From: Cupriavidus oxalaticus
GTDB taxonomy: Bacteria > Pseudomonadota > Gammaproteobacteria > Burkholderiales > Burkholderiaceae
DNA length: 64,000 bases
Assembly: GCF_016894385.1 (NCBI RefSeq)
Contig: NZ_CP069811.1
Span: 534,501-598,500, forward strand
Reading direction: 5' to 3'
Below the pieces are notes generated by a model. That model was not told the DNA's origin and did not search any database. It was given only the letters and a program-made list of their open reading frames with translations. The position numbers and the translations under genes were made by a program. This document shows positions 1 through 64,000 of the stretch, in pieces (positions within the stretch are counted from its first letter, which is position 1; each line of letters begins with the position of its first letter).

Positions 1-2690
1 CTCGGGCTGACGCCCTCGCGCTGCTCCAGCACGCGCGCCTCGCGGTACCGCGCCGCGGCCTCGTCGAAGTTGCCGCGCGACTGCGCGATGCGCCCGGCCT
101 GCACCGCGATGTCGGCGCGCTCGGGATAGCGCTGGCGCAGCGGGCCGACCACCGCCAGCGCCTCATCCTCGCGCCGCATCGCGGTGAAGCGGCGCGCGAT
201 CGACAGGCGCGTGTCGATGTCGTCCTCCGGGGTATCGGCGAGCACCGCGCGCACGATCTCCAGCGCCTGCTTCTCGTCGCCCTGGCGCTCCAGCATGTTG
301 GCCACCATCAGCCGCGCGCCGGCGTCCCTCGGGTTGATCGCGAGCACCTGCCGCGCAGCGTCGGCGGCGCCGGCATAGTCGCCCCGGGCCTCGCGCAGGT
401 CGGCCAGCGCCAGCAGCCAGCGGCGCTCGCTGCGCTGCGCTGCGGGCACGGCCATCAGCGTGCGCTGCGCCCCGGCGAAATCGCCCCCGGCGATCAGGCG
501 GTCGCTTTCGCGCACCGCCAGCCGCAGCGACTGGTCGTCGAGGTCGGCGCGCTGCGCGGCGTTCAGGCCGGGACGCGCGCGCACGTCGGCGATCCAGGCG
601 CGCAGCACCTCGTCGCGCCCGGCCGCGGCCAGCAGTTCGCCATAGCGGATGCGCACGTCGATGGCGGGATCGTCCGGATGCGCGTCGAGCCAGTCCGTGA
701 CCAGCTTCAGGCCGGTGTCCGGCTGGCCCAGCGCGATCCATTCGCGCCCGACCGAGGCCAGCATCTGCGGATCGTCGGGCACCTCGGCCGCGGCCGCGCG
801 CAGCCGGGCCATGGCTTCGTCTTCGCGGCCCTGCGCGGACAGCTGGCGCGCTTCGCGCAGCAGGCGCTGCGCGGCCAGGTTGCCGGACAGGCGGCGCATG
901 CCGTCGGAGCGTTCGGCGTCCGGCACGCCAGCCAGCAGCGCACTGGCGGCGTCGATGTCGTCGACCGAATTCAGGTACAGCGCCGCGGCATAGCGCATCT
1001 CGGCGTTGCCGGCGGCGACCACGCCTTCGTCCATCACGCGCCGGCCCAGCGCCGGCAGGCCCAGGTCGCGGTAGGCGCGTGCCAGCGTGAAGCGCGTCCA
1101 CGGGTCCTGCGGCGCCAGCCGGATCGATTCCTCCAGCAGCGCCAGCGCCGGGCCCTGCTTGCGCTGCGCCAGCAGCTGTTCGCCCTGTAGCGCGAGCAGT
1201 TCGGCGCGCAGGCTGCGCAGCTCGTCGGCCGAGCCCTTGAGGCGGCTGGCGGTGCTGGCGATCAGCGGCCCGGTCTCGTCGCCGCGCCCGCTTTCATTGA
1301 GCAGCCTGACCAGCGTGCGCAGGCTGCCGATATCGGGCTCGGGGCCGGCAAGGTTGGCGCGCAGCAGGCGCTCGGCCTCGGCCGGCTGGTCCTGCGCGAT
1401 CAGCGCGTCGGCGAGGATGGCGCGCGCATTGGCATTGTCCGGTTGCTGCTGCAGCGCCTGGCGCGCCAGCGCTTCGGCCTGCGCCGGCTTGCCCTGGGCA
1501 TTGGCCTCGCGCGCGCGCGCCAGCGTGCCCCAGAACGTGGCGGTGCCCTGCAGGCTGCGCCATTTGCCGCGGTTGCCGGGATCGAGCTCGGCGGCGCGCG
1601 TGAACAACTCGCGCGCTTCGTCGTGGCGTCCCTGGCGCAGGCGCACCAGCCCCAGGTTGCCAAGCGTCTCGCCTTCGTTGCGGCGCTTGCGGTTGGCGCT
1701 CTCCAGCGCGGTCTCGGCCTCGCGCACATTGCCGCGCGCCAGCTGTTTTTCGCCCTCGCGCCGCGCCTGGTAGGCCTGCTCGCGCTGGTGTGCGGTGGTG
1801 CGCTTGCCCAGCTCGGCCAGCGTCTGGCGCGCGGCCTCGTCGTCCGGCACTTCCTGCAGGTAGGCCTCGTACCACTTGTAGTACGCGGGATCGTCGCTGA
1901 CGTTGTAGAGCGTGCGCCGCCACATCTCCAGCGCGCCCTTGCGGTCGCCGTCGGGCCGCCGGGCGATGCGCCGCAGGATGCCGAGCCCTTCCTGGCGCGT
2001 CGCCTCGCGGTCGGTCAGCAGGCTGGCCAGTGCCATCTGCAGGCGCAGGTCGTCCGGGTCCTGGCGCACGCGCGTGCGCAGCTCGGCAATGGTGGCGGTG
2101 CGCCCGGCGGGTGTGCCGGCCAGGATGCGGTAGTAGTCGATCGCCAGCTCGCCGCGCGGGGCGCCGCGCGGGAACAGCTGGCGCAGCCGGGCAATGGCTT
2201 CGTCGGACTTGCCGGCGCGCGCCAGCAGCCGGATGCGCGCCATCTCGGCCTTGTCGCGCGTGGCGATGCGCCAGGCGTCTTCCAGTTCGAGCGTGGCGGG
2301 GTGGCCCGGGTTGGCCTGGCGCAGCCGGCGCAGGATCTTCTCGGCTTCGAGCGGGCGGTTGGAGCGCAGCTCGATCAGGCCCATCAGCATCAGCGCGTCT
2401 GGCTGGCCAGGATCGATCAGCAGCGCCTTGTCGAGGATGCCGCGCGCCACGTCGGCGCGGTTCTTGGCTTCCCACATGCGCGCCGCGGACAGCAGCTGCG
2501 CCAGCTCGGGCGAGGGTTTGGCGGCCTGAGGGGCCTGAGGGGCCTGAGGGGCCTGAGGGGCCTGAGGGGCCTGAGGGGCCTGAGGGGCCTGTTGGGCCTG
2601 CTGGGCCAGCGCCGGCGCTGCCGCCATCGGCGCCACCGCGGCGGCGCCGAACAGTGCCGGCAGCAGGATCGGGTTCAGCGCGCGGGGCAT
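1..2690 (-). CDS. bcsC: Cellulose synthase operon protein C (TPR part), truncated by window edge
   Basis: Outer-membrane cellulose exporter whose long periplasmic TPR domain leads to a C-terminal beta-barrel. Starting at 2690 the frame stays open to base 1, giving about 896 residues; the barrel lies beyond the left edge. The N-terminus is a hydrophobic, Ala-rich signal peptide, then a Gln/Ala/Pro linker made of seven APQ units, then consecutive TPR-like helices (motifs such as ALLIDPGQPDALMLMGL and LDPGNRGKW). The start overlaps the end of bcsZ by 16 bases, which suggests translational coupling. Typical BcsC proteins are 1150-1300 residues, so roughly a quarter to a third is missing only because the window ends. 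Third gene of bcsB-bcsZ-bcsC. Confidence 0.93.
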   Translation of the reverse strand, partial: MPRALNPILLPALFGAAAVAPMAAAPALAQQAQQAPQAPQAPQAPQAPQAPQAPQAAKPSPELAQLLSAARMWEAKNRADVARGILDKALLIDPGQPDALMLMGLIELRSNRPLEAEKILRRLRQANPGHPATLELEDAWRIATRDKAEMARIRLLARAGKSDEAIARLRQLFPRGAPRGELAIDYYRILAGTPAGRTATIAELRTRVRQDPDDLRLQMALASLLTDREATRQEGLGILRRIARRPDGDRKGALEMWRRTLYNVSDDPAYYKWYEAYLQEVPDDEAARQTLAELGKRTTAHQREQAYQARREGEKQLARGNVREAETALESANRKRRNEGETLGNLGLVRLRQGRHDEARELFTRAAELDPGNRGKWRSLQGTATFWGTLARAREANAQGKPAQAEALARQALQQQPDNANARAILADALIAQDQPAEAERLLRANLAGPEPDIGSLRTLVRLLNESGRGDETGPLIASTASRLKGSADELRSLRAELLALQGEQLLAQRKQGPALALLEESIRLAPQDPWTRFTLARAYRDLGLPALGRRVMDEGVVAAGNAEMRYAAALYLNSVDDIDAASALLAGVPDAERSDGMRRLSGNLAAQRLLREARQLSAQGREDEAMARLRAAAAEVPDDPQMLASVGREWIALGQPDTGLKLVTDWLDAHPDDPAIDVRIRYGELLAAAGRDEVLRAWIADVRARPGLNAAQRADLDDQSLRLAVRESDRLIAGGDFAGAQRTLMAVPAAQRSERRWLLALADLREARGDYAGAADAARQVLAINPRDAGARLMVANMLERQGDEKQALEIVRAVLADTPEDDIDTRLSIARRFTAMRREDEALAVVGPLRQRYPERADIAVQAGRIAQSRGNFDEAAARYREARVLEQREGVSP
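2525..2587 (-). repeat. 9-bp tandem repeat in bcsC signal/linker region
   Basis: Seven perfect head-to-tail copies of CCTGAGGGG (plus strand), followed by two degenerate copies (CCTGTTGGG, CCTGCTGGG). On the coding strand each unit reads Ala-Pro-Gln, so copy-number change would lengthen or shorten the linker between signal peptide and first TPR without shifting the frame. Confidence 0.95.
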
Positions 2691-3925
2691 CCGGTCTTCC
2701 AAGCGGGCAGCAGCGCGCCGTCCCGGGCAAAACGGTACTGGCCGTCGAGATAGCCGAGCCCGAACAGCGTCAGCACGTGGGTGTAATAGCCGGCCTGGCC
2801 GCCGGGCTCGCGCTGCGCCAGCTCGCGCGTGCGGCGCACCTGCGCGGCGGCCTGGTCGGCGCGGCCGAGCGCGGCCAGGTACGGCGCCACCGCGGCGCTG
2901 AAGCCGCCGTTGCCCGCGTTGGGCCCCGGTTGCCCGGTCTGGGTGTCGATGCGCTCGGGCGGGTAGCCCCTGGCCGCGACATAGTCGGCCAGCGGCGTGA
3001 AGGTGCGCAGCAGCGCGGCGCGCTGGGGCTCGTCGGCCGGCAGCGTGCCGACCCACAGGTAGACGCGGATCGCGTTGTAGGCGCTTTCGGCGTGGGTGGC
3101 CGCGTCGGGCAGGAAGCCGCGGCCAACTTCATATTCGACCCAGTCGGGCGAGAAGCCGCGCGGCGCGGTGTCCAGCATCAGCCGCGCCGACGTGCCGACC
3201 ATCTGCTGCCACGCCGGTTCTTCCGGCAGCGCGGCGGCGAGCCGGCGCATCACCTGCAGTGGCACATAGCTGGGGTTCAGGCGCCAGCGCTTGTCGCCCA
3301 GCCTGAAGCCCTGCGGTCCCGGCAGCACGGTGCGGCCCAGGCCCGGCAGCAGCGCGGTTTCCTCGCGCAGGATGCGCCGCGCCAGCAAGGTGCCGAGCGC
3401 GGTGAAGCGGCGCTCCTGCCACAGCCGGCCCGCTTCCAGCAGCGCGTAGGCGATCCACAAATCCGCGTCGGATGCCGGGTTGCTGTCGATCACGCCCCAG
3501 CCGCTGCCCGGGTTGCCGGGGTTGGCCGGATGGCCGGCGCTGGCCGCCTGCTCGGGCGTGAGCCTGCCCCAGATCCAAGCCGGCAGGTGCGAGACCAGGT
3601 CGCCCTGCGCCAGGTTGTTCTCGGTCCAGGCCAGCAGCTTGTCGAAGCTCGCGCGATCGTTGGCCACCAGCGCGAAGAACAGGCCGTAGGCCTGGCCTTC
3701 GGAAACGGTGGCCTGCTGCTCCGAGCTGCGGTCGATCACGCGCCCGTCGGCGCTCATCAGCTGCTGGCGGAAGGCATCCCAGTCGGCCCACTTGCAGGCC
3801 GGCGCGGGCGCGGCAGCAGCGGCAGCAGCGGCAGTAGCGGCCGTAGCGGCGATCGGGGCCAGCGCTGCACAGGCCAGCGCGCCGGCCGCCAGCCATCGGC
3901 CCAGGCCTGTCAGCGTGCGCCGCAT
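2675..3925 (-). CDS. bcsZ: Periplasmic endo-beta-1,4-glucanase of the cellulose operon (GH8)
   Basis: Trims nascent cellulose in the periplasm and is a standard partner of BcsA/B/C. The 416-residue product starts MRRTLTGLGR with a signal peptide followed by an unusually Ala-rich stretch (residues about 27-42). The glycoside hydrolase family 8 signature SEGQAYG, with presumed general acid Glu76, and the downstream ASDADLW segment with Asp153/Asp155 are intact. The start at 3925 was chosen because it gives the signal peptide and lies one base after the bcsB stop; a longer in-frame form would run back through bcsB. The 3' end overlaps bcsC by 16 bases. Confidence 0.95.
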   Translation of the reverse strand: MRRTLTGLGRWLAAGALACAALAPIAATAATAAAAAAAAPAPACKWADWDAFRQQLMSADGRVIDRSSEQQATVSEGQAYGLFFALVANDRASFDKLLAWTENNLAQGDLVSHLPAWIWGRLTPEQAASAGHPANPGNPGSGWGVIDSNPASDADLWIAYALLEAGRLWQERRFTALGTLLARRILREETALLPGLGRTVLPGPQGFRLGDKRWRLNPSYVPLQVMRRLAAALPEEPAWQQMVGTSARLMLDTAPRGFSPDWVEYEVGRGFLPDAATHAESAYNAIRVYLWVGTLPADEPQRAALLRTFTPLADYVAARGYPPERIDTQTGQPGPNAGNGGFSAAVAPYLAALGRADQAAAQVRRTRELAQREPGGQAGYYTHVLTLFGLGYLDGQYRFARDGALLPAWKTGCPAR

Positions 3926-3926
3926 G

Positions 3927-6254
3927 TCAGCTCCCGCCGCGCCGCGCCGCCAGCCTGCCCAGTGTCCAGAACAGCGACAGCGCCACCACCAGCCCGGCCA
4001 GCAGGCCGCCGATCGCCAGCAGGCTGGGGAAGGCCGACACCCGCACCCAGATGCGCGCGTACCACGGCAGGTCGCCGACGTAGTAGCGCTCGCCCAGGCG
4101 CAGGCCATCGACCTGGTCCTGCCGGATCACGGTCAGGTCGCCGCGCATCTGTGCCACCTTGCCGGGGTTCTCGAGGGCGTCCAGCACATCGGCCACGCGG
4201 CGGTCCTCGGTGGCGGTCAGCGCGACCACGGTGTTGCCGTCGGCCAGCGGCGATTCGAAGCCGACCAGCGCCGCCACCGGGCCATCGGCGGACAGGATGG
4301 CGCGCCCGACCGGCGTGACCGGGTCTTCGCGCACGCCGGCCAGCCAGTTCGACCAGACGCCGGTGCGCTGGTCGCGCAGCGAAATCTCGGTCTTGCCGCG
4401 CGCGATCAGCAGCGGCAGCGACTTGCCCCATTTTTCCAGCGTGGCGGCGCCGCTGCCGGTGCCGATCAGCAGCAGGTTGCGGTCGCGCACGCTGTCGAGC
4501 TCCGTCGTCGGCACCACCGTCACGCGCAGCGACGGCAGGCCGGTCCACTTGCCCATATGGCCCAGCAGCGACAGCAGCGCTTCCTGGTCCGTCGCGGTCG
4601 GTGCATCGGGCACGACCACGGCGGTGTCGGCGAGATCGGCCAGCCGGGTGAAGGGATAGCCGCTGTTGGCGAAGTACGCCAGGTTGGGCAGCCCGGTGTA
4701 GTGCGAGAAGCGGCTGAAGTCGATGGTCGAGTCCGGGTCGATCGCCGCGCGCGCCACGTCGGTCGCGGTGGAGGTGCACAGCCCTGTCTTCTGCGAATCG
4801 ATATGGAACTGGAACTGCATCTGGTTGTTGCTGCCGACGCGGAACGCCGGGATGCCGACCCGCTGCGATGCCGACGCGGTGGTGCCCGACAGCAGCGGCA
4901 CGCTGACCACGTTGTGGTCGTCGGTGCTGGCCAGCGGGCGCAGGCGGTATGAGCGCACCAGCTGGTCGTTGATGTCGATGCTCAGTACCGAGTCGTTGTA
5001 GGTGGGCGGCGCGGTATAGCGGTAGCGCAGGTTCAGCGGCACGTGGCTGCGGGTCCAGTCGTACAGGTCCGCCGGCACGCGCAGGTTGACGCGGATCGGG
5101 TTCGGGTTGCTGCCGGCGACCTGCAGGTCCTGCGGGTCCGGCACCAGTTCGCGGAACAGCACCGGGCGGTCGGTCGGCGCCCACGCCGGCGCGTCATAGG
5201 GCCGGCGCGGCTTGCCGATGTCCACCGACTCCACGCGTGCGCTGTTGCCGGCCATGGCCGCCTTGCCCAGCACCAGGGCATTGACCGCGGTCTGCAGTTC
5301 CTGCGCATTGCGCCCGGCTACGACCAGCAGCTTGCGGTCCGGGCTGGCGGGGTTGGGCATGAGGCTGACGGTAGGGCCGGCGATGGGGCTCGCGATCGCC
5401 GACAGGTTCAGGCCTGCCGGGATGGTCTGCGGTGTGACGAAGGCGATGGCGTCGCTGCCGGCCGGCACGGTCCGCGCCACCGGGAAGCGCGCCTCGCGCC
5501 AGGCGGCCAGCGCGCCCAGCCATGACGCCGCGACGCCCGCGGCGCGCAGCGTTGCGCCGTCGGCGCCGGCCGGCAGCACGAACGGCACGGTCACGCGGCG
5601 GTTGTCGCGGCGATCGAAGAACGGCGCCGGCAGCAGCGCCAGGTTATCCGGCAGCGTCACGCGCGAGGTATTGAGCGTGAGCGTGGTCGCCGGGCTGATG
5701 TCGGCCCACAGGCTCGAGTGCAGCGGGTCCTCGCAATGGTCCAGCGTGTAATGCGCGATCAGCTGCACGCGCAGGTGGTTGAAGTCGGTGAAGAAGCGCG
5801 GGTCGATATCGATCTCGCGCGTGACCAGGCGCCCGGCTTCCTTTTCTTCCAGCGGCAGCGTGGCGATGACTTCGTCGTTCAGCGTCAGCTTGATATGCGA
5901 CAGCGGAAACACCAGCGCCGGCGAATAGCTGAAGGCCAGCTTCAGCCTGGCCGCCGTGACCACTTCATCGAGCCGCACGCCGATATCGAGCCGGCGCGCG
6001 TGATCCACGCCGCGCAGCGCGATCGGGCCGTAGGCGCCCATCTGGCGCAGGGTCAGGACGTGGGTGGCGGTATTGGCCGAGGCGGTTGTGGCAGTGCCGG
6101 CAACCGTGGCCGGCCGCGTCGCGGCAGGCACGGGCGGCGCGGCGCCCGCGGCCGGAGCTTGCGCGCCCGCCGGCCATGACAGGCACGACAGGGCGAGCAG
6201 GCTGGCGGCGCATAGCGGGGGCCGGCGGAAGCGGAGCGGGACGGAGCGGGTCAT
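3927..6254 (-). CDS. bcsB: Cyclic-di-GMP-associated cellulose synthase regulatory subunit BcsB
   Basis: Periplasmic, membrane-anchored partner of the BcsA glycosyltransferase that guides the glucan through the periplasm. 775 residues from 6254: signal peptide ending near AGAQA, then the carbohydrate-binding/flavodoxin-like repeats typical of BcsB (for example LSIDINDQLV, DFSRFSHYTGLPNL), and one C-terminal transmembrane helix (SLLAIGGLLAGLVVALSLFW) before a basic tail. A longer reading to 6431 would run through the terminator of the upstream gene and was not used. Length matches the family. It is the first gene of this bcs run; the expected bcsA is not upstream, where a lipoprotein gene is found instead. 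Confidence 0.94.
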   Translation of the reverse strand: MTRSVPLRFRRPPLCAASLLALSCLSWPAGAQAPAAGAAPPVPAATRPATVAGTATTASANTATHVLTLRQMGAYGPIALRGVDHARRLDIGVRLDEVVTAARLKLAFSYSPALVFPLSHIKLTLNDEVIATLPLEEKEAGRLVTREIDIDPRFFTDFNHLRVQLIAHYTLDHCEDPLHSSLWADISPATTLTLNTSRVTLPDNLALLPAPFFDRRDNRRVTVPFVLPAGADGATLRAAGVAASWLGALAAWREARFPVARTVPAGSDAIAFVTPQTIPAGLNLSAIASPIAGPTVSLMPNPASPDRKLLVVAGRNAQELQTAVNALVLGKAAMAGNSARVESVDIGKPRRPYDAPAWAPTDRPVLFRELVPDPQDLQVAGSNPNPIRVNLRVPADLYDWTRSHVPLNLRYRYTAPPTYNDSVLSIDINDQLVRSYRLRPLASTDDHNVVSVPLLSGTTASASQRVGIPAFRVGSNNQMQFQFHIDSQKTGLCTSTATDVARAAIDPDSTIDFSRFSHYTGLPNLAYFANSGYPFTRLADLADTAVVVPDAPTATDQEALLSLLGHMGKWTGLPSLRVTVVPTTELDSVRDRNLLLIGTGSGAATLEKWGKSLPLLIARGKTEISLRDQRTGVWSNWLAGVREDPVTPVGRAILSADGPVAALVGFESPLADGNTVVALTATEDRRVADVLDALENPGKVAQMRGDLTVIRQDQVDGLRLGERYYVGDLPWYARIWVRVSAFPSLLAIGGLLAGLVVALSLFWTLGRLAARRGGS

Positions 6255-6357
6255 GGGCTGTACGGCTTCCGGCGGAATACGGTCGGGCCAGTGTAGCTGT
6301 AAAGGCACCGCGGGCTCCACATCGCGCCAATACTCTAAAAAAGATTCAACAACGAAT

Positions 6358-6404
6358 AAAAAAAGCGGAAATGCCACCCTCTTGCCAAAGGGGACATTTC
6401 CGCT
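6358..6404 (-). terminator. Rho-independent terminator of the porin-hsaE-hsaG-hsaF operon
   Basis: A perfect 10-bp inverted repeat (AGCGGAAATG at 6364-6373, CATTTCCGCT at 6395-6404) with further internal pairing is followed on the minus strand by seven T residues (6358-6364 read in reverse). It lies about 70 bases after the lipoprotein stop and would insulate bcsB from the upstream operon. Confidence 0.9.
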
Positions 6405-6472
6405 CCGGGTTTGTAGGAGAAGCACCGGCACCTGCGCACGGCAAGCGCCCGCGCTTTACTGCGGCGAGCCGC

Positions 6473-7138
6473 CTACCCGCAGGTGTTGTCTGCCCGGCAC
6501 ACGCCGTGCACCACCATCTCTCCCATCAGGTCCAGCGCTGCCTGGTCGGATATCGCCTCGCGCATGGCGTCGAGCGCGGCATCGTGCGGGTCGCCGGGGT
6601 TGCCGGCCGCGAGCGGCGTGTCATGCCAGCGGCGGGGGACGGCGGCGGGATCGATATCGACACCGGCGCCCTCGGCCAGCGCCTCCAGCACCGCCTGCTC
6701 GGCCGCCGCGACGGCGTCGGCGGCCAGGCGCGCCGCGTGCTCCGGGCCGAAGCTGTCGAAGACGCGCGCCGGCGGCCCGTCCAGCAGCTTCCACAGTGCC
6801 AGCTCGGTCAGCGGGGTGCAGTTGATGGTTTGCCCCGCCAGCACCAGGCCGTGCAGCTGCTGCCGGTTGGCCTCGCCCTGTGCAAGACCGCCGTCGCATC
6901 GCACCATCACCGCGCCTTCCGCCACGCGGGCCAGGCGGAAGGCTCCGCTGGCGTCGGTTGTCGCCTGGCGCACCTGGCCTTGCGTGTCGCGCAGCTGCAC
7001 CGATGCGCCCGCCAGCGCTGCGCCGACCGCAGCGGTGCCGCTGAGGTCGCGCGATTCGTCATCCCCGCATGCCGCCAGGGCTGCCACCGCGCATGCGAGC
7101 ACGAGATGGCGCCAGTTTTTTCCGGGTTGCTTGCCCAT
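6473..7138 (-). CDS. Lipoprotein of unknown function
   Basis: 221 residues. The N-terminus is a short basic segment, a hydrophobic stretch and a lipobox (LAAC, then Gly-Asp-Asp), so it should be an envelope lipoprotein. Residues about 33-85 resemble a carboxypeptidase-regulatory-like beta-sandwich (TAAVGAALAGASVQLRD, then a TTDASGAFRLARV turn). The rest is Ala-rich and helical, with conserved-looking Cys residues near the C-terminus. It starts 10 bases after the SurE-like gene and ends just before a terminator, so it is the last gene of the porin operon. No specific function is recognised; a substrate-binding or envelope role is only inferred. Confidence 0.75.
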   Translation of the reverse strand: MGKQPGKNWRHLVLACAVAALAACGDDESRDLSGTAAVGAALAGASVQLRDTQGQVRQATTDASGAFRLARVAEGAVMVRCDGGLAQGEANRQQLHGLVLAGQTINCTPLTELALWKLLDGPPARVFDSFGPEHAARLAADAVAAAEQAVLEALAEGAGVDIDPAAVPRRWHDTPLAAGNPGDPHDAALDAMREAISDQAALDLMGEMVVHGVCRADNTCG

Positions 7139-7148
7139 GATGTCGTCC

Positions 7149-8135
7149 TCAGGGCGCCAGCGCGGCCAGGTCGCGGTGCGAGCGGTTGAACAGGCCGCGC
7201 GCCAGCGGCGTCGGGCGGAAATCCACGTCGAGCGGCGAGATGGTGATGAACTTGGCCAGGAAGGCCGGCGTCTCCGCGGTGCGGGCGAGCGCTTTCAACT
7301 CGGCATCCGCTGCGCCGGCCTCGATCGACACCGTGTTGTCGGCATTGCGCTTGTATGCGGTGGTGAACGAATCCACCGTGCCCGGCATGGTCAGGCGTAC
7401 GCCGGCGGGAGCCTGTCCGCCGGCGATGATCGGGTAGTTGATGCTGAGCGGATGCGCCACCGGCAGCAGCGGCTGGCCGGGCGTGCGCGTGGCTTCGAGG
7501 CTGGCGATCACGCGGGCCAGGAAGGCCCCGGCCTTGGGGAAGGCGGCCAGCGTCGCGGGAAAGCCGCTGCGCGCCTCGGCAAAGTCGACGCCGACGCTCA
7601 GCGCGATGGCCGGCACGCCGCGCCGGGCGGCGAACAGGACGTTCATCACCGTGCCCGAATGCGGGATCGAGTCCGACAGGTTCTCGCCGAAGTTGGCGCC
7701 GGAAACGACGAGGTCGGGCGTGAAGCCGCTTTCCGGGCCGACGATCTTCAGGCCCATGGCGGTGGCATCGACCGGCGAGCCGCTGCCGATGTAGTCGGCG
7801 TTGGTGGCATCGAGCGCGCCGCCGGCCACGTAGGTGGGCTTGACCCGGTGCACGCAGTACGTGTCGGCGCCGCCGGCGAGTGGTTCCACCACCAGCCGCG
7901 TGCGCCCGTCGGGCACGGCGTAGGCGGCACCGGAGCCGCTCTGGTTGCTGGCCGGGCCAACCGTGATGACGCGGTGCCCCGCATCCTGCAAGGCCTTGCG
8001 CACGGCGGTGATGCCGGGCGCGGCGCAGCCGTCGTCATTGGTCAGCAGAACGTTGAGCGCGTGGGCGGGGTTGGCCGCCGCGGCCAGGGCCGCGGCGGCG
8101 AGACTCAGCCGCAAGGGGGCGGGAAGTCTAGGCAT
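7149..8135 (-). CDS. surE: Secreted SurE-type 5'/3'-nucleotidase (acid phosphatase)
   Basis: 328 residues with a clear signal peptide (ends near AHA), so a periplasmic relative of the normally cytoplasmic SurE phosphatase that removes phosphate from nucleoside monophosphates and related compounds. The metal-site motif NDDG is present directly after the signal peptide, as are the Ser-rich loop (SNQSGSG) and the SGANFGENL segment with the metal-binding Asn. The usual YSGTV is HSGTV here. The start at 8135 has GGAG upstream and yields the signal peptide; longer in-frame readings run into hsaF. It sits 80 bases after hsaF in a steroid-type operon, which is unusual for SurE; its substrate here is unknown. 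Confidence 0.85.
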   Translation of the reverse strand: MPRLPAPLRLSLAAAALAAAANPAHALNVLLTNDDGCAAPGITAVRKALQDAGHRVITVGPASNQSGSGAAYAVPDGRTRLVVEPLAGGADTYCVHRVKPTYVAGGALDATNADYIGSGSPVDATAMGLKIVGPESGFTPDLVVSGANFGENLSDSIPHSGTVMNVLFAARRGVPAIALSVGVDFAEARSGFPATLAAFPKAGAFLARVIASLEATRTPGQPLLPVAHPLSINYPIIAGGQAPAGVRLTMPGTVDSFTTAYKRNADNTVSIEAGAADAELKALARTAETPAFLAKFITISPLDVDFRPTPLARGLFNRSHRDLAALAP

Positions 8136-8215
8136 GGAAACCAGTCTCCTGTTTCTGATGGATAGGAAAGGCGCTGCATGGCCGCGGCGCCAGGGCGAGG
8201 CAACAAGCAGAAGTC

Positions 8216-9241
8216 CTATGCCGCGAGCAATCCCCGCGCGCGCGCCAGCGTGATCGCGGTGTCCTCGATCATGTCCTCCTGGCCGCCCACCAGGCGCTGC
8301 CGGCCCAGCTCGACCAGGATCTCGCGCGCGGGGATGCGGTACTTGGCCTCGGCGCGCTTGGCGAACAGCAGGAACGACGAATACACGCCGGCATAGCCCA
8401 GCGTCAGCGCGTCGCGGTCGATGCGGATGGGGTGGTCCATGATCGGCACGACCAGGTCCTCGGCCACATCGGCGATGCGGAACACATCGACGCCGGTCTC
8501 GATGCCCATGCGCTCGCACACGGCCACCAGCACCTCCATCGGCGTGTTGCCCGCGCCGGCGCCCAGTCCCGCGGCGGCGGCGTCGATGCGCGTGGCACCG
8601 GCGGCAATCGCGGCGAGCGAGTTGGCCACGCCCATGGCGAGGTTGTGGTGGCCGTGGAAGCCCAGTTCGGTTTCGGGACGCAGCGCCTGCCGCACGGCGC
8701 CCAGCTTTTCGGTGACGTCGTGCGGCAGCATGTGGCCAGCCGAGTCGGTGATGTACAGGCAGTTGGCGCCGTAGCGTTCCATCAGCAGCGCCTGCTGCAC
8801 CAGTACTTCCACGGGCGCCATGTGCGCCATCATCAGGAAACCCACGGTATCCATGCCAAGCCGGCGCGCCATGCCGATATGCTGCTCGGACACGTCGGCC
8901 TCGGTGCAATGGGTGGCGACGCGGATGGTCTGCACGCCGATGTCGTGCGCCATGCGCAGATGGTCGACGGTGCCGATGCCGGGCAGCAGCAGCGCGGACA
9001 CGCGTGCATGCTTCAGTTCGCCCAGCACTGCGCGCAGGTATTCTTCGTCGCTGTGCGCCGGAAAGCCGTAGTTGACCGAGGCGCCGCCCAGGCCATCGCC
9101 GTGGGTCACTTCGATCAGCGGCACGCCGGCGGCGTCCAGGCCGCGGGCGATGCCCTTCATCTGTTCCAGCGAGATCTGGTGGCGCTTCGGGTGCATGCCG
9201 TCGCGCAGGGTCATGTCGTGCAGGGTGATGCGTTGGCCCAT
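8216..9241 (-). CDS. hsaF: 4-hydroxy-2-oxovalerate-type aldolase (HsaF/TesG/MhpE)
   Basis: Metal-dependent aldolase that splits the 4-hydroxy-2-oxo acid from ring A/B cleavage into pyruvate and an aldehyde, which is handed to the adjacent dehydrogenase. 341 residues. The catalytic N-terminus [10 protein letters not shown] (Arg13, Asp14, His17) and the metal-binding HGHHN motif near residue 200 are visible, followed by the C-terminal communication domain. It starts 11 bases after the dehydrogenase gene, as expected for two proteins that form a channelling complex. The generic family also serves other aromatic pathways; the steroid assignment rests on the surrounding genes. Confidence 0.94.
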
Positions 9242-9252
9242 GGCGTGGCTCC

Positions 9253-10152
9253 TCAGGCAGTGGTGGTGGCGGTGGACAGCATCGCGGCGGCGATGCACTC
9301 CGCGGTGCGGGCGGCGGAGGCGGTCATGATGTCGAGGTTGCCGGCGTACCTGGGCAGGTAGTCGCCCAGGCCCTCGACCTCCAGGAAGATCGAGACGCGC
9401 TTGCCGTCGAACACCGGGCCGTTCTTCAGCGTGTAGCCGGGCACGTACTTGCGCACCTCGGCGATCATGTCGTGTACCGACGCGGTAATCGCCGCGACGT
9501 CGGGCGCCTCGTCGGTCAGGCAGTGGATGGTGTCGCGCATGATCAGCGGCGGCTCGGCCGGGTTGATCACGATGATGGCCTTGCCCTGGCGCGCGCCGCC
9601 CACGGCTTCGATCGCACCCGCCGTGGTGCGCGTGAATTCGTCGATGTTGCGGCGCGTGCCGGGCCCCACCGAGCGCGACGACACCGTCGCCACGATCTCG
9701 CCATAGGCCACCGGCTGCACGCGCGACACCGCATGCACCATCGGAATGGTGGCCTGGCCGCCGCACGTGACCATGTTCACGTTCATCTCGTTGCTGCCGA
9801 TGTGGGCCTCGAGGTTGACGGGCGGCACGCAGAACGGGCCGATCGCCGCCGGCGTCAGGTCGATCACGCGCACGCCGCGCGCCGTCAGCCTGGCCGAGTG
9901 CTCGGCGTGGACGTAGGCGGAGGTGGCATCGAAGGCAATGCGGATATCGTCGGCCTCCAGGTGCGGCAGCAGGCCGTCGATGCCGTCGCTGGTGGTCTTC
10001 AGGCCGAGTTCGCGCGCGCGCGCCAGGCCCTCGGATGACGGCTCCACGCCGACCATCCAGACCGGTTCCAGGATGTCGCTGCGGCGCAGCTTGTAGAGCA
10101 GGTCGGTGCCGATATTGCCGGGCCCGATCAGGGCGCATCGGATCTTGTTCAT
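9253..10152 (-). CDS. hsaG: Acylating aldehyde dehydrogenase (HsaG/TesF/MhpF)
   Basis: NAD- and CoA-dependent dehydrogenase converting the aldehyde released by HsaF (propanal in steroid catabolism, acetaldehyde in other pathways) to its acyl-CoA. 299 residues, the normal family length. Rossmann motif IGPGNIGTD at the N-terminus, active-site Cys130 in MVTCGGQAT, and NPAEPP/MRDTIHC segments typical of the family. Lies between hsaE and hsaF in the usual order hydratase-dehydrogenase-aldolase, with 59 and 11 bases between genes. Confidence 0.95.
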
Positions 10153-10211
10153 GGTGTCTCGCGTGGCAAGTGGAAGGAATCAGGAAGTCAGCAAGGGAGT
10201 CAGCAAGGGAA

Positions 10212-10994
10212 TCAGCAAAACGCGACGCTGCAGCCGCCGATGCCGGTGATATGCATGGACAGCCGGTCGCCGGCCTGGACCGGGATCAGCGCCGCGAGCG
10301 AGCCCGACAGGATGGCCTCGCCGGCCAGCAGCGGGATGCCGAAGCTGCCCAGCATGTTGGCCAGCCAGGCCACCGCATCGGCGGGATGGCCGAGCGCGGC
10401 GCTGCCCAGGCCCGTGGCCACGCATTCGCCGTTCTTCTCCAGCGTCATCGCGCAGGCGGCCAGGTCGAGCGCGTGCGGGCTGACGCGCTCGCCGCCGAGC
10501 ACGTAGACACCGCAGGAGGCGTTGTCGGCGACGGTGTCCTCGATGCGGATGCGCCAGTCGCGGATGCGCGAGTCGACGATCTCGAAGCACGCCGCCACCG
10601 ACTCGGTCGCGTCGAGCACGTCCTCGCGCGTCACGCCCGGCCCGCGCAGCTCGCGCCGCAGGAAGAAGGCGATCTCGCCCTCGGCGCGCGGCTGGATCAG
10701 CGTGTGCGCCGGAATGGGCTGGCCCGCGGCGTAGTGCATGCTCTGCAAGAGGATGCCGAAGTCCGGCTGGTGCACATCGAGCATCTGCTGCACGGCCTGG
10801 CTGGTCACGCCGATCTTCTTGCCGGTGATGCGGTCGCCCGCGGCGAGCCGGTGGGCGATGAAGCCTTGCTGGATGCGGTAGGCGTCGCTGACATCGAGCT
10901 TGAGCCCGCGGCCGCTGAGCGGCGGCACGGGCGAGCGCGTAACGAGCGCGTGGTGGAGTTCGTGGCTGAGTGAGGCGATCTGGTCGGCGTGCAT
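10212..10994 (-). CDS. hsaE: 2-hydroxy-alkenoate hydratase (HsaE/TesE/MhpD)
   Basis: Adds water to the 2-hydroxydienoate released by HsaD, giving the substrate of the HsaF aldolase. 260 residues from the ATG at 10994. Conserved family segments are visible: VDQPDF-like [20 protein letters not shown] with metal-binding Glu residues, [20 protein letters not shown] and a C-terminal [13 protein letters not shown] at 11021 would add nine residues, but the ATG form matches MhpD length better; neither has a strong ribosome-binding site. Second gene after the DUF1302 porin, 63 bases downstream. Confidence 0.93.
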
Positions 10995-11057
10995 GGCGAT
11001 GCGGAGCGGTTGCGCTGCCACGGCAACGTGCCGCGGCAGCTCGGGGCGAAGCAGGCG

Positions 11058-12620
11058 TCAGAACGAGTACTTGGCGTTGAAGGCCACGTAGTCGCGGTCC
11101 GCCAGCGGACGGTTGGTGATGCTCGGCCCGCCGATAAACGCGGCGTAGGTCAGGTTGAGCTCCAGGTTGTTCAGGTACTTGAAGGTCACCCCAACGCTGG
11201 CGCGCCGGTCGCCATAGCCCATCAGCGTGCCGAAGGCGCCGGCCACCGCCGAGCGGCCGCTGAACTGGTGCGCGTAGGTCAGCGGCACGGTCATGTCCCA
11301 GCCATCGAACACGTTGTTGTAGGTCAGCGACCAGCCCAGCTGGAACGCCGCCGAGTTGCGCGTGTTGGTCAGCTGGCTGAAGCCCATCACCGGATCGACG
11401 CTCAGCACGTGCAGGTAAGCGATTTCACCGAGCAGCGTCTGCGAGTTGGCGAGGAAGGTGGGCCCCACCGAGTAGATCGCGGACAGCTGCCCCTGCAGCG
11501 CCTTGCCGCGCGAGGCCGTGGGCGAGCCGGCCACGTCCACCAGCATCGGGATGCCGTCCTTGTAGCTGACCTCGCCGGCGATGTTGGCGCCGAGCACCTG
11601 CGTGGAGAAGCTGGCGCCGGTCAGGTTGATGCCGCCGAAGAACTTCTCCTGGTATTGCAGCGTGGGGAACAGCGAGGTCACCACGCTCGGGTTCTTGTCG
11701 TGGTAGCGCAGCTGGTAGAGGCCGAGTTCGGTGCCTTCGAACACGCGCCAGCGCGCGCCCACGCCCCACTGTCCCCAGTCTGACGGGCGGATGTCCGGCC
11801 CGCGCGGGATGCGGAAGCCGGGCCCGATGATGAACTCCGCGCCCGGGCCGACCACGTCGCTGGTGCTGAAATAGCTGCCCGGCGCCGACAGCTGGTTCGG
11901 CTTGAAGGTGAACTGGTAATAGCCCACCAGGCTGAACGACGGCGTCACCTGCAGCTGCAGCGAGGCCTGCGGCACCGGCAGCAGGATGTCCTTGACCTCG
12001 GCGCCCGGCACGAAGGCCTTGGTGGCATCCGCAGGCCCCTGCGCACCCGCGATATTCGCGAAGAACAGGCTCTCGCCCCATGCCACCACCTGGTTACCCA
12101 GCTTGAAGCTCAGCTGGGTGCCGCCAATCGGCGTGGTGCCGTAGACATAGGCATCGAGCAGCTGGGCGCGATGCTCATGGTAGTCCTGCGCCGATTCCGT
12201 GAACTGGTTGAACGGGCCGCTGTGGTTGACCGTGAACGGCGCATTGTTCGAGTTGGTGCCGCGGTAGGCCCAGTCGTAGAACACGCTGCCGCGCAGCAGC
12301 GCGCCGAAGGCGCCGTGGCGCAGGTGGGCCTCGCCCAGCAGCGACACGCGGTTGGCGATCATGTCGCCGGGCTTGAAGTTGCGGTCGCCGTCGTCGCCGT
12401 TGATATTCGCCGGGCTCAGCAGCGTGTCGCTGCGGTGGCCGGTGCGCACCGCTGCGCCGTAGGACGCCGTGACGCTGTAGTCGAGCGTGGTATCGCGGCC
12501 GAAGTCGATCGTGTCGCCGGCCTGTGCCGACGGCGCCAGCAGCGTGGCCAGTGCGGCCGCGGCGGCGATCGGCCGCAGCCGGCTGCGGCGCTTCACGGGG
12601 CCGCGTGGTGGTTGGTGCAT
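11058..12620 (-). CDS. DUF1302-family outer-membrane protein, likely steroid uptake channel
   Basis: 520 residues with a signal peptide (ends near APSAQA) and a sequence rich in alternating amphipathic beta strands ending in an aromatic C-terminus (AKYSF), typical of outer-membrane barrels. The segments NQVVAWGESLFF, PGAEVKDILLPVPQ and SLVGYYQFTFKPN are characteristic of DUF1302 proteins, which in other bacteria accompany RND transporters in gene clusters for hydrophobic substrates. The ATG at 12620 is preceded by GGGGAG at good spacing. It heads the hsaE-hsaG-hsaF operon and has the shared operator at 12717-12732. A transport role for steroids is inference. Confidence 0.85.
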   Translation of the reverse strand: MHQPPRGPVKRRSRLRPIAAAAALATLLAPSAQAGDTIDFGRDTTLDYSVTASYGAAVRTGHRSDTLLSPANINGDDGDRNFKPGDMIANRVSLLGEAHLRHGAFGALLRGSVFYDWAYRGTNSNNAPFTVNHSGPFNQFTESAQDYHEHRAQLLDAYVYGTTPIGGTQLSFKLGNQVVAWGESLFFANIAGAQGPADATKAFVPGAEVKDILLPVPQASLQLQVTPSFSLVGYYQFTFKPNQLSAPGSYFSTSDVVGPGAEFIIGPGFRIPRGPDIRPSDWGQWGVGARWRVFEGTELGLYQLRYHDKNPSVVTSLFPTLQYQEKFFGGINLTGASFSTQVLGANIAGEVSYKDGIPMLVDVAGSPTASRGKALQGQLSAIYSVGPTFLANSQTLLGEIAYLHVLSVDPVMGFSQLTNTRNSAAFQLGWSLTYNNVFDGWDMTVPLTYAHQFSGRSAVAGAFGTLMGYGDRRASVGVTFKYLNNLELNLTYAAFIGGPSITNRPLADRDYVAFNAKYSF

Positions 12621-12688
12621 GGTGGTCTCCCCTTGGTTTCGGTGGTGGTGCATGGCCTGGCACTTCGAATGGCGCGCATCTGGCCGCA

Positions 12689-12732
12689 AGCGTAGAGAGG
12701 GGGAGACCTGCACAAATCGGCAGAACGGACTA
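12689..12732 (-). promoter_or_regulatory. Promoter of porin-hsaEGF operon with 16-bp operator
   Basis: Operator TAGTCCGTTCTGCCGA (12717-12732, read on the minus strand) is separated by 22 bases from a -10 candidate TACGCT (12689-12694). The ATG is about 70 bases downstream. Left half-site matches the shared consensus perfectly; right half is weaker. Confidence 0.75.
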
Positions 12733-12742
12733 GGCGGATTCC

Positions 12743-13534
12743 CTACTCAGTGCGGTTCAGCGACGCGGCGTCGAGAAAGGCCGGACGTTCGCCGCCGCCA
12801 TCGATCACGAGGTTGGCGCCGGACACATACGACGCCTGCGGCGAAGCCAGGAACAGACATGCATTGGCGATGTCATCGGGCTGTGCCAGGCGGCCCAGCG
12901 GCACTGTCGCGGCCATCGCGCGCAGTGCCTCGGGGTCGCCGTAGTGCTGGTCGCGCGAGGTGTCGGTCAGCACCATGCCCGGACTGACCGCGGCAACGCG
13001 CACGCGCGGCGCCCATTCCACCGCGAGGGTGCGCACCGCATTGAGGATGCCGGCCTTGGCGGCGCCATAGGCCGCGGTGCCGGGCGAGGGCCGCAGCGCG
13101 CTGACGCTGCCGACAAACAACTGCGTGCCGCCGCCGGGCTGCCGCTGCATGCGGGCATTGACACGCTGCGCCAGTTGCAGCGGTGCCACCAGGTTCAGCC
13201 GGATCACCGATTCCAGCAGCCGTGGCGAGGCTTCGGCGACCAGGGCGTACGGCGAGCCGCCGGCGTTGTGGATCACGACGTCCAGCGTGGGGCTGGCCTG
13301 CGCAATCTCGGCCAGCATGGCATCGGCCTGTTCGAGGTCGCGTATGTCCGCGGCGATGAAGCGGGCGCTGCGCCCGTCTGCGCTCGGCAGTTCGCCGTCG
13401 TGCGCGGGCGCGGTGCGTCCGCACACGAAGACCTGCGCGCCGGCGCGCAGGAAAGCCTCGCCGATGGCGCGGCCGATGCCGCGCATGCCGCCGGTCACCA
13501 GCACGGCCTGGCCGGTGTAGTCGAATCCTGTCAT
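12743..13534 (-). CDS. SDR-family oxidoreductase
   Basis: 263-residue short-chain dehydrogenase. The N-terminal TGGMRGIGRA nucleotide-binding motif, NAGG, a Ser in SVSAL, and the YGAAKAG catalytic Tyr/Lys are intact. The C-terminus has the family's FLASPQASYVSGANLVIDGGG. Substrate cannot be read from sequence; given the neighbours a hydroxysteroid or a CoA-thioester intermediate is likely. It is divergent from hsaD across a 127-bp gap, and a TACGAT box 22 bases from the shared operator at 13589-13604 suggests a common control point. Confidence 0.88.
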   Translation of the reverse strand: MTGFDYTGQAVLVTGGMRGIGRAIGEAFLRAGAQVFVCGRTAPAHDGELPSADGRSARFIAADIRDLEQADAMLAEIAQASPTLDVVIHNAGGSPYALVAEASPRLLESVIRLNLVAPLQLAQRVNARMQRQPGGGTQLFVGSVSALRPSPGTAAYGAAKAGILNAVRTLAVEWAPRVRVAAVSPGMVLTDTSRDQHYGDPEALRAMAATVPLGRLAQPDDIANACLFLASPQASYVSGANLVIDGGGERPAFLDAASLNRTE

Positions 13535-13560
13535 GGGTCCCCCTGATGCATGGAGGGCCC

Positions 13561-13633
13561 ATCGTAGGAGAAGTGGCCGGATCGCTCGTAGTCCGAATGA
13601 ACGATGCCCGGCAGGCCATGGCTGCGCAATATC
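13561..13633. promoter_or_regulatory. Divergent promoter region with shared operator (SDR / hsaD)
   Basis: Operator TAGTCCGAATGAACGA at 13589-13604. Toward the minus strand, a TACGAT box (13561-13566) lies exactly 22 bases away. Toward the plus strand, a weaker AATATC (13628-13633) lies 23 bases away. One palindromic site could therefore serve both genes. Confidence 0.7.
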
Positions 13634-13661
13634 GCTGGACGATTCCACGGGAGACGCTTTC

Positions 13662-14534
13662 ATGTCCGCTACGCCACAGCAACCGCCTTCATCCCTGCAT
13701 CCCAACCTGCCGGTCGGGCGCTTCGTCACCATGTCCGGGGGCCTGCGGCTGCACTGCCTGGACGCGGGCAGCGGCGAACCCGTGGTCTTTATCCACGGCA
13801 GCGGCCCGGGCGCGAGCGGGCACAGCAACTTCCGCTTCAACGTGCCGGCCTTCGCCGCGGCGGGCTTCCGTACCGTGGTGGTGGACCTGCCCGGCTATGG
13901 CTTGTCGTCCAAGCCGGATGACGTCGAATACACGCTGGATTTTTTTGTCGCCGCGCTGCGCGAGCAGCTGGTGGCACTGGAGCTGCCGCGCTGCGTATTG
14001 GTCGGCAATTCGCTCGGCGGCGCGATTGCGCTGAAGTACGCGCTGGACTATCCCGAGCATGTGAGCCGGCTGGTCATGATGGCCCCGGGCGGCGTGGAAG
14101 AGCGCGAGACCTACTTCCAGATGGAAGGCATCCAGCGCATGGTGTCGCTGTTCACCGGCGGGCACATGAATCCGGACACCATGCGGCAGCTGCTGCAATT
14201 GCTGGTGCATGACGCCAGCCTGGTCACCGACGCGCTGGTGGACGAGCGCATGGCGGTGTGCCGCGAGCAGCCGCGCGAGGTGCTGGCCACCATGAGCGTG
14301 CCCAACCTGACCGCGCGGCTGGGCGAGATCGCATGCCCGGTGCTCGGCTTCTGGGGCATGGAGGACCAGTTCAATCCTGCTTCGGGCGCGATGAAGTTCC
14401 TCGGCGGCTGCGCCGATGCGCGCTTTGTCATGATCAACCGCTGCGGCCACTGGGTGATGGTCGAGCATGCCGCATATTTCAATCGCGAATGCCTCGGCTT
14501 CCTCGCCGATACCGCGCCGGCCGTCGCGGCATAA
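13662..14534 (+). CDS. hsaD: Meta-cleavage product hydrolase (HsaD/TesD type)
   Basis: Alpha/beta hydrolase that cleaves the C-C bond of 4,9-DSHA, the product of HsaC, yielding a 2-hydroxydienoate (to HsaE) and HIP/DOHNAA (to FadD3). 290 residues. The HGSGPGASG oxyanion-hole motif, nucleophile Ser117 in GNSLGG, Asp235 in GMEDQF and His263 in CGHWV form the complete triad of the meta-cleavage hydrolase family. The start at 13662 is about 70 bases from the operator and gives family length. First gene of a plus-strand operon with an SDR, ketosteroid isomerase and a TetR regulator. Confidence 0.93.
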   Translation: MSATPQQPPSSLHPNLPVGRFVTMSGGLRLHCLDAGSGEPVVFIHGSGPGASGHSNFRFNVPAFAAAGFRTVVVDLPGYGLSSKPDDVEYTLDFFVAALREQLVALELPRCVLVGNSLGGAIALKYALDYPEHVSRLVMMAPGGVEERETYFQMEGIQRMVSLFTGGHMNPDTMRQLLQLLVHDASLVTDALVDERMAVCREQPREVLATMSVPNLTARLGEIACPVLGFWGMEDQFNPASGAMKFLGGCADARFVMINRCGHWVMVEHAAYFNRECLGFLADTAPAVAA

Positions 14535-14574
14535 TTGGCGCCCATACCCATACAACGACACCCGAGGAGACACC

Positions 14575-15360
14575 ATGGAATACCCGTATAGCCTGTTCGA
14601 CCTGCGCGGCAAGGTAGCCGCCATCACCGGCGCCGCGCGCGGCATCGGCGCGGAAACCGCCCGTGTGCTGGCGGCCGCCGGCGCGAAGGTGGCCGTGCTC
14701 GATGTGCTGGAAGCGGACGGCAAGGCCACCGCCGAGGCCATCTGCGGCGCGGGCGGCGAGGCCGCGTTCTGGCAGCTCGACGTCACCAGCGAAAGCGACG
14801 TGGCACGCGTGCTGGATGCGGTGGCGGCGCGCTTCGGCGGGCTGGACATCCTCGTCAACAACGCCGGCATCGAAGGCCCGAACGAACCGACCCACCAGGT
14901 GGCGCTGGAGCAATGGCAGAAGGTGATGGCGGTGAACGTGACCGGCACCTTCCTGTGCACCAAGCATGCCATTGCGCACATGGAGCGCGCCGGCAGCGGC
15001 GCCATCGTCAACGTGTCGTCGATGTATGGCATTGCCGCGGGGCCGGACGTGCCGCCCTACCATGCATCCAAGGCCGCGGTGCGGATGATGGCCAAGACCG
15101 ATGCCATGCTCTATGCGGCCAAGGGGATTCGCGCCAACTCTATCCATCCCGGCTATATCCGCACGCCAATGCTCGAGCACGTGGCCCAGGTCTCGGGGCA
15201 GGGCGAGGCGCTGTTCGGCTACCTCGGCAGCCAGACGCCGATGGGCAAGGTCGGGCAGCCGCGCGACATCGCGGCGGGCATCCTGTACCTGGTCTCCGAT
15301 GCCGGACGCTATGTCACCGGCGCCGAGCTGGTGATCGACGGCGGCTACACCGCACGCTGA
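14575..15360 (+). CDS. SDR-family dehydrogenase, probable hydroxysteroid dehydrogenase
   Basis: 261 residues with TGAARGIGAE cofactor loop, NNAG, catalytic Ser in NVSSMYG, YHASKAA (Tyr/Lys) and a C-terminal GAELVIDGGY. An Asp after the second beta strand (AVLDV) predicts NAD(H) preference. GAGGAGA precedes the ATG. It lies 40 bases after hsaD and 17 before the isomerase gene, so oxidation of a ring hydroxyl (3- or 7-position) to feed KSI/KstD is a reasonable inference, but position and stereochemistry cannot be decided from sequence. Confidence 0.87.
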   Translation: MEYPYSLFDLRGKVAAITGAARGIGAETARVLAAAGAKVAVLDVLEADGKATAEAICGAGGEAAFWQLDVTSESDVARVLDAVAARFGGLDILVNNAGIEGPNEPTHQVALEQWQKVMAVNVTGTFLCTKHAIAHMERAGSGAIVNVSSMYGIAAGPDVPPYHASKAAVRMMAKTDAMLYAAKGIRANSIHPGYIRTPMLEHVAQVSGQGEALFGYLGSQTPMGKVGQPRDIAAGILYLVSDAGRYVTGAELVIDGGYTAR

Positions 15361-15377
15361 CGGACAAGGAGAGCACG

Positions 15378-15755
15378 ATGCCCGATAGCGCCGCGATGAA
15401 AGCCACGCTGCTTGCCTATGTCGAACGCTTCAATGCCGGCGATGCCGAAGGTGTCGCCGCGCTCTACGCGGACGATGCCACGGTGGAAGACCCGGTCGGC
15501 GCGCAGCCGCTTGCCGGCAAGCCGGCCATCCTTGCCTTCTACCAGCACGCCACCTCGCTCGGCGCCCGCCTGGAGGTGGTGGCGCCGCCGCGCGGTTCGC
15601 ACGGCAACGCCGCCGCGCTGACCTTTGCAGTGCATGCGCGCCTGGAGGGGAAGCCGGCACGCATCGACGTGACCGACATCATGACGTTCGGCGCGGACGG
15701 GCGCATCCAGGGCATGCGCGCCCACTGGGGGCCGGACGACGTGCATTTCGTGTAA
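15378..15755 (+). CDS. ksi: Steroid delta-5-3-ketoisomerase
   Basis: Moves the delta-5 double bond of 3-keto-5-ene steroids into conjugation (delta-4) in the cytoplasm. The 125-residue product has the same length as the Comamonas testosteroni enzyme and matches it along the whole chain (YVERFNAGD, ADDATVEDPVG). Tyr14 and Asp38 occur at the classical positions, and Asp100 corresponds to the oxyanion-hole Asp99. It belongs to the SnoaL/NTF2 fold, but retention of all three residues supports true isomerase activity. Situated 17 bases after an SDR gene; together they would carry out 3-beta-ol oxidation and isomerisation. Confidence 0.93.
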   Translation: MPDSAAMKATLLAYVERFNAGDAEGVAALYADDATVEDPVGAQPLAGKPAILAFYQHATSLGARLEVVAPPRGSHGNAAALTFAVHARLEGKPARIDVTDIMTFGADGRIQGMRAHWGPDDVHFV

Positions 15756-15775
15756 GAACGGCGGCAACCGCAGCG

Positions 15776-16405
15776 ATGGTCCGGCGTAGCCGCGACGATG
15801 CTGTTGCCACGCGCGGGCGCATTCTTGCCAGCGCGCAGCAGCTGATGCGCCAGCGCGGCGTGCACTGCGTCACGCTGGAGGATGTGGCCCGCGCCATCGG
15901 CATGACGCGCGGGGCGGTGTATGCCCATTTCCGCTCGCGCGCCGCATTGATGGGGGCGCTGCTGTCCTGTGCCGAAGCGGATCTTGCCGACCGGCTCGCG
16001 CCGCTTGCTGCCCGGCACCACGCCGGCGCGGCCACGGACATGCTGGAGCCCGCGCTTGCCGCATTGCTCGATGACGACGGCATGGCACGCCATGTCAGCC
16101 TGCTGGCGTTCCTGCTGCAGCACAAGTGCGGCACCGCCTGCGAGCTGTGTCCGCTGCGCGCGCGCGTGTTGCGGGGTGCCGATACCTTGCGCAACGCGCT
16201 GGCGGTCCGGATGGCCGAGCCAGCACAGGCCGGCCTGCTGGTCGCGCACCTGTGGGGCTTGCTGAGTGCCCATGCGCTGCAGCTGGCGCCGTCCGGCTTG
16301 TCCGGGTGCGCGGCATCGCTGGCGCGGCTGTATGCCGCGCCGGGTATGCAACGCGGTGCATGGCATGGCGCCGGCGCTCCGGCATTTCCTCGGGATACCC
16401 CCTAG
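15776..16405 (+). CDS. TetR-family transcriptional regulator
   Basis: 209 residues. The N-terminal helix-turn-helix is typical (TRGRILASAQQLM, then VTLEDVARAIGMTRGAVYAHF). The ligand domain is divergent and contains the Cys cluster KCGTACELC around residue 122-130, possibly a metal or redox site. It starts 20 bases after ksi, in the same operon. The target is unknown; the palindrome that starts within its own stop codon (16403-16418) is a candidate operator, although LuxR-type activation fits the geometry better. Confidence 0.88.
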   Translation: MVRRSRDDAVATRGRILASAQQLMRQRGVHCVTLEDVARAIGMTRGAVYAHFRSRAALMGALLSCAEADLADRLAPLAARHHAGAATDMLEPALAALLDDDGMARHVSLLAFLLQHKCGTACELCPLRARVLRGADTLRNALAVRMAEPAQAGLLVAHLWGLLSAHALQLAPSGLSGCAASLARLYAAPGMQRGAWHGAGAPAFPRDTP

Positions 16406-16446
16406 TCTGCTCGGACGAAGAGCCGGCGGCGGGCGCCGCCTACGAT
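16403..16446 (+). promoter_or_regulatory. Promoter with operator in front of the 73-residue gene
   Basis: Operator TAGTCTGCTCGGACGA (16403-16418) is followed after exactly 22 bases by TACGAT (16441-16446), one of the best -10 boxes of the set. The TAG of the operator doubles as the stop codon of the TetR gene. Confidence 0.8.
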
Positions 16447-16485
16447 GCTGTCAAAGGACCCGGAAAGGGTGCGGAGGAGACAGCG

Positions 16486-16707
16486 ATGAAGCGGCTCGGA
16501 TTTCGTTGGGCGGCCGGGCTGGCCGCGGTGGGGGGCGGCCTGGCCGCGGCCTGGGTGCTTGCCGGCGGGAATGGGGTCGCCGTGGCGTACGGCGGTCATG
16601 ATGAAGTCCGTGCGGCCGACACGGGTCCGGATGGGTGTGATGCTGCCTGCGTGCGCAGCCGGGGCGCTGCGGCCATGGTGATACTTGGCCAGCGCCCGCC
16701 GCAATGA
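16486..16707 (+). CDS. Small secreted or membrane protein, unknown function
   Basis: 73 residues, starting at an ATG preceded by a strong GGAGGAGA ribosome-binding site. Residues 1-36 form a signal peptide or single transmembrane segment (basic start MKRLGFRW, then an Ala/Gly/Val-rich hydrophobic stretch). The remainder is short and has two Cys residues (DGCDAACVR) that could form a disulfide. It has its own operator/-10 pair, so it probably belongs to the steroid regulon. No family is recognised. Confidence 0.65.
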   Translation: MKRLGFRWAAGLAAVGGGLAAAWVLAGGNGVAVAYGGHDEVRAADTGPDGCDAACVRSRGAAAMVILGQRPPQ

Positions 16708-16737
16708 CGGCGGCGGGGCTGTCTTCCACGCCGTCGG

Positions 16738-17208
16738 TCAGCGCTGACGCTGCGCGTGCAGCGCTTCAGCGCGCGCCTTGACGTCTCTTGCAACCTGGTC
16801 GAAGCCCTGTTTTACCCAGGCGCCGTGTTCGCGCATGATGGTTTCGGCGTTCAGGCCCAGGAACAGGTCGGTGGTGAAGTAGCGGGTGCGGGCGGGGGCG
16901 ATTGCTTCGATGTACTGGTCGCGGCGGGCGGCGTCCTTGTTTGCGTCCGTGGGACGTTGCTCCCACGACAGCAGGCGTTCCGGTTCCCACGCCACGAGGT
17001 ATTCGTTGACCGGGATGATCTGGCCGGTGCCAGGGATGCGGACTTGCATGTGGACCATGTCGCCAAGCTTCGCTGTTGTTTCCAGGCCGGGGCAGAAGGT
17101 GTTCCATTCCGCGTAGCGGGGGAAGTCGGTCAGGACTTCCCATACCAGGGAGGCGGGGGCTTCGATTTCCACGGTGATCGAGGTGACCAGGTTTTCTGGC
17201 TTGGCCAT
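16738..17208 (-). CDS. SRPBCC (START/Bet v1-like) domain protein
   Basis: 156 residues. The N-terminal strand and following segment VWEVLTDFPRYAEWNTFCPG are typical of the SRPBCC superfamily, whose fold encloses a large hydrophobic ligand cavity; polyketide cyclases and lipid carriers belong here. AAAGGAGA lies before the ATG. It is convergent with the 73-residue gene and has its own operator-like site at 17274-17289. A steroid-binding or cyclase-like role is plausible from fold and context, but nothing in the sequence proves it. Confidence 0.82.
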   Translation of the reverse strand: MAKPENLVTSITVEIEAPASLVWEVLTDFPRYAEWNTFCPGLETTAKLGDMVHMQVRIPGTGQIIPVNEYLVAWEPERLLSWEQRPTDANKDAARRDQYIEAIAPARTRYFTTDLFLGLNAETIMREHGAWVKQGFDQVARDVKARAEALHAQRQR

Positions 17209-17245
17209 GTTGTCGTCTCCTTTCATTTCTTTGTTTGGGAATCCA

Positions 17246-17289
17246 ACACTAGGGCTGGGCTGTGCGGGGCGCATACCCTGAATGGACGA
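17246..17289 (-). promoter_or_regulatory. Promoter of the SRPBCC gene with operator-like site
   Basis: On the minus strand TCGTCCATTCAGGGTA (17274-17289) is followed after 22 bases by TAGTGT (17246-17251). The palindrome is weaker than most, but the spacing is the same. Additional half-sites (TGGACGA at 17298-17304) lie upstream. Confidence 0.55.
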
Positions 17290-17461
17290 GTCTGGGTGGA
17301 CGATGATGATGGTGATTGAACGAGCCCAAAGCTGTGGGTGGCCCCTGCCGCGGGCGGCAACGTAGGAACGCCTGCGGCTGCGCTGCGCGCCGGCAGTATC
17401 TCAGGTCAGGGGCCCTGGCACAGAACGCGTCGCTGCGCTCGCCTGGCGCTATCGCCGGTGT

Positions 17462-17508
17462 GTTTGCTCCCCTCTCCCGCTTGCGGGAGAGGGGGCCGGG
17501 GGAGAGGA
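17462..17508 (+). repeat. Dispersed hairpin repeat, copy a
   Basis: Begins TTTGCTCCCCTCTCCCGC, pairs with GCGGGAGAGGGG and has a GGGG-rich tail. One of nine related copies in the window, all between genes. Confidence 0.9.
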
Positions 17509-17565
17509 CCGGCGCTGCGACGGAGTGCCACGCGCTACCGTATGTAGCGGGTCTTTCCGGGCGCC

Positions 17566-18705
17566 TCACCCCATCCCCACCACACTAGACAACAGCATCT
17601 TCACCAACACCGCCTGCCTGGTCGCCCCGGTCTTGGCAAAGATCCCCCGCAGGTGCGCGCGTACCGTGTTCTTCTTCACGCCGAGCCTGACTGCCGCTTC
17701 ATCCAGCGTCAGCCCATCGACCATCAGCAAGGCCAGCTCGATCTCTGTCGGCGTCAGGTGGAACAGCTTGCGCAGGCTGGCGTGCGTGTTGCGCGGCGAC
17801 CCGGCCGGGTCGCGGATGAATACCGCGACCGCGGGGCGGCGGGCCTTGTCTTCGGTGCGGTAGCTGAGCGGAATGGGCCGCACCAGCACGCTCAGCGGCG
17901 TGGCCGCCGCGGGACGGCTGAGCAGCGTGACTTCGCTGCGCGAGGTGGCCAGTGCGTGGGCCTGCGCAGCGTCTTCGAGGATCTTGCGGAAGCGGCGGTT
18001 TTCCACCGGGCAGTGTGCGTGCAGCGTGCCGTCCGACAGATAGAGACCGTCGCGTGCCTGCAGCAGGCGCCTGGCGACGTCGTTGCTGCGGATGGCCTTG
18101 CCGTGCTCGTCGAGGATGATGGTGCCGACCAGCAGCCGGTCCACGGCTTCCGCGTACAGGGCGCGCTCGGATTGCAGCAGGTCGAGCGCGGCATGCAGGT
18201 CGACCGCGCGCTTCAGGTGCGGCAGCAGGCCTTGCAGCAGTGCCTTCTCGATGGCGCCGAAATCCTGGCCCGCCTCGCCGCGGCTGATGAACAGGGCGCA
18301 TTCCACGCCGTCGGCGGTGACGAGATTGGCGGCGAGGATATAGCGCAGGCGCAGCGGCGCCAGGTACTGGGTATAGAACGGGTGGGCCAGCCATCCGGCT
18401 TCGCCGAACAGTTCATCGGCGCTGAAGAGGCGGTCGGGATGCAGGTCGAGGAAGGGACACAGCGCGTAGTACTGCTCGCTGTACGAGGGCTCGCCCGGCA
18501 GGTGCGGGCCGTAGGCGGAGGCATTGACGATCAGGCCCGGGCGGTCGGTGGCGGGATGGCGCAGCACCAGCGTGACGAACACGGCGTCGAGGCGCTGGCG
18601 CACGGTTTCAAGGAAGCCGGCCCAGGGCACGGCTTCGGTGGGGCCCTGGTAGAGCTGGGCGAGCAGGGCGCTGAGTTCGGCGGCCTGGAGGGGGGCTGAC
18701 GGCAT
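17566..18705 (-). CDS. LuxR-family regulator, TeiR-like (copy 1)
   Basis: 379 residues. The N-terminal 300 residues lack a response-regulator receiver and resemble the sensor region of the Comamonas testosterone-inducible regulator TeiR. The C-terminus is a LuxR helix-turn-helix (LTPTEIELALLMVDGLTLDEAAVRLGV, then KKNTVRAHLRGIFAKTG). It is paralogous to the regulator at 29431-30618 over its whole length (shared YQGP-VPW, PATDR-GL, LPHLKRAVDLH). The start at 18705 was chosen because a longer reading passes through a dispersed hairpin repeat, whose translation gives a spurious Arg/Pro-rich leader. Likely an activator of the steroid genes; it could bind the TAGTCC-type palindromes. Confidence 0.85.
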   Translation of the reverse strand: MPSAPLQAAELSALLAQLYQGPTEAVPWAGFLETVRQRLDAVFVTLVLRHPATDRPGLIVNASAYGPHLPGEPSYSEQYYALCPFLDLHPDRLFSADELFGEAGWLAHPFYTQYLAPLRLRYILAANLVTADGVECALFISRGEAGQDFGAIEKALLQGLLPHLKRAVDLHAALDLLQSERALYAEAVDRLLVGTIILDEHGKAIRSNDVARRLLQARDGLYLSDGTLHAHCPVENRRFRKILEDAAQAHALATSRSEVTLLSRPAAATPLSVLVRPIPLSYRTEDKARRPAVAVFIRDPAGSPRNTHASLRKLFHLTPTEIELALLMVDGLTLDEAAVRLGVKKNTVRAHLRGIFAKTGATRQAVLVKMLLSSVVGMG

Positions 18706-18720
18706 CGTGGCGGTGCGACG

Positions 18721-18767
18721 GTTTGCTCCCCTCTCCCGCTTGCGGGAGAGGGGCCGGGGGTGAGGGC
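18721..18767 (+). repeat. Dispersed hairpin repeat, copy b
   Basis: GTTTGCTCCCCTCTCCCGC with pairing arm GCGGGAGAGGGG and the tail CCGGGGGTGAGGG. Lies just upstream of the LuxR gene start (minus strand). Confidence 0.92.
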
Positions 18768-18810
18768 TGGCGCATGGCAAGCATGACAGCGCCTCACTTC
18801 GTGGAAGCGC

Positions 18811-18854
18811 CGGCCCTCACCCCCACCCCTCTCCCACTACGCGGGAGAGGGGGG
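18811..18854 (-). repeat. Dispersed hairpin repeat, copy c (inverted)
   Basis: Same element in the opposite orientation: CCCTCACCCCCACCCCTCTCC then GCGGGAGAGGGG. Copies b and c face each other in the cysN-LuxR gap. Confidence 0.85.
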
Positions 18855-18957
18855 CGCATGTGTCGGACGGTGGCGAGCATCAATGCTTTCGCATACCGGC
18901 TGTTCGCTCCCGTTTCCATCGTATCGATACCGTTCACCACCTCATCGTCCATTCAGC

Positions 18958-20877
18958 CTAAGGCCTGTCCCGCAGCCACGCCACGACTCGCTCGGCCGCC
19001 TGCTCCGCCGTGTCGGCGGTGGTGTCGATGCGCAACTCGGGCCGGTCGGGCGCCTCGTACGGCGAATCGATGCCGGTGAAGTTCTTCAGCTCGCCGCGCC
19101 GCGCCTTGCGGTACAGGCCCTTGGGATCGCGCTGCTCGGCCACCGCCAGCGGCGTATCGATGAAGACCTCGACGAATTCCCCGTCGCCTGCCAGCGTGCG
19201 CGCCATCTCGCGCTCGGAGCGGAACGGCGAGATGAACGACACCAGCACGATCAGCCCCGCATCGAGCATCAGCCTTGCCACTTCAGCCACGCGCCGGATG
19301 TTCTCGACGCGGTCGGCCTCGGAGAAGCCCAGGTCCTTGTTCAGCCCATGGCGCACGTTGTCGCCGTCGAGCAGATAGGTGTGGTGGCCGAGCGCATGCA
19401 GGCGCTTTTCCACCAGGTTGGCGATGGTGGACTTGCCCGCGCCGGACAGCCCGGTGAACCAGACGATGCGCGGCGACTGGTGCTTGAGCGCGGCGTGGGC
19501 GCGGCGGTCTACGTCGATCGCCTGCCAGTGGACGTTCTGCGCCCGGCGCAGCGCAAAGTGCAGCATGCCGGCGCCGACCGTGTTGTTGGTCAGGCGGTCG
19601 ATGATGATGAAGCCGCCCAGCTCGCGGCTGCGCGCATAGGGGTCGAACGCCACCGGCCGGTCCAGGTGCAGGTTGCACACCCCGATCTCGTTGAGTTCCA
19701 GCGTGCGCGCGGCCAGGTGCTCGAGCGTGTTGACGTTGACCTTGTACTTGGGCTGCGCGACCGTCACGCCCACGGTGCGCGTGCCGAGCTTGAGCAGGTA
19801 GGGGCGGCCGGGCAGCATCGCATCCTCGCTCATCCACACCAGCGTGGCTTCGAACTGGTCGGCTACCGCGGGCGGGTCTTCCGCGCACGCGAGCACGTCG
19901 CCGCGGCTCACGTCGATCTCCTCGGCCAGCGTCAGCGTCACCGCCTGGCCGCGTAGCGCATGCTCGCATTCGCCATTGGCGCCGACGATGGCGGTCACGC
20001 GGCTTTCGCGGCCCGAGGGCAGCGCGCGCACCCGGTCGCCGCGGCGGATTTCGCCGGCGCTGACGGTGCCGGCGAAGCCGCGGAAATCCAGGTTGGGCCG
20101 GTTGACCCACTGCACCGGCAGCCGGAACGACTCGTCCTGCACGGGTGCGCTGTCGATCGGCACGGTTTCCAGGTGCTGCATCAGCGTCGGGCCCTGGTAC
20201 CACGGCGTGTTGGCGCTGGGCGCGGTGATGTTGTCCCCGCGCAGCGCCGACATCGGGATGCAGGTGATATCGGCCAGCCCGATCTGGCGTGCGAATTCGC
20301 GGTACTCGGTTTCGATGCGCGTATAGACCTCGCGCGAATAGTCCACCATGTCGAGCTTGTTGACCGCCAGCACCACGCGGCGGATGCCCAGCGTGGACAC
20401 CAGGTAGCTGTGCCGGCGCGTCTGCGTCTGCACGCCGCGGCGCGCGTCCACCAGCAGGATGGCCAGGTCGGCGGTGGACGCGCCCGTGACCATGTTGCGG
20501 GTGTACTGCTCGTGCCCCGGCGTGTCGGCGACGATGAACTTGCGCTTGTCGGTGGCAAAGAAGCGGTAGGCCACGTCGATGGTGATGCCCTGTTCGCGCT
20601 CGGCGGCCAGGCCGTCCACCAGCAGCGCGAAGTCGAGGCTGTCGCCCTGCGTGCCCATCTTCTTCGAGTCGGCCTCGAGTTGCGCCAGCTGGTCCTCGAA
20701 CAGCATCTTCGACTCATACAGCAGCCGGCCGATCAGCGTGCTTTTGCCGTCGTCGACGCTGCCGCAGGTGATGAAGCGCAGCAGGCCCTTGCTCTGCTGC
20801 GCACGCAGGTAGTGAGCGATGTCGTCATGCGCCGCTTCTGGCACCAGTTCCGGTGCGGTGTCGATCAGGGTTTCCAT
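18958..20877 (-). CDS. cysN: Bifunctional sulfate adenylyltransferase large subunit / APS kinase (CysN-CysC fusion)
   Basis: Makes PAPS from sulfate and ATP together with CysD: the N-terminal GTPase part drives APS formation and the C-terminal kinase adds the 3'-phosphate. 639 residues. G1 loop GSVDDGKST at 39-47, [12 protein letters not shown] and the EF-Tu-like beta barrels are followed by a complete APS kinase with Walker [10 protein letters not shown] at 476-484, [10 protein letters not shown] and the catalytic Ser in FISPFRSER. Fusion to a full kinase implies PAPS, not only APS, is the product. It overlaps the cysD stop (TGATG) and shares the promoter at 21835-21879 with the catabolic genes. 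Confidence 0.95.
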
Positions 20878-21773
20878 CAGAAATATCCCTCCTGCTTCTT
20901 CTTCTCCATCGAACCGGCCGAATCGCTGTCGATCAGCCGTCCCTGGCGCTCCGACGTGGTCGCCAGCAGCATTTCCTGGATGATGCCGCCGAGCGTGTCG
21001 GCCTCGCTCTCGATCGCGCCGGTGAGCGGGTAGCAGCCCAGCGTGCGGAAGCGGACCTTGCGCATCCGCGGCGTTTCGCCGGGGCGCAGCGGCAGGCGCT
21101 CGTCGTCGACCATGATCAGCGTGCCGTCGCGCTCGACTACCGGACGCTCCCTGGCAAAGTAGAGCGGCACGATCGGGATGTCGTTGAGGTAGATGTATTG
21201 CCAGATATCGAGCTCGGTCCAGTTCGACAGCGGAAACACGCGCAGGCTCTCGCCTTTGCGCTTGCGGGTGTTGTACTGGCGCCAGAGTTCGGGGCGCTGC
21301 ATCTTCGGGTCCCAGCGGTGCTGGGCGGTGCGCACCGAGAACACCCGCTCCTTGGCGCGCGACTTTTCCTCGTCGCGGCGCGCGCCGCCGAAAGCGGCGT
21401 CAAAGCCGTAGTGGTCCAGCGCCTGCTTCAGGCCCTGCGTTTTCCATACGTCGGTGTGGACGGCCGAGCCGTGCTCGTGAGGGCTGATATTGCGCTCCAC
21501 CCCTTCGGGGTTGATATGCACGCGCAGGTCCAGGCCGAGCCGGTCGGCGGTCTGGTCGCGGAACGCGATCATCTCGCGGAATTTCCACGTGGTATCGACA
21601 TGCAGCAGCGGGAACGGCGGCCGCGCGGGATGGAAGGCCTTCATCGCAAGGTGCAGCATCACGGCGCTGTCCTTGCCGATGGAATAGAGCATGACGGGGT
21701 TTTCGCATTCCGCCACCACCTCCCGCATGATGTGGATGCTCTCCGCCTCCAGTTGCTCCAGGTGGGTCAACAT
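20877..21773 (-). CDS. cysD: Sulfate adenylyltransferase small subunit
   Basis: ATP-sulfurylase catalytic subunit, forming APS from sulfate and ATP with CysN. 298 residues, family length. The PP-loop [13 protein letters not shown], the HVDTTWKF segment and the conserved C-terminal [12 protein letters not shown] followed by EGYF are present. The start MLTHLEQLE at 21773 agrees with homologues, and longer in-frame readings cover the operator region. No assimilatory sulfite or PAPS reductase genes (cysH, cysI) are adjacent; the divergent neighbour is a sulfotransferase operon instead, which hints that the PAPS is used for sulfo-transfer. Confidence 0.95.
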
Positions 21774-21834
21774 CGGGTTCTCCTCTTGGTTTGCCGGCCC
21801 ATGCACGGATCTCGCGGTGGCCTGGCATGGCCAC

Positions 21835-21879
21835 AAGGTAGCGAGCCGGGGCCCCGCGCCACTTCGTCCGGGCGGACTA
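21835..21879 (-). promoter_or_regulatory. cysD promoter with perfect operator
   Basis: Minus-strand operator TAGTCCGCCCGGACGA (21864-21879) is followed after 23 bases by TACCTT (21835-21840). The 16-mer is identical to the one serving the divergent DUF1214 gene. Confidence 0.85.
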
Positions 21880-21908
21880 GGAAATCGCGGGCCGCGGCAT
21901 GCAATTCC

Positions 21909-21953
21909 TAGTCCGCCCGGACGAGGAAGCGCTGGGCCTGCACTGGGTATCGT
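21909..21953 (+). promoter_or_regulatory. Promoter of DUF1214-sulfotransferase operon with perfect operator
   Basis: Operator TAGTCCGCCCGGACGA (21909-21924), 23-base spacer, then TATCGT (21948-21953). Start codon 32 bases after the -10. The mirror-image pair of sites in this gap indicates joint control of cysDN and the sulfotransferase operon. Confidence 0.85.
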
Positions 21954-21984
21954 TGCTTCGCCGACGAACCACGGGAGCAGGCAG

Positions 21985-23094
21985 ATGGCGACCTCCGCCG
22001 AAGACCAATTGCTGAGCGGCCACACCTGGGCCGAGTTTTGCGAAGTGCTCAAGCGCAGCGGGCAGCAGATCCTGCGCCCCGAAGCGCCGACCGACGCGCT
22101 CACGCGCGCCGAGGGCTTCCGCTACCTGAGCCGCTTGCTGCGCATTGCGCTGGAGATGCATGTGGAGTTCGCCGATCCGGCGTTTCCCGGCTTCTTCTCG
22201 CCGTCGCACGAGACCGCCAAGATCGGCGCGGACAATCCGGACAACCTGTACCGCTACGCGCGCCTGGACGGCAATGCGGCGTACCGCATCCGCGGCCGGC
22301 GCGGCACGGTGGCGTACCTCAGCTTCGGCACGCAGAAGGGTGGCTACGAAACCGATGGACGCATGGTCCAGACCGGCTTTATCGACAGCAGCCAGCTGGC
22401 GGTGGCGGCGGACGGCAGCTTCGAGATCGTCCTCGGCGCTCAGCCGCAGCAGGGCAACTGGGTGCGCATGGAGCCGGCCACCAATGCGCTGGTGGTGCGC
22501 CAGACCTTCCTCGACCGCAAGGCAGAGATCCCGGCCGAACTGCATATCGAACGCGTTGACGGCAACGGCAAGCCGCCCGCGCTGAGCGCCGAGCGCCTGC
22601 ACGGCGGCCTGCTGCGCGCCGCCGGCTTTGTCGAAAGCACCGCGCGCATCTTTGCCGACTGGGCCAGGGGCTACGGTGGCCACGTCAACGCCCTGCCGCC
22701 CGCGGACCAGGCCGTGTGCCAGGCGGCGGGCGGCGATCCCAACATCTTCTACTACCACTCCTGCTGGCAGCTCGCGGATGACGAGGCGCTGGTGGTCGAG
22801 GTCGACCGGGTGCCGGACTGCGAGTTCTGGAACTTCCAGATCAACAACTACTGGATGGAGTCGCTCGACTACCGCTACCACGACATCTGCATCAACAAGC
22901 ACGGCGCCCGGCTCGATGCCGGTGGCGGCGTCACCGTCATCCTCAGTGCGGGCGATCCGGGCCTGTCCAACTGGCTGGAGACCGCCGGCCATCGCAACGG
23001 CACCATGTGCTGGCGCTGGGTGGGCGCGGCGCAGCCGGCGCATCCGCGCACGCGCGTGGTCAAGCTCGCATCGCTCAGGGAGAACAACGCATGA
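21985..23094 (+). CDS. DUF1214 domain protein of the sulfotransferase operon
   Basis: 369 residues, no signal peptide. The C-terminal third carries DUF1214 features ([56 protein letters not shown]). Biochemical role unknown. In actinobacterial cholesterol clusters (from memory, the Rv3529c-Rv3531c region of M. tuberculosis) a protein of similar length accompanies a sulfotransferase-fold protein and an SDR, the same trio as here; that correspondence should be tested by alignment. Its stop overlaps the sulfotransferase start (ATGA), so the two are translationally coupled. Confidence 0.82.
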
Positions 23095-24260
23095 ATGGCA
23101 TCAACGTGAAGGGCCTGCTTGCGCAGGCGAGCGAGCAGGCCGGCGGCCTGGCCGACTTCGGCCCGGGCAACTACCGCGAGGCCCTGGACGTGCTGTCCGA
23201 TTCGCTGGCACGCGAGGCCGGCCTCTCGCAGCAAGGCGAGCAACTGCTGCAAGCCAAGCTGCAGGCCCAGCTGGTGAACCGGCTGGTGATCCAGGACTAC
23301 TGCCGGCGCCATCCGGGGATCCTGCAGGAGCGCGTGGAAGACCCGCTGGTCATCGTCGGGCTGCCGCGCACCGGCACCACGCTGCTGCAGCGCATGCTGG
23401 CTACCGACGCGCGCTTCTGCTCGGCGGCGTGGTGGGAAACCCGCTACCCCGCGCCGCTGCCCGGCGAGGACGTGCGCGATGCCAGCCGGCGCATTGCGCT
23501 GGCGCGCGACGAAGTGGCGCAGATGATCCGCTTCATCCCGGACATCCTCGCCATCCATCCGCTCGACGCCATGGCCGCCGACGAGGAATTCATGCTGATG
23601 GAGCATTCATTCCTGTGCGCAATGGACTCCTACGCCAACGTGCCCGGCTACACCGGCTGGCTGGCGTGCCAGGACCGCACCGAGGTCTACGACTACCTGA
23701 AGACCATACTGCAGTTCCTGCAGTGGCAGAAGCGCCAGCGCGGCGAGGGGACCGCGCAGCGCTGGGTGCTGAAGACCCCGCAGCATTTGCATACGCTGGA
23801 AGTCCTGTTCCGGGTGTTCCCGGGCGCGCAGGTGGTGCTGACCCACCGCGATCCGGTCCAGACCATCCCGTCGATGGCCAGCATGGCGCATACGTTGTGG
23901 AAGATGTACGCCGATGCGCCGGATCCGGTCGCGGTAGGCCGCCAATGGAGCGAACAGATGCGGCGCGGCACCGATCACGCCATGGCCGTGCGCGACGCCA
24001 TGCCCGCCGGCCGCTTCCTCGACGTGCGTTTCGAGGATACGGTGCGCGATCCCTTCGGCGTGGCGCAGGCGGTCTATCGCTTCGCCGGCATGCCGCTGAC
24101 CGAGGCCGCGCGCGCCGGCATGTGGGCATGGATGGAAAGCAATCCGCGCAACCGGCGCGCGGCGCACGCCTATACGCCCGAGCAGTTCGGGCTGAGCCAG
24201 GCACAGCTGGCACGCGATTTCGCCGGCTATCGCGCACGCCATGTGCTGAGCCGCGACTGA
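23091..24260 (+). CDS. PAPS-dependent sulfotransferase (Sulfotransfer_3 type)
   Basis: Predicted to move a sulfo group from PAPS to a hydroxyl or amine acceptor. 389 residues. The 5'-phosphosulfate loop LPRTGTT lies at 91-97 and the 3'-phosphate site HRDPVQTIPS at 252-261, both with the expected Arg/Ser; Lys228 in VLKTPQH is also conserved in the family. It starts within the stop of the DUF1214 gene and is followed by an SDR and a DHH phosphoesterase. With cysD and the CysN-CysC fusion divergent on the same control region, a genuine PAPS-using enzyme is likely. The acceptor, perhaps a hydroxysteroid, is not known. Confidence 0.88.
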   Translation: MNGINVKGLLAQASEQAGGLADFGPGNYREALDVLSDSLAREAGLSQQGEQLLQAKLQAQLVNRLVIQDYCRRHPGILQERVEDPLVIVGLPRTGTTLLQRMLATDARFCSAAWWETRYPAPLPGEDVRDASRRIALARDEVAQMIRFIPDILAIHPLDAMAADEEFMLMEHSFLCAMDSYANVPGYTGWLACQDRTEVYDYLKTILQFLQWQKRQRGEGTAQRWVLKTPQHLHTLEVLFRVFPGAQVVLTHRDPVQTIPSMASMAHTLWKMYADAPDPVAVGRQWSEQMRRGTDHAMAVRDAMPAGRFLDVRFEDTVRDPFGVAQAVYRFAGMPLTEAARAGMWAWMESNPRNRRAAHAYTPEQFGLSQAQLARDFAGYRARHVLSRD

Positions 24261-24289
24261 TACCGAAAACACACCGAGGAGACATCCAC

Positions 24290-25081
24290 ATGCTGCTGAA
24301 AGACAAGATCGTGATCGTATCGGGCATCGGCCCGGGTCTGGGCATCAAGCTGGCGGTAGAGGCCGCGCGCGAGGGCGCCCGCGCCGTTGCCATCGCCGCG
24401 CGCACCGCCGCGAAGCTGGACGAGGCCCAGGCCCGCATCGATGCACTGGGCGCCGACTGTGAAGTGCTGAAGGTGGTGACCGACATCACCGACCGCGCCC
24501 AGTCCCGCCATCTCGCCAGCGAGACCGTGCGCCGCTTCGGCCGCATCGACGCGCTGGTCAACAGCGCCTTCCAGCACGGCAATTTCCCCGAGCCGGTGGA
24601 AGCAGCCGACCTGGACGTCTGGCGCCAGGTGTTCGACACCAATGTCTTCGGCACCATGACGCTGACGCAGGAGGTGGCCGCGCTGATGAAGCCGCAGGGC
24701 GGCGGCGCCATCGTGATGATCAACACCCAGGCCACGCGCAAGCCGATGCCCGGCGAATCGGGCTACGCCGCCTCAAAGGGCGCGCTGGCGGTGGCGGTCA
24801 AGTACCTGGCGCGAGAGCTGGGGCCGCATGGCATCCGCGCCAACAGCATCTTCATGGGCTGGATGTGGGGCGCGCCGGTGCAGGGCTATGTGCGCCACGC
24901 CGCGGCCGAACAGGGGGTCGCCGAGGACGCTATCATCGCACCGGTGGCCGCGCAGATCGCGCTGGGCCGGATGCCGACCGACGACGACTGCGCGCGCGCG
25001 GCGCTGTTCCTGGTGTCGGACTACGCCCGTGCGATCACCGGGGCCTCGCTGGATGCCAACGGTGGCGACTTCATGCCCTGA
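24290..25081 (+). CDS. SDR-family oxidoreductase of the sulfotransferase operon
   Basis: 263 residues. The glycine motif is altered to SGIGPGLGIK and the usual NNAG to NSAF; Tyr/Lys in GYAASKG remain, but the canonical Ser position reads MINTQ, so a Thr may replace it. C-terminal segment ALFLVSDYARAITGASLDANGG is standard. It is 29 bases after the sulfotransferase with a GAGGAGA site before the ATG. The SDR, DUF1214 protein and sulfotransferase seem to act on the same compound. Confidence 0.84.
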   Translation: MLLKDKIVIVSGIGPGLGIKLAVEAAREGARAVAIAARTAAKLDEAQARIDALGADCEVLKVVTDITDRAQSRHLASETVRRFGRIDALVNSAFQHGNFPEPVEAADLDVWRQVFDTNVFGTMTLTQEVAALMKPQGGGAIVMINTQATRKPMPGESGYAASKGALAVAVKYLARELGPHGIRANSIFMGWMWGAPVQGYVRHAAAEQGVAEDAIIAPVAAQIALGRMPTDDDCARAALFLVSDYARAITGASLDANGGDFMP

Positions 25082-25097
25082 TCACCGACCAATTGCC

Positions 25098-26114
25098 ATG
25101 ACACGCTACTTTGCCTTCAACGGCGACGCCGACGGCCTGTGCGCCTTGCAGCAGCTGCGCCTTGCATCTCCTGGCGATGCGACGCTCGTCACCGGCGTCA
25201 AGCGCGATATCCGGCTGCTCGAGCGGATCGACGCCTGCGCCGGCGATACCGTGACGGCGCTGGACATCTCGCTCGAACAGAATCGCGACGGGCTGCTGCG
25301 GCTGCTCGCCGCCGGTGCGCAGGTGGACTACTTTGACCACCACCACGCCGGCGAGCTGCCGTCGCATGCCGGTCTGCGCGCGCATATCGACGAAAGCGCG
25401 GCGGTCTGCACCAGCATCCTGGTCGACCGCCATCTCGACGGGCGCCACCGGCACTGGGCGATCACCGCCGCCTTTGGCGACAACCTCGGCGACGTGGCGC
25501 GCGCAATGGCGGCGCTGGCGCGGCTGGACGCGCGCGAAACCCTGATGCTGGAACGGCTCGGCACCTGCCTGAACTACAACGCGTATGGCGAGTGCGTGGA
25601 AGACCTGCATTGCGATCCCGCCGAGCTGGCGCAGCACATGCTGGCGTTCGCCGACCCGCTGGATTTCGCCGCGCAGTGCGCCACCTACACGCTGCTGTGC
25701 GAGGGCTACGAGGACGACATGGCACAGGCGCGCCGCCTGTCGCCCGTGCATGAAGTCCCCGGCGCGGCGCTGCTGGTGCTGCCGGACGCACCGTGGGCAC
25801 GGCGCGCGATCGGTGTGCTGGCCAACGAGCTGGTGCGCGGGCGTCCCGGCGATGCGATCGGCCTGCTGTCGCCCAAATCCGGCGGCGGCTTTGCGGTCAG
25901 CGTGCGCGTGCCCGCGCACAGCATCACCGGCGCGGCCGACTTCTGCCGCGCCTTCGAGACCGGCGGCGGCCGGCGCCTGGCCGGCGGCATCAACCACCTG
26001 CCCGACGCCGAAGTGGAGCGCTTTACGCGCAGCTTTGCCGACTGCTTCGGCGCGCCGCTCACCCAGGCTGGCCCGGCGGGACAAACTCCGTCACCTCCAG
26101 GTCGAAGCCGGTGA
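25098..26114 (+). CDS. DHH-family phosphoesterase
   Basis: 338 residues, cytoplasmic. Motif I NGDADG (8-13), Asp56 in ALDIS, the DHH motif at 80-83 (Asp80-His-His-His) and the DHHA1-type GGGRRLAGGIN near 289-299 are present, so the two-metal active site looks complete. The superfamily includes NrnA-type enzymes that hydrolyse pAp, the by-product of every PAPS-dependent transfer. Position 16 bases after the sulfotransferase-SDR pair makes pAp removal an attractive inference, but other DHH substrates (short RNA, cyclic dinucleotides) are possible. Its last 56 bases overlap the convergent RibBA-like gene. Confidence 0.8.
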   Translation: MTRYFAFNGDADGLCALQQLRLASPGDATLVTGVKRDIRLLERIDACAGDTVTALDISLEQNRDGLLRLLAAGAQVDYFDHHHAGELPSHAGLRAHIDESAAVCTSILVDRHLDGRHRHWAITAAFGDNLGDVARAMAALARLDARETLMLERLGTCLNYNAYGECVEDLHCDPAELAQHMLAFADPLDFAAQCATYTLLCEGYEDDMAQARRLSPVHEVPGAALLVLPDAPWARRAIGVLANELVRGRPGDAIGLLSPKSGGGFAVSVRVPAHSITGAADFCRAFETGGGRRLAGGINHLPDAEVERFTRSFADCFGAPLTQAGPAGQTPSPPGRSR

Positions 26115-27192
26115 CCGCGCGGTAAGGCACCGGATGGCTGAGCAGGCGCAGCTTGTGCGCGCCCACATCGCGCAGGATCTGCGCCCCCACTCCCAGCGCG
26201 CGCTGCGCGAAGGCCGGCGCCGGCGCGGCGGCAGGCGGCGCCGCCAGCCGCGCCAGCCGCTGCTGCGGTGATTCGCGCTCGTCCAGCAGCACCAGCACAC
26301 CGCAGCCTTCAACGCCGATGCGGGCAAGCGAGCGTTCCAGGTTCCAGGCGGGCTGAGAGGCGGGCTGAGAGGTGGACTGAGCCGGCGTGCCGAAGGCCAG
26401 CACGTCGCGCTGCATTTCCACCGCCTGCACGCGCGTCAGTACCGGCCTGGACGGATCGGGCTCGCCCAGCACCAATGCCAGGTGCAGCGCGTCGGCAGGG
26501 GCGTCGTGGTACGCGTGCACGGTGAAGCGCCCGAACGGCGTATCCAGCCCGGTCGAGCGGGTACGGCGCAGCGCGCCTTCGGTCAGCAGCCGGTGGTGGA
26601 TCAGCCCGCTGATCGAGACCGCGGCTAACCCGTGGCGTTGCGCAAAGGCCAGCAGGCCGGGGCCGCGCAGCAGGTCGCCGTCGTCATCAAGCAGCATCGC
26701 ATAGGCGCCGGCGGCGACACGCCCGGCCAGCCGCGGCAGGTCGGAGCAGGCCTCGGCAAAGCCGGCGCGGCGCAGCACGCCGTCGGCCTGCGCTACCACC
26801 GGAAAGATGTGTCCCGGCTGGACCAGGTCTGCCGGTTGGGCGCGCGCCGCTGCCGCCACGCGCAGCGTCAGCGCCCGGTCCGCCGCGGAAATGCCGGTGC
26901 TGACGCCGGTGGCCGCTTCGATCGACACCGTGTAGCGCTCGCGCTGGCGCTGGCTGGCGGCCATCGGCGGCAACTGCAGCCGGTCGCGGCGCGCCTCGGT
27001 GATGGCCATGCAGACCAGGCCGCGCGCCTCGGCGGCCATGAAGTTGACGTCGGCCTCGGTGGTGCGTTCGGCGGCCACCAGCACGCAGCCGGTGGCCTCG
27101 GTGGTCTCGTCCTCGATCACCACCACGCGCTGGCCAGCGGCCAGTGCGGCAAGCACGTCGGCCATCGGCGGCAAGGCGTTGGCCGTGCTCAT
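26059..27192 (-). CDS. RibBA-like protein with degenerate active sites
   Basis: 377 residues aligning to bifunctional riboflavin enzymes. The DHBP synthase half keeps TGISAADRA and GHIFPV but the catalytic loop, normally DRENEGD-like, reads ETTEATGC: the Arg and Asp are replaced by Thr and Cys. The GTP cyclohydrolase II half is recognisable (TPFGRFTVHAYHD at its start, VGAQILRDVGAHKLRLL near the end) but lacks the zinc-binding Cys motif. So classical riboflavin synthesis activity is doubtful. It overlaps the esterase gene by an ATGA. A flavin-related or regulatory role in a flavoprotein-rich pathway is conceivable; function unknown. Confidence 0.82.
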   Translation of the reverse strand: MSTANALPPMADVLAALAAGQRVVVIEDETTEATGCVLVAAERTTEADVNFMAAEARGLVCMAITEARRDRLQLPPMAASQRQRERYTVSIEAATGVSTGISAADRALTLRVAAAARAQPADLVQPGHIFPVVAQADGVLRRAGFAEACSDLPRLAGRVAAGAYAMLLDDDGDLLRGPGLLAFAQRHGLAAVSISGLIHHRLLTEGALRRTRSTGLDTPFGRFTVHAYHDAPADALHLALVLGEPDPSRPVLTRVQAVEMQRDVLAFGTPAQSTSQPASQPAWNLERSLARIGVEGCGVLVLLDERESPQQRLARLAAPPAAAPAPAFAQRALGVGAQILRDVGAHKLRLLSHPVPYRAVTGFDLEVTEFVPPGQPG

Positions 27193-28142
27193 GCTGCCTC
27201 CTGCCGGCTGCTGCCGAACGCGTGGCGCAGCGCCGCTGCGGCCGCATCCAGTGCGTCGCTGGCGGCATCGATCACGCCCTGCATGCTGATGAAGCCATGG
27301 AACTGCCCCGGCCAGCGGCGCACGGTGGCGCTGTGGCCCGCGCGCTGCAGCGCTTCGCCGTAGCCTTCGCCCTGGTCGCGCAGCGGGTCGTACTCGGCGG
27401 TGATGATGGTGGCCGGTGGCAAGCCATGCAGGTCGCGCTGGCGCAGCGGGCTGGCGCGCACGTCCTCGGCATCGGCGCGATTGGCAAGGTACTGGGCGCG
27501 ATACCAGTCCAGTTCCGCTGCGCTCAGGAAGTAGCCGGTTGCGCATTCGCGGTAGCTGGCGCTGCCGGTCGCGGCATCGGTGCAGTCCAGGTAAGGGTAG
27601 AGCAGCAGCTGGTGCCGCAGGGCGATGCCGCTGCCGCGCAGCTGCTGGCAGGCTACGGCGGCGAGGTTGCCACCGGCGCTGTCGCCCGCCACGGCGATCC
27701 GCGCCGGATCCGCACCCAGTTGCGCCGCATGCGCAGCCGCCCATCGCACCGCCGCTACCGCGTCTTCCGCGGCGGCCGGGAAGCGCGCTTCCGGCGCGAG
27801 CCGGTAGTCGACCGACAGCACCAGCGCGCCGCTGCGGCGCGCCAGGCTGCGGCAAATGTTGTCATGCGAGTCGAGCCCGCACAGCACGAAGCCGCCGCCG
27901 TGGAAATAGACCACCAGCGGCAGCGCGGCGCTGTCGTCCGGCCGGTACAGGCGCGCCCGCAGCGGGCCGGCCGCACCGTCCAGGGTCAGGTCGTGCTGCG
28001 CGGCGATGGTATCGCCGGGCGCGAATCCCGGCATGGCCGCCAGCGCGGCACGGTAGTCGGCGGCGCGCAGCGTGGAGAAGTCGGGGCTGGGCATGGCGGC
28101 CATCGCATCAAGCATGGCGCGGGCCTGGGGGTCGAGCGGCAT
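27189..28142 (-). CDS. Alpha/beta hydrolase, hormone-sensitive-lipase family esterase
   Basis: 317 residues. HGGGF oxyanion motif, nucleophile Ser in GDSAGGN, Asp in the AEYDPLRD segment and His in FHGF give a complete HSL-type triad. Such esterases act on short acyl esters or lactones; a steroid ester or ring lactone would fit the neighbourhood, but substrate cannot be read. It is in the middle of SDR-esterase-RibBA-like genes on the minus strand, 58 bases after the SDR stop. Confidence 0.88.
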   Translation of the reverse strand: MPLDPQARAMLDAMAAMPSPDFSTLRAADYRAALAAMPGFAPGDTIAAQHDLTLDGAAGPLRARLYRPDDSAALPLVVYFHGGGFVLCGLDSHDNICRSLARRSGALVLSVDYRLAPEARFPAAAEDAVAAVRWAAAHAAQLGADPARIAVAGDSAGGNLAAVACQQLRGSGIALRHQLLLYPYLDCTDAATGSASYRECATGYFLSAAELDWYRAQYLANRADAEDVRASPLRQRDLHGLPPATIITAEYDPLRDQGEGYGEALQRAGHSATVRRWPGQFHGFISMQGVIDAASDALDAAAAALRHAFGSSRQEAA

Positions 28143-28200
28143 GGTGTCTCCCGGTTGCCGTTGAGGGTTCAAGTTCGGAGCGCAGTTTCAGGGCGCAATG

Positions 28201-29010
28201 TCAGAGCGTGAAAGCCGGCTGGCTGCCGGCGGCAATGCCTTGCGCGCGCGCCAGCGCGGCGTGCGCCGCCTGCTCGTGCGGCAGGATCCAGAAGCGGCCG
28301 GCCGACACGCCATCGAGGATCACGCGCGCGACCTCGTCCGGCGTCATGCCGGCGGCGATGCCGCTGCGCAGCGCACCGTTCATCTGGTTCACCTCCTGCG
28401 GCCCGGCGCCGTCCAGGCCCGCGGCGATGCCGGTGGCGACCGGGCCGGGGCAGACCACCGACACCCGGATGGGCAGGCCGGCCGCCTGCAGCTCCAGCGC
28501 CAGTCCTTCGCTAAGCGCTACCACGCCCTGCTTGGACAGCGTGTAAGGCGCCAGCCAGGGTCCGACCGCGAGGCCGGCCATCGACGCCACATTGACGATA
28601 TGGCCCGAACCCTGCGCCGCCATGCGCGGCACGAAGCAGCGCAGCGCGTGCAGCACGCTCCACAGGTTGATGCGCAGCACGCGCTCGAATACCTCCGGCG
28701 CCAGCTCCCAGCAGCGGCCGGTGGCCAGCACGCCGGCGTTGTTGACCAGCAGGTCGACACGGCCCAGGCGCAGGAAGGCTTCCGCGCACAGGTGCTCCAT
28801 CTGCCGCAAGTCGGATACGTCGGTCGGGACCGCGATCGCGATGGCGCCCTGGCCGGCAAGCGCCGCGTGCGTCGCCTCCAGCGCGTCGGCGTCGATGTCC
28901 GCCAGTGCCAGCGCATAGCCCTGCGCCGCCAATGCGTGTGCCAGCGCGCGGCCGATGCCGCTGCCCGCACCGGTGATCACTGCGGCCTGCTGCCGCGGGT
29001 TTGCCGCCAT
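28201..29010 (-). CDS. SDR-family oxidoreductase
   Basis: 269 residues with TGAGSGIGRA, NNAG, Ser in NVASMAG, YTLSKQG (Tyr/Lys) and an Asp after the second strand (LADID) that favours NAD(H). The C-terminal 60 residues diverge from the usual IDGGY ending and resemble classical SDRs of the 17beta-HSD/retinol type. Start at 29010. First gene of the SDR-esterase-RibBA-like operon, preceded by an operator/-10 pair. Substrate unknown; a steroid hydroxyl is the best guess from context. Confidence 0.86.
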   Translation of the reverse strand: MAANPRQQAAVITGAGSGIGRALAHALAAQGYALALADIDADALEATHAALAGQGAIAIAVPTDVSDLRQMEHLCAEAFLRLGRVDLLVNNAGVLATGRCWELAPEVFERVLRINLWSVLHALRCFVPRMAAQGSGHIVNVASMAGLAVGPWLAPYTLSKQGVVALSEGLALELQAAGLPIRVSVVCPGPVATGIAAGLDGAGPQEVNQMNGALRSGIAAGMTPDEVARVILDGVSAGRFWILPHEQAAHAALARAQGIAAGSQPAFTL

Positions 29011-29430
29011 GGTCGTGGTTCTCCGTGAAAGAAATCGGGAATGACGGGCAGCGCGGATCGCCGCCCATGGCTGACTTGTAGCGGCGGCGCGGCGGCGCGG
29101 CATCGTCTGTTTGGGTAGGGCAGCGCCACATGGCGCCATATGGCATCTAGGGGTTTGCCCGCGCCGCGCCGGCCATGGGTCTGTCCTTAGTCTGTTTGGA
29201 GTATGTGTTCGCGCCGCCGGCGCGTGAGGATTGGCCTGTCCCTCGGGACTAGTCCGGCATGCGTGCCATGCCGGCGTGGACTAGGGCAAACCATGAAGGC
29301 AGGGGGCAAGCCGCGAGCCCTGCGCCGTCCCTATAATCGGGGCACAAAAAAGGGCCACAGAGCCCGCACAGGAAGGCCAGCCGACCGGCACGTCCGGTGC
29401 GCTGCGCACGCCACAATGGAGACAGAGGAA
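29011..29430. other. Divergent intergenic region (420 bp) between SDR and TeiR-like gene
   Basis: No convincing gene. It contains the operator/promoter of the minus-strand SDR (29075-29118), a weaker operator-like palindrome TAGTCTGTTTGGAGTA at 29188-29203, a symmetric GGGACTAGTCC at 29245-29255, and another CTAG-centred half-site GGACTAG near 29278-29284. These clustered half-sites suggest the regulator controls its own gene. Confidence 0.6.
29075..29118 (-). promoter_or_regulatory. Promoter of SDR-esterase-RibBA-like operon
   Basis: Minus-strand site CTACCCAAACAGACGA (29103-29118) followed after 22 bases by TACAAG (29075-29080). The right half-site AGACGA is good, the left half poor. Confidence 0.55.
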
Positions 29431-30618
29431 ATGCTGATGGAGGCGAGCCACAACCAGGCAGCCGCGCACCTGTTCGCGCAGACGACGGTGTCGCTGTCTG
29501 ACTTCAGCGCGTTGCTGGGCAATATCTACCAGGGACCGATGGAGCAGGTGCCGTGGGGCAAGGCGCTGGAGCAGATCCGCAGGCAGCTCGACGCCAACTA
29601 CGTCACGCTGATCCTGCGCTCGCCCGCCACGGACCGGCGCGGGCTCATGATCAATGCCTCGGAGCACGGTGGCTCGACGCTGCCGGGCGAGACCTCCTAC
29701 AACAACTACTACTACGCGCTCGATCCCTTTATCGGCCTGCCGTCGGACCGCGTGGTGACCATCGACGAGCACCTGGGGCCGGGCGTCTGGTGCCAGAGCG
29801 AGATCTACCTGCAGTTCCTCAAGGACATCGGCATCCGCTATATCCTGGGCGCGGACCTGCGTACCGACGACGGCGTGGAATGCCGCTTCCGTGTCTGCCG
29901 CAAGCATGAGGGCCGCGATTTCTCGGCCGCGGACAAGGCGCTGTGCACCGCGCTGCTGCCGCACCTGAAGCGCGCGGTGGACCTGCATTCGCGCCTCGAC
30001 GTGGTGGAGTCGGAACGCACCGTCTATGCCAGTGCCATCGACCGCATGCTGGTCGGCATGGTGATCCTGGACGAGACCGGCGCCATCATCAAGACCAACG
30101 CCGCGGCCGACGAGATCCTGGGCGCCAAGGACGGCATCCGCATTGCCAAGGGCGGACTGGACGTGGAGTACGGCCAGGAGAACCGCAAGTTCCAGCGGTC
30201 GCTGCGCCAGGCGATGATGGGGCACTTGGGCACCGCGCCGGCGGTGATGGAGGCGATGTCGATCACGCGTCCGTCCGGCAGCGCCAGGCTGGGCGTGCTG
30301 ATCCGCACCATTCCGCTCAGCGAGTGGTCGGAGGACAACCGCAAGCGCCCGGCCTGCGTGGTCTTTATCCGCGATCCGGAGCGGCGCTCGCAGGCCTCGC
30401 ACGATGTGGTGCGCCAGCTGTTCGACTTCACGCCGGCGGAGACGCAGCTTGCACTGCAGCTTGCCAACGGCCTCACGCTCGACGAAGCCGCCGACGAACT
30501 CGGCATCAGCAAGAACACGGCACGCGCGCACCTGCGCGCGATCTTCTCCAAGACCGGCGTGACCCGGCAGGCCACGCTGGTGCGCATGCTGCTGAGCAGC
30601 GTGATTTCGCTGGGCTAA
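29431..30618 (+). CDS. LuxR-family regulator, TeiR-like (copy 2)
   Basis: 395 residues from the ATG at 29431, the same size class as TeiR, which controls steroid degradation in Comamonas testosteroni. Long N-terminal sensor region without receiver domain; C-terminal helix-turn-helix FTPAETQLALQLANGLTLDEA followed by SKNTARAHLRAIFSKTG. Clear paralogue of the 17566-18705 regulator. GGAG lies nine bases before the chosen ATG; an ATG at 29416 would add five residues. Clustered CTAG-type half-sites upstream suggest autoregulation. Best candidate, with its paralogue, for the factor recognising the TAGTCC palindromes. Confidence 0.87.
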   Translation: MLMEASHNQAAAHLFAQTTVSLSDFSALLGNIYQGPMEQVPWGKALEQIRRQLDANYVTLILRSPATDRRGLMINASEHGGSTLPGETSYNNYYYALDPFIGLPSDRVVTIDEHLGPGVWCQSEIYLQFLKDIGIRYILGADLRTDDGVECRFRVCRKHEGRDFSAADKALCTALLPHLKRAVDLHSRLDVVESERTVYASAIDRMLVGMVILDETGAIIKTNAAADEILGAKDGIRIAKGGLDVEYGQENRKFQRSLRQAMMGHLGTAPAVMEAMSITRPSGSARLGVLIRTIPLSEWSEDNRKRPACVVFIRDPERRSQASHDVVRQLFDFTPAETQLALQLANGLTLDEAADELGISKNTARAHLRAIFSKTGVTRQATLVRMLLSSVISLG

Positions 30619-30627
30619 GGCCAGGCG

Positions 30628-30972
30628 TCAGGGCTTTGCGCTGAGCACCAGCGCAAAGCCCTCCGGGGTCTGCAGTACCGCGCGGGTCTCATGCGGGCCC
30701 TGCGCCGCGGGCAGCGTCACGCTGGCCCCCGCATCCACCAGCCGCGCAATCGCCGCGGCGATCTCTTCCCCCTCATCCACCTTGAACGCGAGCGCAGGCT
30801 GGCCAACCGGCCGTTCCTCGCCGGCCACCAGCGCAAGCGTCAGCGCGCCCGCGTCCAGCGCGCAATAGCGATCGCCGTCGCGAAACTTCACGGCGAGTCC
30901 GAGTCCTTGCGTGAAGAACGGCAGCGCGGCGTCGATGTCCGCGACGGGGTAGAGCAGCAGTCTGGCTTGCAT
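30628..30972 (-). CDS. Small glyoxalase/VOC-superfamily protein
   Basis: 114 residues, one betaalphabetabetabeta VOC unit pair (LYPVADIDAALPFFTQGLGL and the C-terminal LQTPEGFALVLSAKP). Metal ligands are not obvious, so a binding or resistance-type role cannot be excluded. It is convergent with the LuxR gene (10 bases apart) and divergent from the LLM oxidoreductase; a TATCAT box sits 22 bases from the operator at 31052-31067. Function unknown. Confidence 0.8.
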   Translation of the reverse strand: MQARLLLYPVADIDAALPFFTQGLGLAVKFRDGDRYCALDAGALTLALVAGEERPVGQPALAFKVDEGEEIAAAIARLVDAGASVTLPAAQGPHETRAVLQTPEGFALVLSAKP

Positions 30973-31023
30973 GGTGTCCTGGTCCTTTCGATGGTCAAAA
31001 GCGGGCATCGTTGCCCGCGGTCC

Positions 31024-31067
31024 ATGATAGGGATGGGCCATGCACTGCTCATAATCCAATCAGACGA
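31024..31067. promoter_or_regulatory. Operator between glyoxalase and LLM oxidoreductase genes
   Basis: Site TAATCCAATCAGACGA (31052-31067, plus). Read on the minus strand it is TCGTCTGATTGGATTA, followed after 22 bases by TATCAT (31024-31029), a strong -10 for the glyoxalase gene. A plus-strand -10 at the same spacing is poor (CACACT). Confidence 0.65.
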
Positions 31068-31188
31068 TGTTGCAACGCCTTGCGCCGCCCACACTGCAAG
31101 CACACAGGCCGCTTCCGGCCCGAGGCGCGGCAACCGGCGGCGTCCCGGCAGCGGTCCTGAACCATCAATGCCAGGGAAGGGGACTGCA

Positions 31189-32340
31189 ATGCGTTTTTCG
31201 CTGATCTATGAAGCACAGACCGTCGATGCCTCGCGCGCCGGCGACCACAAGGTGTTCGATGAAATCATGGAACAGGTGGTGCTGGCCGAGGACATGGGCT
31301 TCGACGTGATCTGGGCGGTCGAGCACACCGCGCTGACCAACTACGCGCACATGAGCGCGCCGGAGACGTTCCTCGCCTTTGTCGCGGGGCGCACGCAGCG
31401 CATCGGCATCGGCCACGGCGTGGTGTGCCTGCCGCCGGCGATGAACCATCCGGTCAAGGTGGCCGAGCGCATCGCCACGCTCGACATCCTGTCCGGCGGC
31501 CGCGTGCACTTCGGCGTGGGCAAGGGCGGCACGCAGCAGGAAGCGGGTACGTTCGGCTACGACCTGAACAGCCTGCACCCCATGATCGACGAGTCGATGT
31601 ACCTGATCCCGAAGATCCTGACGCAGGACGAGATCGAGCACGATGGCGAGTTCATCAAGATCCCGCGCCGCCCGATCCACCCCAAGCCGCGCCAGGACCC
31701 GCACCCGCTGATGTACCTGGCCTGCACCAATGCCGATACGCTGCAGCGCGCAGGCGCGCGCGGCATGGGTGCCCTGGTGCTCGGCTTTGGCGGCCCCGAG
31801 GATGTGGCCAAGAAGAACGAGATCTATCGCGCCGCGTGGGAGAGCCGCAAGGCCGAGGACCAGGTGGGCTTCCGCCCGCACCAGCACCTGGCGGCGCTGT
31901 GCCCGACCATCGTGCTGGAAGACGGCCTGGCCGCGCGCAAGATCGGCATCAAGGGGCAGCGGTACTTCATGGAGTCGCTGTCGTACTGGTATGCCGGCGG
32001 CGAGCGCCCGGATCCGTCAGCATGGGACGACGAGCATGTCACGGCGACCGACGCGCAGGGCAAGGCTGTCATCAACACAAAGTTTGCTTCCGAGAAGGTC
32101 TCGGTGGACTTCAGCGACCCGTCGATGATGATGCTGAACCCCAACCACGCCTACGGCACGGTGGAGGATTGCATCGGCTACGTGCAGCGCCTGATCGATG
32201 CCGGCGCGGACGAGATCCTGTTTATCTGCCAGATGGGCACGGTGCCGCAGTGGGCGCAGATGGAGACCATCCGCAATATCGGCGAGCACGTGATCCCGCA
32301 TTTCCGCAAGCAGGGCCGCAAGCTGAGCGCGGTGGCGTGA
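31189..32340 (+). CDS. LLM-class (bacterial luciferase-like) flavin-dependent oxidoreductase
   Basis: 383 residues, with the luciferase-like TIM-barrel pattern: AEDMGFDVIWAVEH near 30-45, IGIGHGVVCLPPAMNHPVKVAERIATLD, and GRVHFGVGKGG. Enzymes of this class use reduced FMN supplied by a reductase and oxygen to oxygenate substrates, including Baeyer-Villiger-type reactions. It lies before hsaA, separated by a dispersed repeat and a new promoter. Role in steroid breakdown is unknown. Confidence 0.88.
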   Translation: MRFSLIYEAQTVDASRAGDHKVFDEIMEQVVLAEDMGFDVIWAVEHTALTNYAHMSAPETFLAFVAGRTQRIGIGHGVVCLPPAMNHPVKVAERIATLDILSGGRVHFGVGKGGTQQEAGTFGYDLNSLHPMIDESMYLIPKILTQDEIEHDGEFIKIPRRPIHPKPRQDPHPLMYLACTNADTLQRAGARGMGALVLGFGGPEDVAKKNEIYRAAWESRKAEDQVGFRPHQHLAALCPTIVLEDGLAARKIGIKGQRYFMESLSYWYAGGERPDPSAWDDEHVTATDAQGKAVINTKFASEKVSVDFSDPSMMMLNPNHAYGTVEDCIGYVQRLIDAGADEILFICQMGTVPQWAQMETIRNIGEHVIPHFRKQGRKLSAVA

Positions 32341-32364
32341 ACGCAGAACGTTTGCTCCCCGAGG

Positions 32365-32417
32365 GTTTGCTCCCCTCTCCCGCCTGCGGGAGAGGGGCCG
32401 GCGGTGAGGGCAGGCGC
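32365..32417 (+). repeat. Dispersed hairpin repeat, copy d
   Basis: GTTTGCTCCCCTCTCCCGC, arm GCGGGAGAGGGG, tail GGCGGTGAGGGCAGGCGC. A partial TTTGCTCCCC duplicate lies just before it at 32351. Sits between the LLM gene and the hsaA promoter. Confidence 0.92.
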
Positions 32418-32443
32418 ATCAACGAAGTGCCGCACAAAACAGC

Positions 32444-32487
32444 TAGTCCCATCAGACGATGGCGCCCCGCCCGCCCGATGCAAACAT
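32444..32487 (+). promoter_or_regulatory. hsaA operon promoter with operator
   Basis: Operator TAGTCCCATCAGACGA (32444-32459), 22-base spacer, weak -10 AAACAT (32482-32487). The GTG start of hsaA is 39 bases after the -10. Confidence 0.65.
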
Positions 32488-32525
32488 CAACGCCAGCCCC
32501 AACACAAAGCGAAAAGGAGACCGCG

Positions 32526-33716
32526 GTGCATCACGACAACAACAAGGAACTGGCCGCACGCCTGATCACGCGCGCCGAGCAGATGATCCCCGTGCTGGCG
32601 CAACGCGCCACCCAGGCAGAGTCCGAAGCCCGCATCCCCGCCGAGACCATCGCCGAAATGCAGGCTGCGGGCTTCTTCAAGGTGCTGCAGCCGCGCCGCT
32701 ACGGTGGCTATGAACTCGACCCGCAGACCTTCTTCCGCATCCAGATGGCGCTGGCCAAAGGCTGCATGTCCACCGCCTGGGTCTACGGCGTGGTCGGCGT
32801 GCACAACTGGCAGCTCGCCCTGTTCGACGAACGCGCGCAGAAGGAAGTGTGGGGCAACGACCCCGGCACGCTGATCGCTTCGACCTACATGCCGGTCGGC
32901 AAGGTCACCCCGGTCGAAGGCGGCTACCGCTTCTCCGGCCACTGGAAGTTCTCCAGCGGCAGCGAACTGTGCGACTGGATCTTCCTCGGGGGCCTGGTGC
33001 CTCCATCCGAACCGGGCGGCGCCTACGACTACCGCACCTTCCTGCTGCCGCGCTCCGACTACAGGATCGTGCGCAACTGGGACGTGCTGGGCCTGCGCGC
33101 CACCGGCAGCCACGATATCGTCGTCGATGACGTATTCGTCCCCGACTACCGCACCCACCGCGCCGTCGATGGCGCCATGGGTACCAGCCCGGGCCTCGCG
33201 GTGAATGACGTACCGCTGTACCGCCTGCCGTTCGCGCAGATCTTCGTGCGTGCCGTGTGCACCGCGTGCATCGGCGCGCTGGAAGGCACCCTCGACGACT
33301 TCGTCGCCTACGCCGACGGCCGCGTCAGCAGCAACGGCGGCAGCAAGACCGCCGAGGACGGCGGCGCGCAGCTGGCCTGCGCCAATGCCCAGGTCGCCGT
33401 CGACGAAATGCGCACCGTCCTCGAACGCAATTTCGACGAACTGCTGGCCGTTGCGCGCGAAGGCGGCCAGGTGCAGACGCCGCGACGGCTGCATTTCCGC
33501 TACCAGTCGTCGCAGGTGGCCGAGCGCTGCGCACAGCTTGCCAACAGCCTGCTGCGCTATGCCGGCGGCAACGGCATCTACCGCTCCAACCCGATGGTGC
33601 GCCGCTTTCTCGACCTGCACGCGGCGCGCGCCCACTACGCCAACAACCTGGACCGCTTCGGCCAGAACCTGGGCGGCGTGATGATGGGCCGCGCCAACAC
33701 CGACTTCTTCATCTGA
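32526..33716 (+). CDS. hsaA: Flavin-dependent 3-HSA monooxygenase, oxygenase component (HsaA)
   Basis: Hydroxylates 3-HSA, the aromatic 9,10-seco-steroid, to the catechol 3,4-DHSA using reduced flavin from HsaB. 396 residues, close to HsaA of actinobacteria. Acyl-CoA-dehydrogenase fold: GCMSTAWVYGVVGVHNWQ, GHWKFSSGSELCDW, LGLRATGSHDIVVDDVFVP and a C-terminal SQVAERCAQLANSLLRYAGG. Start is GTG at 32526 with AAAGGAGA upstream; the 5' operator fits this start. It heads the operon hsaA-kstD-hsaB-FAD protein-HSD-kshB-fadD3. Confidence 0.93.
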   Translation: MHHDNNKELAARLITRAEQMIPVLAQRATQAESEARIPAETIAEMQAAGFFKVLQPRRYGGYELDPQTFFRIQMALAKGCMSTAWVYGVVGVHNWQLALFDERAQKEVWGNDPGTLIASTYMPVGKVTPVEGGYRFSGHWKFSSGSELCDWIFLGGLVPPSEPGGAYDYRTFLLPRSDYRIVRNWDVLGLRATGSHDIVVDDVFVPDYRTHRAVDGAMGTSPGLAVNDVPLYRLPFAQIFVRAVCTACIGALEGTLDDFVAYADGRVSSNGGSKTAEDGGAQLACANAQVAVDEMRTVLERNFDELLAVAREGGQVQTPRRLHFRYQSSQVAERCAQLANSLLRYAGGNGIYRSNPMVRRFLDLHAARAHYANNLDRFGQNLGGVMMGRANTDFFI

Positions 33717-33743
33717 AGCCGCGCACCGGCAAGGGAACCCATC

Positions 33744-35498
33744 ATGACCCAGAGCACAGCGCGCATGCAGGCCAGGGAGTTTGACGTGGTGGTGGTCGGC
33801 TCGGGCGCCGGAGGCATGCTGGCCGCCTGCCGCGCCGCCGACCGCGGGCTGTCGGTGGTGGTGCTGGAGAAGAGCGGCCAGTACGGCGGCACCTCGGCGG
33901 TGTCCGGCGGCGGCATCTGGATCCCGCTCAACCACCATATCGCGCCGGCGGGCGGGCAGGACGACTACGCCAAGGCGCTCGAGTATGTGCTCGCCTGCAC
34001 CGGCGACGACGGCGACCCGCGGCGGATCCGCGCCTACCTCGAGCAGGCGCCGCGCATGCTGCAATACCTGGAGCAGCAGGCCGGCGTGCGTTACTACACG
34101 CTGCCGCGCTACGCCGACTACTTCCAGAAGCTGCCCGGCGCGATGCCCGGCTACCGCGCGCTCGACCCGATGCCGTTCGACGGTGCGCGCCTGCGCGAGG
34201 AGTTCGACCGGCTGCGTCCGCCGTCGCCCGGTACGCTGGTGGGCGGCCGCGTGGCCGTGACCTCCGGCGAGGCGCACGCGCTGCTGTGCCGCTCGCCGGG
34301 CTGGTTCGGGCTGGCGGTGCGCCAGTTCGCCCGCTACTGGCTCGACTTCGGCTGGCGCCGCAAGACCCGGCGCGACCGCCGCCTGACGCTCGGCAACAGC
34401 CTGGCCGGCGGCCTGCGGCGGGCAATGATGGACCGCGCGATCCCGCTGTGGCTCAATACAGCGCTGCAAGACCTGGTCATCGAAGACGGTTCGGTCCGCG
34501 GTGTGCGCGCCGTGCAAAACGGGCAGGTGCTGGAAATCCGCGCGCTGCATGGCGTGATCCTGGCCGCCGGCGGCTTCGAGCGCAGCCAGGCCATGCGCGA
34601 GCAATACCTGCCGCAGCCGACGCAGGCGGGCTGGAGCGCGACGCCGCCCAACAACACCGGCGATGCGATCCGCGCGGGGCAGGCCGCCGGCGCCGGTGTC
34701 GCCCTGATGTCGCATGTGTGGGGCGCGCCTACCGTGCAGGTGCAGGGCGAGGAAAAACAGCGCGCGCTCTTTATCGAGCGCGCCATGCCGGGCTGCCTGG
34801 TGGTGAACGGGCAGGGCCGGCGCTTCGTCAACGAGGCCGCGCCGTATTCCGAGTTCGTGCCGGCCATGTACCGCGACCACGACAAGACCGGCTGCAGCGT
34901 GCCGGCATGGATGGTGTTCGACGCCACCTTCCGCCACAAGTACCCGTGCGGGCCGATCCTGCCCGGCTCGGTGATGCCGGACCGCAGCATTCCGGCCGGC
35001 CTGTCCGGCATCCTGGTGCGCGCCGACACGCTGGCGCACCTGGCGCAGCGGATCGGCGTGGACGCCGACGGGCTCGCCGGCAGCGTCGCCCGCATGAACC
35101 GCTACGCCGCCACCGGCGTGGACGAGGAATTCGGCAAGGGCGACAACCTGTTCGATACCTACTACAGCGACCCGGCGGTGCGCCCCAATCCGTGCCTGGC
35201 GCCGATCGGCAAGGCACCGTTCTACGCCGTGCGGCTCGATGCCGGCGATATCGGCACCAAGGGCGGGCTGGTGACCGACGCCAGCGCGCGCGTGCTGCGC
35301 GAGGACGGCAGCGCCATCGCCGGGCTGTTCGCCATCGGCAATACCAGTGCCTCGATGATGGGCACCAGCTATCCCGGTGCGGGCTCGACGCTCGGGCCCG
35401 CGATGACCTTCGGCTATATCGCTGCGGACGCGATCGCGCAGCAAGCGCGGCAGCCCACCGCCGCGCCCCACGCTCAACCCGTACAGGAGGCCCTATGA
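33744..35498 (+). CDS. kstD: FAD-dependent 3-ketosteroid dehydrogenase (KstD-like)
   Basis: 584 residues. FAD-binding GSGAGG at 19-24, then GGTSAVSGGGIWIP, and near the C-terminus TSYPGAGSTLGPAMTFGYIA; Tyr543 and Gly547 correspond to the Tyr/Gly pair that polarises the 3-keto group in Rhodococcus KstD1. It therefore probably introduces a double bond into ring A (delta-1), which with 9alpha-hydroxylation opens ring B. A delta-4(5alpha)-dehydrogenase is the main alternative. It lies between hsaA and hsaB and overlaps the hsaB start by ATGA. Confidence 0.87.
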   Translation: MTQSTARMQAREFDVVVVGSGAGGMLAACRAADRGLSVVVLEKSGQYGGTSAVSGGGIWIPLNHHIAPAGGQDDYAKALEYVLACTGDDGDPRRIRAYLEQAPRMLQYLEQQAGVRYYTLPRYADYFQKLPGAMPGYRALDPMPFDGARLREEFDRLRPPSPGTLVGGRVAVTSGEAHALLCRSPGWFGLAVRQFARYWLDFGWRRKTRRDRRLTLGNSLAGGLRRAMMDRAIPLWLNTALQDLVIEDGSVRGVRAVQNGQVLEIRALHGVILAAGGFERSQAMREQYLPQPTQAGWSATPPNNTGDAIRAGQAAGAGVALMSHVWGAPTVQVQGEEKQRALFIERAMPGCLVVNGQGRRFVNEAAPYSEFVPAMYRDHDKTGCSVPAWMVFDATFRHKYPCGPILPGSVMPDRSIPAGLSGILVRADTLAHLAQRIGVDADGLAGSVARMNRYAATGVDEEFGKGDNLFDTYYSDPAVRPNPCLAPIGKAPFYAVRLDAGDIGTKGGLVTDASARVLREDGSAIAGLFAIGNTSASMMGTSYPGAGSTLGPAMTFGYIAADAIAQQARQPTAAPHAQPVQEAL

Positions 35499-36019
35499 GC
35501 GCCAATCCGGAAACCAGCCCGACCCTGCGCGACGACATGCTGAAGGCGATGCGCCGCATGGCGCGCTCGGTGGCGGTCGTCAGCTGCCGCGATGGCGAGC
35601 GCCGCTATTCGATGTCGGTGACGGCGGTCGATTCGCTGTCGGCGGATCCGCCATCGCTGCTGATCTGCATCAACCGCAACTCGTCGATCTACCCGCCGCT
35701 CGATGCCGGCACCGACTTCTGCATCAACCTGCTGGCCGCCGACCACCAGGACATCGCGGTCGATTGCAGCGGCCGCCTCAAGGGCGAGGAACGCTTCACC
35801 AGCGGCGAGTGGGAGGACGACCTGCTCGGCGTGCCATGCCTGCGCAATGCACAGGCCAACCTGGTGTGCCGGCAGGACGGCCGCTTCGACTATGGCACCC
35901 ACGCCGTCTTCATCGGCCGGCTGCGCGAGGTGCGGCTGGCGGGCGAGGTGTCGCCGCTGGTCTATGTCGATGGCGCCTATACGACTTCCGCGCCGCTGCG
36001 CGCGCTGTGTTCCGCCTGA
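35495..36019 (+). CDS. hsaB: Flavin reductase component of 3-HSA monooxygenase (HsaB)
   Basis: 174 residues of the flavin-reductase-like, FMN-binding split-barrel family. Supplies reduced flavin to HsaA. Characteristic segments: VAVVSCRDGERRYSMSVTAVDSLSADPPSLLICINRNSS near the N-terminus and a GTHAVFIGRLREVR strand before the C-terminal YVDGAYT. Short for a two-domain reductase, normal for HsaB. Start overlaps the kstD stop (ATGA) and an AGGAGG site lies upstream. Confidence 0.92.
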   Translation: MSANPETSPTLRDDMLKAMRRMARSVAVVSCRDGERRYSMSVTAVDSLSADPPSLLICINRNSSIYPPLDAGTDFCINLLAADHQDIAVDCSGRLKGEERFTSGEWEDDLLGVPCLRNAQANLVCRQDGRFDYGTHAVFIGRLREVRLAGEVSPLVYVDGAYTTSAPLRALCSA

Positions 36020-36036
36020 GCCCCGGAGGCGCCAGC

Positions 36037-37737
36037 ATGCATCCCGATTCCGTCACGCCGGTCTACGCGCCGCTGCGGCTCGATGACCCCGACGCGCATC
36101 CGTGGCAGGCCGCCTGCGATGCCGTGGTGGTGGGCTTCGGCGCCGCGGGTGCCTGCGCGGCGCTGGAAGCGGCGCGCGGCCGCGCGCGCGTGATCGTCGC
36201 CGAGCGTTTCGAAGGCGGCGGCGCCAGCGCGAAGAGCGGCGGCGTGGTGTATGCGGGCGGCGGCACGTCCTACCAGGCCGCCGCGGGCTATGCCGATACG
36301 CCGCAGGCGATGGCGGACTACCTGCGCCAGGAGACCGGCGGCGTCGTCAGCGAGGCCACGCTGCAGTCCTTCTGCGAGCGCAGCCGCGACATGCTGGCCT
36401 GGCTGGAAGACGTGGGCGTGCGCTTTGCCGCCACCGTGCCGCCGCGCAAGACATCGTATCCGGCGCAGCCGTATTACCTCTACTACTCCGGCAACGAAGC
36501 CGTGCCCGCGTACGCGCAGCACGCCGCGCCGGCGCCGCGCGGGCACCGCGTGAAAGGCCCCGGCATGTCCGGCCGCACGCTGTATGGCGCGCTGCGCGCT
36601 GCCGTGGAGGCCCGGGCGGAAATCACGGTCATGCGCCAGGCCGCGGCGCGCCGGCTGATCGTCGGCAAGGACGGCGCAGTCATCGGCATCGAGCTGTGGC
36701 AGGTGCCGCCTGGACGCCACCAGAGGCGCCACGCGCGCCTGGCGCGGCTGGCCGAGCGCCTGCACAACGCCATGCCGGGCGTTGCCGACCTGCTGCGCCA
36801 GCGCCTGCTGCAGCTCGAGCTGCGCCATGCGCAACCCGTGGCAGTGCGCACCCGCGCCGTCGTGCTGGCCACCGGCGGCTTTATCTTCAACCGCACCATG
36901 GTGGCGCGCCACGCCGGCAAGTACCTGCAGAACTGGCGTCTGGGCGCGACCGGATGCGATGGCAGCGGCATCCGGCTCGGCGAGTCGGCGGGCGCGGCCA
37001 CGCGGCACCTGGAGCGTGTGTCGGCCTGGCGCTTTATCAATCCGCCGTTCGAGTGGGCGCGCGGCTGCGTGGTCGACGCGCAGGGCACGCGCATCGGCAA
37101 CGAGGAAACCTATGGCGCCACGCTGGGCCACGCCATCTGCGAGCGGCATGGAGGGCGTGCCTGGCTGATCCTGAACCGCGCGCTGGCGCGCGCCGCACTG
37201 CGTGAATGCCTGGGCGGCCGCCTGTGGGCGTTCCAGGCCGTGCCCGCGGCGATGCTGCTGCTCGCCGGCGCCAGGCGTGCGTCCAGCATCGAGGCGCTGG
37301 CCGGCAAGCTGGGCATGCCGCCCGCCGCACTGCGCGCCACTGTCGACGCCTACAGCGCCGCTGCCCGCGGAGAGATTCCCGACCCGGCCGGCAAGTCCGC
37401 GCCGATGTGCGCCTCGCTGGAGGCCGGGCCATGGCTCGCCATCGACATCTCGGCGAACTCTCGCGTCTTCCCCTGTCCGGCGATCACCCTCGGCGGCTTG
37501 TCTGTGGAAGAGTCGAGCGGCCGTGTGCTGGCCGTCGCAGGCGGTGCCCCCATTTCGGGCCTCTATGCCGTCGGCCGGACCGCGGTGGGCATCGCCTCCA
37601 ATCATTACGTAAGCGGCCTGTCGCTTGCCGACTGCATCTGGTCGGGGCGCAATGCCGGCCGCCACCTGACACAACAGCCCGCCGGCGAGCGGCAGGCACA
37701 CACCAACGAGGAGATTACCCATGAGCCGACGTACTGA
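36037..37737 (+). CDS. FAD-binding dehydrogenase, probable second ketosteroid dehydrogenase
   Basis: 566 residues of the fumarate-reductase/KstD flavoprotein superfamily. GFGAAG at 33-38, AKSGGVVYAGGGTSYQ at the second FAD contact, a C-terminal GLYAVGRTAVGIASNHYVSGLSLADC. The AGGGT-Q signature differs from the first KstD-like protein and resembles proteins annotated as 3-oxo-5alpha-steroid 4-dehydrogenases, so a delta-4(5alpha) role is suggested but not proven. The last 17 bases overlap the following HSD gene in another frame. Confidence 0.8.
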   Translation: MHPDSVTPVYAPLRLDDPDAHPWQAACDAVVVGFGAAGACAALEAARGRARVIVAERFEGGGASAKSGGVVYAGGGTSYQAAAGYADTPQAMADYLRQETGGVVSEATLQSFCERSRDMLAWLEDVGVRFAATVPPRKTSYPAQPYYLYYSGNEAVPAYAQHAAPAPRGHRVKGPGMSGRTLYGALRAAVEARAEITVMRQAAARRLIVGKDGAVIGIELWQVPPGRHQRRHARLARLAERLHNAMPGVADLLRQRLLQLELRHAQPVAVRTRAVVLATGGFIFNRTMVARHAGKYLQNWRLGATGCDGSGIRLGESAGAATRHLERVSAWRFINPPFEWARGCVVDAQGTRIGNEETYGATLGHAICERHGGRAWLILNRALARAALRECLGGRLWAFQAVPAAMLLLAGARRASSIEALAGKLGMPPAALRATVDAYSAAARGEIPDPAGKSAPMCASLEAGPWLAIDISANSRVFPCPAITLGGLSVEESSGRVLAVAGGAPISGLYAVGRTAVGIASNHYVSGLSLADCIWSGRNAGRHLTQQPAGERQAHTNEEITHEPTY

Positions 37738-38485
37738 AGGCAAGATCGCGATCGTCACCGGGGCCGCCAGCGGCGTCGGCAAGGAAGACGCCCTGCTGCT
37801 GGCCCGCGAAGGCGCGCGCGTGGTGCTGACCGACCTGAACGAGGAAGCGGGCCACGCGCTGGCGCGCGAGATCGGCGAGACCGCGCTGTTCGTGCCGCAC
37901 GACATTGCCAGCGAAGCCGGCTGGCAGCAGGTGATGGCGCGCACCGGGCAGCGCTTCGGCGCGCCCAGCGTGCTGGTCAACAACGCTGCCATCCTGATGC
38001 TGGGCTCGGTCGAGGACGCCACGCTGGAGCAATGGCAGCGCGTCATGCGCATCAACGCCGACGGCTATTTCCTCGGCTGCAAGTACGGCGTGGCTGCGAT
38101 GAAGGCGGGCGGCGGCAGCATCGTCAATATGTCGTCGGTGGCGGCACTGGGCGGCATGGGGGCGTTCTGCGCCTACAGCGCCAGCAAGGGCGCGGTGGCG
38201 GCGCTGACGCGTGCCGTCGCAGGCCATTGCAAGCAGAGCGGCTACCGCATCCGCTGCAATGCGATCCATCCCGACGGCATCCTCACGCCGATGACCGCTG
38301 CCTTCCTGCCGGGCGGCGCGGCGGCCCTGCCGGAAGAGGTTGGCGGCGCCGAGCCGATGCAGCGCATGTGCCATCCGCGCGACGTGGCCAACCTGGTGCT
38401 GTTCCTGGCGTCGGACGAATCGCGCTTCATCAACGGCGCGGAACTGCGCATCGACAACGCGCAGACCATCATGGGCGTGGCCTGA
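37721..38485 (+). CDS. 3beta/17beta-hydroxysteroid dehydrogenase
   Basis: 254 residues, exactly the length of the 3beta/17beta-HSD of Comamonas testosteroni, and alike from end to end: IVTGAASGVGKED, LFVPHDIASEAGWQQVM, NNAAIL, MKAGGGSIVNMSSV, YSASKGAVAALTRA, NAIHPDGILTPM, LVLFLASDES. Oxidises 3beta- and 17beta-hydroxyls with NAD, the entry step for testosterone-type substrates before KSI/KstD. Catalytic Ser, Tyr and Lys are in place. It overlaps the preceding FAD gene by 17 bases. Confidence 0.92.
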   Translation: MSRRTEGKIAIVTGAASGVGKEDALLLAREGARVVLTDLNEEAGHALAREIGETALFVPHDIASEAGWQQVMARTGQRFGAPSVLVNNAAILMLGSVEDATLEQWQRVMRINADGYFLGCKYGVAAMKAGGGSIVNMSSVAALGGMGAFCAYSASKGAVAALTRAVAGHCKQSGYRIRCNAIHPDGILTPMTAAFLPGGAAALPEEVGGAEPMQRMCHPRDVANLVLFLASDESRFINGAELRIDNAQTIMGVA

Positions 38486-38514
38486 CGCCGCACCTCAGCT
38501 ATAGAAGGACATCC

Positions 38515-39558
38515 ATGGCGCCAGTGCAATTCCATCGGCTGCAGATCGCCGAAGTCATCACGGAAACGGAGCAGGCGCATTCGCTGGTCTTCGCGCTGCC
38601 TGACGGCTTGCGCGACGCCTTTGCCTACCGTCCCGGCCAGTTCCTGACGCTGCGCGTGCCCGTCGACGGCGTGCCGCTGCAGCGCTGTTATTCGCTGTCG
38701 AGCACGCCCGAGGTCGACCATGCCTTGCGCGTGACGATCAAGCGGGTGCAAAGCGGGCGCGTTTCCAACTGGATCTGCGACCACCTTGGCGCGGGCGATA
38801 CGGTCGAGGTGATGCCTCCGGCCGGCGTGTTCACCCCGCCCACGCTGCATGGCGATTTCCTGCTGCTGGCCGGCGGCAGCGGCATCACGCCGGTGCTGTC
38901 GATCGCCAGGGCGGCACTGCGCCACGGGCGCGGCGCGGTGACGCTGGTCTATGCCAACCGCGACGAGCGCTCCGTCATCTTCCGCGAGGCGCTCGGCGAA
39001 CTGGCGAACAGCCACCCCGGCCGGCTGCGCGTGATCCACTGGCTGGACAGCGTGCAGGGGCCGCCGACGCAGCGCCAGATCGAGGAACTGGTGCGGCCGT
39101 GGAGCCTGGCCGAGTGCTTTGTCTGCGGGCCGGGCCCGTTCATGGACGCGGCGCAGGCGGCGCTGCAGCAGCTTGGCGTGCCGCGCGGCAAGCTGCATGT
39201 GGAACGCTTCGTGTCCCTGCCGGATGTAGCGGCGGCGAAGACGGCGGTGGCGCCTGTCCCGCTCGAGCCCGCCGCCATGCGCGGCGCGGCGCTGACCGTG
39301 CAGCTCGACGGCGCAAGCCACCAGCTCAATGTCGCGCCCGACGAGACGGTGCTCGATGCGCTGCAGCGCGCAGGCGTGTCCGCGCCCAGTTCCTGCCGCG
39401 CGGGCCTGTGCGGCGCCTGCATGTGCCAGGTGACGCAGGGCGACGTGACGCTCGGCGAAAACCATGTGCTCGACCGCACCGACCTCGACGCGGGCTGGAC
39501 GCTGGCCTGCCAGGCGCGCCCCGCGAGCGACGAACTCCACCTGAAGTTTCCGGATTGA
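38515..39558 (+). CDS. kshB: Reductase component of 3-ketosteroid 9alpha-hydroxylase (KshB type)
   Basis: 347 residues: FAD domain (QRCYSLSSTPE), NAD domain (LLLAGGSGITPVLSI, FVCGPGPFMDAA) and a C-terminal plant-type [2Fe-2S] domain with Cys294, Cys299, Cys302 and Cys332. Passes electrons from NADH to the Rieske oxygenase KshA, which is encoded 23 kb downstream at 62727. The domain order matches KshB and other class IA reductases. The proximity to KstD and HSD genes supports the KshB assignment over a generic phenylacetate-type reductase. Confidence 0.9.
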   Translation: MAPVQFHRLQIAEVITETEQAHSLVFALPDGLRDAFAYRPGQFLTLRVPVDGVPLQRCYSLSSTPEVDHALRVTIKRVQSGRVSNWICDHLGAGDTVEVMPPAGVFTPPTLHGDFLLLAGGSGITPVLSIARAALRHGRGAVTLVYANRDERSVIFREALGELANSHPGRLRVIHWLDSVQGPPTQRQIEELVRPWSLAECFVCGPGPFMDAAQAALQQLGVPRGKLHVERFVSLPDVAAAKTAVAPVPLEPAAMRGAALTVQLDGASHQLNVAPDETVLDALQRAGVSAPSSCRAGLCGACMCQVTQGDVTLGENHVLDRTDLDAGWTLACQARPASDELHLKFPD

Positions 39559-39559
39559 C

Positions 39560-41200
39560 ATGACCCCATCTGACACCATCGACGACATTGCGGTGCTGGC
39601 CGGCCAGGACGCCCCGGAAGCAGCCGCCAACGAGGATATCCCCGCGACCATACCCGAGCTGGTGCGGCGCGCGGCGCTACGCCACGGCGAGCGTATCGCC
39701 ATCCAGGAGGACGGGCTGCGCCTGAGCTACGCCGCGCTGGATGCCTGCCGGATCGAGGCGGGCCGCGCGCTGATGGCGCTCGGCGTGCAGCCGGGCGACC
39801 GCGTGGCGGTATGGGCGCCGAATTTCTCCGAATGGATCATCGCGGCGCTGGCCACGCACAGCGTGGGTGCCGCGCTGGTGCCGCTCAATACGCGCATGAA
39901 GGGCGCCGAAGCCGGCGCCGTGCTGGCCGACAGCGGCGCGCGGCTGCTGGTCTGCGTCGACGACTTCCTCGGCGAAAGCTATCCGCAGATGCTGGCGCCG
40001 CATCGTCCCGCCACGCTGGAGCGGCTGGTGATCCTGCGGCCGGGGCAGGGCAGGGCGCTGGCCGACGGCGAGCTGGCGTGGGATGGCTTCCTTGGACTGG
40101 CGCAGCAGGTGGACATGGCGGCGTTCGCGCAGCGCGAGGCCGGCGTGCGCGGCGACACGCCGATGGACATCATGTTCACCTCGGGCACCACCGGGCGGCC
40201 CAAGGGCGTGATGAGCGCGCACGCGCAGAACCTGCGCGCCATCGACGGCTGGGCCGCGATCACGGGCGTGCGCGCCGGGGACCGCTACCTGATCGTCAAT
40301 CCCTTCTTCCATACCTTCGGCTACAAGGCAGGATGGCTTGCCGCGCTGTCGCGCGGGGCCACGGTGCTGCCGCACCTGGTGTTCGATGCCGATGCCGTGA
40401 TGACGCGCGTGGAGAACGAGCGCATCACGGTGCTGCCGGGGCCGCCGACGCTCTACCAGACGCTGCTCAACGCGCCGCGGCTGCGCGAGTTCGACCTGTC
40501 ATCGCTGCGGGTTGCGGTGACCGGCGCTTCGGCGATCGCGCCGGTGCTGATCGAACGCATGCGCGAGGAACTGGGCTTCGACACCGTGATTACTGGCTAC
40601 GGCCTGACTGAATCGTGCGGCTTTGCCACGCTGACCCGCGCCGGCGACGATGCCGAAACGGTGGCGGGCACCTCCGGCCGCGCCATGCCGGGGATCGAGC
40701 TGCGCTGCGTCGATGCGCAGGGACAGCCGGTCGCGACCGGCGAGCCGGGCGAGGTGCTGGTGCGCGGCTACAACGTGATGCAGGGTTACTTCGGCTTGCC
40801 GGCGGCGACGGCGGAAGCCATCGACGCCGACGGCTGGCTGCATACCGGCGACGTCGGCACGCTCGATGCGCGCGGCTACCTGCGCATTACCGACCGCATC
40901 AAGGACATGTTCATCGTCGGCGGCTTCAACTGCTATCCGGCCGAGGTGGAGAAGCTGCTGACGGCCCATCCGGCGGTGGCCCAGGTGGCGGTGGTGGGCA
41001 TGCCGCACGAGCGCCTGGGCGAAGTCGGTCGGGCCTACGTGGTGCTGCGACATGGCGCGCGCCTCGATGCCGAGACCCTGATCGTCTGGGCGCGCAGGCA
41101 CATGGCCAACTACAAGGTGCCGCGCGAGGTGCAGTTCGTCACATCGCTGCCGGTGAGCGCGGCGGGCAAGGTGCTGAAGTATCAGCTGCGTGAAGCCTGA
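39560..41200 (+). CDS. fadD3: HIP-CoA ligase FadD3
   Basis: 546-residue AMP-forming acyl-CoA synthetase, alike to M. tuberculosis FadD3 over its length (NPFFHTFGYKAG, ITVLPGPPTLYQTLL, VTGASAIAPVLIERM, WLHTGDVG, RITDRIKDMFIVGGFNCYPAEVE). It activates HIP, the C/D-ring propionate released by HsaD, to HIP-CoA. ATP-binding FTSGTTGRPKG at about residue 206-216 and C-terminal catalytic Lys in AGKVLKYQL. Overlaps or abuts the kshB stop by one base. The N-terminal 25 residues are an extension relative to FadD3. Confidence 0.93.
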   Translation: MTPSDTIDDIAVLAGQDAPEAAANEDIPATIPELVRRAALRHGERIAIQEDGLRLSYAALDACRIEAGRALMALGVQPGDRVAVWAPNFSEWIIAALATHSVGAALVPLNTRMKGAEAGAVLADSGARLLVCVDDFLGESYPQMLAPHRPATLERLVILRPGQGRALADGELAWDGFLGLAQQVDMAAFAQREAGVRGDTPMDIMFTSGTTGRPKGVMSAHAQNLRAIDGWAAITGVRAGDRYLIVNPFFHTFGYKAGWLAALSRGATVLPHLVFDADAVMTRVENERITVLPGPPTLYQTLLNAPRLREFDLSSLRVAVTGASAIAPVLIERMREELGFDTVITGYGLTESCGFATLTRAGDDAETVAGTSGRAMPGIELRCVDAQGQPVATGEPGEVLVRGYNVMQGYFGLPAATAEAIDADGWLHTGDVGTLDARGYLRITDRIKDMFIVGGFNCYPAEVEKLLTAHPAVAQVAVVGMPHERLGEVGRAYVVLRHGARLDAETLIVWARRHMANYKVPREVQFVTSLPVSAAGKVLKYQLREA

Positions 41201-41216
41201 TCAACGGGGACTGACC

Positions 41217-41663
41217 ATGACCGAGATTGCCGGCATTGCCGACCGCCTTGCACGGCTGGAAGCCGCGGATGCGATCCGGGCGCTCAAGCTGCGCTACCTG
41301 CGGGCGTGCGATGACAAAGATACCGAAGCCATGCGGGCCTGCTTCGTGCCGGACAACGCGCATATCCACTATGACCGCATCGGCAGCTTTCCCGGGCGTG
41401 ATGCGCTGGTGCAGTGTTTTGTGGAGCTGGCGTGCCGGACTACGCTGCGGGAGATGCATTTTGCGGGGGCGTCGGAGATCCGTGTGCTGGATGCCGATAC
41501 GGCGCAGGGCAGCTGGGATCTGGCGTACCTGGCGCTGGACGATGCCAATGGCTCGCGTACGTTCCTGACCGGGCGCTATGCGGATGAGTATGTGCGGGTG
41601 GATAGGGCGTGGTTGATCCGCTCGACGGTGTTTACGACGGGGTTGCTGTCGCAGGGCAGTTAA
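41217..41663 (+). CDS. NTF2/SnoaL-like protein
   Basis: 148 residues of the cone-shaped NTF2-like fold (LKLRYLRACDDKDTEAMRACFVPD, then GRDALVQCFVELA). It shares fold class with KSI but lacks the Tyr14/Asp38 pattern, so isomerase activity is not expected. Follows fadD3 by 16 bases, last gene of the hsaA operon before a perfect hairpin. Similar proteins act as dehydratases, cyclases or carriers; function here unknown. Confidence 0.8.
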   Translation: MTEIAGIADRLARLEAADAIRALKLRYLRACDDKDTEAMRACFVPDNAHIHYDRIGSFPGRDALVQCFVELACRTTLREMHFAGASEIRVLDADTAQGSWDLAYLALDDANGSRTFLTGRYADEYVRVDRAWLIRSTVFTTGLLSQGS

Positions 41664-41688
41664 TGCTGCGGCAGGTAGCGCTGTATTT

Positions 41689-41726
41689 GTTTGCTCCCCT
41701 CTCCCGCTTTGCGGGAGAGGGGAGCG
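41689..41726 (+). repeat. Dispersed hairpin repeat, copy e, between convergent genes
   Basis: Perfect 15-bp stem GCTCCCCTCTCCCGC / GCGGGAGAGGGGAGC with a TTT loop (41693-41725). Its place between the convergent NTF2-like and SDR genes would suit a bidirectional transcription stop, though there is no T-tract. Confidence 0.9.
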
Positions 41727-41759
41727 TATGCGTGGGGTGATGGCTAGCCCGATCGCCAT

Positions 41760-42626
41760 TTACTCCACGATCGCCGGATGCACCGCCGGCGGGCCACCCA
41801 GCACCTCCCGGTACGAAGGTGGCTGCACCCCCTGCGCATCGACAATCCCATACCCCAGCGCCGCCTCCGCCGCGATCAGCACCTGGCCCGATTTCTCCAT
41901 CAGCCCAGGATCGCGATACAGCGCTGCAATGACTTTCCCGGTGAATTCAGGGGTCTCCGCCACGGTGGCGAACGACGCGTACTTGTCGGGATGCTGTTCC
42001 CACACGCGCTGCGTGCGCGCGGTGCGCAGCGGCCCCATCCACACCGAGACCGCCGCCACGCCATGCGGGCGCAGGTCGACCGCCATGTCATGGGCGAACT
42101 TGTCGATGCCGGCCTTCTGCGCTCCGTACGCGGGCCCATGCATATAGCAATTGGCGCCGAACGACGAGGTGAACACGATCAACCCGCGCCCCTGCGCCGC
42201 CATTATCGGAGCCGCATGCCAGCTTGCCACGTAGCCCGAACGCAGGCCCACGTCGAGGATGCCGGCCATTTCCAGCGGCTTCTGCCAGAACGGCCCTGGC
42301 ACGATCAGCTCGTCATGCAAGAACGTGGCGTTGTTGACCAGGATGTCGAGCCGGCCTGCTTCGTCGCGCACCCGGCGGAACAGCGCCGCCACTTGCTCGT
42401 CGTCGCCATGATCGCAAGCGACAGCGATGCCGCGCCCACCCAGCGCATCGATCTCGCGCGCCGTGGCGTGGATCGTGCCCGGCAGCGGCGTACTGCCTTC
42501 CAGCTCGGTGCGCCCGGTGACATACACGGTAGCGCCTGCCGCGCCGAGCGCCAGTGCAATGCCCCGTCCGGCGCCGCGCGATGCGCCGGTCACCACGGCA
42601 ACGCACGGTTGTCCTGACTCCTTCAT
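41760..42626 (-). CDS. SDR-family oxidoreductase
   Basis: 288 residues. TGASRGAGRG cofactor motif, NNATF instead of NNAG, TSS in VFTSSFGA, YGAQKAG catalytic Tyr/Lys. Longer than the classical SDR because of an extended C-terminus (QGVQPPSYREVLGGPPAVHP). A TGRTE motif after the second strand suggests NADP(H). Divergent from hsaC with its own operator 64 bases upstream of the start. Substrate unknown. Confidence 0.86.
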   Translation of the reverse strand: MKESGQPCVAVVTGASRGAGRGIALALGAAGATVYVTGRTELEGSTPLPGTIHATAREIDALGGRGIAVACDHGDDEQVAALFRRVRDEAGRLDILVNNATFLHDELIVPGPFWQKPLEMAGILDVGLRSGYVASWHAAPIMAAQGRGLIVFTSSFGANCYMHGPAYGAQKAGIDKFAHDMAVDLRPHGVAAVSVWMGPLRTARTQRVWEQHPDKYASFATVAETPEFTGKVIAALYRDPGLMEKSGQVLIAAEAALGYGIVDAQGVQPPSYREVLGGPPAVHPAIVE

Positions 42627-42661
42627 GTCTGCTCCTCCTGTAAGCGGCTTGTGCCGCCTCA

Positions 42662-42705
42662 AGCGTGCGGCGCATAGCGACACCGCGCATCACATGTTCG
42701 GACTA
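42662..42705 (-). promoter_or_regulatory. Promoter of the SDR gene divergent from hsaC
   Basis: Minus-strand site TAGTCCGAACATGTGA (42690-42705): left half perfect, right half poor. A -10-like CACGCT (42662-42667) lies 22 bases away. Confidence 0.5.
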
Positions 42706-42738
42706 GACCCCACAGCGCCTGTGGCAGGAAATCCCGGC

Positions 42739-42782
42739 TAGTCCGCCAGGACGATGCGTCGCCGGACTGCAAGCGAAAGAAT
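42739..42782 (+). promoter_or_regulatory. hsaC long-operon promoter with operator
   Basis: Operator TAGTCCGCCAGGACGA (42739-42754) and, after 22 bases, AAGAAT (42777-42782). It probably drives the colinear run of genes from hsaC to the OYE-like gene. Confidence 0.75.
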
Positions 42783-42815
42783 CGGCTCCATCGCAACGAA
42801 CCAGTGGAGACCGGC

Positions 42816-43712
42816 ATGTTGGATATCCGTGCACTTGGCTACATCGTGGTCGAGTCCACCGACCTGGGGCAATGGCGGCACTATGCGGAGCAGGTGCTTG
42901 GCATGACTTGCTCCGGCGCCCCCGGCGGCGCGCTGTACGTGAAGATGGATGAGCGCGACTACCGCTACCTGGTGGTGCCGGGTGCGCGCGACCGCTACTT
43001 CGCATCGGGATGGGAACTGGCCGACGAGCTGGCCTATCGCCACGCGCTCGACACGCTGCGGCAGGCCAACGTGGAAGTGGTGCATGCCAGCGCCGACGAA
43101 CTGGCCCAGCGCCGCGTGCAGGCGATGGCCTGGTTTGCCGATCCGTCGGGCAACCGCCACGAGATTTCGTGGGGCATGCGCTCGGACTTCCTGCGCTTCG
43201 TCTCGCCGGTCGGCGTGCCGCGCTTCATCACCGATCCGATGGGCGCCGGCCACACCGTGCTGCCCGCGCCGGCCTTCGACCGGACCTACGCCTTCCTGCG
43301 CGACGTGATGGGCTTCGGCCTGTCCGACATCTACCGCGTGCGCTTCACCAGCGATCCCAATGAGCCGGAGAAGCGCATCCACTTCCTGCACTGCGCCAAC
43401 GGCCGCCACCACAGCCTGGCGATCTTCGAGATGCCGTCCGAGGCCGGCTGCATCCACGTGATGGCCGAAGTGCCTGACATGGCCGAGGTGGGGCGCGCGC
43501 TCGACCGCGTGCAGCAGCACGGCGTGAAGCTGTCCGCCACGCTGGGCCAGCACTGCAACGACCGCATGACCTCCTTCTACATGAAGACCCCCGGCGGCTT
43601 CGACCTCGAATACGGACACGGCGGACTGGTGGTGGACTGGGGCCACCACGCCGCCTACGAAGCCACGCGCGTCAGCCTGTGGGGACACGACTTCAGCATC
43701 GGATACCGCTAA
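42816..43712 (+). CDS. hsaC: 3,4-DHSA extradiol dioxygenase (HsaC/TesB)
   Basis: Iron(II)-dependent ring-cleaving enzyme that opens the catechol 3,4-DHSA, product of HsaAB. 298 residues, two VOC modules; likely metal ligands His146 (GHTVLP), His199 (RHHSLAIFE) and Glu265 (DLEYGHGG), the pattern of type I extradiol dioxygenases such as BphC. The start at 42816 is preceded by GGAGA and lies 62 bases from the operator. First gene of the long operon. Confidence 0.93.
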   Translation: MLDIRALGYIVVESTDLGQWRHYAEQVLGMTCSGAPGGALYVKMDERDYRYLVVPGARDRYFASGWELADELAYRHALDTLRQANVEVVHASADELAQRRVQAMAWFADPSGNRHEISWGMRSDFLRFVSPVGVPRFITDPMGAGHTVLPAPAFDRTYAFLRDVMGFGLSDIYRVRFTSDPNEPEKRIHFLHCANGRHHSLAIFEMPSEAGCIHVMAEVPDMAEVGRALDRVQQHGVKLSATLGQHCNDRMTSFYMKTPGGFDLEYGHGGLVVDWGHHAAYEATRVSLWGHDFSIGYR

Positions 43713-43717
43713 ACACC

Positions 43718-44608
43718 ATGACCAAGACAATGGACAAGACCCTGAGCGCGGCCGACGTGGTCGGCCAGCTCGCCGACGGCATGACCATCGGCATCGGCGG
43801 CTGGGGCCCGCGCCGCAAACCGATGGCGCTGGTGCGCGAGATCCTGCGCTCGCCGCTGAAGGACCTGACCGTGGTCGCCTATGGCGGCCCCGAGGTGGGC
43901 ATGCTGTGCGCCGCGGGCAAGGTGCGCCGGCTGGTATTCGGCTTTGTTTCGCTCGACGTGATCCCGCTCGAGCCATATTTCCGCCAGGCGCGCGAGCGCG
44001 GCGCGCTGGAAGTGACCGAGCTTGACGAAGGCATGCTGCAGCTCGGCCTGCGCGCGGCGGCGGCGCGGCTGCCGTTCCTGCCGACGCGCGCATCGCTGGG
44101 CACCGACGTGCTGGCGAGGAATCCGCGGCTGAAGACCGTGCGCTCGCCCTATGCCGATGGCGAGGTGCTGGTGGCGATGCCGGCGATCGAGCTCGACGCG
44201 GCGCTGCTGCATGTGAACGAGAGCGATGTGCTCGGCAACACCCGCATCGACGGGCCCGATCCGTTCTTCGATGAATGGTTCGCCCGCGCCGCGCGGCGCT
44301 GCTATGTGAGCTGTGAAACGCTGCATCCGCGTCTTGAAGAGGAGGACCTGGCGCACGCCCGCAACAACCCCTTCGAACGCTCGCTGGTAACGGGCGTGGT
44401 GCACGCGCCCGCCGGTGCCCATCCCACGTCCTGCGCACCCGCCTATGGCTGGGACCTGCCGGCGCTGAAGGCGTACTGCGCCAGCGCCGAGGCCGAGGAC
44501 GGCTTCCGCGCGTACCGCGACGAGGTGGTGGGCGCCAGCGAAGCGGCCTACCTGGAGCGCATCGGCGGGCTCGGCCACGTGCACGACCTGCCGCTGCCGG
44601 TTCTTTGA
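43718..44608 (+). CDS. ipdA: COCHEA-CoA ring hydrolase subunit A (IpdA)
   Basis: 296 residues of the CoA-transferase I superfamily, strongly alike to M. tuberculosis IpdA (GMTIGIGGWGPRRKPMALVREILRS, LTVVAYGGPEVGMLC, DEGMLQLGLRAAAARLPFLP). IpdAB is not a transferase but a hydrolase that opens the last steroid ring, ring C, during HIP-CoA degradation. ATG at 43718, five bases after hsaC. The partner ipdB follows. Confidence 0.94.
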   Translation: MTKTMDKTLSAADVVGQLADGMTIGIGGWGPRRKPMALVREILRSPLKDLTVVAYGGPEVGMLCAAGKVRRLVFGFVSLDVIPLEPYFRQARERGALEVTELDEGMLQLGLRAAAARLPFLPTRASLGTDVLARNPRLKTVRSPYADGEVLVAMPAIELDAALLHVNESDVLGNTRIDGPDPFFDEWFARAARRCYVSCETLHPRLEEEDLAHARNNPFERSLVTGVVHAPAGAHPTSCAPAYGWDLPALKAYCASAEAEDGFRAYRDEVVGASEAAYLERIGGLGHVHDLPLPVL

Positions 44609-44642
44609 CTTCGCCAACCAACTCGCCAACCAAGGAGCGACC

Positions 44643-45443
44643 GTGAGCGCCACTTATGAATTCACCCGCGCCGAGCTGATGATCGCCGCCGCCGCCCGCG
44701 CCTGGAGCGACGACGGCGAGGTGCTGGCCACCGGCATCGGCACCGGCCCGCGCATCGCCGCCGGCCTGGCGCGGCTTGCGCACAACCCCGGGCTGCTGAT
44801 GACCGACGGCGAGGCCTACCTGGTGGAAACGCCGGTGCCGCTGGGTCCGCGCGAGGCCGGCTTCAAGGTCCGCGCCAGCGGCTGGATGAGCTATGCGCGC
44901 GTATTCGACTGCCTGTGGGGCGGGCGCCGCCACGCGCTGGTGATGCCGACACAGATCGACCGCTTCGGGCAGGCCAATATCTCCTGCCTGGGCGGCACGC
45001 ATGCGCAGCCTAAGACGCAGTTGCTCGGCGCGCGCGGTTTCCCGGGCAACAGCATCCACCACGCAAACTCCTTCTTCGTGCCGGGGCACAGCACGCGCGC
45101 GTTTGTCGGCGGTGAAGTCGACATGGTCTGCAGCGCGGGCTACAACCCGGCGCGCCAGATCGAAGGCATGCGCAGTTTCGTCGACCTGCGCGTGATCGTC
45201 ACCGACCTGTGCGTGATGGATTTCAGCGGGCCTGCCCATGCCATCCGCGTGCGCTCGCTGCACCCCGGCGTGAGGTTTGAGCAGGTGCAGGCGGCCACCG
45301 GCTTTGCGCTGGCGAATGCCGCCGGCGAAGCCTTGTCGGAAACGGCGGCACCGACGCCGGAAGAGCTGCGGCTGATGGCCCAGCTCGATCCGCACAACCT
45401 GCGCGCCACGATCGTGCGTGGCAACCCTTCCGGACGCGCGTGA
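44643..45443 (+). CDS. ipdB: COCHEA-CoA ring hydrolase subunit B (IpdB)
   Basis: 266 residues, beta-type CoA-transferase fold, with GTGPRIAAGLARL, RVFDCLWGGRRHALVMPTQIDRFGQANIS and GGEVDMVCSAGYNP. Forms the heteromeric ring-opening hydrolase with IpdA. Starts at GTG with AAGGAG upstream, 34 bases after ipdA. Adjacent order ipdA-ipdB is the same as in actinobacterial steroid clusters. Confidence 0.93.
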   Translation: MSATYEFTRAELMIAAAARAWSDDGEVLATGIGTGPRIAAGLARLAHNPGLLMTDGEAYLVETPVPLGPREAGFKVRASGWMSYARVFDCLWGGRRHALVMPTQIDRFGQANISCLGGTHAQPKTQLLGARGFPGNSIHHANSFFVPGHSTRAFVGGEVDMVCSAGYNPARQIEGMRSFVDLRVIVTDLCVMDFSGPAHAIRVRSLHPGVRFEQVQAATGFALANAAGEALSETAAPTPEELRLMAQLDPHNLRATIVRGNPSGRA

Positions 45444-45450
45444 GACTGAC

Positions 45451-46341
45451 ATGAAATCGCCTGCCATCGAACCCATCAGCCTGGGCCCGAACGCCGAGGT
45501 GCTCTACCAGGTGACGGACGGCATCGCCACCGTGACCATGAACCGGCCGCAATTCCACAACGCGCAGAACTCCAAAATGACGTATGCGCTGGACGAGGCG
45601 TATCGCCGTGCTGCCGCGGACGACGCGGTCAAGGTGATCGTGCTGCGCGGCGCCGGCAAGCATTTCTCCGCGGGGCACGACATCGGCACGCCGGGCCGCG
45701 ATATCAACGAGTCGTTCGAGCGCGCCTCGCTCTGGTACGACCACGTCAACAAGCCGGGCGGCGAGTTCCTCTATGCGCGCGAGCAGGAGGTCTACCTCGG
45801 CATGTGCCGGCGCTGGCGCGAACTGCCCAAGCCGACCATTGCGATGGTGCACGGCGCCTGCATTGCCGGCGGCCTGATGCTGGCCTGGGTGTGCGACCTG
45901 ATCGTCGCCTCGGACGATGCCTTCTTTGCGGATCCGGTGGTGCGCATGGGCATTCCGGGCGTCGAGTACTTCGCGCATGCCTACGAACTGCACCCGCGCA
46001 TCGCCAAGGAGTTCCTGTTCCTGGGCGAGCGCATGGGCGCGGAGCGCGCCGAGCGCATGGGCATGGTCAACCGCGTGGTGCCGCGCGACGCACTGGAGGA
46101 CGCCGCCTACGGCATGGCCGCCAAAGTCGCGCAGATGCCGCGGCTGGGCCTGACGCTGACCAAGCAGGCGGTCAACCATGTGGAAGACCTGCAGGGAAAG
46201 CGCACGGCGATGGATGCGGTCTTTGCCTGGCACCACTTCGCGCATGCGCACAACGAGCTGGTCAGCGGCGACAAGCTCGGCGGCTATGACGCGCGCGCCA
46301 TGGCGGCGTCGCAACGCACCGGCGGCGAGGAGAAAGCATGA
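45451..46341 (+). CDS. Enoyl-CoA hydratase/isomerase-family protein
   Basis: 296-residue crotonase: GIATVTMNRPQFHNAQNS, AGKHFSAGHDIG (oxyanion loop), HGACIAGGLMLAWVCDLIVAS. An insert of about 35 residues after the first loop makes it longer than EchA20. It is a second crotonase besides EchA20 in this operon and could act on a different CoA intermediate of C/D-ring or side-chain breakdown. The start overlaps no other gene (7 bases after ipdB); its end overlaps ipdC (ATGA). Confidence 0.86.
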   Translation: MKSPAIEPISLGPNAEVLYQVTDGIATVTMNRPQFHNAQNSKMTYALDEAYRRAAADDAVKVIVLRGAGKHFSAGHDIGTPGRDINESFERASLWYDHVNKPGGEFLYAREQEVYLGMCRRWRELPKPTIAMVHGACIAGGLMLAWVCDLIVASDDAFFADPVVRMGIPGVEYFAHAYELHPRIAKEFLFLGERMGAERAERMGMVNRVVPRDALEDAAYGMAAKVAQMPRLGLTLTKQAVNHVEDLQGKRTAMDAVFAWHHFAHAHNELVSGDKLGGYDARAMAASQRTGGEEKA

Positions 46342-47429
46342 GCACGGGCATGAGCAACGCGAGCCTGCACACCGTGCTGTGCGACCTGCTGGGCTGCCGC
46401 TACCCCATCGTCCAGACCGCGATGGGCTGGGTGGCGGACGCGAAGCTGGTCGCCGCCAGCGGCAATGCCGGGGCGTTCGGCTTCCTCGCCGGCGCAACCA
46501 TTCCGCCCGGCGAGGTCGAGCAGGAGATCCTGCGCGTCAAGGCGCTCAGCGACCGGCCCTTCGGCATCAACTTCCACATGTTCCAGCCGAACGCGGACGA
46601 AGTGATCGAGATGGCGATCCGCCACCGGCTGCGCGCGGTCAGCTACGGGCGCGGCCCGGACGCGAAGATGGTTGGCCGGCTCAAAGCGGCGGGGATCGTC
46701 TGCATGCCGACGGTCGGCGCCGCCAAGCATGCGGCCAGGGCCGTGGAGATGGGTGCGGACGTGGTCACCGTGCAGGGCGGCGAGGGTGGCGGCCACACCG
46801 GCGGCACGCCGACAACGCTGCTGCTGCCACAGGTGCTGGACAGCGTCAGCGTGCCGGTGGTGGCCGCGGGCGGCTTCTTCGACGGCCGCGGGCTGGCCGC
46901 GGCGCTGGCCTACGGTGCGGCCGGCGTGGCCATGGGCACGCGCTTCCTGATGTCGGCCGAATCGCCGGTGCCGGCGCAGACGCTGGAGCGCTACGTCAAG
47001 GTGCGCGATCCGGGCCAGATCCGCGTGTCGCTGGCCATTGACGGGCTGCCGCAGCGGATGATCGACAACACGCTGCTGCTGGAACTGGAGAAAGCCGGCC
47101 CGTGGCGGCGCACCTGGCTGGCGCTGTCGGCCGCGCGCAAATGGCAGGCGCGCACCGGCATGCGCAGCGCACAGATGCTGGCGACTGCCTGGCGCGCGAT
47201 GCGCGCGCAGGACTACAGCGCCGCCCAGACCCTGATGGCCGCCAACGCGCCGGTGCTGATCCAGCGCGCGATGGTGGAGGGGTGCCCGGATGAAGGCGTG
47301 TTGCCCAGCGGGCAGGCAGCGGCGGCAATCGGGGCGATCGAGTCGTGCGAACGGATCGTGGCAGGGATGGTCACCGAGGCGCGAGCCCGGATGGAGGCGC
47401 TGGCACTGCGGCAGGCTGCGCTTCGTTGA
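46338..47429 (+). CDS. ipdC: Nitronate monooxygenase-like flavoprotein (IpdC)
   Basis: 363 residues, FMN TIM-barrel of the 2-nitropropane dioxygenase family. CRYPIVQTAMGWVADAKLVAASGNAGAFGFL and GGEGGGHTGGTPTT are typical of the IpdC branch, which is required for HIP catabolism downstream of FadD3 and reduces a ring-unsaturated CoA intermediate. Coupled to the upstream crotonase by an ATGA overlap. Followed by a 192-bp gap holding two hairpin repeats. Confidence 0.9.
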   Translation: MSTGMSNASLHTVLCDLLGCRYPIVQTAMGWVADAKLVAASGNAGAFGFLAGATIPPGEVEQEILRVKALSDRPFGINFHMFQPNADEVIEMAIRHRLRAVSYGRGPDAKMVGRLKAAGIVCMPTVGAAKHAARAVEMGADVVTVQGGEGGGHTGGTPTTLLLPQVLDSVSVPVVAAGGFFDGRGLAAALAYGAAGVAMGTRFLMSAESPVPAQTLERYVKVRDPGQIRVSLAIDGLPQRMIDNTLLLELEKAGPWRRTWLALSAARKWQARTGMRSAQMLATAWRAMRAQDYSAAQTLMAANAPVLIQRAMVEGCPDEGVLPSGQAAAAIGAIESCERIVAGMVTEARARMEALALRQAALR

Positions 47430-47434
47430 TGCGC

Positions 47435-47478
47435 CCGGCCCTCACCCCGGCCCTCTCCCGCGCGCGGGAGAGGGAGAA
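47435..47478 (-). repeat. Dispersed hairpin repeat, copy f (inverted)
   Basis: CCCTCACCCCGGCCCTCTCC then a CGCGCG-centred arm GCGGGAGAGGG. Lies between ipdC and echA20, facing copy g. Confidence 0.88.
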
Positions 47479-47523
47479 CCCCGGCGGAATCGAACAGGAC
47501 AGTAAGCGTTGCAAGCGCCACTG

Positions 47524-47576
47524 GTTTGCTCCCCTCTCCCGCATGCGGGAGAGGGGCAGGGGGTGAGGGCAGGCGC
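47524..47576 (+). repeat. Dispersed hairpin repeat, copy g
   Basis: GTTTGCTCCCCTCTCCCGC, arm GCGGGAGAGGGG, tail CAGGGGGTGAGGGCAGGCGC. Translation of its plus strand gives a false PSPACGRGAGGEG-like leader in front of echA20. Confidence 0.92.
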
Positions 47577-47621
47577 TTCCGGCGCAGCGAGCCGTCAAAG
47601 TCGAACCAACGCATCAACAAC

Positions 47622-48425
47622 ATGACAAGCAAATCCACCATGCAACCGAAGGACCAACCCTTCCGCATCGACACCGCCGACGGCATCGCCGAACTGGTGA
47701 TCGACCATCCGCCCGTCAACGCGCTCGACAACGCCGGCTGGCACGCGCTGGCCGCCGCCATCGACCGCCTCGGCGCCGACCCCGCCGTGCGCGTGATCGT
47801 GCTGCGCGGCGAAGGGCGCGGCTTCTGCGCGGGCGTCGATATCAAGGAGCTGTCCGCGCACCCCGAGCGCATCGTCGAGGTCAACGCCGGCAACTACGCC
47901 ACCTTCCGCGCCGTGCACCGCAACCCCAAGCCGGTCATCGTGGCCGTGCACGGCTTCGTGCTGGGCGGCGGCATCGGCATCTGCGGCGCCGCCGACATCA
48001 TCGTTGCGTCCGACTGCGCGCGCTTTGGCGTGCCGGAAATCGACCGCGGCGCCATGGGCGGCGGCGCGCACCTGCGGCGCATGTTCGGCGTGCAGAAGGT
48101 CAGGGCGATGTACTTCACCGGCGAGATGATCGATGCCGCCGAGGCGTACCGGCTCGGCGCGGTCGAGCGCGTGGTTTCGCGTGCCGAGCTGCGCGACGCG
48201 GCCATGACGCTGGCCCGCCAGATCGCGGCAAAGAGCCCGGCCATGCTGCAGCTCGCCAAGGAAGCGCTCAACGGCGTGGAAGACGGCAACCTGGAGGACA
48301 AGTACCGCTGGGAGCAGGGCTTCACGCTGCAGGCCTATATGAGCGCCGATTCCGGCGAGGCGCGCGCCGCCTTTGTCGAAGGCCGCGAAGCCAGTTTTGC
48401 GCAGGGAGAGCGCGATGCAGCTTGA
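47622..48425 (+). CDS. echA20: Enoyl-CoA hydratase EchA20 (COCHEA-CoA forming)
   Basis: 267-residue crotonase matching M. tuberculosis EchA20 (DHPPVNALDNAGWHAL, LRGEGRGFCAGVDIKE, GFVLGGGIGICGAADIIVAS, FGVPEIDRGAMGGGAHL, EQGFTLQAYMS). EchA20 hydrolytically opens ring D of the HIP-CoA-derived beta-keto intermediate, making the substrate of IpdAB. The ATG at 47622 was chosen to exclude the repeat; ATG at 47640 is possible. Its end overlaps the next gene by 11 bases. Confidence 0.92.
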   Translation: MTSKSTMQPKDQPFRIDTADGIAELVIDHPPVNALDNAGWHALAAAIDRLGADPAVRVIVLRGEGRGFCAGVDIKELSAHPERIVEVNAGNYATFRAVHRNPKPVIVAVHGFVLGGGIGICGAADIIVASDCARFGVPEIDRGAMGGGAHLRRMFGVQKVRAMYFTGEMIDAAEAYRLGAVERVVSRAELRDAAMTLARQIAAKSPAMLQLAKEALNGVEDGNLEDKYRWEQGFTLQAYMSADSGEARAAFVEGREASFAQGERDAA

Positions 48426-49581
48426 ATACACCGACGCCCAGCGCGCCTTCCGCGCGGAGGTGCGCGACTGGATGGCCGCCCACGTGCCGCGCTCGCCGCT
48501 GGCCAGCTTCGACACCGGGGAAGGCTTTGCGCAGCACCGCGCCTGGGAAGCCACCCTCAACCAGGGCCGCTGGAGCATGGTCACGTGGCCGGCCGAACTG
48601 GGCGGGCGCGGCTGCGACCTGATCGAGTGGCTGATCTTCGAGGAAGAGTACTGGCGCGCCGGCGCGCCGATGCGCGTCAACCAGAACGGCATCTTCCTGC
48701 TCGGGCCGACGCTGATGGAGTTCGGCACTGCGGCGCAGAAGGCGCGCTTCCTGCCGCGCATGGCCTCGGGCGAGCATATCTGGGCGCAGGGCTGGTCCGA
48801 GCCGAACGCCGGCTCCGACATGGCCGCGATCCGCTGCAGCGCGATCCGCGATGGCGATGACTATGTGATCAACGGCCAGAAGATCTGGTCGACGCGGGCG
48901 GTCTGGGCGGACTGGCTGTTCGGGCTGTTCCGCACGGACCCGGCCTCGACGCGCCACCACGGGCTGACCTTCGTGCTGGTGCCGCTCGATACGCCGGGCA
49001 TCACCGTGCGCCCGATCCGCCAGCTCAACGGCCAGACCGGCTTTGCCGAGATCTTCTTCGACGACGTGCGCGTGCCGGTGGAGAACCGGCTGGCTGCCGA
49101 AGGCGCCGGCTGGCAGGTGGCCATGGCCACCGCCGGCTTCGAGCGCGGACTGATGCTGCGTTCGCCCGCCCGCTTCCAGGAGACCGCACGCGCGCTGGTC
49201 AGGCTGTACCAGGCCAACCGCGAGGCGGCGGACCGCGATCCCTCGCTGCGCGACGCGGTGCTGCGCGCGTGGATGGACGCCGAAGCCTACACGCTGTCCA
49301 CCTACGCCACCGCGAGCCGGCTGGTGCAGGGTGGCCATATCGGCGCGGAGTCGAGCACCAACAAGGTGTTCTGGTCCGAGCTGGACATCCATATGCACGA
49401 TACCGCGCTGGCCATCCTGGGGCAGGCCGCAGAAGTCGCGCCCGCCGGGCAAGCCCCGGGTTCGCTCGGCCACTGGCTGGATGGCTTCCTGTTCTCGCAG
49501 GCCGGGCCGATCTATGCCGGCACCAACGAGATCCAGCGCAACATCGTCGCCGAGCGCCTGCTCGGCATGCCGCGCGCATGA
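48415..49581 (+). CDS. fadE31: Acyl-CoA dehydrogenase FadE31-like
   Basis: 388 residues, matching M. tuberculosis FadE31 along its length (EGFAQHRAWE, EEEYWRAGAPMR, IWAQGWSEPNAGSDMA, NGQKIWSTRAVWADWLFGLFRTD, AGPIYAGTNEIQRNIVAERLLGMPR). FadE31-FadE32 style pairs form heteromers that dehydrogenate the opened-ring CoA thioester (MOODA/HMNA-type intermediates). Starts inside the end of echA20. The next gene is a shorter partner subunit, 20 bases downstream. Confidence 0.9.
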   Translation: MQLEYTDAQRAFRAEVRDWMAAHVPRSPLASFDTGEGFAQHRAWEATLNQGRWSMVTWPAELGGRGCDLIEWLIFEEEYWRAGAPMRVNQNGIFLLGPTLMEFGTAAQKARFLPRMASGEHIWAQGWSEPNAGSDMAAIRCSAIRDGDDYVINGQKIWSTRAVWADWLFGLFRTDPASTRHHGLTFVLVPLDTPGITVRPIRQLNGQTGFAEIFFDDVRVPVENRLAAEGAGWQVAMATAGFERGLMLRSPARFQETARALVRLYQANREAADRDPSLRDAVLRAWMDAEAYTLSTYATASRLVQGGHIGAESSTNKVFWSELDIHMHDTALAILGQAAEVAPAGQAPGSLGHWLDGFLFSQAGPIYAGTNEIQRNIVAERLLGMPRA

Positions 49582-49601
49582 CGGCACCCGGGGGAAACAC
49601 C

Positions 49602-50681
49602 ATGGATTTCGCATTGACCGAAGAGCAGGAACAGTTTGCCGAGGCGATCCGGCGCTTCCTGATGACCGAGATGACGCCCGAGCTGACGCGCGAGCTGTGG
49701 AGCACCGGTACCGGCCGCTCCGACGCGCTGTGGCGCCAGCTTGCCGACCAGGGGCTGACCGCGCTGATGGTGCCGCAGGAGCAGGGCGGGCTGGGGCTGG
49801 GCGAGGTGGAATGGGCGCCGCTGGCGCAGGCTTGCGGTTATTTCGCGCTGCCTGAGCCGCTGCTTGACACGGCGCTGGTGGCGGCCGGCCTGCTGCGCGA
49901 TGCACTAGCGCTCGGGCCACACTCGGCGCCGCATGCATCGGCGCGCGAGCGCTGCGCCACGCTGCTGGAGCGCATCGCCGCCGGCGATGCCCGCATCGCG
50001 GTCGCCCATCCGCAGGAGCGGCTGGTGGCCGACGCCCATGTCGCCGACGCCATCCTGTGCGCGCACGAAGGCGCCGTCCACCTGCTGCGGCCGGACCAGG
50101 CCACGCTGACGGCGCGCACCGGCCTCGATCCGTCGCGCCGGCTGTTCGAGCTGTCGTGGACGCCGGCCCCGGACACCGAGCTGATCCCCGCCGGCACTGG
50201 CCTGTGGGACATGGCGCTGAACCGCGGCGCGCTCGGCGTGGCCGCGCAGCAGCTCGGCCTGACGCAACGCATGCTCGACCTGGCAATCGACTACAGCGCG
50301 CAGCGCAAGCAGTTCGGCAAGGCCATCGGCGCCTACCAGGCGGTCAAGCACCTGCTGGCCGACGTGGCGATCCAGCTCGAGTTCGCCAAGCCGGTGCTGC
50401 TGCGCGCCGCCGCGGCGCTGGCGCATGGCTTGCCACACGCAGGAATGCATGTCTCGCATGCCCGCGTCGCGGCCGCGCGCTGCGCATGGACCGCGGCGCG
50501 CCAGGCCATCCAGGTGCATGGCGCGATGGGCTACACCTGGGAGCTGGACCTGCAGATCTTCACCAAGCGTGCCTGGGCCCTGGCGGGAAGCTGGGGCGAC
50601 CGGGCCTTCCACAAGGCGCGCCTGGGCGCGCACATCCTGGACGGCGAGCATGCCCTCGGCGCCGGCGCCACGTTTGCCTGA
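49602..50681 (+). CDS. fadE32: Acyl-CoA dehydrogenase partner subunit, FadE32-like
   Basis: 359 residues. N-terminal DFALTEEQEQFAEAIRRFL, then a divergent middle domain and a conserved C-terminus (YSAQRKQFGKAIGAYQAVKHLLAD, QVHGAMGYTWELDLQIFTKRAW). The short, divergent middle is typical of the second subunit of alpha2beta2 acyl-CoA dehydrogenases of steroid pathways. Placed directly after fadE31, so the two probably make one enzyme. FadE32 versus FadE33 cannot be decided by eye. Confidence 0.84.
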   Translation: MDFALTEEQEQFAEAIRRFLMTEMTPELTRELWSTGTGRSDALWRQLADQGLTALMVPQEQGGLGLGEVEWAPLAQACGYFALPEPLLDTALVAAGLLRDALALGPHSAPHASARERCATLLERIAAGDARIAVAHPQERLVADAHVADAILCAHEGAVHLLRPDQATLTARTGLDPSRRLFELSWTPAPDTELIPAGTGLWDMALNRGALGVAAQQLGLTQRMLDLAIDYSAQRKQFGKAIGAYQAVKHLLADVAIQLEFAKPVLLRAAAALAHGLPHAGMHVSHARVAAARCAWTAARQAIQVHGAMGYTWELDLQIFTKRAWALAGSWGDRAFHKARLGAHILDGEHALGAGATFA

Positions 50682-50704
50682 ATTGCCCGATCCCAAGGAG
50701 AACC

Positions 50705-51862
50705 ATGACCATGAAAGACGCCTATATCGTTGATGCCCTGCGCACGCCCACCGGGCGCCGCAAGGGCGGACTGTCGCACGTGCACGGCGCCGACCTGGGC
50801 GGCTTCGTGCTGGCCGAGCTGGTGCGCCGCAACGGCATTCCCGCGGAAGACTACGACGACGTGGTGTTCGGCTGCGTCGACACCATCGGCCCGCTGGCCG
50901 GCAATATCGCGCGCAGCGCGTGGCTGGCCGCCGGCCTGCCGCTGACGGTGCCGGGCGTGACCGTGGACCGCCAGTGCGGCTCGTCGCAGCAGGCCGTGCA
51001 CTTTGCCGCGCAGGCGGTCATGAGCGGCACCCAGGACGTGGTGATCGCCGGCGGCGTGCAGACCATGACGCAGATCCCGATCTCGTCGGCCATGCTGGCC
51101 GGGCAGGCGCTGGGCTTTGCCGATCCGTTCTCGGGCAGCAAGGGCTGGCAGGCGCGCTTCGGCGATGCGCCGGTATCGCAGTTCCACGCCGCGCAGCGCA
51201 TTGCCGACCACTGGAAGCTTTCGCGCGAGGCGATGGAAGCCTATGCGCTGCAAAGCCACCAGCGCGCCGCGGCCGCGATCGAGGGCGGCCGCTTCGCCCG
51301 CGAGATCGTGCCGTGCGAGGGCGTGAAGCATGACGAGACGCCGCGCCCCGATACCACGCTGGCCAGGATGGCCGCGCTGGAACCGCTGATGCCGGGAAGT
51401 TCGCTGACCGCCGCGGTGTCCAGCCAGACCGCCGATGCCGCCGCCGCGCTGCTGATCGTTTCCGAGGATGCGCTCAAGCGCTACCAGCTCAAGCCGCGCG
51501 CACGCATCGCGCATATGAGCGTGATGGGCGATGACCCGCTGTGGATGCTGACGGCGCCGATTCCCGCGACCAAGCGCGCGTTGGAGCGCAGCGGCCTGCG
51601 CCTGGCGGATATCGACGTGGTCGAGATCAACGAAGCCTTCGCCTCGGTGGCGATGGCCTGGCTGGCCGAGACCGGCTACGCGCCCGAGCGCACCAACCCC
51701 AACGGCGGCGCGATTGCGCTGGGCCACCCGCTGGGCGCCACCGGCGCGCGCCTGATGACCACGCTGCTGCACGAACTCGAACGCACCGGTGGCCGCTATG
51801 GCCTGCAGACCATGTGCGAGGGCGGCGGCCTGGCCAACGTCACCATCATCGAACGGCTGTAA
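50705..51862 (+). CDS. fadA6: Thiolase FadA6
   Basis: 385 residues, matching M. tuberculosis FadA6 (CVDTIGPLAGNIARSAWLAAGLP, VPGVTVDRQCGSSQQAVHFAAQAVMSG-type nucleophile region with Cys91, NGGAIALGHPLGATGARL, LQTMCEGGGLANVTIIERL). Cleaves the 3-ketoacyl-CoA formed after ring C opening. Catalytic Cys, the GHPLGATG His and the CEGGG Cys are all present. 23 bases after the FadE32-like gene; followed by a MITE-like repeat. Confidence 0.93.
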   Translation: MTMKDAYIVDALRTPTGRRKGGLSHVHGADLGGFVLAELVRRNGIPAEDYDDVVFGCVDTIGPLAGNIARSAWLAAGLPLTVPGVTVDRQCGSSQQAVHFAAQAVMSGTQDVVIAGGVQTMTQIPISSAMLAGQALGFADPFSGSKGWQARFGDAPVSQFHAAQRIADHWKLSREAMEAYALQSHQRAAAAIEGGRFAREIVPCEGVKHDETPRPDTTLARMAALEPLMPGSSLTAAVSSQTADAAAALLIVSEDALKRYQLKPRARIAHMSVMGDDPLWMLTAPIPATKRALERSGLRLADIDVVEINEAFASVAMAWLAETGYAPERTNPNGGAIALGHPLGATGARLMTTLLHELERTGGRYGLQTMCEGGGLANVTIIERL

Positions 51863-51865
51863 GGT

Positions 51866-51957
51866 CGTCGTCCCCGCGCAGGCGGGGACCCAGTGACTTT
51901 CAACGGCTATCGGATGGCCTGAAAGACGCTGGATTCCCGCCTGCGCGGGAATGACGA
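51866..51957. repeat. MITE-like inverted repeat between fadA6 and SDR gene
   Basis: Two nearly identical arms face each other: TCGTCCCCGCGCAGGCGGGGA at the left and TTCCCGCCTGCGCGGGAATG at the right (51933-51953), each itself a hairpin, flanking about 40 bases that include ACTTTCAACGG and CCTGAAAG. No coding capacity. It resembles small dispersed palindromic elements of other proteobacteria. Confidence 0.8.
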
Positions 51958-51985
51958 TTGCCATTTTTGCCTGATCGCAAGGGGT

Positions 51986-52867
51986 ATGGACATGGGAATC
52001 TGCGACGGACGCACCGTCATCATCACCGGTGCCGGCGGCGGGCTGGGCCGCGCCTATGCGCTGGCCTTCGGCGCCGAGGGCGCCAACGTGGTCGTCAACG
52101 ACATCCGGCGCGAGGCGGCCGAGGCGGTCTGCGCGGAAGTCCGCGCGGCCGGCGGCACCGCGCTGGCCAGCGATGACGACATCACGCAACTGGCCACCGC
52201 GCAGCGCATCGTCGATGCGGCGGTCGAAGCTTTCGGCGAGGTACACGTGCTGGTCAACAACGCCGGCATCTGCCGCGACCGCATGTTCGTCAGCCTGACC
52301 GAGGCGGACTGGGACGACGTGATGCGCGTGCACCTGCGCGGCCACTTCTGCCTGGCCAACCTGCTGGCCAGGCGCTGGCGCGATGCGGCCAAGGCTGGCC
52401 GCGCCGTCGACGCGCGCATCATCAACACCAGCTCCGGCGCGGGCCTGCAGGGCTCGGTCGGGCAGTCCAACTACGCCGCCGCCAAGGCCGGCATTGCCGC
52501 ACTGACGCTGGTGCAGGCCGCCGAACTGGGCCGCTACGGCATCACCGCCAACGCGCTGGCGCCGGCCGCGCGCACCGGCATGACCGAGCAGGTGTTCGCC
52601 GCCATGATGAAGGCGCCGGAAGGCGGCTTCGACTACTACGATCCGGCCAACGTTGCGCCGCTGGTGGTGTGGCTCGGCAGCGCGGACTCGGCGCAGGTCA
52701 CCGGGCGCATGTTCGAGGCGGCTGGCGGCATGGTGTCCATGGCCGACGGCTGGCGCACCGGGCCGAAGGCCGACAAGGGCGCACGCTGGCAGCCGGCGGA
52801 AGTCGGCGCGGCGGTGGCCGGACTGCTGGCGCAGGCCCAGCCGCCCCAGCCGGTCTACGGAACCTGA
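51986..52867 (+). CDS. SDR-family dehydrogenase of the HIP segment
   Basis: 293 residues with GICDGRTVIITGAGGGLGRAYALAFGAEGANVVVND, NNAGICRDRMF, TSS in INTSSGAGLQGSVGQSNYAAAKAG (Tyr/Lys). The N-terminal pattern resembles multifunctional-enzyme-type 3-hydroxyacyl-CoA dehydrogenases, and the protein may oxidise a hydroxyacyl-CoA. Extra C-terminal segment (GWRTGPKADKGARW) is not seen in short SDRs. Coupled closely (11 bases) to the following FadE gene. Confidence 0.85.
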   Translation: MDMGICDGRTVIITGAGGGLGRAYALAFGAEGANVVVNDIRREAAEAVCAEVRAAGGTALASDDDITQLATAQRIVDAAVEAFGEVHVLVNNAGICRDRMFVSLTEADWDDVMRVHLRGHFCLANLLARRWRDAAKAGRAVDARIINTSSGAGLQGSVGQSNYAAAKAGIAALTLVQAAELGRYGITANALAPAARTGMTEQVFAAMMKAPEGGFDYYDPANVAPLVVWLGSADSAQVTGRMFEAAGGMVSMADGWRTGPKADKGARWQPAEVGAAVAGLLAQAQPPQPVYGT

Positions 52868-52878
52868 GCGCGACGGCC

Positions 52879-54027
52879 ATGGACTTCTCCATTTCTGTCG
52901 AACACCAGATGGTCCGCGACAGCGCGCGCGACTACCTTGCCGCGCACAGCGACCCGGCGGCGGTGCGGCGAGTGACCGAGGCAGGGCCGGCGCACGACGA
53001 CGCGCTGTGGCGCGCGATCGCGGGCGAGCTTGGCTGGTGCGGCATCGCGCTGCCCGAAACTGCGGGCGGTGCCGGCCTGGGCGCGCCCGGGCTGGTGCTG
53101 CTGCAGGAGCAACTGGGACAGCGCCTGGCTTGCGTGCCGTTCTGGTCCACCGCCTGCGTGGCGGCGCCGTGGCTGCAGGGCAGCGCCGCACACAGCGCGC
53201 AGCGGCTGGAACGCCTGGCTGCTGGCGAGTGCCGCGCCGCGGCAGTGCTGCCGGACGATGGCGGCTGGCACTACGACGGTGTCGCGATCACCGCGCAAGC
53301 AGGCGCGGACGGCTTCGTGCTGCACGGCAGCGCCGCCCAGGTCGCCGATGCCTGCGGCACCGACTGGTTGCTGGTGCCGGCACGGCTCGATGACGGCTCG
53401 CCCGCGCTGTTCCTGCTGGAACCCGCTGCGCTGGCGCGGGATGTGCGTTTCGTGCTGGCGCCGCTGGACACGCTCGACCGCACGCGGCCGCTGGCGTCGC
53501 TGCGACTGGACGGCCTGTCCGTTGCGCCAGGTGCCTGCCTGGCACGCGGGAACGACGCGGCGCAGGGCCTGGCCCGGGCCTGGTGGCACGGCAAGCTGAT
53601 GCTCGCGGCGGAGCAGCTCGGCGCGGCCCAGCAATGCCTGGACCTGACCGTCGCCTATGCGTCGGAGCGCATCCAGTTTGGCCGCGCGATCGCTTCGTTC
53701 CAGGCGGTCAAGCACCGCTGCGCGCAGATGATGGTGCTGGTCGAGGCCGCGCGCTCGGCGGTGTATGGCGCGGCGCAGGCGTGGGAATCGGAGCCTGCCG
53801 ACCATGCCCGCCTCGAAATCGCCGCCGCTTCCGTCGCCGCCGACGATGCCCTGCGCTTCTGTGCGCAGGAGGCCATCCAGCTGCATGGTGGGGTCGGCTT
53901 CACCTGGGAATACGACCCCCAGCTCTATTTCAAGCGCGCACAGGCTGCCGGCCACTGGCTGGGCGGCGCCCGCGCGGCGCTCGCATATCTCGCGGACCAT
54001 GGCCCGCAAGCCTGGAGGACAGCATGA
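52879..54027 (+). CDS. Acyl-CoA dehydrogenase, FadE33-like partner subunit
   Basis: 382 residues. DFSISVEHQMVRDSARDYL at the start, poorly conserved middle, then YASERIQFGRAIASFQAVKHRCAQM and IQLHGGVGFTWEYDPQLYFKRAQ. Same architecture as the FadE32-like gene, typical of a beta-type subunit. It overlaps the start of fadE30 by ATGA, so the product may pair with FadE30 or with FadE31. In actinobacteria FadE31, 32 and 33 work together while FadE30 stands alone. Confidence 0.83.
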   Translation: MDFSISVEHQMVRDSARDYLAAHSDPAAVRRVTEAGPAHDDALWRAIAGELGWCGIALPETAGGAGLGAPGLVLLQEQLGQRLACVPFWSTACVAAPWLQGSAAHSAQRLERLAAGECRAAAVLPDDGGWHYDGVAITAQAGADGFVLHGSAAQVADACGTDWLLVPARLDDGSPALFLLEPAALARDVRFVLAPLDTLDRTRPLASLRLDGLSVAPGACLARGNDAAQGLARAWWHGKLMLAAEQLGAAQQCLDLTVAYASERIQFGRAIASFQAVKHRCAQMMVLVEAARSAVYGAAQAWESEPADHARLEIAAASVAADDALRFCAQEAIQLHGGVGFTWEYDPQLYFKRAQAAGHWLGGARAALAYLADHGPQAWRTA

Positions 54028-55226
54028 GCGCGCATGAAGAGCAGGCATTCCGCGCCGAGGTGGCGCAGTGGATGGCCGCCAACCTGGCCGGCGGGTTCGC
54101 CTGCCTGAAGCACCGCGGCGGCCCCGGCGACGAAGAGGCCTTCCCCGAACTGCGCAAGGCGTGGGAACGGCGCCTGGCCGAGGGCGGCTGGACCGGGCTG
54201 GGCTGGCCGCGCGCGCATGGCGGGCGCGGGCTGCCGGTGATGCAGCAGGTGATCTTCCACGAGGAATATGCGCGCGCCGGCGGCCCGGGCCGCATGGGCC
54301 ATATCGGCGAAGGGCTGATCGGCCCGACCCTGATCGCGTTCGGCACCGAAGACCAGAAGGCGCGCCTGCTGCCGGGCATCCGCAACGGCACCACCTTCTG
54401 GTGCCAGGGCTATTCGGAACCCGGCGCGGGCTCGGACCTGGCCAATGTGCGCACGCGCGCGGTTCGCGACGCCGCCAGCGGCGACTGGCTGGTCAGCGGC
54501 CAGAAGGTGTGGACCTCGCTCGCGCACGATTCGGACTGGATCTTCGTGCTGGCGCGCTGCGCGCCGGGCTCGCACGGCAGCAAGGGGCTGGTGTTCCTGA
54601 TGCTGCCGCTGGACCAGCCCGGCATCGAGATCCGCCCGATCCGGCAGATGGGCGGCGGCGCCGAATTCAACGAGGTGTTCTTCGACGGTGCGCGCGCCGC
54701 GGCCGCCGACGTGCTGGGCGAGCCCGGCGACGGCTGGCGCATCGCCATGGCGCTGCTCGGCTTCGAGCGCGGCATTTCCACGCTCGGCCAGCAGATGCAG
54801 TTTACGCATGAGCTGGAATGGGTGGCGCAGGCCGCGCGCGACAACGGCAGCAGCCGCGACGCACTGGTGCGCCAGCGCATCGCGCGCGCCTGGGCCGGCC
54901 TGCGCGTGATGCGCGCCAATGCGCTGCGCATGCTGGCCGGCGCCGCGCAGGCCGGTCAGGACGGCGGCACCGCGCTGCAGCGCGAGGCGCTGATCTACAA
55001 GTACTACTGGTCCAACTGGCACCGCGACCTGGGCCAGCTCGCGCTCGACGTGCTGGGCCCGCTCGCCAACGTGCTGGACCACGGTGACACGCGCCGCACG
55101 CGGCTGCAGCAGATGGCGCTGTTCTCGCGCGCCGACACCATCTACGCCGGCACCAACGAAATCCAGCTCAACATCATCGCCGAACGCGGGCTGGGCATGC
55201 CGCGCGAGGCCCGAGGACAGTCATGA
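54024..55226 (+). CDS. fadE30: Acyl-CoA dehydrogenase FadE30
   Basis: 400 residues, matching M. tuberculosis FadE30 closely (NLAGGFACLKHRGGPG, LGWPRAHGGRGLP, EEYARAG, GPTLIAFGTEDQK, WCQGYSEPGAGSDLAN, GQKVWTSLAHDSDWIFVLAR, ADTIYAGTNEIQLNIIAERGLGMPRE). It dehydrogenates the first C/D-ring CoA intermediate, 5-OH-HIP-CoA, after FadD3 and IpdF. ATGA-coupled to both neighbours, with ipdF next as in mycobacteria (Rv3560c-Rv3559c). Confidence 0.93.
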   Translation: MSAHEEQAFRAEVAQWMAANLAGGFACLKHRGGPGDEEAFPELRKAWERRLAEGGWTGLGWPRAHGGRGLPVMQQVIFHEEYARAGGPGRMGHIGEGLIGPTLIAFGTEDQKARLLPGIRNGTTFWCQGYSEPGAGSDLANVRTRAVRDAASGDWLVSGQKVWTSLAHDSDWIFVLARCAPGSHGSKGLVFLMLPLDQPGIEIRPIRQMGGGAEFNEVFFDGARAAAADVLGEPGDGWRIAMALLGFERGISTLGQQMQFTHELEWVAQAARDNGSSRDALVRQRIARAWAGLRVMRANALRMLAGAAQAGQDGGTALQREALIYKYYWSNWHRDLGQLALDVLGPLANVLDHGDTRRTRLQQMALFSRADTIYAGTNEIQLNIIAERGLGMPREARGQS

Positions 55227-56026
55227 TCCTGAACACTGAAACCACCGCAGTCCCGGCCTATGTGCCCGGCCACCAGTTGCTCGAGGGCAGGAGCGTCCTG
55301 ATCACCGCCGCGGCGGGTGCCGGCATCGGCTTTGCCGCCGCGCGCCGCTGTGCGGAGGAGGGCTGCCGGGCGCTGATGATTTCCGACATCCATCCGAAGC
55401 GGCTGGACGAGGCGGTCGAACGCCTGCGCGCGGAAACCGGCCTGCAAGCCATCCACGGCCAGTTGTGCGATGTGTCCGACGAAGCGCAGGTACGCGCACT
55501 CGTGGCCGCCGCCGAAGAAGCGCTCAGCGGTACCGACGTGCTGATCAACAACGCCGGCCTGGGCGGCTCGCGCCGCCTAGTTGATATGGACGATGCCGAG
55601 TGGTCGCGCGTGATCGATATTTCCCTCACCGGCACCTTCCGCATGACGCGCGCGATGCTGCCGCATATGCAGGCGCGCCGGCGCGGCGCCATCGTCAACA
55701 ACGCGTCGGTGCTCGGCTGGCGCGCGCAGAAGGAGCAGTCGCACTATGCCGCGGCCAAGGCCGGGGTCATGGCGCTGACGCGCTGCAGCGCGATGGAGGC
55801 GGCGGAGTTTGGGGTGCGCATCAATGCCGTGGCGCCGAGCATCGCGCTGCACGACTTCCTGAAGAAGTCGGCGCCGGCGGACCTGCTGCGCCAGCTGAGC
55901 GAGCGCGAGGCGTTCGGGCGTGCGGCGGAGGTGTGGGAGGTGGCCAATGTGATGGTGTTTTTGGCTAGTGACTATGCGTCGTACATGACGGGGGAGGTGC
56001 TGCCGGTGAGTAGTCAGCGGGCTTGA
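55223..56026 (+). CDS. ipdF: 5-oxo-HIP-CoA reductase IpdF (SDR)
   Basis: 267 residues, very like M. tuberculosis IpdF (LLEGRSVLITAAAGAGIGFAAARR, NNAGLGGSRRLVDMDDAEW, IVNNASVLGWRAQKEQSHYAAAKAGVMALTRC, FGVRINAVAPSIA, EAFGRAAEVWEVANVMVFLASDYASYMTGEV). Interconverts the 5-keto and 5-hydroxy forms of HIP-CoA. The glycine motif TAAAGAGIG and Tyr/Lys are conserved. Start overlaps the fadE30 stop. Confidence 0.94.
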   Translation: MILNTETTAVPAYVPGHQLLEGRSVLITAAAGAGIGFAAARRCAEEGCRALMISDIHPKRLDEAVERLRAETGLQAIHGQLCDVSDEAQVRALVAAAEEALSGTDVLINNAGLGGSRRLVDMDDAEWSRVIDISLTGTFRMTRAMLPHMQARRRGAIVNNASVLGWRAQKEQSHYAAAKAGVMALTRCSAMEAAEFGVRINAVAPSIALHDFLKKSAPADLLRQLSEREAFGRAAEVWEVANVMVFLASDYASYMTGEVLPVSSQRA

Positions 56027-56073
56027 GTCGGCGGTACGTAAAAACGCTGACGCTAGCCACCACCGCTGGCAAA

Positions 56074-56110
56074 GGCTCCCCTCTCCCGCGTGCGGGAGAG
56101 GGGAGCAAAC
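56074..56110 (+). repeat. Dispersed hairpin repeat, copy h
   Basis: Perfect 15-bp stem GCTCCCCTCTCCCGC (56075-56089) / GCGGGAGAGGGGAGC (56092-56106) with a two-base loop, then AAAC. Confidence 0.9.
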
Positions 56111-56178
56111 AAGCGGGATGCGGGGCTTGTCGGTAAGCCTCGCGCCCATGGGCAGGGGAAACACAGTTGGAAACAGCA

Positions 56179-56634
56179 ATGCCAAGAATCTTCCGCTCCG
56201 CACAGGACATCCACGCCGCCGTCGGCCAACCTCTCGGAGAAAGCCCCTGGACCCGCATCACCCAGCACCAGGTCAACCAGTTTGCCAACGCCACCGGTGA
56301 CCACCAGTGGCTCCACGTCGACCCCGAACGCGCCGCGCAAGGCCCCTACGGCGCCTGCATCGCCCACGGCTACCTGACGCTCGCGCTGGTCAACCAGTTC
56401 CTGCCCGAGCTGGTCACGGTCGAAGGCATGAAGTTCGGCGTCAACTACGGCTGCGACAAGGTGCGCTTCCCGGCGCCGGTGCGCGTGGGCGCCCGCGTGC
56501 GCGGCGTGGGTGAGTTGATACGAGCCGAGCCGTTGCAGGGCGGCGTGCAGTCGGTGGTGCGCATGACGGTGGAGATTGAAGGCGAAGCCAAGCCCGCCTG
56601 CGTGGCCGAGACGATCAGCCGCTACTACTTCTGA
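56179..56634 (+). CDS. MaoC-like (R)-specific enoyl-CoA hydratase
   Basis: 151 residues, single hot-dog fold. The hydratase-2 motif [34 protein letters not shown] carries the catalytic Asp and His, so activity is likely. Length and sequence resemble the NodN/HtdZ branch. It lies directly before a thiolase gene, 14 bases apart, so the pair could perform one hydration and thiolysis round, maybe on a steroid side chain or a HIP-derived fragment. Start: ATG at 56179; a TTG at 56167 is less likely. Confidence 0.87.
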
Positions 56635-56648
56635 AACAGGAATCCAGC

Positions 56649-57854
56649 ATGAATGAAGCTGTCATTGTCGCCGTCGCGCGCACTCCCATCGGCAAGGCGT
56701 TCCGTGGCGCCTTCAACGATACCGAAGCCCCGGTGCTGGGCGGCCACGTGGTGCGCGCGGTGGTCGAGCGCGCCGGCGTGGACCCGGCCGAGGTGGACGA
56801 CGTGCTGATCGGCGCGGCCGCGCAGCAGGGCACGCAGGGCTACAACCTGGGCCGCCTGTGCGCGGTCGCGGCCGGCATGCCGGACAGCGTGCCCGGCATG
56901 ACCATGGACCGCATGTGCGGCTCGGGCCTGATGACGATCGCCGCGGGCGCCCGCGCGATCCAGTGCGGCGAGGCCGGCATCATCGTGGCCGGCGGCGCGG
57001 AGTCGATCTCGCTGACGCAGAACAAGCACAAGAACGGCTACCGCGCCCAGTCCGAAGCGGTGCTGGCGCGCCAGCCGGCCGCCTACATGGCGATGATCGA
57101 GACCGCCGAGGTGGTGGCGCGCCGCTACGGCATCAGCCGCGCCGAGCAGGATGCCTACGCCTGGCGCAGCCAGCAGCGCACCGCCGAGGCGCAGCGGCGC
57201 GGCGCCTTCGACGACGAGATCGTGCCGCTGGCAACGCGCCGCGCGCTGTTCGACAAGGCCGGCGCACTGACCGGGCACGAGACCGTGACGCTGGCGCAGG
57301 ACGAATGCAACCGGCCCGATACCACGGCCGCAAGCCTGGCGGCGCTCAAGCCGGTCTGGAGCGGCGGGCAGGCGGTGGCCGAGGGCGAGCACATCACCGC
57401 CGGCAATGCCTCGCAGCTGTCTGACGGCGCCGCCGCGGTGCTGCTGATGAGCGCGGACGAGGCGCGCCGCCGTGGCCTGCGCCCGCTGGGCCGCTATCGC
57501 GGCATGGCGGTGGCGGGCTGTGCGCCGGACGAGATGGGCATCGGTCCGGTGTTTGCCGTGCCGAAGCTGCTCGCGCGCCATGGCATGACGGTGGCGGACG
57601 TGGGCCTGTGGGAGCTGAACGAGGCCTTTGCCTGCCAGGTGCTGTACTGCCAGCAGAAACTGGGTATCCCGGATGCGCGGCTGAACGTGAATGGCGGCGC
57701 GATCTCGGTTGGGCATCCGTTCGGCATGTCGGGCGCGCGCATGACGGCGCATGCACTGGTCGAGGGCCGCCGCCGCGGCGTGCAGCAGGCGGTGGTGACG
57801 ATGTGCATCGGTGGCGGCATGGGTGCTGCTGCGCTGTTTGACGTATTGCCTTAG
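56649..57854 (+). CDS. Acetyl-CoA acetyltransferase (FadA5-like thiolase)
   Basis: 401 residues. Nucleophile Cys90 in [26 protein letters not shown] and CIGGGMGAA show a complete degradative thiolase. It is clearly different from FadA6 in the same operon and more like general or FadA5-type thiolases, which act on steroid side-chain CoA esters. With the MaoC gene before it, a dedicated beta-oxidation step is suggested; specificity is unknown. Confidence 0.88.
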
Positions 57855-57864
57855 CGACCCGCCG

Positions 57865-57906
57865 GTTTGCTCCCCTCTCCCACGCCAGTGGGAGAGGGGA
57901 GCAAAC
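57865..57906 (+). repeat. Dispersed hairpin repeat, copy i (perfect 19-bp stem)
   Basis: GTTTGCTCCCCTCTCCCAC, loop GCCA, then the exact reverse complement. The stem centre differs from other copies (CAC/GTG instead of CGC/GCG), so the pairing is maintained by a compensatory change. Confidence 0.95.
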
Positions 57907-57939
57907 AATCCGCACACCACTCCACACGGAGGAGACATC

Positions 57940-58911
57940 ATGAAACGACTGATCGGCCTCGCCATGTCGCTGGCGGTGCTGGCCACCGCGGTCTGGGCCT
58001 TCGCGCCGCGCGCGCTGCCGCCGTTCCCGGCCACCGCACTGCGCCCCGACGGCCTGCAGGTCAACGGCATCGCCCGCGCCGGCGAGCGCCTGGTGGCCGT
58101 GGGCGAGCGCGGCAAGATCCTGTTCAGCGATGACCAGGGCCGCGACTGGCGCGTGGCCGCCGTGGACAAGCCGCAGGGCGCCACGCTGACGCAGGTGGCC
58201 TTCGCCGACAGCCGCCATGGCATCGCGGTCGGCCACAGCGGCCTGATCCTGCGCACGGAAGATGGCGGCACGCACTGGCAGCAGGTCGCCTTCGACGCGC
58301 AATCGTCCGACCCGTTGCTGGGTGCCCTGGCGCAGCGCAATGGGCCGTGGTTCGCCGTGGGCAGCTTCGGCCGTTTCCTGGTCTCGCGCGACCAGGGCAG
58401 GCATTGGGAAGAGGCTGCCCTCAATGTCAACTCGGCCATGCAGGACCGCCACCTCAACGCCATCGCCGGCGACGGGCAGGGACGCCTGATGCTGGTCGGC
58501 GAAGCCGGGCTGGTGCTGCGCTCCGCGGATGGCGGCAGCCGCTGGGAGCCGGTCAAGACCCCATATGAAGGCTCGCTGTACGGCGTGCTGCCGCTGCGCG
58601 ACGGCGCCTGGCTGGCCTTCGGCATGCGCGGCAATGCGCTGCGCAGCGACGACTTCGGCACCACCTGGCAGGCCGCGGAGACCGGCTTGCGGACCTCGTT
58701 CTTCGGTGGCGCCGAGTTGCCCGATGGCCGCATCGTGCTGGCCGGGCAGGGCGGCACGCTGGTGATGTCCGCGGATGGCGGACGCCACTTCGCGCCGTTG
58801 CCGGCCGGCAGTCCGCAGACGCTGGCCGCACTGGTGCCCGCCGGCAAGGACGCGCTGGCGCTGGGGGGCAGCAGCGGCCTTGCCGGCGCCACGCTCGCCG
58901 CAAATCGCTGA
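57940..58911 (+). CDS. YCF48/BNR-repeat beta-propeller protein, exported
   Basis: 323 residues with an N-terminal signal peptide and repeated BNR/sialidase-type units (SDDQGRDWR, TEDGGTHWQ, SRDQGRHWE, SADGGSRWE, SDDFGTTWQ, SADGGRHF), six visible repeats forming a propeller. GGAGGAGA before the ATG at 57940. Such proteins are commonly encoded beside RND transporters of the MMPL type and DUF1302/DUF1329 proteins in clusters for hydrophobic compounds. A chaperone or adaptor role in the envelope is inferred. Confidence 0.87.
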   Translation: MKRLIGLAMSLAVLATAVWAFAPRALPPFPATALRPDGLQVNGIARAGERLVAVGERGKILFSDDQGRDWRVAAVDKPQGATLTQVAFADSRHGIAVGHSGLILRTEDGGTHWQQVAFDAQSSDPLLGALAQRNGPWFAVGSFGRFLVSRDQGRHWEEAALNVNSAMQDRHLNAIAGDGQGRLMLVGEAGLVLRSADGGSRWEPVKTPYEGSLYGVLPLRDGAWLAFGMRGNALRSDDFGTTWQAAETGLRTSFFGGAELPDGRIVLAGQGGTLVMSADGGRHFAPLPAGSPQTLAALVPAGKDALALGGSSGLAGATLAANR

Positions 58912-58952
58912 ACCCCCGGTTGAACCCCGCCTGACCGAACGCGAGAACGATC

Positions 58953-61385
58953 ATGACCCGCCCCCAATCCTCCGGCCGCCTGGGCCGCTTCGTCGATGCC
59001 TGCGCCGGCGTGCTGATGCACCGGCGCCGCCTGCTGCTGTTGCTGTGCCTGGCCGTGACCGTGGCGCTGGGCTGCTCGGCCACGCGCCTGCGGCTCGATC
59101 CCGGCTTCAACAAGATGATCCCGCTGCAGCATCCGTACATGCAGGTGTTCACCAAGTATGCGAACACCTTCTCCGGTGCCAATACGGTGCTGGTGAGCCT
59201 GCGCTGGAAGGGCGACGGCGACATCTACAACGCCGCCTTCATGGACAAGCTGCGCCACGCCACCGATGAAGTCTTCTTCATCCCGGGCGTGGACCGCTCG
59301 CGCGTGTTCTCGCTGTTTACGCCCAACGTGCGCTACACCGAGGTGACCGAGGCAGGCTTCCGCGGCGACGTGGTGGTGCCGGGGCGCTTCTCCGGCGCGC
59401 CGGACGAGCTCGACAAGGTGCGGCGCAACGTGGCGCGCTCCGGGCAGATCGGCCGGCTGGTCAGCAATGACCTCAGGTCCGCGCTGATCCGCGCGGAGCT
59501 GCGCGAGACCGATCCGGCCACCGGCAAGACCATCGACTACGGCTCCGTCGCGCGCCAGCTGGAGAAGATCCGCGCGCAGTTCAGCGGCCAGGACGTGGAA
59601 GTCAATGTCGTCGGTTTCGCCAAATTGGTGGGCGATGTCGAGGAGGGCATCGCCGGCGTGATGGGCTTCTTCGCGCTGGCGTTTGCCGTCACGGCGCTGC
59701 TGCTGTGGCTGTACACGCGTTCGCTGCGCATCACCGTGCTGGCGCTGGTGGTGGCGCTGCTGCCGGTGGGCTGGCTGCTGGGGCTGCTGCCGCTGCTGGG
59801 CTATGGCATCGACCCGATGTCGATCCTGGTGCCGTTCCTGATCTTCTCGATCGGGGTTTCGCACGCGGTGCAGATGACCAATGCCTGGAAGCAGGAGGTG
59901 GTGCAGGGGCACAGCCCGCTGGAGAGCGCCAACGCGGCCTTCCGCAAGCTGTTCATCCCCGGTACGGTGGCGCTGCTGACCAATGCGCTGGGCTTCATGG
60001 TCATCATGCGCATCGAGATCGATATCGTGCGCGAACTTGGCATCACCGCCTGCCTGGGCGTGCTGCTGATGATCGTGACCAACAAGGTGTTCCTGCCGAT
60101 CCTGCTGTCGTACACGCGGCTCGAGCCGTCGGCGCTGGCACGGTCGCAGGCGCGGCGCGCGCACGGTGGCGGCGGGCTGTGGCACAAGTTCGGCGCGCTG
60201 GCGCGTCCGGCACCGGCACTCGGCGTTTTCGTCGCCGCGCTCGCCCTGCTGGCGGCGGGCGCGATCGAATCGCGCGGCCTGAAGATCGGCGATGTCGGCA
60301 GCGGCGCGCCGGAGCTGCGCGCGGATTCGCGCTATAACCGCGACAGCGCCAGCATCGTGAGCCAGTACAACATCGGCTCGGATGCGCTCACCGTGGTGGT
60401 GGAGCCGACCGGCTTCGACGACGGCTGCCTGCACTACCCGGTGATGAGCGCGGTGGAGCGCTTCGAGATGCATATGCGCGGCGTGTCCGGCGTGCAGTCG
60501 GTGGTGAGCGTGTCGTCGCTGGCCAAGGTGGTGATCGGCGCCTACAACGAGGGCAACCCGCGCTGGGAGGCGCTGCCGCGCAGCGCCGAGGGGCTGAGCC
60601 AGGGCGCCAAGGCCTACGACCCGGACAACGGCATGAACACGTCCAACTGCCAGGCGATCCAGGTGCTGATCTACACCGCCAACCATGAGGGCGCGACCAT
60701 TGCCCATATCGTCCGTGAGATCCGCCGCTTTACCGCCGCCGACAAGACGGCCAATGTCGCGTTCCGGCTGGCAGGCGGCAATATCGGCGTGATGGCCGCC
60801 ACCAACGAGGCCGTGGAAGAGGCCGAGGTGGCGATGCTGCTGGCGATCTTTGGCGCGATCACGCTGCTGTGCCTGCTGACATTCCGCTCGTGGCGCGCGG
60901 TGCTGTGCATCATCGTGCCGCTGACGCTGGTGTCGGTGCTGTGCAACGCGCTGATGGCGCGCCTCGGCATCGGCCTGAAGGTATCGACGCTGCCGGTCAT
61001 CACGCTGGGCGTTGGCGTTGGCGTGGACTATGGCATCTACCTGTACGAGCGCATCCAGCACCAGATCCGCGAGGAAGGACAGGCGTTGCCGCAGGCCTTC
61101 GCCGAGGCGATGCGCCAGCGCGGCTCGGCGGCGCTGTTCACGGCGCTGACGATGTGCATCGGGGTCGGCACCTGGGCCTTTGCCGCGCTCAAGTTCCAGG
61201 CCGACATGGGAATCCTGCTGGCCTTCATGTTCCTGGTGAACCTGTTCGGCGCGGTGTCGCTGCTGCCGGCGCTGGCCGCGTGGCTGGGTGTCGAGCAGGA
61301 GGAGCGCGCCCGCGTGGCGGCAGGTGTTGCAGCAGGCGCAGACACGACGCCGCCGGCGCATGCCCTCAAATCCGATGCGGCCTGA
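58953..61385 (+). CDS. RND-superfamily (MMPL-type) transporter
   Basis: 810 residues. A first transmembrane helix (RLLLLLCLAVTVALG), a periplasmic loop, then two clusters of helices around residues 220-390 and 620-780, the duplicated half-structure of RND proteins with a sterol-sensing/SSD-like arrangement (GVGVGVDYGIYLYERIQHQ). The short variant without a large second loop is typical of putative hydrophobic-substrate exporters/importers in steroid- and terpene-degraders. It follows the YCF48 gene by 41 bases; together with the DUF1302 porin at 11058-12620 it may form a steroid transport system. Confidence 0.88.
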   Translation: MTRPQSSGRLGRFVDACAGVLMHRRRLLLLLCLAVTVALGCSATRLRLDPGFNKMIPLQHPYMQVFTKYANTFSGANTVLVSLRWKGDGDIYNAAFMDKLRHATDEVFFIPGVDRSRVFSLFTPNVRYTEVTEAGFRGDVVVPGRFSGAPDELDKVRRNVARSGQIGRLVSNDLRSALIRAELRETDPATGKTIDYGSVARQLEKIRAQFSGQDVEVNVVGFAKLVGDVEEGIAGVMGFFALAFAVTALLLWLYTRSLRITVLALVVALLPVGWLLGLLPLLGYGIDPMSILVPFLIFSIGVSHAVQMTNAWKQEVVQGHSPLESANAAFRKLFIPGTVALLTNALGFMVIMRIEIDIVRELGITACLGVLLMIVTNKVFLPILLSYTRLEPSALARSQARRAHGGGGLWHKFGALARPAPALGVFVAALALLAAGAIESRGLKIGDVGSGAPELRADSRYNRDSASIVSQYNIGSDALTVVVEPTGFDDGCLHYPVMSAVERFEMHMRGVSGVQSVVSVSSLAKVVIGAYNEGNPRWEALPRSAEGLSQGAKAYDPDNGMNTSNCQAIQVLIYTANHEGATIAHIVREIRRFTAADKTANVAFRLAGGNIGVMAATNEAVEEAEVAMLLAIFGAITLLCLLTFRSWRAVLCIIVPLTLVSVLCNALMARLGIGLKVSTLPVITLGVGVGVDYGIYLYERIQHQIREEGQALPQAFAEAMRQRGSAALFTALTMCIGVGTWAFAALKFQADMGILLAFMFLVNLFGAVSLLPALAAWLGVEQEERARVAAGVAAGADTTPPAHALKSDAA

Positions 61386-61413
61386 ACGTCGCGGAAGAAT
61401 CCGGGGAGACAGC

Positions 61414-62655
61414 ATGCACGATAGCCAGGCATCCGCTGCGCCGGCATTCACGCCGCTGCGTCTCGGCCCGCTGACGCTGCGCAACCGCTTCATCAAGGCG
61501 GGCGCCAATGAGGGCATGACGCCGCACGGCCTGCCGACGCAGGCGCTGGTCAGGCACCATCGCGATCTCGCCGCCGGCGGCGTGGGCATGACCACGGTGG
61601 CCTACGCCGCCGTGGCCGACGACGGACTGACCTTCGCGCACCAGCTCAGCATGCGGCCTGAACAAGTCCCGCACCTGCGCGTGCTGACCGACGCCGTGCA
61701 TCGCGAAGGCGCGGCGGCCTGCCTGCAGATCACGCATGCGGGCTCGTTCACCACCATGCGCCACGGCGGCAGCCGCGCGCCGGTCAGCGCCTCGTCCGGC
61801 ATCAATGCCTTCGGCATGATGCACGGCGTGTATTTCCAGCGCGCCATGCGCGAGGCCGACATGGCGCGCGTGGCCGGCCAGTTTGCCGCGGCGGCGCGGC
61901 TGGCGCGCGAGGCCGGCTTCGACGCGGTCGAGATCCACATGGGCCACGGCTACCTGCTCAACCAGTTCCTGTCGCCGCTGAGCAACCGGCGGCGCGACGC
62001 GTTCGGCGGCAGCGTGCAGAACCGCACCCGCTTTCCGGCCGCGGTGCTGCGGCAGGTCAAGGATGCCGTTGGCAACGGACTGGCCGTCTGCTGCAAGCTC
62101 AGCGTCAGCGACGGCGTGCCGGGCGGCAACCAGCCCGCGGATTCCGCCGTGACCGCGCGCATGCTGGAGGCGGAAGGGGCCGACCTGCTGACGCTCAGCG
62201 GCGGCCGCAACGTGGAAAGCCCGTGGGTGCTGTTCGGCAGCCCGATGCCTACGGCGCAGATGAAGGCCGCGGCCCCGACCGCGCTGGCGCGCTTCGGCAT
62301 CACCATGCTCGAGCGCAGCACGCCGCGCGACCTGGCCTTCCGCGAGCTGTATTTCATCGAGGCGTCGCGCGTGGTGCGGCAGGCGGTGCGCATGCCGCTG
62401 GCTTACGTCGGCGGCGTCAAGTCGCTCGACAACGTGGCGCAGTTGATGGCGGAAGGATTCGACTGCATCGCGCTGGCACGCGCGCTGATCCACGATCCCG
62501 CGCTGGTCGACAACTGGCGCGGCGGCACGGTGCGGCGCTCGGCCTGCGACAGCTGCAATGGCTGCGTGGCCAGGATCTACGATCCCGCCGGCGTCAGCTG
62601 CGTGCATGGCCCGGGCAACGATCCGGCGCTGACGCGCCTGGTCGCACTGCAGTAG
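61414..62655 (+). CDS. Old-yellow-enzyme-family NADH:flavin oxidoreductase
   Basis: 413 residues, FMN TIM-barrel. RNRFIKAGANEGMTPHGLPT, QITHAGSF, HMGHGYLLNQFLSPLSNRRRDAFGGSVQNRTRFP (substrate-binding His region) and GGVKS near the C-terminus identify the OYE/2,4-dienoyl-CoA reductase group; Cys residues in CDSCNGC suggest an Fe-S or zinc site as in the larger members, although the protein is only one domain long. Possible role: reduction of an unsaturated CoA or ketone intermediate. Its TAG stop lies inside the kshA operator. Confidence 0.86.
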   Translation: MHDSQASAAPAFTPLRLGPLTLRNRFIKAGANEGMTPHGLPTQALVRHHRDLAAGGVGMTTVAYAAVADDGLTFAHQLSMRPEQVPHLRVLTDAVHREGAAACLQITHAGSFTTMRHGGSRAPVSASSGINAFGMMHGVYFQRAMREADMARVAGQFAAAARLAREAGFDAVEIHMGHGYLLNQFLSPLSNRRRDAFGGSVQNRTRFPAAVLRQVKDAVGNGLAVCCKLSVSDGVPGGNQPADSAVTARMLEAEGADLLTLSGGRNVESPWVLFGSPMPTAQMKAAAPTALARFGITMLERSTPRDLAFRELYFIEASRVVRQAVRMPLAYVGGVKSLDNVAQLMAEGFDCIALARALIHDPALVDNWRGGTVRRSACDSCNGCVARIYDPAGVSCVHGPGNDPALTRLVALQ

Positions 62656-62696
62656 TCCGATGGGACGATGAGGCTGTGGCCGGAGGCTCTTATCTT
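62653..62696 (+). promoter_or_regulatory. kshA promoter with operator
   Basis: Operator TAGTCCGATGGGACGA (62653-62668), 22-base spacer, -10 TATCTT (62691-62696). The TAG is also the stop codon of the OYE-like gene. Confidence 0.82.
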
Positions 62697-62726
62697 GAAG
62701 TTCCCACGGGATTTCAAGGAGACACC

Positions 62727-63812
62727 ATGAGCCAAACCGGCATCAGCGGCTACAAGATCGAATCGCGCCCGCCCGAGGCCCGGTACGCGCGCGGCTGGCA
62801 TTGCCTGGGCCTCGCCGACGCCTACCGCGACGGCAAGCCGCACACACTGGACATCTTCGGCCGGCGCCTGGCGGCGTTCGCCGACTCGACCGGCGCCATC
62901 CGCGTGATCGATGGCTTCTGCCCGCACATGGGCGCGGACCTCAGCACCGGCACCGTGCAGGGCGACAACCTGGTATGCCCGTTCCACGGCTGGCAGTGGG
63001 GCGGCGACGGCGGCTGCAAGTCGATCCCCTATTGCAAGCGCGTGCCGCCCAAGGCGCGCGTCGGCGCGTGGCAGACTTGCGAGCAGAACCGGCTGCTGTT
63101 TATCTGGCACGACCCCGAGGGCCGCCCGGCGCCGCCGGAGGTGGCGATCCCGCGCATCGACGCGTGCTTCTCGCCGGAGTGGTCGGAATGGGCCATGGAC
63201 GAGATGGTGATCCGAACCAACTGCAGGGAGCTGGTCGACAACATCTCCGACATGGCGCACTTCGGCACCGTCCACGGCTCCCCGGTCGACTACTTCGCCA
63301 ACCTGTTCGAAGACCACAAGGCCACGCAGCTGATGATCGGTCGCAGTGCCCGGCTCTCGGGCGATGCGCAGCTGACGGCGTTGTCCACGTACTTCGGTCC
63401 GGCCTACCACATCACAGATATGAGCGGCCGCATGGGCGACCAGGAGATTCATTCTGTCCTGCTCAATTGCCATGTGCCGATCGACCTGAACAGCTTCGTG
63501 CTGCGCTACGGTGTGCTGGTGAAGAAGATCCCGGGGCTGGGCGACGAACAGAACCGCGCCATGGCACAAGCCTACGTCGACCAGGCCCGCGCCGCCTTCT
63601 ATGAGGACGTTGCGATCTGGGACAGCAAGATCCGCATCGACAACCCGCTGCTGTGCGAGGGCGACGGGCCGATCTACCAGATGCGCGACTGGTACCAGCA
63701 GTTCTACACGGACGTGGAGCAGGTGCGGCCCACCAGCGTGGCGCGGCGCGTGTTCGAGCTGAACCCGGGCAATATCGAGCCGCCGGTGCTTCGGCACGTG
63801 TTCGAGGGGTGA
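62727..63812 (+). CDS. kshA: 3-ketosteroid 9alpha-hydroxylase oxygenase subunit (KshA)
   Basis: 361-residue Rieske oxygenase. Rieske ligands Cys65, His67 (CPHMGADL), Cys84 and His87 (CPFHGWQW). Mononuclear iron site in NISDMAHFGTVHG (His178, His183) with a downstream Asp in the EDVAIWDSK region. Length and spacing match KshA, which 9alpha-hydroxylates 3-ketosteroids so that the 1,4-diene nucleus breaks open. AAGGAGA lies before the ATG. It has its own operator. The KshB-like reductase is encoded separately at 38515. Confidence 0.93.
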   Translation: MSQTGISGYKIESRPPEARYARGWHCLGLADAYRDGKPHTLDIFGRRLAAFADSTGAIRVIDGFCPHMGADLSTGTVQGDNLVCPFHGWQWGGDGGCKSIPYCKRVPPKARVGAWQTCEQNRLLFIWHDPEGRPAPPEVAIPRIDACFSPEWSEWAMDEMVIRTNCRELVDNISDMAHFGTVHGSPVDYFANLFEDHKATQLMIGRSARLSGDAQLTALSTYFGPAYHITDMSGRMGDQEIHSVLLNCHVPIDLNSFVLRYGVLVKKIPGLGDEQNRAMAQAYVDQARAAFYEDVAIWDSKIRIDNPLLCEGDGPIYQMRDWYQQFYTDVEQVRPTSVARRVFELNPGNIEPPVLRHVFEG

Positions 63813-64000
63813 AGCGAATTTTCCTGGCTTGCTTGGGGGCATCCGTGCCGTAGTGCCTGGGCTTGCCATCTGGCGCAATGCCTGGGTTTGGTGGCGCATG
63901 CTGCTGGCGCGCCACCGGCCCAGCGCCAGGCAGATGATGATGACGTCTTGGCCCGGACAGCGTAGCGCTGAACCTGGGCAGCCATCCGGGCTACTGACTC
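63813..64000. other. Right-edge non-coding stretch
   Basis: 188 bases after kshA. No convincing coding frame, hairpin or operator was seen; small reading frames on both strands lack start context. Confidence 0.5.

Follow-up and report, generated by a model that had tools for sequence, protein, structure and literature searches.

A conserved PAPS-making and sulfotransferase gene module linked to steroid catabolism genes in Cupriavidus oxalaticus and its relatives

The 64-kb window, that is, the whole stretch of 64,000 nucleotides from the 6.69 Mb genome of Cupriavidus oxalaticus analyzed here, encompasses a compact set of genes centered on a predicted sulfotransferase (ST). In agreement with the sequence-only reading of this DNA, the gene calls place cysD and a gene for a CysN-CysC fusion, which overlap by one base and both occupy the minus strand, in divergent orientation to the genes for a DUF1214 protein, the ST, an SDR oxidoreductase and a DHH phosphoesterase. 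This unit also includes the adjacent LuxR gene, the SRPBCC gene and an operator at 16403. The relevant features are as follows.

16403-16418, plus strand: operator class A (followed by AG), pattern match
16486-16707, plus strand: possible small protein of 73 aa, 67 bases downstream of the operator
16738-17208, minus strand: SRPBCC (Polyketide_cyc2) protein, with a relative in 70 of the best 80 of 279 loci
17566-18705, minus strand: LuxR-type regulator with a GerE domain
18945-18960, minus strand: operator class B (followed by TG), one mismatch, upstream of the LuxR gene 17566-18705
18958-20877, minus strand: cysNC, ATP sulfurylase large subunit and APS kinase (NF004035, PF01583)
20877-21773, minus strand: cysD, ATP sulfurylase small subunit (passes NF009214 and TIGR02039)
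21864-21879, minus strand: operator class A, towards cysD, exact TAGTCCGCCCGGACGA
21909-21924, plus strand: operator class A, towards DUF1214-ST, exact TAGTCCGCCCGGACGA
21985-23094, plus strand: DUF1214 protein (family match; close relative of the solved structure 6ANS)
23091-24260, plus strand: sulfotransferase (PF13469), its start overlapping the DUF1214 stop
24290-25081, plus strand: SDR oxidoreductase, NF005909 subfamily
25098-26114, plus strand: DHH-DHHA1 phosphoesterase, predicted PAP phosphatase (DHH/DHHA1 residues, fold of the model)
29428-30618, plus strand: second LuxR-type regulator with a GerE domain, candidate master regulator, 51% identical to the LuxR protein of 17566-18705
42739-42754, plus strand: operator class B, pattern match, upstream of the TesB/HsaC-type gene
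42816-43712, plus strand: TesB/HsaC-type extradiol dioxygenase (best NCBIfam match HsaC), steroid marker

The structure 6ANS is labelled only as uncharacterized, with the molecule unnamed. The 73-aa candidate protein has a signal-peptide-like start and no Pfam match. Convergent to the DHH gene lies a gene for a RibBA-like protein (26059-27192; DHBP synthase and GTP cyclohydrolase II), which is retained in the Cupriavidus loci and scores under the equivalog cut-offs.

The CysNC protein matches the bifunctional model NF004035 over its full length (1089.2 bits, cut-off 715) and contains a complete APS kinase domain (PF01583, 232.1 bits), so that, together with CysD, it should produce PAPS; this is in line with the earlier proposal that the fusion yields PAPS and not merely APS. 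An assimilatory reductase had been noted as missing from the vicinity, and none is found among the ten typed neighboring genes between 16738 and 28142. The suggested search for a second, housekeeping cysDN, whose absence would have counted against the earlier reading, revealed a separate cysH-cysD-cysN locus on another contig: PF01507 matches three proteins encoded in the genome, namely the CysD of the window and the CysD and CysH of contig C2. The second CysN matches the fusion model just over its initial portion and its locus carries no APS kinase, the one in the module being the only APS kinase found in the genome. The CysH protein, in which the CC...CxxC cysteines are present, scores above the cut-off of the APS reductase model TIGR02055 (271.1 against 235.3) and below that of the PAPS reductase model TIGR02057 (134.5 against 254.2); it also passes NF002537, a model named phosphoadenylyl-sulfate reductase. 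Given that the second cysD-cysN pair adjoins cysH, assimilation almost certainly does not depend on the PAPS made by the module.

The ST scores 143.9 bits against PF13469 (cut-off 27) and is the only protein in the genome with a match to either of the two sulfotransferase families searched (PF13469 and PF00685). It is related to the solved structures 2ZQ5 and 2Z6V, which we take to be mycobacterial. The PRTGTT loop, R253 and S261, presumably the PAPS-binding residues, are invariant in 29 of the 29 aligned ortholog rows.

A scan in which each species was represented by a single genome identified 279 ST relatives; the best 80 were kept, and neighbor genes were mapped in these loci by tblastn. 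The counts from the best 80 thus apply to close relatives, and the presence of the ST in 80/80 is by construction. Among these best 80 loci, DUF1214 is found in all 80, CysNC, CysD and the SDR in 78 each, SRPBCC in 70 and the LuxR gene in 62. The hosts represented in the best 80 include Cupriavidus, Ralstonia, Burkholderia, Paraburkholderia, Pandoraea, Collimonas, Pseudomonas, Halopseudomonas, Comamonas and Aromatoleum. The presence of an APS kinase as such does not single out ST genomes, being a feature of 204 of the 398 genomes of the family, and was discarded as a marker.

For the DHH protein, a profile search returned no Pfam or NCBIfam match, and a sequence search detected no significant solved relative. 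Nevertheless, motifs I-IV and VI-VII are present, and D10, D12, D56, D80-H81-H82, D128, R270, G289-G291 and R292 are invariant in 36/36 rows; compared by eye, these residues agree with those listed for PyapApase in the accessible part of PMC8268124. The structural model of the protein has the DHH/DHHA1 fold, and a structure search initiated with it ranks the archaeal PAP phosphatase 8A8K first, tied with RecJ, over nearly the full length, with NrnA and c-di-AMP phosphodiesterase structures matching as well. Among the best 80 of 279 loci, the DHH gene is present in 63 and a gene for the PAP phosphatase CysQ in 15, never both, and the CysQ-type loci form a sister clade; repeated independent exchanges of the two enzymes are not supported by the tree, from which one locus (L117) was left out and which shows a single split. 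The only PF00459 protein of the C. oxalaticus genome scores 107.9, below the CysQ cut-off of 228.8. The DHH gene is also found in the more distant modules of two genomes, G440 and G516, the family as a whole is far wider than the module, and several database records name its members acetyltransferase. The replacement by CysQ in the sister clade, the pApase-like residues and the ranking of the model together suggest that the DHH protein is probably a PAP phosphatase.

As a marker of steroid degradation, we used the extradiol dioxygenase at 42816-43712. Its best NCBIfam match, HsaC, scores 299.4 bits, below the cut-off of 450, and the best solved relative is 2ZI8/2ZYQ, which we take to be HsaC, so that the designation TesB/HsaC-type relies on the best match, the 2ZI8 match and the neighbors. 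Among 48 genomes examined from 50 module loci that were chosen among the best 80 of 279, 47 encode a dioxygenase relative with at least 58% identity along almost the entire length; in the remaining one (L053), the relative is 36% identical. Across 398 genomes of the family, the dioxygenase was detected in 80, the ST in 59 and both in 58 (E 1e-90; raw counts that include kin). G724, the single ST genome lacking the dioxygenase, has a completeness of 86%. ST and dioxygenase reside on different contigs (e.g., C1 and C2 of G285) in some Burkholderia-type genomes that consist of 2-4 contigs, which indicates that neighborhood alone does not explain the link. A KshA-like gene is located within about 10 kb of the module in 9 of the best 80 loci, in Pseudomonas and others (at L068, this identity is confirmed by KshA_C), and in G440 and G516 the module lies inside the dioxygenase cluster. 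In the Burkholderia loci, none of the marker set of KshA, second LuxR and acyl-CoA ligase mapped within about 10 kb. The proposal that the module belongs to a steroid regulon is supported by the co-occurrence in 58 of 59 ST genomes and by an operator type common to the module and the dioxygenase gene.

No ST match was found in 22 of the 80 dioxygenase genomes. Stretches fetched from six of these show a steroid cluster and no module in two (G625 and G489), a contig break at the ST in one (G635, where cysD ends one contig and SDR and DHH start another), and contigs that end too soon to show presence or absence of the module in three (G553, G699 and G733). These genomes, and in particular the G625 and G489 clusters, mark the module as accessory to the pathway; as far as can be judged from the gene content, the core steroid pathway does not require it.

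The operator TAGTCCGCCCGGACGA, described earlier as a pair of identical mirror-image copies, is indeed present exactly at 21864-21879 on the minus strand and at 21909-21924 on the plus strand. Allowing up to 3 mismatches, the window contains 5 operator sites compared to 0.68 expected from shuffles. Genome-wide, with up to 2 mismatches, there are 7 sites, 4 of them inside the 64-kb window, and 39 sites for the reversed control pattern, so that the unusual feature is the clustering in the window and not the genome-wide number. In the best 80 of 279 loci, the pattern TAGTCYNNNNRGACGA (up to 1 mismatch) occurs at 304 sites, as against 48 for the reversed pattern. It precedes DUF1214 in 63 of these 80 loci, with AG or GG following at 62 of 66 sites, and cysD in 62 of the 78 loci that have it, with AG or GG at 62/62 sites; before the LuxR gene (24 of 62 loci), the next base is always T. 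The SRPBCC sites in the same set are mixed (27 with AG or GG, 18 with TT). Within the window, a purine follows the sites at 21864, 21909 and 16403, and T follows those at 18945, 42739, 13589, 17288, 31052, 32444 and 62653. Class A sites accompany the LuxR gene in 61 of the 62 loci among the best 80 that have it, occur in 2 with no LuxR gene in view, and are found in none of the 15 CysQ-type loci. The second LuxR protein (29428-30618) presumably resembles TeiR. A cascade in which the second LuxR controls the first, and the first the module, is suggested by the presence of two paralogous LuxR proteins and of two classes of operator. The regulatory code would reside in the base after GACGA, a prediction that can be tested with the two paralogous proteins.

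Taken at face value, the gene content points to a dedicated module that makes PAPS, uses it to sulfonate a steroid or steroid-derived acceptor and recycles the resulting PAP, and that a LuxR cascade of two tiers induces together with steroid catabolism; we put the probability of this reading at about 0.7. CysD and CysNC would convert ATP and sulfate to PAPS; the ST would sulfonate a hydroxyl on a small acceptor molecule, most probably a steroid or an intermediate derived from one that the SDR, DUF1214 and SRPBCC partners shape; and the DHH protein would hydrolyze the inhibitory by-product PAP to AMP. With respect to regulation, we infer that the LuxR protein of 29428-30618 acts on class B sites, one of which precedes the LuxR gene 17566-18705, and that the product of the latter targets the module's class A sites. 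The reading builds on features documented directly in the sequences (gene identities, sole copies, conservation, operators and co-occurrence with the dioxygenase), by which the module is real, conserved and steroid-linked. Its firmer part is the closed cycle in which PAPS is made, its sulfo group transferred and PAP removed, the last of these steps being a prediction. The acceptor may be a steroid or a secosteroid, and the sulfonated compound could be a final product, a form that serves solubility or signalling, or an intermediate activated for elimination. Bile acids are an unlikely source of the acceptor given that, according to the accessible part of PMC4810484, testosterone but not cholate supports the growth of Cupriavidus necator and Pseudomonas resinovorans.

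Because CysD and CysN are by family assimilation enzymes and CysH also passes the generic PAPS reductase model, one might regard cysD-cysNC as the ordinary sulfate assimilation route and the ST as an unrelated neighbor. This appears exceedingly improbable: the second cysD-cysN pair adjoins a cysH of the APS reductase type and lacks an APS kinase, and CysNC lies within about 10 kb or less of the ST in 78 of the best 80 of 279 loci, so that the module almost certainly does not serve assimilation. A module that shares just the niche and the regulator family with steroid degradation and acts on another substrate, such as a terpenoid, a phenol, a lipid or an envelope component, would fit the 22 dioxygenase genomes without an ST match, the Burkholderia loci devoid of mapped steroid markers and the location of ST and dioxygenase on separate contigs. 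We nevertheless consider it unlikely, in view of the dioxygenase in 58 of 59 ST genomes, the shared operator type and the several layouts (the window, the KshA-like neighbors, G440 and G516) in which the module is found among steroid genes.

The matches of the DHH model to RecJ, NrnA and c-di-AMP phosphodiesterase, along with the breadth of the family, would also be compatible with a nanoRNase or cyclic-dinucleotide phosphodiesterase that is in the operon by chance, with PAP cleared by other enzymes. The presence of CysQ in the same position in the sister clade, the low score of the sole PF00459 protein and the nearly full-length top match to 8A8K make this improbable and favor the PAP phosphatase assignment. 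Within the preferred reading of a steroid-linked sulfonation module, a bolder extension, which we offer tentatively and hold to be somewhat doubtful, is an unrecognized side branch of the pathway in aerobic Beta-/Gammaproteobacteria degraders that proceeds via sulfonated steroid intermediates, with its own PAPS synthase and DHH-type PAP phosphatase. The sulfo moiety would then be a leaving or activating group, the elimination being completed by the SnoaL, SRPBCC and SDR partners, or alternatively a solubilizing or signalling tag.

Bacterial steroid degradation is generally understood as a combination of oxidation, ring cleavage and CoA chemistry. If true, a conserved sulfonation under steroid regulation would extend this repertoire by a new chemical step or class of metabolites, with a bearing on sulfated steroids of bacterial origin in soil and water, and the module supplies a bacterial candidate for a PAP phosphatase. 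The pairing of PAPS genes with a sulfotransferase is already known, and the variant in steroid degraders appears to be new. In Bacteroides, according to the accessible part of PMC9417993, BT_0411 to BT_0416 combine putative PAPS-making genes with a sterol sulfotransferase in cholesterol sulfonation, and Bt_0412 and Bt_0416 respond to cholesterol. As in that cluster, PAPS genes are linked to the ST here (CysNC and CysD in 78 each of the best 80 of 279 loci), whereas the window module is found in genomes with aerobic steroid degradation, is under LuxR-type operators, and has SDR, SRPBCC and DUF1214 partners as well as its own candidate PAP phosphatase; the likeness to BT_0416 is one of gene arrangement, the case for a sterol acceptor here being the genomic link to steroid genes. 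The archaeal DHH-family PAP phosphatases MtPAPP (8A8K; PMC10322725) and PyapApase (PMC8268124), as described in the portions available, are likewise encoded beside PAPS-making genes, and the window protein resembles them in predicted fold and in metal and substrate residues; unlike them, it is bacterial, has a motif VII ending in GGGR and an ST neighbor, and its activity is predicted. No description of such a module was found in the literature searched, which comprised papers other than subscription ones. In the accessible text of the steroid papers PMC4810484, PMC13101464, PMC8399759, PMC10637631, PMC6678751 and PMC5380842, a term search did not find the word sulfotransferase, and in that of PMC11597791 it found the word once only, in a sentence on SDR enzymes.

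In Comamonas testosteroni, testosterone catabolism is under TeiR/TesR control (PMC6678751, accessible part), and the window shares with that system the location of LuxR-type regulators beside 9,10-seco pathway genes. C. testosteroni ATCC 11996 itself carries the module (L103), which differs from that of the window in having CysQ and in lacking both a nearby LuxR gene and class A sites. In all 15 CysQ-type loci (L103:4922-6841 and 14 others), the cysD reading frame continues upstream without a stop for 232-383 codons, and this extension is conserved (50-93% identity to L103); the other 63 loci with cysD have 0-66 upstream open codons in 62 cases and 436 in one. In L103 and L112, the extension yields weak matches, below cut-offs, to HTH_29, HTH_33 and DDE_3, as if a domesticated transposase, which we take to be IS630-like, had been fused to ATP sulfurylase. 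In Aromatoleum anaerobium, a gene for a TauE/SafE sulfite exporter (L112:7467-8207) is located between cysNC and DUF1214.
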